Virus record (IMG/VR): IMGVR_UViG_3300046028_002034
Span: 1 to 20,260 of that record
Origin: a virus
Strand: one strand, 5' to 3'
Length of the DNA: 20,260 bases
This document shows positions 1 to 20,260 of this stretch, piece after piece. A model generated the notes under the pieces. It made no database searches, was not told the DNA's origin, and saw only the letters and a program-made list of their open reading frames with translations. Positions within the stretch are counted from its first letter, which is position 1. Each line of letters begins with the position of its first letter. The position numbers and the translations under genes were made by a program.

Positions 1-471
1 GGCGCGGTCGTAATAGCCGCGGCTAGCGTACCAATCGCGCCGGTTGCCCCACCCGATCACGGCATAGCCCGCCGGAGTCTCCGGCAGACAATCGCGCCAG
101 TAGGCCCACAACGCGGAGGCCAGCACCGCGGCGGCCGCGCGGCGGTACTCGGTCGGCCAATATTGGCCGGTCGTGTAGTCCAGGCGCGCGCCATCCCATG
201 ACAGGCGACCGGAGAAAGCCGATTGGAAGGCATCCCGCAGCATGGCCGCCGTGATGGACGGTCGAAGCTCTACGGCGCGGAGCAAGGCGCGTGCGTCCCG
301 CAAGTCTCGGCCGATAGATCGAACCTCGGCCGCGTAGGATGCCCGGTCGTAATCGCGGGCGTCCAAGCCTGGACGCTGGCGGATGAAAGCGTCTAGCGCC
401 GTCAGGATCGCGTCTCGTTCGGTCGCGTCATTGGTGGCGGTATCGGTGGGGGCGTGTGCGAGTGTTTCCAT
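1..471 (-). CDS. Hypothetical phage/plasmid-type protein, 3' end cut by window edge
   Basis: An open frame of 157 codons runs leftward from an ATG at 471 and is still open at position 1, so the C-terminus lies outside the window. The start is supported by CACTAGAGG eight bases upstream, the same signal used by the next two leftward genes. The N-terminal 20 residues are Thr/Ala/Asp-rich and probably disordered. A helical stretch follows (AILTALDAFIRQRPGLDARD, then RDLRDARALLRAVELR), and then an aromatic, Arg-rich part (TGQYWPTEYRRAAAAVLASALWAYW) ending in NRRDWYASRGYYDRA. From memory this pattern resembles uncharacterised proteins of phages and plasmids; I know of no assigned function. It is the last visible gene of a leftward cluster divergent from the structural genes, where regulatory or replication-associated genes often lie. 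Confidence 0.75.
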   Translation of the reverse strand, partial: METLAHAPTDTATNDATERDAILTALDAFIRQRPGLDARDYDRASYAAEVRSIGRDLRDARALLRAVELRPSITAAMLRDAFQSAFSGRLSWDGARLDYTTGQYWPTEYRRAAAAVLASALWAYWRDCLPETPAGYAVIGWGNRRDWYASRGYYDRA

Positions 472-479
472 GATAGTTT

Positions 480-488
480 CCTCTAGTG
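480..488 (-). promoter_or_regulatory. Ribosome binding site, CACTAGAGG copy 1
   Basis: The minus strand reads CACTAGAGG, with eight bases between its last G and the ATG at 471. AGAGG is a plausible Shine-Dalgarno core. The identical 9-mer precedes the other two leftward genes, which is more conservation than a ribosome binding site needs. Confidence 0.7.
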
Positions 489-509
489 GATTGTGGGTCT
501 AGTCGATTG

Positions 510-692
510 TCACGCATTGCGCGCGATATTGCAAAAGATTCTGTAGTGGCCCATAGCCGTGCGGTAATCGTCGCACCGCACGCAGTCGTGTATCTCACCG
601 CGAGCCGTGCGGATCGTAACGCCGTAAAATGCTGGCCCTTTGGATGCATACACCGACCAGCCGTTAGCGTAGAGCTTAATTTTCGGTTTCAT
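510..692 (-). CDS. Small hypothetical protein, 60 aa
   Basis: A 60-residue protein beginning MKPKIKLYANGWSVYA. The ATG at 692 has CACTAGAGG eight bases upstream. It has three cysteines (residues 37, 40 and 54) in the pattern HDCVRC...H...FC, so a small metal-binding fold is conceivable, but the spacing matches no named finger that I recognise. The MKPKIK start followed by a Trp/Tyr-rich segment is, from memory, common among very small phage proteins with no known role. It lies between the two other leftward genes and shares their translation signal, which argues that it is translated. Overlapping frames on both strands lack such a signal. Confidence 0.6.
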   Translation of the reverse strand: MKPKIKLYANGWSVYASKGPAFYGVTIRTARGEIHDCVRCDDYRTAMGHYRIFCNIARNA

Positions 693-700
693 GGTATTGC

Positions 701-709
701 CCTCTAGTG
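701..709 (-). promoter_or_regulatory. Ribosome binding site, CACTAGAGG copy 2
   Basis: CACTAGAGG on the minus strand, eight bases before the ATG at 692. It is identical to the copies at 480-488 and 1060-1068. A partial copy (CTAGAGG, 721-727) sits at the end of the neighbouring hairpin. Confidence 0.7.
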
Positions 710-723
710 TTAGTCAACATCCT

Positions 724-752
724 CTAGCCGTCCCCATCAGCGGGACGGCTAG
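724..752 (-). terminator. Perfect 11-bp intergenic hairpin, possible weak terminator or processing site
   Basis: CTAGCCGTCCC (724-734) is exactly complementary to GGGACGGCTAG (742-752), with a 7-base loop. It lies between the stop of the leftward 95-aa gene (763) and the start of the 60-aa gene (692). Neither side has a U-run, so it is not a textbook intrinsic terminator. It could attenuate transcription, stabilise the upstream mRNA or be an RNase cleavage site. The stem is clear; the role is inferred. Confidence 0.45.
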
Positions 753-762
753 CAGCTAGCGA

Positions 763-1050
763 TTAGTACACTCGCGCATCATCCTCATCGGTATAGCCTT
801 GCAAATCCAAGTAAAACGACAAGGCATCGAATCGCAATTCCGTGATTTCGTCCATACGGATGTTAATCGCGTCGCATTCGGTTTCCGTAAAGAGCGGATT
901 CCATCGGCCATCGCCATCATAGTGGCCGACACCTTCGGGCGCATCATCGGGATGAAACGCGCGATTTTCGGCAGACAACGCCGAAAGGAATGCGTGGGCA
1001 TCCGCAGCGTTGCGGATGGGTTGCAGCATGTAAGTGGGAATCGTGGACAT
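763..1050 (-). CDS. Small acidic hypothetical protein, 95 aa
   Basis: A 95-residue acidic protein: MSTIPTYMLQPIRNAADAHA, then HPDDAPEGVGHYDGDGRWNP, then LFTETECDAINIRMDEITEL. The ATG at 1050 has CACTAGAGG nine bases upstream. The organisation (a short N-terminal strand, a helix AADAHAFLSALSAE, a loop with GHYDGDGR, and a second helix after PLFTETE) resembles small uncharacterised proteins from phages and plasmids of GC-rich proteobacteria. No catalytic motif is recognised. It is the promoter-proximal gene of the leftward cluster. A 127-aa frame overlapping it on the same strand has Arg/Pro/Met-rich shadow composition and was not chosen. Confidence 0.65.
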   Translation of the reverse strand: MSTIPTYMLQPIRNAADAHAFLSALSAENRAFHPDDAPEGVGHYDGDGRWNPLFTETECDAINIRMDEITELRFDALSFYLDLQGYTDEDDARVY

Positions 1051-1059
1051 GGTGAGTAA

Positions 1060-1068
1060 CCTCTAGTG
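1060..1068 (-). promoter_or_regulatory. Ribosome binding site, CACTAGAGG copy 3
   Basis: CACTAGAGG on the minus strand, nine bases before the ATG at 1050. It is the third exact copy of the motif. Confidence 0.7.
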
Positions 1069-1086
1069 AATGAATCGGTATGCACT

Positions 1087-1115
1087 ATGATACGAAAAAA
1101 AAGGGAAAGTTTTAC
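1087..1115 (-). promoter_or_regulatory. Candidate leftward promoter (weak)
   Basis: On the minus strand TATCAT (1087-1092) matches five of six bases of a -10 box and would start transcription about 30 bases before the ATG at 1050. It is preceded by a run of eight T on that strand. The hexamer 17 bases upstream (GTAAAA, 1110-1115) is a poor -35 box. This is the best candidate I see near the first leftward gene, but an activator or another promoter further right is equally possible. Confidence 0.25.
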
Positions 1116-1152
1116 CGGATGATTCCAGAATGGATGCAATCGCCAGGTCTGG

Positions 1153-1186
1153 CGGTAGGTAGTCGGTAGGCGGTAGATAGGTAGCG
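1153..1186. repeat. GGTAG-type repeat cluster, left group
   Basis: CGGTAGG, CGGTAGG, CGGTAGA and AGGTAGC follow each other within 34 bases, in the opposite orientation to the larger cluster at 1384-1613. A single TTGCCTACC in the other orientation follows at 1200-1208. Looser GGTA/GTAG copies continue at 1245-1280. Spacing is irregular (11 and 7 bases), unlike the 9-base steps on the right. Confidence 0.6.
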
Positions 1187-1296
1187 GATTGGGGCGAGAT
1201 TGCCTACCGTGCCGCGCTTGAAAAATAGAGCTGAAAGCATGGGATAGGTAAATTAGGTAGTCAGTAGATGGAAAGGTAAGGATTCTAGAGTGTTAT

Positions 1297-1312
1297 AGTG
1301 TAGTAATACACT
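1297..1312. promoter_or_regulatory. Small palindrome, possible operator
   Basis: AGTGTA GTAA TACACT is a perfect 6-bp dyad with a 4-base centre in an AT-rich patch of a GC-rich intergenic region. TATAGT (1294-1299) overlaps its left edge and a second TATAGT lies at 1324-1329, but neither has a convincing -35 partner. A repressor operator is possible; no repressor gene is in view. Confidence 0.3.
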
Positions 1313-1383
1313 GATGTTTGCAATATAGTACCAGTCGGGCGCACGCCGTCGAGCCGCACCGACTGAAAACAGGGTGTCTAAAG

Positions 1384-1613
1384 TGCCTATGTTGCCTACC
1401 GCCGCTACCTACCGCCTATCAGCTCCCAATCCGCACCTGTTGCGACCAGGCCACACGCCTTGTGGTGGATTGCCTACAATGCCTACCGCATGGCGATTGC
1501 CTACCTTGCCTACCATGCGACCGACTACCTACAATGCCTACCAATACCGCATGGCCTACATTACCTACCGCATGGGGGCGCGTAGCCAGTAGGCTATGCC
1601 TACCTTGCCTGTT
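1384..1613. repeat. TGCCTACC repeat cluster with 9-bp steps, right group
   Basis: Copies of TGCCTACC or one-base variants start at 1384, 1393, 1471, 1480, 1498, 1507, 1516 (TGCGACC), 1535, 1597 and 1606. Five pairs are exactly 9 bases apart (1384/1393, 1471/1480, 1498/1507, 1507/1516, 1597/1606). CTACAATGCCTACC occurs twice exactly (1474-1487, 1529-1542) and TACCGCATGG three times (1484-1493, 1545-1554, 1566-1575). The unit is too short and the gaps too irregular for CRISPR. Iteron-like protein binding sites are the closest known type, but a 9-bp step is shorter than typical plasmid iterons. Confidence 0.75.
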
Positions 1614-1660
1614 GCGTGATCGCTACACGCTGTCGCTTCCAGGCCACTAGCACGAGGCCG

Positions 1661-1719
1661 GGGGGCAGGGCCGAGCAACTGGCCGTAACAGTTTCGGTGC
1701 CCCCACGCAAAATTTTTTT
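1661..1719 (+). terminator. Possible terminator: GC-rich dyad followed by T-run
   Basis: GGGGGCA (1661-1667) can pair with TGCCCCC (1698-1704). The 30-base loop itself contains GGCC...GGCC. Eight bases after the stem comes a run of seven T (1713-1719). The long loop and the gap before the T-run make this weak. If real, it would stop rightward transcription entering the terminase genes from the repeat region. Confidence 0.3.
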
Positions 1720-1788
1720 CTGCTACAAGTTCACAACCGATAGTCTTACGAATTTTGGTCTAGAGCCAAAAAAGTCCAAAAGTTGCAC

Positions 1789-1817
1789 CCACCGCAAGGT
1801 GGCGGTAGGCTTACCGC
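1789..1817 (+). promoter_or_regulatory. Two tandem hairpins directly before the small terminase start
   Basis: CCACC-GCAA-GGTGG (1789-1802, a GNRA-type loop) is followed at once by GCGGTA-GGCT-TACCGC (1802-1817, sharing G1802). One base later comes the ATG at 1819. The only Shine-Dalgarno-like bases (GTAGG, 1805-1809) lie inside the second hairpin, so folding could limit translation of the small terminase. A binding site for a protein, including the terminase itself, is an alternative. Confidence 0.45.
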
Positions 1818-1818
1818 T

Positions 1819-2292
1819 ATGTTCAAGTCGTTGCCGTTTGAGGCTCGTCAGCTTGTTGCCACCGAGGCGCGCTTGCAGCGCATCTATGATGCGGCGGCGT
1901 TGGGGTTGAAGGGTGATGCCCTGGCGTTAGCTGCGGGGATGCTGCCGGTTGAGTACCGGCGGTTGTGCCAGATGGATGCGATGGCGGCGATGGCGGAGGC
2001 CAAGGGGCGAGCGGACTCCGAGGTGGAGCTTGCGACCCATTTGAGGGAGGCTGCAAGGAATGGCGATGCCAAAGCGGCGCTTGCGATCTTGCAGCACACT
2101 CACGGGTGGGTGGCCAAGCAGCAGGTGCAGGTTGACGTTACGCAGCAGATCAGCATCTCTGCGGCGTTGCGAGAGGCGGAGTCTCGCGTCATTGATGGTC
2201 GAGTGGCGTCACCGCTTGCGGCTGCATTGAGTCGTGCGGAGGATGCCATGACGCTACCAGCGGAGGCGCAGCGTGCAGACGCCCATCTATAG
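1819..2292 (+). CDS. terS: Probable terminase small subunit, 157 aa
   Basis: The small terminase recognises phage DNA and hands it to the large subunit for packaging. The assignment rests mainly on position: it lies directly upstream of an unmistakable large terminase and overlaps it by 20 bases. The N-terminal part (QRIYDAAALGLKGDALALAA, then GMLPVEYRRL) looks like a helix-turn-helix DNA-binding unit, as expected for this role. The middle is helical and charged (EVELATHLREAARNGDAKAA, ending in ILQHTHGWV), which suits oligomerisation. The frame also extends upstream to a TTG at 1783, but that would add a Gly/Pro string translated from the hairpin region, so the ATG at 1819 (MFKSLPFEARQLVATEA) is preferred. 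Small subunits diverge quickly, so low similarity is expected. Confidence 0.7.
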   Translation: MFKSLPFEARQLVATEARLQRIYDAAALGLKGDALALAAGMLPVEYRRLCQMDAMAAMAEAKGRADSEVELATHLREAARNGDAKAALAILQHTHGWVAKQQVQVDVTQQISISAALREAESRVIDGRVASPLAAALSRAEDAMTLPAEAQRADAHL

Positions 2293-3799
2293 CGCCGAGG
2301 AAGAAGAAACCCTGATGGCGCGGCTGTGGTCGCCTGCCGTCAAGGACGACCCGGAGGCGTTTGTGCTGTTCGTGTTCCCGTGGGGGCAGAAGGGCACCCC
2401 GTTGGAGCACTTCAAGGGGCCGCGACGGTGGCAACGGAAGGTGCTGCGCGACATCGCGGCGCACATCGCCCGCAACAAGGAGTTGACCAACTTCGAAGTG
2501 CTGCGCATGGCGACGGCTTCGGGGCGTGGTATCGGCAAGTCGGCGCTCGTGTCCTGGCTTATTTTGTGGATGCTGACGACGCGGATAGGCTCCACAACCA
2601 TCGTTTCGGCCAACAGTGAGAGCCAGTTGCGCTCCATCACCTGGGCAGAAGTCACAAAATGGCTTGCGCTGATGATGAACAGCCATTGGTTTGAGGTGAG
2701 TGCGACCCGTGTGATGCCGGCGAAGTGGTTGGCGGAGCTGGTTGAGCGCGATCTCAAGAAGGGTACGCGCTACTGGTCGGTCGAAGGCCGGTTGTGGAGC
2801 GAGGAAAACCCGGATGCCTACGCCGGCGTTCACAATTTCGACGGCGTTTTGGTCATTTTCGACGAGGCAAGCGGTATTCCCGACCCGATTTGGTCGGTGA
2901 CGGCCGGATTTTTCACGGAAAACACGCCAAATCGCTTCTGGATGGCGTTTTCCAACCCACGACGGCCGGAGGGCTACTTCTATGAGTGCTTCAACGCGAA
3001 AAGGGACTTCTGGACAACGCAAAACATCGACGCGCGCACCGTCGAAGACACCGATAAAGCGGTCTACGAGCAAATCATCGCGGAATACGGCGTTGACAGC
3101 CCCCAAGCCCGAGTGGAAGTCTACGGAGAGTTCCCCTCTGACGGCGACGACCAGTTCATCAGCCCCCGGTTGGTGGACGAGGCTATGGCGCGGCCTCGTT
3201 TCAAGGATGAAAACGCTCCGCGAGTGATTGGAGTAGATCCCGCGCGCGGCGGGGCGGATGCGACGGTCATCGCCGTGCGCCAAGGGCGCGATTTGATTGC
3301 CCTGCACCGCTATCGGGGCGAGGATACGATGGCGACGGTGGGGCGGGTGATTGACGCCATTGAGCAGTACCGCCCGGCGCTGACGGTGATTGACGAGGGC
3401 GGCTTGGGCTACGGCATCCTTGACAGGCTCAAGGAGCAGCGTTACAAGGTACGAGGCGTGAACTTCGGTTGGAAGTCGCGTAATCCGGCTGCCTGGCAGA
3501 ACAAGCGTTCCGAAATGTGGGCGGACATGCGAGAATGGCTGAAAGGTGCAAGTGTGCCCGATGATCGGGTGCTGAAAGCCGATTTTGTCGGCCCGCACCA
3601 GAAGTTCAACTCCGCTGGTGCAATCCTTTTGGAGAGCAAGAAAGACATGAAAGCCCGTGGTTTGGCCTCGCCTGATGCGGCTGACGCCATCGCCGTGACG
3701 TTTGCATACCCTGTTGCCAGCCGCACGGAGCGCCCGTCTGAGCGGCGCGTCACGCTGCGTGAGGGCGGTGGTATGTCCGGCAGTTGGATGAGCGCCTGA
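2273..3799 (+). CDS. terL: Terminase large subunit (packaging ATPase and nuclease), 508 aa
   Basis: This is the DNA-packaging motor at the portal: an N-terminal ATPase drives DNA into the procapsid and a C-terminal RNase H-like nuclease cuts the concatemer. The Walker A loop is GRGIGKSA at residues 84-91. Walker B is VLVIFDEA (192-199) with D197 and E198. FSNPRR (226-231) fits the coupling motif. Nuclease carboxylates are seen as D322 in VIGVDPARGG, D374 in TVIDEGG, and D468/D471 in SPDAADAIA. All key residues are present, so it should be active. The start is GTG at 2273, with GGAGG six bases upstream inside the small subunit gene; the two frames overlap by 20 bases, which suggests coupled translation. 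The stop is followed two bases later by the portal GTG. Confidence 0.95.
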   Translation: MQTPIYSAEEEETLMARLWSPAVKDDPEAFVLFVFPWGQKGTPLEHFKGPRRWQRKVLRDIAAHIARNKELTNFEVLRMATASGRGIGKSALVSWLILWMLTTRIGSTTIVSANSESQLRSITWAEVTKWLALMMNSHWFEVSATRVMPAKWLAELVERDLKKGTRYWSVEGRLWSEENPDAYAGVHNFDGVLVIFDEASGIPDPIWSVTAGFFTENTPNRFWMAFSNPRRPEGYFYECFNAKRDFWTTQNIDARTVEDTDKAVYEQIIAEYGVDSPQARVEVYGEFPSDGDDQFISPRLVDEAMARPRFKDENAPRVIGVDPARGGADATVIAVRQGRDLIALHRYRGEDTMATVGRVIDAIEQYRPALTVIDEGGLGYGILDRLKEQRYKVRGVNFGWKSRNPAAWQNKRSEMWADMREWLKGASVPDDRVLKADFVGPHQKFNSAGAILLESKKDMKARGLASPDAADAIAVTFAYPVASRTERPSERRVTLREGGGMSGSWMSA

Positions 3800-3801
3800 C
3801 C

Positions 3802-5976
3802 GTGGCGACTGATCCGGTAGGGATGCGGGCGGCGGCGCGGTCGAGTGCCCCCGCGCCCAAGGGCAAGAAGCGCAACACGCAGGACATCTTGGCGACGGCG
3901 CGCACGCGCATGGTGTCGGCCATCGCCGCCTATGCGGACAGCCGCGAAGATGAGCTGGACGACTTGCGGTTCATGGCCGGTAGCCCGGACAACCAGTGGC
4001 AGTGGCCGCAGGATGTCTTGGCGACACGCGGTTCGGTGCAGGGGCAGACGGTCAACGCGCGTCCGTGTTTGACCATCAACAAGCTCCCGCAGCACGTCCG
4101 GCAGGTCACGAACGAACAGCGGCAGAACCGCCCGGCCGGCAAGGTCATCCCGGTGGATGACAAGGCCGACATGGAGGTGGCCGAGATTTTCGACGGCATG
4201 GTGCGGCATATCGAGTACATCTCGGATGCCGATGTGGCCTACGACACCGCCTGCGACAATCAGGTGACGTTTGGCGAGGGGTACGTTCGCATCCTGACGA
4301 AGTACTGCGACGAGGACACCTTCGACCAAGACGTGTTTATCGGACGCATCCGCAACTCGTTCAGCGTGTACATGGACCCGACCATCCAAGACCCTACGGG
4401 CATGGATGCGGAATGGTGCTTCATCACCGAGGACATGACGCGCGACGAGTTTGAGCGCACATTCCCCGATGCTGAGCCGATATCGTCCATCATGCAGCGC
4501 GGGGTCGGTGACTCCGCGATGACGCAGTGGATCAGCCGCGAAACGGTGCGCATCGCGGAGTATTTCTACAAGGAATACACCCGCGCCACGCTCAACCTGT
4601 ACCCCAGCAACATCACGGCGTTTGCCGGCTCGCAAGAGGCCGCGCAGGCCGAAATGATGGGTCTGCCGGTCATCCGCACGCGCGAAGTGGACCGCTGCCA
4701 GGTCAAGTGGATCAAGACCAACGGCTACGAGATTCTTGAGGAACAGGACTGGCCGGGCGATTGGATTCCGGTCGTTCGCGCCATCGGCAACGAGTTTGAA
4801 GTCGATGGGCGCATGTACGTCTCCGGCCTTGTGCGCAACGCCAAGGACGCGCAGCGGATGTACAACTACTGGGTGAGCCAGGAAGCGGAAATGCTCGCCT
4901 TGGCGCCCAAGGCGCCGTTCATCGGCTACGGTGGCCAGTTTGAGGGCTACGAGCAGCAGTGGAAAACAGCCAACACCAACAACTGGCCGTACCTTGAGGT
5001 CAACCCGGATGTGACGGACGGGCAGGGCGGCGTGTTGCCGCTCCCCGCGCGCGCGCAGCCGCCGATGGCTTCCAGCGGTCTGTTGCAGGCCAAGTTGGGC
5101 GCGGCGGATGACATCAAGAGCGCCACCGGGCAGTATGATTCAAGCCTCGGAGCGCAGTCCAACGAGCGTTCGGGCAAAGCAATTCTGGCGCGTGAGAAGC
5201 AGGGCGACACCGGCACGTTCCACTACATCGACAACATCGGTAGAACCGTCCGAGCTGTCACGCGCCAGATCATTGACCTGATACCGAAAATCTACGACAC
5301 GCAGCGTATCGCGCGCATCGTGGGGCTTGATGGCGAGGTCAAGACCGTCCGCATCGACCCGACGCAGCCGGAGCCGGTTCGCAAGATCACGGACGAACAG
5401 GGCGTGGTGCTTGAGAAGATCTACAACCCGTCTGTCGGCAAGTACGATGTCCGCGTGACCACCGGCCCGTCGTACATGACGAAGCGCCAGGAAGCGATGG
5501 ACGCCATGAGCCAGATTCTCACGGCCAACCCGGACTTGTGGCCGGTGGCGGGCGACCTGTTCGTGAAGAACATGGACTGGCCGGGCGCGCAGGAAATTGC
5601 CAAGCGCCTTGGCAAGATGATCGACCCGAAGCTGCTGACCGACGAGGAAAACCCGGCGTTGCAGGCTGCCAACATGCAGATGCAGGCGATGGCGCAAGAG
5701 ATGGACATGATGCACGCGATGCTCCAAAAGGTGCAGACGTCCATGGAAGCGCGTGAAGTGGACATCAAGGCGTATGAGGCCGAAACCAAGCGGATTGCCG
5801 CGGTGCAGGAACAGATGACGCCTGAGCAGATCCAAGACATCGTGCTTGGCACGCTCAACGGCATGATGACTTCGGGCGACTTGGCGCCGGAAATGCCCGA
5901 AATGCCGGAAGCCCCGCCTGACATGGGTATGGGGATGCCGCCTGACGGGATGATGCCGCCAGAGGGTATGGCATGA
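3802..5976 (+). CDS. Portal protein, P22 gp1-like, 724 aa
   Basis: The portal is the dodecameric ring at one capsid vertex through which DNA enters and leaves. Length (724 aa) and position between large terminase and the head genes match P22 gp1 (725 aa). The central part has the expected portal features (NKLPQHVRQVTNEQRQNRPA, then YVRILTKY, and later TGQYDSSLGAQSNERSGKAI before ILAREKQGD). The region after about residue 600 is helical and Met/Gln-rich, as for the P22 helical barrel, and it ends in a Met/Pro tail (MGMGMPPDGMMPPEGMA). The frame is open back to a TTG at 3784. The GTG at 3802 was chosen because it follows the terminase stop by two bases and gives the family length, although its ribosome binding site is weak. 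Confidence 0.9.
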   Translation: MATDPVGMRAAARSSAPAPKGKKRNTQDILATARTRMVSAIAAYADSREDELDDLRFMAGSPDNQWQWPQDVLATRGSVQGQTVNARPCLTINKLPQHVRQVTNEQRQNRPAGKVIPVDDKADMEVAEIFDGMVRHIEYISDADVAYDTACDNQVTFGEGYVRILTKYCDEDTFDQDVFIGRIRNSFSVYMDPTIQDPTGMDAEWCFITEDMTRDEFERTFPDAEPISSIMQRGVGDSAMTQWISRETVRIAEYFYKEYTRATLNLYPSNITAFAGSQEAAQAEMMGLPVIRTREVDRCQVKWIKTNGYEILEEQDWPGDWIPVVRAIGNEFEVDGRMYVSGLVRNAKDAQRMYNYWVSQEAEMLALAPKAPFIGYGGQFEGYEQQWKTANTNNWPYLEVNPDVTDGQGGVLPLPARAQPPMASSGLLQAKLGAADDIKSATGQYDSSLGAQSNERSGKAILAREKQGDTGTFHYIDNIGRTVRAVTRQIIDLIPKIYDTQRIARIVGLDGEVKTVRIDPTQPEPVRKITDEQGVVLEKIYNPSVGKYDVRVTTGPSYMTKRQEAMDAMSQILTANPDLWPVAGDLFVKNMDWPGAQEIAKRLGKMIDPKLLTDEENPALQAANMQMQAMAQEMDMMHAMLQKVQTSMEAREVDIKAYEAETKRIAAVQEQMTPEQIQDIVLGTLNGMMTSGDLAPEMPEMPEAPPDMGMGMPPDGMMPPEGMA

Positions 5977-6335
5977 AAGCCTCAGAGTTCGTAGGCCACC
6001 TGTTTGCCGCGCGCGACGTTGCGCACTCGGTTCATCTGAGTACGCGCAGCTACGCCCGTCACCAAACGTTGGCGGGCTTCTATGACGGCATCGTTGACCT
6101 TGCCGACACCTTCGCGGAGGCGTATCAGGGCCGGCATGGGTTGATGGGTGCGGTGACAATGGCGCCGATCAAAAAGACCGGCAACATCGTTGAGTTCTTG
6201 CAGGCGTCACTTGCAGAGGTTGAGGCCAACCGCTACAAGGTCTGCGAGAAGGACGACACCGCGATTCAGAACATCATTGACGAGATTGTTGGCCTGTACC
6301 TTTCCACCCTCTACAAACTGAGGTTCTTGGCCTAA
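5973..6335 (+). CDS. DUF5856-like helical phage protein, 120 aa
   Basis: The ATG overlaps the portal stop (ATGA), with AGAGGG six bases upstream, so translation is probably coupled. The sequence is all-helical in appearance: FVGHLFAARDVAHSVHL, then GFYDGIVDLADTFAEAYQGR, and a strongly conserved-looking end, NRYKVCEKDDTAIQNIIDEI followed by VGLYLSTLYKLRFLA. From memory this ending is characteristic of a widespread phage family annotated DUF5856, which has been compared with Dps/ferritin-like four-helix bundles; no function is established to my knowledge. The early His/Asp-rich helices would suit a metal site, but this is speculation. P22 has no gene in this place. Confidence 0.75.
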   Translation: MKASEFVGHLFAARDVAHSVHLSTRSYARHQTLAGFYDGIVDLADTFAEAYQGRHGLMGAVTMAPIKKTGNIVEFLQASLAEVEANRYKVCEKDDTAIQNIIDEIVGLYLSTLYKLRFLA

Positions 6336-6733
6336 TGGCTACCTACAACAAGTTCCAGGCGTGGGCTGAAAACATGCCGGAGGCGGCGAACCTCGCCACC
6401 GACCAGTTCGTGATTGCCCTGACCGACTCCGCGCCGGTTGCGACCAACAGTGTGTTGGCCGACATCACGCAGATTACCTACACCAACCTGTCCTCGCGCA
6501 ATGTCACCACGACGAGCGCATCGCAGACGGGCGGCACCTTCACGCTTGTCCTTGCCGACTTGGTGATGACGGCATCGGGCAGCGTCGGGCCGTTCCGGTA
6601 TGTGGTGCTGTTCGATGACACCGTGGCGGGCGACCCGCTCGTCGGATGGTGGGATTACGGCTCGTCTATCACGATGGCGAACACCGAAACCTTTACCGTT
6701 GACTTTACTGGCGCTGCCATCACCTTGAGTTAA
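6335..6733 (+). CDS. Putative virion beta-sandwich protein, 132 aa
   Basis: The stop of the previous gene and this ATG share one base (TAATG). The sequence MATYNKFQAWAENMPEAANL, then DQFVIALTDSAPVATNSV, then TYTNLSSRNVTTTSASQTGG, and the ending DYGSSITMANTETFTVDF, matches a pattern I recall from many tailed-phage structural clusters: a short helix, then a Ser/Thr-rich beta-sandwich with FRYVVLFDDTVAGDPLVGWW. Such proteins are usually called hypothetical or structural. It may decorate the head or belong to the fibre assembly encoded next to it. No enzymatic residues are recognised. Confidence 0.7.
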   Translation: MATYNKFQAWAENMPEAANLATDQFVIALTDSAPVATNSVLADITQITYTNLSSRNVTTTSASQTGGTFTLVLADLVMTASGSVGPFRYVVLFDDTVAGDPLVGWWDYGSSITMANTETFTVDFTGAAITLS

Positions 6734-6738
6734 AAACC

Positions 6739-8286
6739 ATGACCGACAATGTAATCCTGCCGGGTACTGGCGAGAGCATCGCAACCGACGATATCGCCGG
6801 GGCGCAATATCAGCGCATGAAGGTGTCGGACGGCCTTGCCGACTCGACCACGCATATGCGCGTTCGGACGAGCCACCCGTTGTTTGGTGACGGTGGCGCG
6901 GTGGTGCGTCAGGCTCCTGCCGACATCTGGTCGGTCGGCTTCGCGGATACCGGGTCAAGCCTGCTTGCGTCCGAGTTCACGCAGCGCCGCCTCGGTACGG
7001 GCATGGGTGTCACACAGGGGTCGAGCAACCTGCTCGTCACGACCGGCACGACGGCGAACAGCGAGTTCCTCGCCCGCTCCACGACCTCGTTCCGTGGGTC
7101 GCTGACGGCGCGGCACAAGACGATTCTCTCGCAGCGTATCGCCAATAACAACTTCGTGGCGATGCTTGCCGACAGAATTGGCGAGGGCTTGTCCTGCACC
7201 ATCAACAGCGCGACCAGTATTACCGTCACCAAGACCGCTCATGGATACACCGCAAACAATGTCGGGCAGTTCATGTTCGTCGGCGCAATCAGCGGCGCGA
7301 ACGGTGTGCCGGGGCGCTACGCGATTGCGTCGATCCCGAGCGTAGACACCATCAACTTCACGGTGGCGGGCTGGCCTGCGTCCGGCTCTTGCACGGTTGA
7401 TTTGTTCGGCTGGAACTACATCCGCACGCTCTACAGCGGCACGACGGCAACGAACGCTGCCGTGGACTCGCAGCGGCGCGGATGGAACAGCGGCGACACG
7501 ACGGCAACCATCAATACGACCGCCTCGCCGGGTCATGTGATGCAGGTCTACGCGGACGGTCGGAACATAAATTGGGCCGATACCCTTGTCGCGTCCGGCA
7601 CCGCGCCGACCGTCACGACCCGCGCCTCGCGCATCGAAAACATCGTTGACGATGATATTGAGTTGTATTTTTACCTCTGGTCGTTCAACGGCTCAACGGC
7701 TCCCGCCTCCACGACCACTTGGACGGTCGGCTTTGTGGCGGTCGAGGACAACTGTAATGTGCCGACTTACCTCGCGGGCGTGCGTCCGCTCGGTACGCAG
7801 GCGGCGTTGCCCGTTACTTTCCCGTCGGCGCAGGCCGTCACGATTTCCTCGGGTACGGTCACGACCGTCAGCACGGTCACCACGCTCTCGGCTATCTCCG
7901 CAGGCGCAAACCTTATCGCGGATGTGGGCCAGCAGTACCGCGCCAACGCCACGGGCGCAGCGTCCGGCACTCACCTTGTCTCCGCCGCCACGACGAATGC
8001 GACGATTGTCAAAGGATCGCCCGGTCGCGTGATTGGCTGGTCGCTGGCGAACACGAACGCGGCATGGCGATACGTCAAATTGCACAATCAGACGACGACG
8101 CCCACGGCTGGTACTGGCGTTGTGCGAACGATTGCAATCCCGCCCAACAACGTCAACACATTCAGCATCGAAGGCGGCATTGCATTCGCCACGGGCATCG
8201 GGCTGACCACGGTCACGGGCGCGGCTGATGCGGACAGCACGGCGGTGGGCGTTAGCGACATTGTGGGCGATGTCTTTTTCGCGTAA
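6739..8286 (+). CDS. Large putative virion (fibre or decoration) protein, 515 aa
   Basis: A Thr/Ser/Gly/Ala-rich, probably all-beta protein. Its N-terminus (PGTGESIATDDIAGAQYQRM, then KVSDG) contains an ATDDI-x-AQYQR motif that I recall at the start of many phage virion proteins. The middle contains a short segment like the Ig/SH3-type repeats of phage fibres (SATSITVTKTAHGYTANNVG). The C-terminal domain from about residue 410 (PGRVIGWSLANTNAAWRYVK, then LHNQTT; ending ADSTAVGVSDIVGDVFFA) resembles a carboxy-terminal beta domain shared by several phage surface proteins. The exact role is not determined. Location between portal and scaffold genes is unusual for a fibre, so a head-surface protein is also possible. 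The ribosome binding site is weak and the ATG is five bases after the previous stop. Confidence 0.65.
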   Translation: MTDNVILPGTGESIATDDIAGAQYQRMKVSDGLADSTTHMRVRTSHPLFGDGGAVVRQAPADIWSVGFADTGSSLLASEFTQRRLGTGMGVTQGSSNLLVTTGTTANSEFLARSTTSFRGSLTARHKTILSQRIANNNFVAMLADRIGEGLSCTINSATSITVTKTAHGYTANNVGQFMFVGAISGANGVPGRYAIASIPSVDTINFTVAGWPASGSCTVDLFGWNYIRTLYSGTTATNAAVDSQRRGWNSGDTTATINTTASPGHVMQVYADGRNINWADTLVASGTAPTVTTRASRIENIVDDDIELYFYLWSFNGSTAPASTTTWTVGFVAVEDNCNVPTYLAGVRPLGTQAALPVTFPSAQAVTISSGTVTTVSTVTTLSAISAGANLIADVGQQYRANATGAASGTHLVSAATTNATIVKGSPGRVIGWSLANTNAAWRYVKLHNQTTTPTAGTGVVRTIAIPPNNVNTFSIEGGIAFATGIGLTTVTGAADADSTAVGVSDIVGDVFFA

Positions 8287-8288
8287 GC

Positions 8289-8465
8289 ATGAAAGTGTTG
8301 ATCGCGCTCGACACCGCGTTGTATGGCGAAGTGCTGCAAGCCGGACAGTTGGCCATCGTGTCCGATGCTGACGGCGCTGCGCTGATTGCGCTCGGTGTAG
8401 CGGTTGCCTTGACGGAGGACGCGCGCGGCGGTTTTGCCGTGCCGATGCAGACGGAGGCCGAGTGA
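8289..8465 (+). CDS. Small phage protein, 58 aa
   Basis: A short gene, MKVLIALDTALYGEVLQAGQ, then LAIVSDADGAALIALGVAVA. It starts two bases after the previous stop and overlaps the next gene by four bases (GTGA). The layout, a beta hairpin (VLIALDTALYGEVLQAGQL) then a helix (SDADGAALIALG) then a variable tail, is one I recall from small proteins in head-tail clusters of many tailed phages, where VSDADAxxLIxxG recurs. Function is unknown; a small structural or connector role is likely. The C-terminal codons contain the GGAGG that should serve the next gene. Confidence 0.65.
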   Translation: MKVLIALDTALYGEVLQAGQLAIVSDADGAALIALGVAVALTEDARGGFAVPMQTEAE

Positions 8466-8860
8466 GCCTTTTACTGCTGTTCAACCAACCTGCGGCGGGG
8501 TCATACACCCTCACGGCTGACGGCGGCACGTACTCGTACAGCGGCAACAACGCCACGCTGACCTACACGCCCGCCGGGGCGTTTGTCCTCTCGGCTGACG
8601 GCGGTGCGTACTCGTACAGCGGGAATGACGCCAACCTGGGGTTCAACCGGGTCTTGGCGGCGGACGGCGGCACTTACAGCTACTCGGGCAACAACGCCAA
8701 CCTGCGCGCAAACAGAGTCCTTTTGGCTGACGGCGGGACGTACTCATATGTCGGCAACAACGCCGACTTGCTATATTCGGGCGGCCCCCCTCCCCCGCCG
8801 GTAGGGGTTGACATATACTTCATCGAGTTGCGTTCCTTCACAGAACGCAGGAGAATCTGA
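8462..8860 (+). CDS. Four-repeat beta protein with Pro-rich linker, 132 aa
   Basis: The GTG start has GGAGG four bases upstream. After a hydrophobic start (MSLLLLFNQPAAGSY) come four copies of a unit reading ADGGTYSYSGNNAxL, at residues 19-33, 45-59, 67-81 and 89-103. The last three begin 22 residues apart and the first gap is 26. Comparable GSYxLTGxxAxL units occur, as I recall, in surface proteins of other phages. The repeats would form regular beta strands with exposed Tyr and Asn, suitable for sugar or protein contacts. They are followed by GGPPPPPVG and a short charged tail unlike the rest (VDIYFIELRSFTERRRI). The DNA for PPPPP contains C6-T-C5, a place where length changes could arise, so the tail may be a recently shifted frame. 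Confidence 0.7.
   Translation: MSLLLLFNQPAAGSYTLTADGGTYSYSGNNATLTYTPAGAFVLSADGGAYSYSGNDANLGFNRVLAADGGTYSYSGNNANLRANRVLLADGGTYSYVGNNADLLYSGGPPPPPVGVDIYFIELRSFTERRRI
8829..8849 (+). promoter_or_regulatory. Hairpin abutting the ribosome binding site of the 101-aa gene
   Basis: TGCGTTC (8829-8835) pairs with GAACGCA (8843-8849). The last A is the first base of AGGAG (8849-8853), which serves the ATG at 8863. The hairpin lies in the final codons of the preceding gene. It could tune translation by keeping the site exposed or partly blocked. The pairing is seen; the role is inferred. Confidence 0.35.
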
Positions 8861-8862
8861 CT

Positions 8863-9168
8863 ATGGCCATCAATCTCAAAGCGATTACTTCCTGCATCGG
8901 TTACCAGCAGATCACTTCGCTGTCTGCGTCCGCTGCGCTGACCGTTCCGACCCAAGATGCCAACGGGCTGTCGGTCAAACCGACGCTTGCCATCATCACG
9001 CCGGAAGGCGCCGGCGTCCGTTGGCGCGATGACGGCGTAGCGCCTACCGCAACAATCGGGATGCCGCTGGCTTCTGGTGTGACTTTGCAGTATGACGGCG
9101 ATCTCTCGCGGATTCGCTTCATCCAGCAGACCGCCAGCGCCACCCTCAACGTCAGCTACTACGCATAA
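8863..9168 (+). CDS. Putative virion protein, 101 aa
   Basis: The ATG is two bases after the previous stop, with AGGAG nine bases upstream. The sequence runs MAINLKAITSCIGYQQITSL, then SVKPTLAIITPEGAGVRWRD, then GVTLQYDGDLSRIRFIQQTA and ends LNVSYYA. It looks like a compact beta protein. The ending DLSxIRFIxQTAxAxLNVSYYA is, from memory, a conserved signature of small hypothetical proteins in the structural clusters of tailed phages. The predicted fold would suit a small capsid or fibre-associated decoration protein (VRWRDDGVAPTATIGMPL forms the central strands). No enzymatic motif is recognised. Confidence 0.65.
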   Translation: MAINLKAITSCIGYQQITSLSASAALTVPTQDANGLSVKPTLAIITPEGAGVRWRDDGVAPTATIGMPLASGVTLQYDGDLSRIRFIQQTASATLNVSYYA

Positions 9169-9177
9169 GGGTGCATC

Positions 9178-9669
9178 ATGCCTAACATGGCCAACGATAC
9201 CGCCGCTTTTGACCCGGTGGACTACTACACCAAGCAGCTTCCGCTGGACTTGGCGCGCTTGACCGAACTGCGCGACGAGTTGCGCAAGCGCCAGGGCGCA
9301 ATCACCGCCGTTGATGATGCGCTGAAAGACCGTGAGGCGGCGGCGGCGGCGCTTGCCGAAGCCAAGGAGCAGGCGGCCAAATTGGTCGCTGACGCCAAGG
9401 CAGCGGATGCCAAGAGCAAGGCAAAGGCCGCTGAACTGGACGCGCGCGCGAAGGAGCTTGACCGTACCGAGGCAGATGCCCGTGCGGGGCTTGTTTCACG
9501 TGAAACCGCGGCTGCCGGCCGAGAGCGCGATGTCGCTGCCCGAGAGTCCGCCGCCGCCGCCAAGGAACAGGCGCTTGCCAACGCTGCTGCCAAGCTGGAC
9601 GCCGAGCGCATCGCCTTTAACGCCAAGGTCGCGTCCTTCCAGGACATGGCCGCGCGGATGAAGGCTTGA
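9178..9669 (+). CDS. Ala/Lys/Glu-rich coiled-coil protein, 163 aa
   Basis: After a short globular start (DPVDYYTKQLPLDLARLTEL) nearly the whole protein is a charged helix rich in Ala, Lys, Glu and Asp (AEAKEQAAKLVADAKAADAK; then LDARAKELDRTEADARAG), ending in VASFQDMAARMK. Such coiled-coil proteins upstream of the scaffold are common in this type of phage as I recall; a role in head assembly next to the scaffold is a reasonable guess but unproven. A second ATG lies nine bases downstream. The codons for VSRET form an exact GTTTCACGTGAAAC palindrome (see the parS-like site). The stop codon overlaps the -35 box of the promoter for the scaffold gene. Confidence 0.7.
   Translation: MPNMANDTAAFDPVDYYTKQLPLDLARLTELRDELRKRQGAITAVDDALKDREAAAAALAEAKEQAAKLVADAKAADAKSKAKAAELDARAKELDRTEADARAGLVSRETAAAGRERDVAARESAAAAKEQALANAAAKLDAERIAFNAKVASFQDMAARMKA
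9492..9507. promoter_or_regulatory. parS-like site (ParB-binding sequence)
   Basis: TGTTTCACGTGAAACC matches 15 of 16 bases of the well-known bacterial parS consensus (TGTTnCACGTGAAACA). Its inner 14 bases, GTTTCACGTGAAAC, form a perfect palindrome. parS is bound by the chromosomal partition protein ParB (Spo0J), a CTP-dependent clamp that spreads along neighbouring DNA. It lies inside the coiled-coil gene about 160 bases before the scaffold promoter. I noticed no second copy and no parA/parB gene in the window. The match is seen directly; ParB binding is inferred. Confidence 0.6.
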
Positions 9670-9693
9670 CACTTTTTCGCCACAGCGTATGCT
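9666..9693 (+). promoter_or_regulatory. Sigma70-type promoter for scaffold and coat genes
   Basis: TTGACA (9666-9671, perfect -35) and TATGCT (9688-9693, four of six for -10) are 16 bases apart. They sit in the only larger gap of this block, with transcription expected to begin near 9700, about 40 bases before the scaffold ATG at 9740. Nothing comparable was noticed elsewhere in the structural cluster, so it may boost scaffold and coat expression over the genes upstream. Confidence 0.65.
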
Positions 9694-9739
9694 GTAACCC
9701 GTACTGGCCCGGTTGACCAGGGATTCGCAAGGATCACGC

Positions 9740-10516
9740 ATGTCCGAAAATGAAGCTGTAGCGGGGGAAGTTCCCGCGCTGGAACCGGAAGTCACGGCGA
9801 CCCCGGAACCCGAAGTTGCTGCCCCCGAGGCGGCAAAGCCGGAAGAAACGCCTACCTCCAAGACCTTTACCCAAGAGGAACTGGACGCGGCGGTAGGTAA
9901 GAGGCTTGCGCGTGAACGGCGCAAGTGGGAACGCGAACAGGCGGTGAAGGCACCCGAGGCTCCCCGAGCCGACGCGCCGTTGCCGCCCAAGGACGAGGAT
10001 CCCGAGGCGTATGCGGAGGCTCTGGCCGAACGCAAAGCCGCGGAACTTCTCGCCCAACGCGAGGCTGAACGCGAGCGCCTTGACCGGCTTTCGGCGTATC
10101 AGGAGCGTGAGGAATCGGCGCGGGACAAGTACGACGACTTTGAACGAGTCGCCTACAACCCCTCGCTGCGAATCACGACCGTGATGGCCGAGACGATTCA
10201 AGCGTCCGATGTCGGCCCCGATGTGGCCTACTACCTTGGGTCTAACCCCCAGGAAGCAGACCGTATCTCCCGCTTGGCCCCGTTTCTGCAAGCCAAAGAG
10301 ATTGGGCGAATCGAAGCGAAGTTGGCTGACAACCCCGCTCCGGTTCGCAAGACGACAAGTGCGCCACCCCCCATCAAGCCGGTAACGGCTAGGGCGGCAG
10401 GTGCGCCGGCGAGAGACACGACCGACCCTCGTTCCATCAAGGACATGAGTACATCGGAGTGGATTGAAGCCGAGCGCCTGCGGCAGCAGAAGATGTGGGA
10501 AGCGCGTAACCGCTAA
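9740..10516 (+). CDS. Head scaffolding protein, 258 aa
   Basis: The scaffold guides coat assembly into procapsids and leaves before DNA is packaged. The gene lies directly before the coat gene, as in P22 (gp8 then gp5). The N-terminal 45 residues are Glu/Pro/Ala-rich and acidic (EVTATPEPEVAAPEAAKPEE), followed by FTQEELDAAVGKRLARERRK, a motif typical of phage scaffolds, then a long charged helix (LAERKAAELLAQREAERERL). The C-terminus, DPRSIKDMSTSEWIEAERLR, then QQKMWEARNR, is a basic helical tail of the kind that binds coat protein. The ATG at 9740 has AAGGA six bases upstream; an in-frame TTG at 9713 is less likely. A promoter lies just upstream. Confidence 0.85.
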   Translation: MSENEAVAGEVPALEPEVTATPEPEVAAPEAAKPEETPTSKTFTQEELDAAVGKRLARERRKWEREQAVKAPEAPRADAPLPPKDEDPEAYAEALAERKAAELLAQREAERERLDRLSAYQEREESARDKYDDFERVAYNPSLRITTVMAETIQASDVGPDVAYYLGSNPQEADRISRLAPFLQAKEIGRIEAKLADNPAPVRKTTSAPPPIKPVTARAAGAPARDTTDPRSIKDMSTSEWIEAERLRQQKMWEARNR

Positions 10517-10536
10517 CCCTTTTTTCGGAGACATCC

Positions 10537-11742
10537 GTGGCCAATTCACTTCTTACAATCGACATGATCACCCGCAAGGCTCTTGAGATCCTTGAGAACA
10601 ACCTGGTGATCACCCGCAACGTCAACCGCCAGTACGACGACTCGTTTGCCGTCGAAGGCGCCAAGATCGGCTCGACCCTGCGCATCCGTCTCCCGGATCG
10701 TGCGCTGGTGACGGACGGTGCTGCCCTCCAGGTGCAGTCCGACAACGAGCAGTTCACCTCGCTCACCGTGTCCAGCCAGAAGCACGTCGGCGTGAACTTC
10801 ACGTCCGCCGAACTTGCGCTGTCGTTGGACGACTTCGCGGAGCGCGTCCTCAAGCCGCGTATCTCGCAGCTTGCGTCGAGCGTGGACGCCGATGTGGCGA
10901 ACGCCTACAACGGCATCTACCAGTCGGTCGGCACCCCCGGCACTACGCCGGCGACCTCGCTGGTTCTGCTCCAGGCCAACCAGAAGCTCAACGAGGCCGC
11001 TGCGCCGATGTCGCCGCGCTACCTCACGGTCAACCCGGCTGCCAACGCCGGACTGGTCGAGGGCATGAAGGGTCTGTTCAACCCCGTCAGCACCGTGAGC
11101 AAGCAGTTCAAGGGCGGCATGATGGGCGAGGGCATCCTCGGCTTTGACGAGATTGGCATGTCGCAGTCCATCAAGCAGTTCACCACCGGCTCCCGCTCGG
11201 GCAGCATCACGGTGAACGGCACGGTGTCGGCTCAGGGCGCGACCACCATTTCGTTCAACGGTACGACCGCTCAGACGCTTGCGGTGGGCGATGTGTTTAC
11301 CATCGCCAACGTGTTTGCGGTCAACCCGCAGACCCGCGAATCGACCGGTTCGCTCCAGCAGTTCGTCGTGACCGAAGCCAACACGGCTGCGGCCAGCGCG
11401 TTCACGAACGTGAAGATCAGCCCGGCGATCTACACCTCGTCGCACGCTCTCGCCACCGTGGACTCGTTCCCGCAGAACAGCGCCGTCGTGACCTTCGTTG
11501 GTGCCGCCAGCACCAGCTACCCGCAGAACCTCGCGTACCACAAGGACGCGATTTCGTTCGCCACCGCCGACCTCCTGCTCCCGCAGGGCGTTGACATGGC
11601 CTCGCGGCAGGTTCACAACGGCATCAGCCTGCGTATCGTGCGCCAGTACGACATCAACAACGACCGGATGCCTTGCCGCATCGACGTGCTGTACGGTTAC
11701 GGAGTCATCCGTCCGCAGCTCGCCGCTCGCGTCTGGGGCTAA
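10537..11742 (+). CDS. Major capsid (coat) protein, P22 gp5-like, 401 aa
   Basis: This forms the icosahedral shell. It starts with GTG, with CGGAG six bases upstream, 20 bases after the scaffold stop. The N-terminus (MANSLLTIDMITRKALEILE, then NNLVITRNVNRQYD) and the strand-rich segment GAKIGSTLRIRLPDRA are typical of P22-type coats with the HK97 fold. Residues about 217-330 (from GSRSGSITVNGTV through VGDVFTIANVFAVNPQT to FVGAASTSYPQNLAYH) correspond to the insertion domain, the extra beta-barrel of this lineage that aids folding. The C-terminal part (GVDMASRQVHNGISLRIVRQ, then YDINNDRMPCRIDVLYG) returns to the core fold. It is about 30 residues shorter than P22 coat (430). Confidence 0.9.
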   Translation: MANSLLTIDMITRKALEILENNLVITRNVNRQYDDSFAVEGAKIGSTLRIRLPDRALVTDGAALQVQSDNEQFTSLTVSSQKHVGVNFTSAELALSLDDFAERVLKPRISQLASSVDADVANAYNGIYQSVGTPGTTPATSLVLLQANQKLNEAAAPMSPRYLTVNPAANAGLVEGMKGLFNPVSTVSKQFKGGMMGEGILGFDEIGMSQSIKQFTTGSRSGSITVNGTVSAQGATTISFNGTTAQTLAVGDVFTIANVFAVNPQTRESTGSLQQFVVTEANTAAASAFTNVKISPAIYTSSHALATVDSFPQNSAVVTFVGAASTSYPQNLAYHKDAISFATADLLLPQGVDMASRQVHNGISLRIVRQYDINNDRMPCRIDVLYGYGVIRPQLAARVWG

Positions 11743-11772
11743 TTCACCACCCTTTCCAGGAGATTTTCAATC

Positions 11773-12171
11773 ATGCCTATCGCAAACGGAACTGGTGGCT
11801 ACCAGATCGGTAACGGCAACTTTGACGAAGTGCAGTTTTCGCCGCAGGCGGCTCCCGTCGCCTACACCGGCACGACTGTCACCCTTGTGTCAAGCGATCT
11901 CGTCAACGGCCTCATCACGTCTACCAACGCTTCGGCGGTCGGCTTTACGCTGCCCACCGCTGCGCTCATGGACGCGGCGGAGCCGAACATGGGCGCCAAC
12001 TCGGCGTTTGAGTTCGTCATCGTCAACCTGGGTTCGGCCTCGGGTGCGGTGACGCTCAACGGCGGCACGGGCTTCTCGGTTGTGGGTTCGGCCACGGTTG
12101 CCATCAGCACTTCGGGGCGCTACCGCGCTCGCAAGGTGTCGGATGGTTCGTGGGTCGCCTACCGCGTGTAA
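11773..12171 (+). CDS. Putative head decoration protein, 132 aa
   Basis: It follows the coat gene by 30 bases and has AGGAG ten bases before the ATG. The sequence begins MPIANGTGGYQIGNGNFDEV and then forms a Gly/Thr/Ser-rich beta protein (NGLITSTNASAVGFTLPTAA; NSAFEFVIVNLGSASGAVTL) ending SGRYRARKVSDGSWVAYRV. From memory this is a common companion of coat genes in tailed phages and is found in virions. Position after the coat and a strong ribosome binding site suggest high expression, consistent with a decoration protein on the capsid surface. A strong hairpin follows its stop. Confidence 0.7.
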   Translation: MPIANGTGGYQIGNGNFDEVQFSPQAAPVAYTGTTVTLVSSDLVNGLITSTNASAVGFTLPTAALMDAAEPNMGANSAFEFVIVNLGSASGAVTLNGGTGFSVVGSATVAISTSGRYRARKVSDGSWVAYRV

Positions 12172-12177
12172 TGGCTT

Positions 12178-12210
12178 GCGGCCCCTGCGTCTGACCGACG
12201 CGGGGGCCGC
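12178..12210 (+). terminator. Strong hairpin after the coat operon, probable (partial) terminator
   Basis: GCGGCCCCTGCGTC (12178-12191) pairs with GACGCGGGGGCCGC (12197-12210) over 14 positions, with one G-U pair and a 5-base loop. It lies seven bases after the stop of the 132-aa gene. It is followed by TCCTTAT rather than a clean T-run, and the next ribosome binding site begins nine bases later, so it may only reduce read-through or protect the coat mRNA 3' end. Confidence 0.6.
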
Positions 12211-12230
12211 TCCTTATCAGGAGAACTTCG

Positions 12231-12731
12231 ATGCCCAATTCCAAGCCCATCGGCGTTGCTTACGCCGACCCGGCTCTTGAGTCCGGCACCACGCTGTCCG
12301 CTGCTGCGCTGGCCGAAAACGGCCTGTTCACCGGCGAGAACGAGCAGGTGCTTGGCGGTACCATCGCCACCACGGGCAACAGCGACACGTTCATTGTCGC
12401 CCCGGTGTCGGGCGTGCTGTCGTCGGTGCTGTTCTCGGCCACGGATGCGTTGGCTGCGAACAACACGAACTACATCACGTTCAGCATCACCAATCTCGGC
12501 CAGGCCGGCGCGGGATCTACGGCCATGCTCGCCGCTACGGCGGTGAACACGACGCAGGTCACGGGCGGTTCGGGTATCTCGGCCAATACGCGCCGCGACC
12601 TGACCCTTGCGGCGGCGGCGAACCTGGTGGTTGCGCGAGGCGACCGTCTCCGCATCCGCGCTGCTGCGACGGGTACGCTGGCGAACACCGTGACCTCCCC
12701 GGTGTACGCCTTCTCCTTCGCTCCGGCGTAA
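12231..12731 (+). CDS. Putative virion protein, 166 aa
   Basis: AGGAG lies seven bases before the ATG at 12231. The protein is Ala/Thr/Gly-rich with few charged residues (MPNSKPIGVAYADPALESGT; then TLSAAALAENGLFTGENEQV; then TNYITFSITNLGQAGAGSTA) and has a probable beta-sandwich ending (GDRLRIRAAATGTLANTVTS). The composition and place between coat and tail adaptor suggest a second head decoration or minor capsid protein. I do not recognise a named family. It ends in TAATG, sharing one base with the next gene. Confidence 0.65.
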   Translation: MPNSKPIGVAYADPALESGTTLSAAALAENGLFTGENEQVLGGTIATTGNSDTFIVAPVSGVLSSVLFSATDALAANNTNYITFSITNLGQAGAGSTAMLAATAVNTTQVTGGSGISANTRRDLTLAAAANLVVARGDRLRIRAAATGTLANTVTSPVYAFSFAPA

Positions 12732-12916
12732 TGCACTTCTACCTGCGCCACCCGCGGCACGGCAACAAGGTGGCCATTTCCGAAATGGAAATGGCCGCCG
12801 ACTTGCGTAACGGGTGGTTGCAGTACGACCCGCAGGAGCCGCCTGCGCCTGTGCAGGACGGCGAACCGATGAACACCCTTGAGGTCAAACGGCGCCGCCG
12901 AACGACCGAGGAATAG
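12731..12916 (+). CDS. Small head/neck-cluster protein, 61 aa
   Basis: The ATG shares its A with the stop of the gene before. MHFYLRHPRHGNKVAISEME begins a small protein with a basic N-terminus, an acidic helix (AISEMEMAADLRNGWLQYD), a Pro-rich stretch (PQEPPAPVQ) and a basic tail (LEVKRRRRTTEE). From memory, proteins starting MHxYLxHPxHGxKVA with a basic end are a frequent short gene just before gp4-like adaptors in P22-like and other phages. The arginine tail could contact DNA. The role is unknown. Its final codons carry the GAGGA for the next gene. Confidence 0.7.
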   Translation: MHFYLRHPRHGNKVAISEMEMAADLRNGWLQYDPQEPPAPVQDGEPMNTLEVKRRRRTTEE

Positions 12917-12919
12917 CGC

Positions 12920-13630
12920 ATGGCGACGGCAGGCGATCAGATTACTCGGGCGCTGCGCCTGCTTGGCGTGCTGGCGGAAAGCGAAACGCCCTCCGCTGCG
13001 ATGGCGCAAGACGCCCTCGCGGCGTTCGATCAGATGGTGGACAGTTGGAACACGGAGCGTCTGGCCGTGTTCTCTACCCTTGACCAGACCCACACGTGGC
13101 CGGTCAACGAGCGCGTGCAGACCTTCGGCCCGACCGGCGACATCGTAGCCGACCGTCCGGTGCTGATTGACGATGCCACCTACTTCCGCGACCCGACCAC
13201 GAATGTCTCGTATGGCATCAAGCTGCTGAACGAGTTGCAGTACAACAACATCGCGGTCAAGACGGTCACTAGCACCTTCCCGCAGGTCATGTGGGTCAAC
13301 ATGACCTACCCGGACGTGACGATTCACGTCTACCCGGTGCCGTCGCGCGCTCTGGAGTTCCACTTCATTTCGGTCAAGCCGCTGACGCAGCCGGCTACGC
13401 TTACGACCGAGTTGGCGTTCCCTCCTGGCTATCTGCGAGCGTTCACCTACAACTTGGCGATGGAGCTTGCGCCGGAGTTCGGCGTGGAGCCGACGCCGCA
13501 GGTGCAGCGGATCGCTATGGCGAGCAAGCGCGACATCAAGCGCATCAACGCGCCGAAGGACATCATGGCGATGCCGTACAGCCTCATGGCGCGGCGCAAC
13601 CGCTTCAACATCTTTGCCGGAAACTACTGA
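12920..13630 (+). CDS. P22 gp4-like head-tail adaptor (tail accessory factor), 236 aa
   Basis: gp4 binds below the portal and starts tail assembly, and in P22 helps retain packaged DNA. GAGGA is seven bases before the ATG. The N-terminal helical part (GDQITRALRLLGVLAESETP; then AMAQDALAAFDQMVDSWNTE) is the typical pattern of this family: a helix, a short acidic turn, then a conserved MVDSWNTERLAVF helix. The rest (DDATYFRDPTTNVSYGIKLL; later FPPGYLRAFTYNLAMELAPE) also fits. It is longer than P22 gp4 (166 aa), like many relatives outside enteric hosts. P22 gp4 has reported muramidase activity; I cannot see whether this protein shares it. Confidence 0.85.
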   Translation: MATAGDQITRALRLLGVLAESETPSAAMAQDALAAFDQMVDSWNTERLAVFSTLDQTHTWPVNERVQTFGPTGDIVADRPVLIDDATYFRDPTTNVSYGIKLLNELQYNNIAVKTVTSTFPQVMWVNMTYPDVTIHVYPVPSRALEFHFISVKPLTQPATLTTELAFPPGYLRAFTYNLAMELAPEFGVEPTPQVQRIAMASKRDIKRINAPKDIMAMPYSLMARRNRFNIFAGNY

Positions 13631-13631
13631 C

Positions 13632-15527
13632 ATGGCCAACATCAAGATTTCGCAGCTCCCGGCCGCAACATCGCCGGTCGCCCCTACAAGCGAACTGCCG
13701 GTCAATCAAGGCGGCGATACCAAGCGCGCGGCAATCAGCCAGTTGGGCTTCGTGCAGTCGGGTGCAAGCGCGCAGACGCGCACCATTCAAGACAAGCTGC
13801 GCGACATGGTCAGCGTGAAGGACTTTGGCGCGGTAGGCGACGGGGCGACTGATGACACTGCCGCGTTCTCTGCTGCGGTGACCGCTGCGTCCTCGGCTAG
13901 CGCTGCCGTCTATGTCCCGGCAGTTTCCACCTTCTACCGCCTCACCAACGAGATCACCGTCCCTGATGGCGTTGCCGTGGTCGGTGATGGCTGGGGATCG
14001 CGCATCCGGCAGGCAACGCGAGACAAGAACGTGTTCATCGCCGGGAACAATGTGGCAGTCCGCGCTCTGCATCTCCAAGGCGACAATGTCACCACGACGA
14101 GCGCTGCTGACAAGAACTGTGGCGTTTACGCAAGCGCCAAGTCTCGCATCGTCATCGAGGGGTGCTTTGCGACCAGATTCCAGAATGGACTGTGTCAGCT
14201 TAGGAACTGCACCGACTGGCGTGTCGTGAGCAACATCTGCTACGAAAACCCCTACAGCGCCGCCAGTGGTGCCGTGAATGGCGATGTGACCGTCTATTCC
14301 GGGTCGAGCGCGAATCCCAATCGCGGCATCATTTCTAACAATCATTGTTTGTCCAACAACGACTTCGGCATCTTTTTTGACGCCAATGGGTTCGACCAAG
14401 ACGCGGTCATCGCCAACAATGTGTGCGTCACCTTGAGCGCTGGCGTCGAGGTCGCCTCTGGCGGCAGCCGTCGCCACGCCATCATCGCGGCTTACGGTGG
14501 CAGCGTTGGCGGGCGTGTGGTGATTGCCAACAACCTCTGCCGCAATACGCGGTTGACGGGCATCTATCGCGCTGCCGCCAGCGCTCCGACGGGCGCACAT
14601 GTCATTGCCAACAACATCTGCTCGAACAACGGATACGAGAACAACTCGCTGTCGGGCGGCATCTTCTTGAATGTCGCTGGCCCCGGCACCAAGGTGATCG
14701 GCAACTTGGTGGACGGATTCCAAGGCTCGGGCAACCTGTCAAACGCAGCAGTCGTGGTCAACAACACGCCGGACCCTGTCGAAATCCGCTCGAACACAAT
14801 CCAGAACTCCTTGGGACATGGTATCCTGATTGCTGGTACCACGCAGGGATGCACCATTGCCGACAATCTGCTGCGAAACAACGCGACTGCGGACATCGCG
14901 GTGCAGCACTCGGGCAATGGCACCGCGGGCGGCGGGCACGAAATCATCGGCAACAACGTCTTTAAGGCGGTCAACACCAAACCCGCCATCCGCATCGTGT
15001 CTGACGCTTCGCCGCGCACCATCCGCATCACCAACAATCGCGCATACGGGCTTGACAAGACGACCGCAACCGCTGGCGAAAACGCTTTCCTCAACATCGA
15101 AGGCACGACCACCACGCCGCTGTCGGTCACCAACAACGAGGTCGAGCGGTTCTTCTATGGGGTCTTTTACTGGACGAACATTCAATCGGGTCGCGGCGGC
15201 AACCATCACGCCTACGACGCCAACATGTTCCGCGATCTGAACACTGGCATCAACGCGCTGCGCGGCTCGGCTAACGATTGCCTGCCCGTTTGCGGCAACA
15301 CGTTCTCCATCGTTGCGTCGCCCGTTGCGGGTGGTGCGTACTTGGCCGAGCGCAAGGGGCAGTTCTTTGCCTTGACTGGCCTCAACGCCGCGCCGACCGA
15401 CGGCACGTGGGCGGTTGGTGACATCTCATGGCGCACCACGCCCGTTGCGGGTGCGGCTCCCGGTGACGTCTGCACGACCGCAGGATCGCCGGGCACTTGG
15501 AAGGCGATGGCGAATGTCGCCGCTTAA
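13632..15527 (+). CDS. Tailspike-like protein with right-handed beta-helix, 631 aa
   Basis: A receptor-binding or polysaccharide-processing tail protein. Residues 1-39 (MANIKISQLPAATSPVAPTS, then ELPVNQGGDTKRAAISQLG) form an attachment segment found at the start of many phage spikes and fibres. SVKDFGAVGDGATDDTAAF (about residues 61-79) is the signature opening of the pectate-lyase-like beta-helix family. It is followed by some 450 residues with repeated N-N-x-C and I-x-N-N turns (VIANNVCV, VIANNLCR, VIANNICSNN) and HGILIAGTTQGCTIADNLL, the ladder of a parallel beta-helix. A short C-terminal domain follows. Whether it cleaves a host polysaccharide cannot be told from sequence. The start is the ATG at 13632, one base after the previous stop; the frame is open further upstream inside the gp4-like gene but that part is a shadow. 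Confidence 0.85.
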   Translation: MANIKISQLPAATSPVAPTSELPVNQGGDTKRAAISQLGFVQSGASAQTRTIQDKLRDMVSVKDFGAVGDGATDDTAAFSAAVTAASSASAAVYVPAVSTFYRLTNEITVPDGVAVVGDGWGSRIRQATRDKNVFIAGNNVAVRALHLQGDNVTTTSAADKNCGVYASAKSRIVIEGCFATRFQNGLCQLRNCTDWRVVSNICYENPYSAASGAVNGDVTVYSGSSANPNRGIISNNHCLSNNDFGIFFDANGFDQDAVIANNVCVTLSAGVEVASGGSRRHAIIAAYGGSVGGRVVIANNLCRNTRLTGIYRAAASAPTGAHVIANNICSNNGYENNSLSGGIFLNVAGPGTKVIGNLVDGFQGSGNLSNAAVVVNNTPDPVEIRSNTIQNSLGHGILIAGTTQGCTIADNLLRNNATADIAVQHSGNGTAGGGHEIIGNNVFKAVNTKPAIRIVSDASPRTIRITNNRAYGLDKTTATAGENAFLNIEGTTTTPLSVTNNEVERFFYGVFYWTNIQSGRGGNHHAYDANMFRDLNTGINALRGSANDCLPVCGNTFSIVASPVAGGAYLAERKGQFFALTGLNAAPTDGTWAVGDISWRTTPVAGAAPGDVCTTAGSPGTWKAMANVAA

Positions 15528-15541
15528 CTCATAGGTGAAAT

Positions 15542-15740
15542 ATGGCGGACAAGAAAATCTCACAGTTGACCGCTGCGACAACCCCTCTTAATGGCACCGA
15601 GGTTCTGCCGATTGTGAATGGCGGCGAGCACGGTGACGCTTATTTCAGACGGCAGCACAAACAGCCTTGGCAGCGCCATCCCGTTCGCGTGGGCTAACGG
15701 TGATGTCTGCGCTATCTCAATCAGTTATCCTTCGGCGTAA
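15542..15740 (+). pseudogene. Frameshifted remnant of a second spike/fibre attachment gene
   Basis: From the ATG at 15542 (AGGTGA upstream) the frame reads MADKKISQLTAATTPLNGTE, then VLPIVNGG, which parallels the start of the tailspike (KISQLPAATSPVAPTSELPV, then NQGG). It then turns into a basic string ending at 15697 (51 aa). Removing one G near 15620-15626 joins it to another frame reading STVTLISDGSTNSLGSAIPF, then AWANGDVCAISISYPSA, ending at 15740, which looks like a normal beta-strand ending. So the likely ancestor was a protein of about 64 residues, or a longer fibre gene with an internal deletion, now broken by a one-base change. The shifted part also has its own ATG at 15618. A programmed shift is unlikely because no slippery heptamer is present. 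Confidence 0.6.
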
Positions 15741-15811
15741 CTGCGGCAAAAGTCTATGGTAAGCCTCAAATTTTGCGGTTGGCTCGCGCTTACCCGGTAA
15801 AGTAGCGCCCC

Positions 15812-17338
15812 ATGAAAACGCCCATCCTCGGTAGCAGTTATGTCCTCCGCAGCCCGAACGCGGCTGACAATCGGATGGTCAACCTGTACCCGGAAGTCAT
15901 CCCCGAGGGCGGCAAGGAGCCGGCGTACCTGCAACGATGCCCTGGGCTGCGTCTGGTCGCTACGGTTGGCACCGGCCCTATCCGAGGGCTGTGGGCGCAC
16001 GGCACAGATGTGTATGTCGCCACCGGCACGGAGTTCTACAAGGTCGCTGCCAACCTGACGCAGACCAAGTTGGGCGACATTACGGGGTTTGGCCCGGTGT
16101 CGATGGCCGACAACGGCACGCAGTTGTTCATCGCCTGCAACCCTGACGGGTTCATCTACAACTTCAACACGGCGGCGTTCGCCAAGATTACCGACCCGGA
16201 CTTCCCCGGCGCGGTCAACGTCGGCTACCTTGACGGCTACTTCGTGTTCAACGAACCAAACAGCCAACGGGTGTGGGTGACGGATTTGCTTGACGGGTTC
16301 TCCGTTGATCCGTTGGACTTTGCCAGCGCCGAAGGTTCGCCGGATGGCTTGGTGTCGTTGGCGGTCGATCACCGAGAGGTGTGGCTGTTCGGCACCAACT
16401 CGGTTGAGGTCTGGTACAACTCCGGCAACCCCGACTTCCCGTTGGAGCGCATCCAAGGCGCGTACAACGAAATCGGCTGCATCGCCCCCTACTCAGTCGC
16501 CAAGCTTGACAACAGCGTGTTTTGGCTTGGCGCCGACGCGCGCGGTCAGGGCATCGTCTACCGGGCGCAGGGTTATCAGGGCGTGCGGGTGTCCACCCAC
16601 GCCGTTGAGTTCGCCATCCAAGGCTATGCCGACATGTCGGACGCGCTGGCGTACACATACCAGCAGGACGGCCACGCCTTCTATGTACTTATCTTCCCGA
16701 GCGCCGAAACAACTTGGGTGTTTGACGCCGCGACCAACGCTTGGCACGAACGCGCCGCACTTGACCGCGGGCGGTTCCGCCGGCACCGATCTAACTGCCA
16801 AGCGCGGTTCAACGCCGCGCCGTTGGTGGGCGACTTTGAGAACGGCAACTTGTACGCCTTTGACCTCGCCTACTACTCTGACAACGGCGCCGAGCAAAAG
16901 TGGCTGCGGTCGTGGCGCGTACTTGCGCCAGGGCAGAACAACCTCAAGCGAACGATACATCGCCGCCTGCAACTGGACTGCCAAACCGGCGTTGGCTTGT
17001 CGGGCTACGGTGCCTTTGATTCCGTCGATTTGCTTGCCGCCGAAACTGGCGATGTGCTGACCACCGAATCCGGCGAGGCGCTTCTGGTGTCCTTGGCGAT
17101 TACGGACGGGGCTGACCCGCAGATGATGCTCCGATGGTCGGACGATGGCGGCCACACTTGGAGCAACGAGCATTGGCAGCCGGTCGGGCGCATCGGCGCT
17201 ACGCAGACCCGCATCATCTGGAACCGCTTGGGCGCTACGCTCAAGTCCCGCGACCGGGTGTACGAGGTGTCGGGTGCCGACCCCGTTGTGACGGCCATCA
17301 TGGGCGCCGACTTGATTTTGGACGGCACCAATGCCTAA
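15812..17338 (+). CDS. P22 gp10-like tail accessory (packaged-DNA stabilisation) protein, 508 aa
   Basis: gp10 joins gp4 in the tail hub and closes the channel after packaging. The start KTPILGSSYVLRSPNAADNR, then MVNLYPEVIPEGG, and the stretch GLRLVATVGTGPIRGLWAHG are characteristic of this family. The middle contains LFGTNSVEVWYNSGNPDFPL and IGCIAPYSVAKLDNSVFWLG, again typical, and the C-terminal part has MLRWSDDGGHTWSNEHW. Length (508) exceeds P22 gp10 (472). About residues 404-430 (VDLLAAETGDVLTTESGEAL, then LVSLA) look like an added segment with two internal TGD/SGE copies, placed just before the DGADPQMMLRWSDDGG strand. The ATG at 15812 has only a weak ribosome binding site, and a poor promoter-like pair (TTGCGG at 15773, TAAAGT at 15798) lies upstream. 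Confidence 0.85.
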   Translation: MKTPILGSSYVLRSPNAADNRMVNLYPEVIPEGGKEPAYLQRCPGLRLVATVGTGPIRGLWAHGTDVYVATGTEFYKVAANLTQTKLGDITGFGPVSMADNGTQLFIACNPDGFIYNFNTAAFAKITDPDFPGAVNVGYLDGYFVFNEPNSQRVWVTDLLDGFSVDPLDFASAEGSPDGLVSLAVDHREVWLFGTNSVEVWYNSGNPDFPLERIQGAYNEIGCIAPYSVAKLDNSVFWLGADARGQGIVYRAQGYQGVRVSTHAVEFAIQGYADMSDALAYTYQQDGHAFYVLIFPSAETTWVFDAATNAWHERAALDRGRFRRHRSNCQARFNAAPLVGDFENGNLYAFDLAYYSDNGAEQKWLRSWRVLAPGQNNLKRTIHRRLQLDCQTGVGLSGYGAFDSVDLLAAETGDVLTTESGEALLVSLAITDGADPQMMLRWSDDGGHTWSNEHWQPVGRIGATQTRIIWNRLGATLKSRDRVYEVSGADPVVTAIMGADLILDGTNA

Positions 17339-18032
17339 CACGACTACTATCCCCGCCCCGCGCGTACCGCTTATTGACGAGCGCACCGGCCTGATTTCGC
17401 GGGAGTGGTTCCGCTACCTCAACAACCAATTCCGGCTGACGGGCGGCGGTACGACCGACGCCACGCTTGCCGATCTGGAGCTGACGCCGCCCAACAACGT
17501 GACCGACGCCGAGTTGTCGCAAGTTGAAGCGGCGGTTCGCGGGTTGCAGGTCGGCCCGCCGCGGTTTGAGCCGAACCCCGTCAATTACGGGCAGTTCTAC
17601 GACACAACCACGCAGACGGCGGCGGCCATCAACACGGCCTACGGCATGAAGTTCAACACGTCGTCCAACCGCTATGGCGTGTATGTCGATCCGGGCGATT
17701 CCACCCACATCAAGGTCACGCGCCCTGCGGTCTACAACATGCAGTTTTCGTTGCAGTTGGACAAGACTTCGGGGGGCACCGGCCTCTTTTGGGTGTGGGG
17801 ACGCATTAACGGCAACAACATCGCTGACTCTGCCTCCGAAGTTCGTATCCAAGGCAACAACGCCGAGGTATTCGTGGCCGCCAATCTGTTCGTGTCCATG
17901 TCGGACGGCGACTACTTTCAGTTGATGTGGGCGGTCGATGACACGACCGTGCAGGTACAATCCAAGGCGACGGCGGGGGTTGTCCCTGGCATACCCTCCG
18001 TCATCCTCACCATGACGCAGGTGTACATATGA
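17331..18032 (+). CDS. Tail protein in the gp26 (needle) position with C1q/TNF-like C-terminus, 233 aa
   Basis: The ATG overlaps the gp10-like stop by eight bases. Residues about 8-35 (APRVPLIDERTGLISREWFR, then YLNNQF) match a motif seen from memory at the start of many phage tail proteins. A short helical segment follows (VTDAELSQVEAAVRGL). From about residue 100 the sequence forms a jelly-roll: SNRYGVYVDPGDSTHIKVTR, then PAVYNMQFSLQLDKT, and FQLMWAVDDTTVQV, like C1q/TNF-type domains. In P22 the gene after gp10 is the tail needle gp26 (also 233 aa); the related phage Sf6 needle ends in a TNF-like knob. This one has far less coiled coil, so a needle role is only a hypothesis; a fibre attachment protein is as likely. 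Confidence 0.7.
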   Translation: MPNTTTIPAPRVPLIDERTGLISREWFRYLNNQFRLTGGGTTDATLADLELTPPNNVTDAELSQVEAAVRGLQVGPPRFEPNPVNYGQFYDTTTQTAAAINTAYGMKFNTSSNRYGVYVDPGDSTHIKVTRPAVYNMQFSLQLDKTSGGTGLFWVWGRINGNNIADSASEVRIQGNNAEVFVAANLFVSMSDGDYFQLMWAVDDTTVQVQSKATAGVVPGIPSVILTMTQVYI

Positions 18033-18829
18033 CCGTGTTTCTCTCCCCGCTGGCGGGTGCCGGCGCGCAGTTCTTCGACAACAACGGCAATCCGTTGGCG
18101 GGCGGCAAGATTTTCACCTATCAGGCCGGTACGACCACGCCCGAAGCGGCGTATACCGACGCTTCGGGGGCTACGCCGCACACCAACCCTATCATCCTTG
18201 ACTCGGCAGGCCGGGTCACGCAAGAGATTTGGCTGACCGAAAGCGCCACGTACAAGTTCGTCCTCACGACGGCGGCGGACGTGACGCTTGGCACTTACGA
18301 CGACCTGACCGGCCTCAACGACTTGAGCTTGGCCGGGGTCGCGTGGGCAGACATCACCGGCACCCCGACGACCGTTGCGGGGTACGGCATCACCAACGCC
18401 CTTACCACGACCGTTGCCGCGGCGACCTATGCGCCGCTTGCCAGCCCGACGTTCACCGGCACGCCGACCGTGCCGGACAACGCCGTTTCCAGCTCCGACT
18501 ACGCCGTGGGCTATCGGGATGCGCCGACCAACTCCAAGACGGCCAACTACGAGCTGCTGCTGTCGGATCGCGGCAAAGCTGTCGTGATGAACGGTACTAG
18601 CCTGACGCTGACCATCCCGGCCAACACCGCCACGGCGTTTCCGACCGGAACGGTCATCATCATCGTCAATCTCAACGCTACGGCGCTGTCCATCGCCATC
18701 ACGACCGATACGATGACCCTCGCCAACAGCACCACGACTGGCACCCGCACGCTTGCGCGTAACGGTGTCGCCACTCTTATCAAGATTTCGGGTGCGTCGT
18801 GGCTTATCAGCGGGGCGGGGTTGACCTGA
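18029..18829 (+). CDS. Tail fibre protein, 266 aa
   Basis: The ATG overlaps the previous stop (ATGA). The N-terminal 75 residues (FLSPLAGAGAQFFDNNGNPL, then AGGKIFTYQAGTTTPEAAYT, then TNPIILDSAGRVTQEIWL) are a well-known phage tail-fibre attachment domain. A stretch of shaft-type repeats follows (WADITGTPTTVAGYGITNAL; TYAPLASPTFTGTPTVPDNA), including the short 'YAPLASPTFTGTPT' unit common in fibre shafts. The C-terminal domain (NYELLLSDRGKAVVMNGTSL, then TLTIPANTATAFPTGTVI) is a beta domain also found at the end of other phage fibres. It is probably the stalk carrying the glycine-rich protein encoded next. Confidence 0.8.
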   Translation: MTVFLSPLAGAGAQFFDNNGNPLAGGKIFTYQAGTTTPEAAYTDASGATPHTNPIILDSAGRVTQEIWLTESATYKFVLTTAADVTLGTYDDLTGLNDLSLAGVAWADITGTPTTVAGYGITNALTTTVAAATYAPLASPTFTGTPTVPDNAVSSSDYAVGYRDAPTNSKTANYELLLSDRGKAVVMNGTSLTLTIPANTATAFPTGTVIIIVNLNATALSIAITTDTMTLANSTTTGTRTLARNGVATLIKISGASWLISGAGLT

Positions 18830-18830
18830 C

Positions 18831-19445
18831 ATGAGCGGCGCCACGCTTGCATCCTTCTTCAACGGCAGCGCAGGCGGCGCGGGTGCCGGGGTGTACGACT
18901 ACTCCGAAGCCGGCACCGGATCGGTGGCGATTCCCGTAGGCGCAACCGGCGTCACCATCCAAGTGTGGGGCGGTGGCGGCGGCGGCGCTACGGGCTACGA
19001 GTCTTTTCGGATACCTGGCGAACCAGAGATTGTTGAAGGCGGCGGCGGCGGTAGCGGCGGCTACTCCAAGACCGTGCTGACTTTGACCGGGCAGGACGGC
19101 AAGACAATCCTGTACACCGTGGGTGCGGGCGGTGCGGGCGCCGGGTCGGCCACCGCAGGCGGCTTCTCCAACGTCTACAGCGGCACGTACACCATCACGA
19201 CGATGACCGCCAATGGCGGTCAGCCGGGCAACGCCGGGCCGTTACAGACGCAGGGTGCAGGCGGCACGGCTACGGGCGGCAACACCACAAACACTACCGG
19301 CAACGGCGGAGCGGCGTATACTTCGGCAGGCGGCCTTCCGATTGCGGGCGACGGAAGCTTGACGGCAGGTGGCGGCGGTGAAGGTAGTTATCTTGGCGGT
19401 GAGCCGGGGCAGAACGGCCGCGTTCGCATGGTGTTTACTTTCTAG
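18831..19445 (+). CDS. Glycine-rich putative fibre-tip adhesin, 204 aa
   Basis: It begins one base after the fibre stop. A short start (SGATLASFFNGSAGGAGAGV) and a beta strand segment (GSVAIPVGATGVTIQVWG) lead into runs of GGGGGG, GGGGGSGGYS, GAGGAGAGS, GGTATGGNTTNTTGNGGAA and AGGGGEGSYLGGEPGQNGRV, ending RMVFTF. This alternating glycine-rich architecture with the VWGGGGGG and GQNGRV signatures matches glycine-rich fibre domains of phages. It recalls the polyglycine-helix sandwich of T-even gp38 adhesins, where loops between the glycine motifs choose the receptor. The inserted loop ATGYESFRIPGEPEIVEG between two glycine runs is the sort of place where specificity varies. Homology with gp38 itself is not claimed. 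Confidence 0.7.
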   Translation: MSGATLASFFNGSAGGAGAGVYDYSEAGTGSVAIPVGATGVTIQVWGGGGGGATGYESFRIPGEPEIVEGGGGGSGGYSKTVLTLTGQDGKTILYTVGAGGAGAGSATAGGFSNVYSGTYTITTMTANGGQPGNAGPLQTQGAGGTATGGNTTNTTGNGGAAYTSAGGLPIAGDGSLTAGGGGEGSYLGGEPGQNGRVRMVFTF

Positions 19446-19454
19446 GGGTAGGTC

Positions 19455-19790
19455 ATGGCAGTCAGCGTCAAACCCTTGATTCCGTCCAAGACGGCGGAGA
19501 ACGCGCAAACCACGCAGTACACCGCAGCGAACGTGTCGGCCATCATCGACAAGTTCACGGCGACCAACTACAGCGCGTCGGCGGCTACGCTGTCGGTCAA
19601 CTTGGTCACGCAGTACGACTCGACGGGCAACCAGAACTTGATCGTCAAGACCAAGACCTTGCTGCCGAACGAAACCTACACTTTTCCCGAACTGGTCGGC
19701 CACATCTTGGCACCGGGCGGGTATATCTCGACCATCGCCGGCACGGCGTCGGCCATCAACATCCGCTGCTCGGGCAGGGAAGTGTCGTGA
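19455..19790 (+). CDS. Putative virion protein, 111 aa
   Basis: GGGGTAGG lies just before the ATG. MAVSVKPLIPSKTAENAQTT, then QYTAANVSAIIDKFTATNYS and SVNLVTQYDSTGNQNLIVKT describe a beta-rich protein with an Ig-like strand pattern (TATNYSASAATLSVNLV), ending LVGHILAPGGYISTIAGTAS, then AINIRCSGREVS. From memory similar short proteins, with DKFTATNxxxxxxTLSVNLV and LxPGxxISTIAGTASAINIRxSGREV, follow fibre genes in several phages. It probably forms part of the tail or capsid surface. It overlaps the next gene by four bases (GTGA). Confidence 0.7.
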   Translation: MAVSVKPLIPSKTAENAQTTQYTAANVSAIIDKFTATNYSASAATLSVNLVTQYDSTGNQNLIVKTKTLLPNETYTFPELVGHILAPGGYISTIAGTASAINIRCSGREVS

Positions 19791-20152
19791 CGGAGTTGGT
19801 AGACGACCGAACGCAAGCGTTGCAGGTCGGCTATCACGCGACCGACTGGAACGACCGCCCATCATTTGACAGTTACGCCGCCGCGATGGAAGATTGGGAC
19901 ATCAAGGCGCTGGTCCGCAACGGCGTGTGCATTGGTGCGGTGTACTTTAACGGCGACGAGCTGCATGTATCCGTGCTGCCGTCTTGGCGGCGGCGGTGGG
20001 CGACGAAGGGCTTGCTAGCCAAGCTGTTTGACCGTGAACGGGTTGTCACCCGCGTAACGGACGGACACGACCATATGCACGGTATTCTGCGTCGGCTAGG
20101 GTTTGAGAACCTTGACGGCTTGTATGTAAGAGGTCACGCAAATGGGCATTGA
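19787..20152 (+). CDS. Small GNAT-like (acetyltransferase-fold) protein, 121 aa
   Basis: The GTG start overlaps the previous stop. The sequence suggests a short N-acetyltransferase fold: a strand (VCIGAVYFNGDELHVSVLPS), then WRRRWATKGLLAKLFD resembling the acetyl-CoA-binding turn and helix, and an end typical of GNATs (MHGILRRLGFENLDGLYV). In active GNATs the turn reads Q/R-x-x-G-x-G/A; here it is WRRRWATKG, so cofactor binding is uncertain and the protein may have lost activity. Related small proteins appear, as I recall, in podovirus structural clusters before internal virion protein genes, where their target is unknown. It overlaps the last gene by 11 bases. Confidence 0.55.
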   Translation: MTELVDDRTQALQVGYHATDWNDRPSFDSYAAAMEDWDIKALVRNGVCIGAVYFNGDELHVSVLPSWRRRWATKGLLAKLFDRERVVTRVTDGHDHMHGILRRLGFENLDGLYVRGHANGH

Positions 20153-20260
20153 AACCGCAATCATTGGCTCCGCGCTTATCGGCGGCGGTATGTCCGCCCG
20201 CGCATCCCGCAAGGCATCGCGCGCGCAACAGCAGTCGGCCGATCAGGCCACGCAGTTGCA
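20142..20260 (+). CDS. Probable DNA-ejection (internal virion) protein, N-terminus only
   Basis: The ATG at 20142 has AAGAGG eight bases upstream and the frame is open to the window end (39 codons). It reads MGIETAIIGSALIGGGMSAR, then ASRKASRAQQQSADQATQL: a short hydrophobic Gly/Ala segment followed by a basic, Gln/Ala-rich helix. This is the usual beginning of internal virion or ejection proteins (P22 gp7/gp20/gp16 position) in podoviruses, which leave the head with the DNA and build a channel in the cell envelope. The assignment rests on this pattern and on the P22 gene order. Confidence 0.6.
   Translation, partial: MGIETAIIGSALIGGGMSARASRKASRAQQQSADQATQL

Follow-up and report, generated by a model that had tools for sequence, protein, structure and literature searches.

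A putative replication origin in a P22-like podovirus: divergent iterons upstream of terS covary with the wing of a phage primase-helicase

What is the function of a dense cluster of short repeats located between a group of leftward-reading genes and the small terminase gene (terS) of an uncultivated podovirus? The question arises from a 20,260-base record, hereafter called the window, of a P22-like podovirus with P22-like portal, capsid, and terminase. Positions 1-1050 carry small leftward-reading genes without assigned function, and the genes to the right of the large terminase gene (TerL) encode the portal (phrog_156), the capsid (phrog_283), and the head closure protein Hc3 (phrog_578). 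An Rfam scan of the window yielded no match. The named isolates (DSL-LC05, MW202483) are distant kin only, with TerL identities of 68-70%, and nearly all matches in prokaryote genomes are to metagenome-bin contigs. Eighty close relatives were drawn from IMG/VR. Each of the three leftward ORFs has an ATG that is immediately preceded by CACTAGAGG, an extended Shine-Dalgarno-like word (minus strand, 480-488, 701-709, and 1060-1068), with no further exact copies in the window.

The initial annotation had described at least ten repeat units with five neighboring pairs spaced by 9 bp, and this description holds. Seven exact plus-strand copies of TGCCTACC begin at 1201, 1393, 1480, 1498, 1507, 1535, and 1597. 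Exact copies are absent from the rest of the record and from the minus strand, and a reversed-pattern control also gave none. If one mismatch to TGCCTAC is allowed, positions 1147-1620 hold 13 plus-strand and 5 minus-strand units, compared with at most five units, both strands counted, in any 474-bp window elsewhere. Exactly five 9-bp pairs are present (1384/1393, 1471/1480, 1498/1507, 1526/1535, and 1553/1562), which recur every 27-28 bp. By comparison, 2000 first-order shuffles gave a mean of 1.4 units (maximum 7) and of 0.004 9-bp pairs (maximum 1). The reported longer repeats could also be located: CCTACAATGCCTAC (1473/1528) and TGCCTACCTTGCCT (1498/1597) are exact 14-mers present twice, and GATTGCCTAC and TACCGCATGG are exact 10-mers present three times each.

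These units form two opposed sets (Table 1), with leftward units at 1151-1180 and 1244-1260, rightward pairs from 1384 to 1613, and AT-rich sequence between them. The opposite orientation of the left group had been recognized from the outset, and this group indeed has inverted-repeat matches to the right group. The array appears to be noncoding. In agreement with the earlier observation that no gene accounts for the repeats, only two ORFs cross it (1318-1650 and 1374-1592), and their translations are repeat-derived. In nine members of the same clade, conservation is higher for the GCCTAC cores (0.955) than for the remainder of the right array (0.875; p=6e-6).

Table 1. Features of the repeat region and its flanking genes, in window coordinates
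Feature	Position	Strand	Remarks
First leftward left-arm gene, flanking the array	763-1050	-	Function unknown
Left group of leftward iterons	1151-1180	-	CTATCTACCGCCTACCGACTACCTACCGCC on the minus strand
Lone TTGCCTACC site	1200-1208	+	Clade-conserved; at this place, relatives show one copy of their respective motif
Leftward iteron pair, weaker units, 9-bp step	1244-1260	-	TACCTAATTTACCTA on the minus strand; conserved, with equivalents in relatives
AT-rich stretch between iteron sets	1261-1325		60-68% AT; candidate unwinding element
Rightward iteron pair 1	1384-1400	+	TGCCTATGTTGCCTACC
Single rightward unit	1406-1413	+	TACCTACC
Rightward iteron pair 2	1471-1487	+	TGCCTACAATGCCTACC
Rightward iteron pair 3	1498-1514	+	TGCCTACCTTGCCTACC
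Rightward iteron pair 4	1526-1542	+	TACCTACAATGCCTACC
Rightward iteron pair 5	1553-1569	+	GGCCTACATTACCTACC
Rightward iteron pair 6, degenerate second unit	1597-1613	+	TGCCTACCTTGCCTGTT
terS (small terminase), flanking gene	1819-2292	+	Not the reader of the array
TerL	2273-3799		phrog_2/phrog_5902

The units are retained in close relatives (TerL 97-99%), in which the flanks vary; one of these relatives (L003) differs from the window by an extra 9-bp unit inserted at rightward pair 6. More distant relatives (TerL 71-87%) lack TGCCTACC, yet they carry an array of another unit at the same locus. These alternative units include TTGCCCACA, ATGACCCAA, TTGTCCACA, CTACCCCAC, TGCCCAC, TGACCCA, TGTCCAC, TGACTCAC, TACCCCA, and others. 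The layout in relatives is usually one of 9-bp direct pairs (the step is at times 8 or 10) in two sets that diverge from a shared AT-rich stretch. Averaged over 92 loci, AT content between the opposed sets peaks at 0.71-0.76 against about 0.45 around them, and the median distance from the last leftward to the first rightward pair is 117 bp (quartiles 107-123). Relatives devoid of repeats, or repeats dispersed elsewhere, had been named as grounds for doubting the significance of the array. What was found is an array of other sequence at the same locus, and in long-contig genomes it occupies one locus per genome, unlike the scattered sites of dispersed (stoperator-like) operators. Such an array is lacking in about 23 relatives, mostly from one clade with a truncated primase.

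Members of the L025-L048 clade (e.g., L033, L026, and L047) have a primase-helicase without its N-terminal half, and other, partly palindromic repeats (GTTGCATAAACGCAAC) replace the 9-bp pairs 5' of terS. In three further relatives (L008, L062, and L067), perfect tandem arrays of short units (about 13 copies of GGCTGAC; GGCAGGCG) are inserted next to the iterons 5' of terS.

Each genome uses a single unit sequence that is common to all copies of both sets. Because all copies in a genome are alike, the array must have changed as a whole, and many times. Such whole-array changes occur even between phages whose TerL and TerS proteins are essentially identical. Motifs were called automatically, with a few tandem-repeat artefacts (e.g., GGCTGAC) left out, and their registers were aligned cyclically; four of five apparent contradictions proved to be cyclic shifts of one motif and disappeared after alignment.

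Which protein changes together with the array? The only replication protein found with arrays throughout is a primase-helicase of about 764 residues that includes a DUF5906 region. About 230 loci around its gene were gathered, and 134 of these hold the array, the primase-helicase, TerS, and TerL. When pairs among the 134 loci are chosen for a protein identity of at least 95%, arrays differ in 32% of pairs matched by TerS and in 34% of those matched by TerL. For the primase-helicase, this proportion is 25% when pairs are matched over residues 1-330, 3.6% over residues 331-600, and 0 of 325 over residues 691-764. The same distinction can be expressed as the AUC for separating same-array from different-array pairs among the 958 pairs with TerL identities of at least 93%, which are not independent because of shared ancestry (22 TerL clusters at 93%). 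This value is 1.000 for residues 712-735, which form the predicted wing described below, and 0.984 for residues 691-764, compared with 0.629 for residues 1-330, 0.546 for TerL, and 0.527 for TerS. Residues 400-764 taken as a whole are somewhat predictive of the array. Spearman correlations over all pairs are low (0.16-0.28) because distant motifs are equally unlike, and near-identical pairs are the informative ones.

Linkage was assessed separately. The left-arm DNA between the primase gene and the array gave an AUC of 0.910, and the 700 bp beside the array gave 0.794. In 77 pairs, the wings are at least 90% alike although less than 20% of the left arm is shared; 87% of these pairs carry the same array and none carry different arrays. 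Conversely, 198 pairs resemble each other in TerL but differ in the wing and have unrelated left arms; arrays are different in 92% of them and the same in none. The covariation thus exceeds mere linkage, because left-arm DNA is less predictive and pairs with unrelated left arms follow the wing. In a redundancy control restricted to primases less than 97% identical, nearest-neighbor accuracy was 0.84 for the wing, 0.47 for TerS, and 0.43 for TerL, and none of 2000 permutations within TerL clusters reached the accuracy of the wing.

Particular wing types also recur with one unit in separate lineages, as AS(G/S/A)D does with ATGACCCAA and KSRxxD with TTGTCCACA. Arg or Lys at residue 726 accompanies arrays containing [CT]AC (22 of 27 wings against 4 of 23; p=1e-5 over 50 wing types, uncorrected for phylogeny). 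Together, these patterns point to the phage primase-helicase as the protein that reads the array, via its C-terminal wing. An initiator specific for its iteron sequence is a hallmark of iteron origins, and in this case covariation provides the sign of such specificity.

Within this protein, Pfam assigns a name to the helicase region alone (DUF5906), and the N-terminal half looks AEP-like by eye. In an AlphaFold2 model, the C-terminal 100 residues adopt a winged-helix topology (pLDDT about 85-94), in which the residues that covary form the hairpin between the two strands, i.e., the wing (pLDDT about 92). The winged-helix label rests on topology because structure comparison of the isolated domain is weak: Foldseek returned nothing with E<0.001 for the C-terminal model, and VIA-align gave a best Z of 6.3, a weak score, with common winged-helix arrangements only. 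The full-length model matches the C-terminal region of the NrS-1 polymerase (Foldseek E 9e-18) and pox D5/E5, as well as the SaPI5 primase-helicase (7ola, 1.6e-7) and PriRep1 with double-stranded DNA (7pds).

The window does not reach as far as the primase gene. One contig of 18,110 bases (L452) ends with 126 bases identical to window positions 1-126, and identical overlaps of this kind are typical for the ends of neighboring contigs in one assembly graph. Together, the two sequences (20.3 and 18.1 kb) come close to the length of complete relatives (36-39 kb), and the right end of the window has no match in L452, so that the genome is unclosed. L452 encodes a primase-helicase (L452:3976-6264, minus strand; 76% identical to the L010 protein) with the wing VDRGRVYSKEFPTKKHVF. 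Its Lys at the position of residue 726, together with the TAC-containing unit of the window, fits the pattern for this residue. This primase-helicase is probably the window phage's own, but L452 may instead come from a sister strain, as the join consists of the 126-bp end overlap only.

We conclude that region 1151-1613 is probably the replication origin of the phage, and that its iterons would be bound by the phage's own primase-helicase. This favors the suggestion of origin-type iterons among the functions first proposed, because the architecture, the shared AT-rich core, and the covariation with the primase-helicase all support it. Clustered short direct repeats at one noncoding locus and an adjoining AT-rich region are both present, with the AT fraction of the window itself being 0.60-0.68. 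The origin would consist of short iterons (unit TTGCCTACC) arranged in two sets, for the most part as 9-bp direct pairs, that diverge from the AT-rich center. The primase-helicase wing would bind these iterons, so that the protein could assemble on either side of the AT-rich stretch, melt it, load as a helicase ring, and prime replication. In ten complete genomes, GC skew has no extremum at the array, and its amplitude is near the random-walk level. A counterpoint to the origin reading is the distance of about 3 kb or more between the array and the primase gene, which differs from the arrangement of SaPI origins.

Other functions for the array were weighed against an origin. The location of the repeats between divergent transcription units, with opposed sets flanking an AT-rich stretch where promoters could sit, would suit an operator from which the primase-helicase or another left-arm protein regulates the early promoters on the left and the late ones on the right. 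It is common for an origin to coincide with promoters. However, the array is tracked by a helicase-primase, which is no classical regulator, the ORFs of eight relatives revealed no left-arm gene shared by all carriers (a sliding-clamp-like gene is missing from some), and the promoter and terminator scan reached chance level only, including its sole sigma-70-like match. We therefore judge an operator to be unlikely as the main function. The proposal of a regulator's binding array survives as a possible side function, in that the region may regulate divergent promoters alongside its origin role, but it is a replication protein whose sequence follows that of the array. It is very unlikely that some other linked left-arm DNA-binding protein reads the array while the primase C terminus merely travels with it. 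Sharing of the left arm does predict the array, and the C terminus is the gene end nearest to it, but the 77 pairs with unshared left arms and like wings argue against this reading, as do the peak of the signal within a 24-residue wing and the lack of signal from terS, which is far closer to the array.

The position of the array about 200 bp 5' of terS, in a phage with P22-like portal, capsid, and terminase, had also suggested a pac region, and by extension a pac or cos-type packaging site read by the small terminase. The sequence of such a site is expected to track TerS specificity, but this array does not. TerS proteins that are 98.6-100% identical (100% over the first 60 residues) co-occur with different arrays, as for L067 (CTACCCCAC-type) and L080 (TTGACCCAT), whose TerS proteins are 100% identical. 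TerS as a sequence-specific reader is thereby excluded, and its AUC of 0.53 among close relatives likewise speaks against the pac proposal, which we consider quite unlikely. Moreover, a G-rich element followed by a T-tract (GGGGGGCAGGGCC...GGTGCCCCCACGCAAAATTTTTTT, 1656-1717) lies nearer to terS and is kept across many array classes, with similar elements in 143 of 244 relatives. This element is a possible terminator or true pac/cos site, and is a better pac/cos candidate than the array. Finally, the units might be DnaA boxes bound by host DnaA or by a phage DnaA-like domain, given the likeness of one array class (TTGTCCACA) to a DnaA box and the stand-alone DnaA C-terminal domain encoded by MW202483. 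This idea has a negligible chance of being correct: PF08299 is absent from 49 of 50 relatives, TTGCCTACC, the unit of the window, departs from TTWTNCACA, and a host protein would not account for sequence switching among near-identical phages. In MW202483 itself, where the array unit is GTTTACAT, the DnaA-domain protein (L084:31423-31719, PF08299 E 3e-19) is possibly an alternative reader.

How does the proposed origin compare with known replication systems? SaPI Rep and SCCmec Cch2 recognize origin iterons through a C-terminal domain (PMC7581432). These self-loading helicases, which in SaPI5 take the form of a fused primase-helicase, are likened here to the podovirus protein, whose predicted fold is that of a primase-helicase with a C-terminal DNA-binding domain. 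The SaPI origin is directly downstream from rep, whereas the array is located before terS, separated from the primase stop codon by a left-arm segment of 0.9-5.4 kb (median 2.2 kb) plus the array flank. Because the origin is not beside the initiator gene, we do not class it as SaPI-type. The units also differ from those of SaPI and SCCmec in forming 9-bp pairs (the step is 8 or 10 bp in certain relatives), and the carrier is a tailed phage rather than a satellite or cassette. Phage P4 alpha is likewise a primase-helicase fusion whose winged-helix domain binds origin repeats (PMC4234260), although its repeats and layout differ and its primase is of the TOPRIM type, whereas the podovirus protein looks AEP-like. 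By analogy, the best reading is that the array would work like the SaPI Rep and P4 alpha origins.

The closest solved relative of the helicase region is the NrS-1 polymerase, a PrimPol-helicase (6k9c, HMM E 8e-12). That enzyme primes from one 8-nt template sequence with two copies in the genome (PMC7102993), in contrast to the iteron array described here. The AEP/SF3 helicase/winged-helix architecture is also known from the replication proteins of pRN1 (ORF904) and Bordetella phages BIP-1/BPP-1, for which a stem-loop 3' of the rep gene has been proposed, and no origin-like iterons were found in BIP-1 (PMC4234260). The array departs from this stem-loop model for related phage proteins. Neither the array nor its covariation was found described in a search of the open-access literature, which left subscription journals outside its scope.

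If the origin assignment is correct, the origin and initiator of an abundant uncultivated podovirus family have been identified from sequence alone, and AEP-type phage primase-helicases, for which a stem-loop had been suggested, gain an iteron origin. Initiators and origins would then be available as dozens of matched pairs from which to derive a DNA-recognition code for winged-helix wings, and with which to address the rapid switching of origin specificity among phages. A more speculative idea, which we regard as less likely than not, is that origin specificity diversifies by substitutions of the ~20-residue wing, with the iterons of both sets changing in concert. One habitat might then contain many replication-incompatibility groups, so that the initiator of a phage would activate no origin but its own when phages co-infect or satellites compete. 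A usable wing-to-base recognition code could then be read from natural variation, with Arg/Lys 726 and [CT]AC as an example.

Several additional elements were observed near the array. In the window, a hairpin (CCACC-GCAA-GGTGG, ~1788-1803) is located immediately 5' of terS and is kept in most of the TTGCCTACC clade. Other relatives (L009, L010, L019, and others) have a conserved leader (GTCTGACGTGATGCGCACGTAGCGACCGGGAGG...CATCTAAGGCAATCTCCGCC...) about 230 bases 5' of terS that resembles a structured RNA and has no Rfam match. A tRNA gene lies between the array and terS at L164:11445-11516. Two relatives carry a left-arm gene resembling a DNA polymerase sliding clamp (L006:1645-2331 and L003:1307-1945, minus strand; PF02767, phrog_947, phrog_3007), and this gene for a clamp-like phage protein adjoins the putative origin.

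What the first reader, a model, noticed from the sequence alone, without database searches (positions are those of the whole stretch)
9492..9507. A near-perfect bacterial parS site inside a phage head-region gene
TGTTTCACGTGAAACC differs from the parS consensus by one edge base and its 14-base core is a perfect palindrome. The codons used (GTT TCA CGT GAA ACC) include TCA, unusual in this GC-rich gene, so the palindrome is not simply forced by the protein. No parA/parB is visible nearby. Hypotheses: the phage recruits host ParB to hold its genome near the host origin, to segregate an extrachromosomal prophage, to influence transcription from the scaffold promoter 160 bases away, or to act as a ParB decoy. 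As far as I recall, a lone chromosomal-type parS in a late structural gene is not a described phage feature.
Basis: partly seen in the sequence, partly recalled or inferred. Interest (0 to 1): 0.8.

Follow-up and report, generated by a model that had tools for sequence, protein, structure and literature searches.

The report
Lone bacterial parS site in phage
A virus of freshwater bacteria carries, inside a gene next to its capsid genes, one copy of the DNA address tag that bacteria use to pull their chromosomes apart; the tag is real and of a form known to be bound by a bacterial ParB, and such lone tags turn out to be far commoner in phages than chance, but in this virus it is young and lost in close cousins, so its use here is likely but not shown.

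Summary
Confirmed: TGTTTCACGTGAAACC sits at 9492-9507, codons VSRET of a 163-aa ORFan just upstream of the scaffold gene of a P22-like phage. It is the reverse complement of the T1G form of parS that Burkholderia ParB still binds (PMC5450999). In this phage family it is not ancient: five haplotypes 93-97% alike keep it, a sister group at 89% has two changes, another at 85% has four and keeps RET with other codons, and more distant relatives lack it. Conservation among the five is no better than for a quarter of the gene. No ParB is seen.

The wider search changes the odds. The same 16-mer lies in at least 120 viral contigs against 7 and 3 for two shuffled palindromes; the full consensus lies in 286 of 50,697 phage records against 0 and 0. 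Carriers are genuine phages, mostly without ParA or ParB, and the site often lies inside terminase, portal or head-protease genes. Phage phi29 is a precedent for using host ParB (Spo0J). Edge and flank statistics make a chance origin here perhaps 35-45% likely. Best reading: a recently acquired host-ParB loading site, function inferred, not shown.

The parts
9492..9507 (+). parS-like 16-mer TGTTTCACGTGAAACC (one edge mismatch to the chromosomal consensus)
   Evidence: edge tolerance PMC5450999, PMC4368675
9493..9506 (.). perfect 14-base palindromic core GTTTCACGTGAAAC
9178..9669 (+). 163-aa Ala/Lys/Glu-rich ORFan that contains the site (codons V106-T110); relatives found only in viral contigs of this phage group
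9666..9693 (+). sigma-70-like promoter TTGACA-N16-TATGCT before the scaffold gene; not kept in all relatives that carry the site
   Evidence: read
9740..10516 (+). head scaffolding protein
   Evidence: PHROG 8865, E 2.5e-26
10537..11742 (+). P22-like major capsid protein
   Evidence: PHROG 283, E 1e-78; 78% to MW202483, 71% to phage DSL-LC05
2273..3799 (+). terminase large subunit (context)
   Evidence: PHROG 2, E 4e-45
3784..5976 (+). P22-like portal protein (context)
   Evidence: PHROG 156, E 1.6e-127

Best explanation
The palindrome is a chromosomal-type parS, acquired within this phage lineage, that loads the host's ParB clamp onto the phage genome. Shown: the sequence is there; it is a form that ParB of a Betaproteobacterium binds; parS is strongly over-represented in phage genomes that lack ParA and ParB, also inside late genes. 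Inferred: that this phage's host has a canonical ParB, that ParB binds here in the cell, and that binding was selected. The most plausible use is that ParB-CTP clamps let non-replicating or carrier-state phage DNA share the host's oriC segregation machinery (ParA, SMC), so that a slow or stalled infection is passed to daughter cells, as phi29 DNA is carried into spores by Spo0J. The site is under weak or recent selection, because sister lineages lack it.
For: Exact form: TGTTTCACGTGAAACC is the reverse complement of parSc1 T1G, which is bound in EMSA, SPR and in vivo by Burkholderia cenocepacia ParBc1 (PMC5450999); P. aeruginosa parS1 and parS4 carry the same ..AACC edge and are high-affinity sites (PMC4368675). 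Of 50 viral contigs with the 16-mer none has a ParA (AAA_31) match and one has ParB_N over the cut-off. Genes that hold the T..C site in GC-rich contigs include three terminases, a head maturation protease, a virion structural protein, primase and DNA polymerase, and none matches a typical host housekeeping family in Pfam. In an unbiased 14-mer sample the T..C edge is about 8 times commoner per type than edges with no consensus base (14 sites over 2 types, 8 over 9); inside open frames of GC-rich contigs about 5 times. All six near haplotypes seen keep the 16-mer. Precedent: phi29 and Spo0J (PMC9437464).
Against: Not kept at 85-89% identity; L013 group TGTTTTACGGGAGACA, L016 group TGCTTCACGTGAAACT; absent from twelve 37-55% homologues and from 79 of 80 capsid-relative loci, the 80th being a near-clade contig already counted, and from the two nearest complete genomes at up to 3 mismatches. 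Among the five near haplotypes 24% of all 16-base windows of the gene are equally invariant. Only one site, with one edge mismatch and without the A..T flanks that many phage parS sites show, and within a gene, whereas consensus phage sites favour intergenic DNA. The host is unknown; no ParB binding was measured.
Confidence: 0.5

Rival explanations
1. Chance: codons for VSRET in a fast-changing ORFan happened to spell parS in one recent lineage. Host ParB may still bind it, but without consequence that selection sees.
For: Clade-restricted and absent or broken in sister groups; no conservation above background; single site, edge mismatch, no A..T flank; the finding was picked from a large scan; 14-mer cores with no consensus edge also occur by the hundred in viral contigs.
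Against: In the unbiased sample the T..C form is about 8 times, or 5 times in comparable genes, commoner than the chance-like edge types, which alone would leave about 20% for chance; the flank bases raise that to perhaps 35-45%. Small counts (14 and 8) make this rough.
Confidence: 0.4
2. Silencing or titration: ParB spreading from the site lowers late transcription (scaffold, capsid) early in infection, or the site soaks up host ParB to disturb host segregation.
For: ParB can silence promoters next to parS, as for parS3 and parS4 of P. aeruginosa (PMC5521831); a good promoter lies 159 bases downstream in the window.
Against: L502 keeps the site with about 2.7 kb more DNA before the scaffold gene, and L002 has another gene instead of the promoter; one site per phage copy competes with several in the host, so titration needs high copy number.
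Confidence: 0.07
3. Not for ParB: a target of a phage or host regulator with a similar palindrome, or a transcript hairpin.
For: Palindromes are general protein targets; Microbacterium phages carry parS within a gene annotated as a DNA-binding protein.
Against: Preference for exactly the parS consensus including edges T..A (94 of 148 sites) and rarity or absence of control palindromes; terminator reading fails: T-runs follow few sites and none follows this one.
Confidence: 0.03

Closest known systems
phage phi29 and host Spo0J (ParB) of Bacillus subtilis (Meijer et al. 2005, read here only as cited in PMC9437464)
   Same: Virulent phage whose DNA is handled by host ParB; the relative B103 has an exact parS in late morphogenesis gene 15 and no ParB_N.
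   Different: Firmicute, spore entrapment, Spo0A control; here a P22-like phage, probably of Proteobacteria, one site with an edge mismatch, and no experiment.
Bacterial chromosomal parS (ParABS), e.g. parSc1 of Burkholderia cenocepacia and parS1/parS4 of P. aeruginosa
   Same: Same 14-base core (Burkholderia) and a tolerated edge base (both).
   Different: No parB found in cis, one site, in a phage late region.
SGI1 genomic island hijacking the parABS of IncC plasmids (PMC10954446, seen by title and abstract only)
   Same: A mobile element uses another replicon's partition system to stabilise itself.
   Different: Plasmid-type system; here the host chromosome's parS type.
Plasmid-prophages with own par genes (mycobacterial phages, PMC7157519, title and abstract; Lacachita ParB, PMC10286716)
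   Same: Partition of extrachromosomal phage DNA.
   Different: They encode Par proteins; this phage group shows no ParB in the DNA at hand.

Membership tests
Chromosomal-type parS site | 16-base palindrome TGTTNCACGTGAAACA with tolerated edge changes | tested here: met
   consensus PMC7022226, edge tolerance PMC5450999
Chromosomal-type parS site | bound by a ParB | not testable with these tools
   the same sequence is bound by ParBc1 in the literature (PMC5450999); binding by this phage's host ParB not known
ParABS partition locus | parA and parB genes in cis | tested here: not met
   no ParB_N in window and ten relatives' contigs up to 30.6 kb, nor in two complete relatives; contigs are fragments; of the near clade only one contig (L003's) was also searched for ParA, with no match
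Phage that exploits host ParB (phi29 kind) | lone parS, no own parB | tested here: met
Phage that exploits host ParB (phi29 kind) | site kept by selection in the lineage | tested here: inconclusive
   kept in six near haplotypes, not above background; broken or absent at 85-89% identity
Phage that exploits host ParB (phi29 kind) | fate of phage DNA depends on host ParB | not testable with these tools
   needs infection experiments
Intrinsic terminator (considered) | hairpin followed by T-run | tested here: not met
   site is followed by GCGG; few class members have T-runs

The most novel reading that the evidence does not exclude
Lone host-type parS sites are a widespread, repeatedly gained feature of phages (tailed phages, microviruses, inoviruses) that lets them borrow the host's ParB/SMC segregation machinery without own par genes, and this P22-like phage is one recent gain within a late gene.
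Probability: 0.45. Interest if true: 0.8.

Novelty: new variant of a known kind. Interest (0 to 1): 0.5.

Why it matters
If lone parS sites in phages are selected, many virulent phages use the host chromosome's centromere system, which would explain how stalled or carrier-state infections are inherited and would make ParB a general phage-host interface. It is directly testable with one silent mutant and a parB deletion host in isolated phages that carry the site (for example Bacillus phage B103 or Arthrobacter phages).

Tried and rejected
Own parB: none found. Host contamination of viral contigs as cause of the enrichment: about half of the site-bearing genes tested match phage families and none a host family, and the same holds in isolate genomes, though some short Listeria records (OR84....) look like host fragments. 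Terminator hairpins: rejected. Promoter-proximal role: weakened by L002 and L502. A longer contig hit, L489, proved unrelated. Host assignment through capsid relatives: scattered proteobacterial bins, one in a 769-kb contig of Rhizorhabdus histidinilytica, none close enough to name the host. Literature: no paper in the held library was seen to describe a survey of lone parS sites in phages; Livny 2007 and Meijer 2005 themselves are not held.

Full report
What is there. The window is a 20,260-base IMG/VR contig, 61.6% GC, of a P22-like phage: terminase, portal, scaffold, P22-type coat protein, a head-closure protein (PHROG 578) and a tailspike-like protein. Nearest annotated genomes are an uncultured podovirus from Manatee Spring and phage DSL-LC05 from Dishui Lake, 71-78% in the coat protein. 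The palindrome TGTTTCACGTGAAACC lies at 9492-9507 in frame in a 163-aa ORFan between a small gene and the scaffold gene. The ORFan has no relative in 50,697 phage records but 20 in viral contigs.

Is it ParB's target. The consensus of chromosomal parS is TGTTNCACGTGAAACA, with minor variants, also in Burkholderia, Caulobacter and Vibrio chromosome 1 (PMC7022226). The window's form read on the other strand is GGTTTCACGTGAAACA, that is parSc1 with T1G on one arm, which keeps binding to ParBc1 in SPR, EMSA and in vivo (PMC5450999). P. aeruginosa parS1 and parS4 share the final C and bind only slightly less well than the perfect sites (PMC4368675). So binding is likely if the host has a ParB of the usual kind. 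The host is not known; capsid relatives fall in several, mostly proteobacterial, bins.

Is it kept. Among relatives of the gene: five haplotypes at 93-97% identity have the exact 16-mer and L502 adds a sixth. L016-L018 at 89% have TGCTTCACGTGAAACT; L013-L015 at 85% have TGTTTTACGGGAGACA; L019-L021 at 69% have no trace, nor do twelve homologues at 37-55%. By the Burkholderia data T3C on one arm weakens the site and internal changes at 6, 10 and 13 should abolish it (PMC5450999; the step from symmetric to one-arm changes is my inference). Within the near group 24% of 16-base windows are equally invariant, so there is no sign of selection above background, and little power. The two nearest complete genomes have no site within three mismatches. 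I describe only the states in living sequences; the machine does not offer ancestral sequences, and I did not try another way.

Is such a site more than chance in phages. In phage records the consensus 16-mer, searched as an N-padded query, occurs in 286 records; two control palindromes in none; the T..C form in 9. The 286 include Pecentumvirus of Listeria, Microbacterium, Arthrobacter, Gordonia and Lactobacillus phages, phi29-like phages, Vibrio phage phi 3, roseophages, gokushoviruses, Spiroplasma phage 4 and inoviruses, one with six sites in 5.9 kb. Many of these records are near-copies of each other, so the number of independent lineages is far below 286. No enterobacterial phage is among the listed rows and none of their genera can exceed six records, although they are numerous in such collections (own knowledge) and Enterobacteriaceae lack chromosomal par genes (PMC7022226). 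This is suggestive only; I could not list all 286.

What the carriers are. Of 50 contigs with the T..C 16-mer none has a ParA (AAA_31) match, three have any ParB_N match and one is over the cut-off. Of eleven annotated carriers one has ParB_N over the cut-off. Of twenty site-overlapping open frames from GC-rich contigs (one contig supplies two) about half match phage families, among them three terminases, a head protease and a virion structural protein; the rest match nothing, and none a host family. Arthrobacter phages Ranunculus and BruhMoment hold three parS or near-parS sites each within 5 kb of portal and capsid protease genes. So lone parS inside head-region genes recurs.

How likely is chance here. 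In the first 120 contigs with the 14-mer core 94 sites have both consensus edges, 14 have T..C or G..A, 8 have neither. Taking the last as chance, T..C is about eight times over chance per type, and about five times within long open frames of GC-rich contigs. The window's flanks, T before and G after, are less common in the T..C class. I put chance at 35-45%, with wide error because the counts are small. Consensus sites avoid genes (37% in long frames against 77% of random positions), which also speaks for function of the class but less for a site within a gene.

Mechanism. If bound, ParB-CTP clamps would load and slide on phage DNA (established for ParB, PMC12704722). The likeliest benefit is sharing the host's segregation and condensation machinery during slow or carrier infection; phi29 is the precedent (PMC9437464). 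A promoter effect is unlikely as the distance to the scaffold promoter is not kept. No integrase was found in the window or near relatives, but a 75% capsid relative lies in a large Rhizorhabdus contig, so lifestyle is open.

Verdict.

Noticed in passing
L367 (bajarodino virus 6, PQ006149.1) 635, 662, 1414, 2857, 4096, 5628: An inovirus of 5.9 kb with six exact parS sites, five between genes, some starting a base or two after a stop codon; bajarodino virus 3 also reports 12 places. No ParB_N.
   Followed up: partly
L364 2501, 3616, 4711; L365 749, 1910, 2501: Arthrobacter phages Ranunculus and BruhMoment carry three parS or near-parS sites each inside portal and capsid maturation protease genes; a weak ParB_N match lies upstream.
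   Followed up: partly
window 9670-9740 against L002, L016, L502: Gene cassettes are inserted between the site-bearing gene and the scaffold gene in some relatives (about 2.7 kb in L502): a variable spot within the head module.
   Followed up: partly
window 154-169: Longest perfect palindrome of the window, CGGCCAATATTGGCCG, 16 bases, near the contig end.
   Followed up: no
L350 (Rhizorhabdus histidinilytica, NZ_FUYM01000001.1): A coat-protein relative (75%) in a 769-kb bacterial contig, hinting that part of this P22-like group is temperate.
   Followed up: no
phage records OR846756-OR849501 (Listeria phage LM 4-11-1, LM 4-14-1): Short unannotated fragments with parS that may be host chromosome pieces deposited as phage; they inflate the Listeria count of 87.
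   Followed up: no
L385 408, 939, 1379, 2002: Viral contig with four GTTTCACGTGAAAC sites lacking both consensus edge bases within 1.6 kb, perhaps a phage centromere.
   Followed up: no
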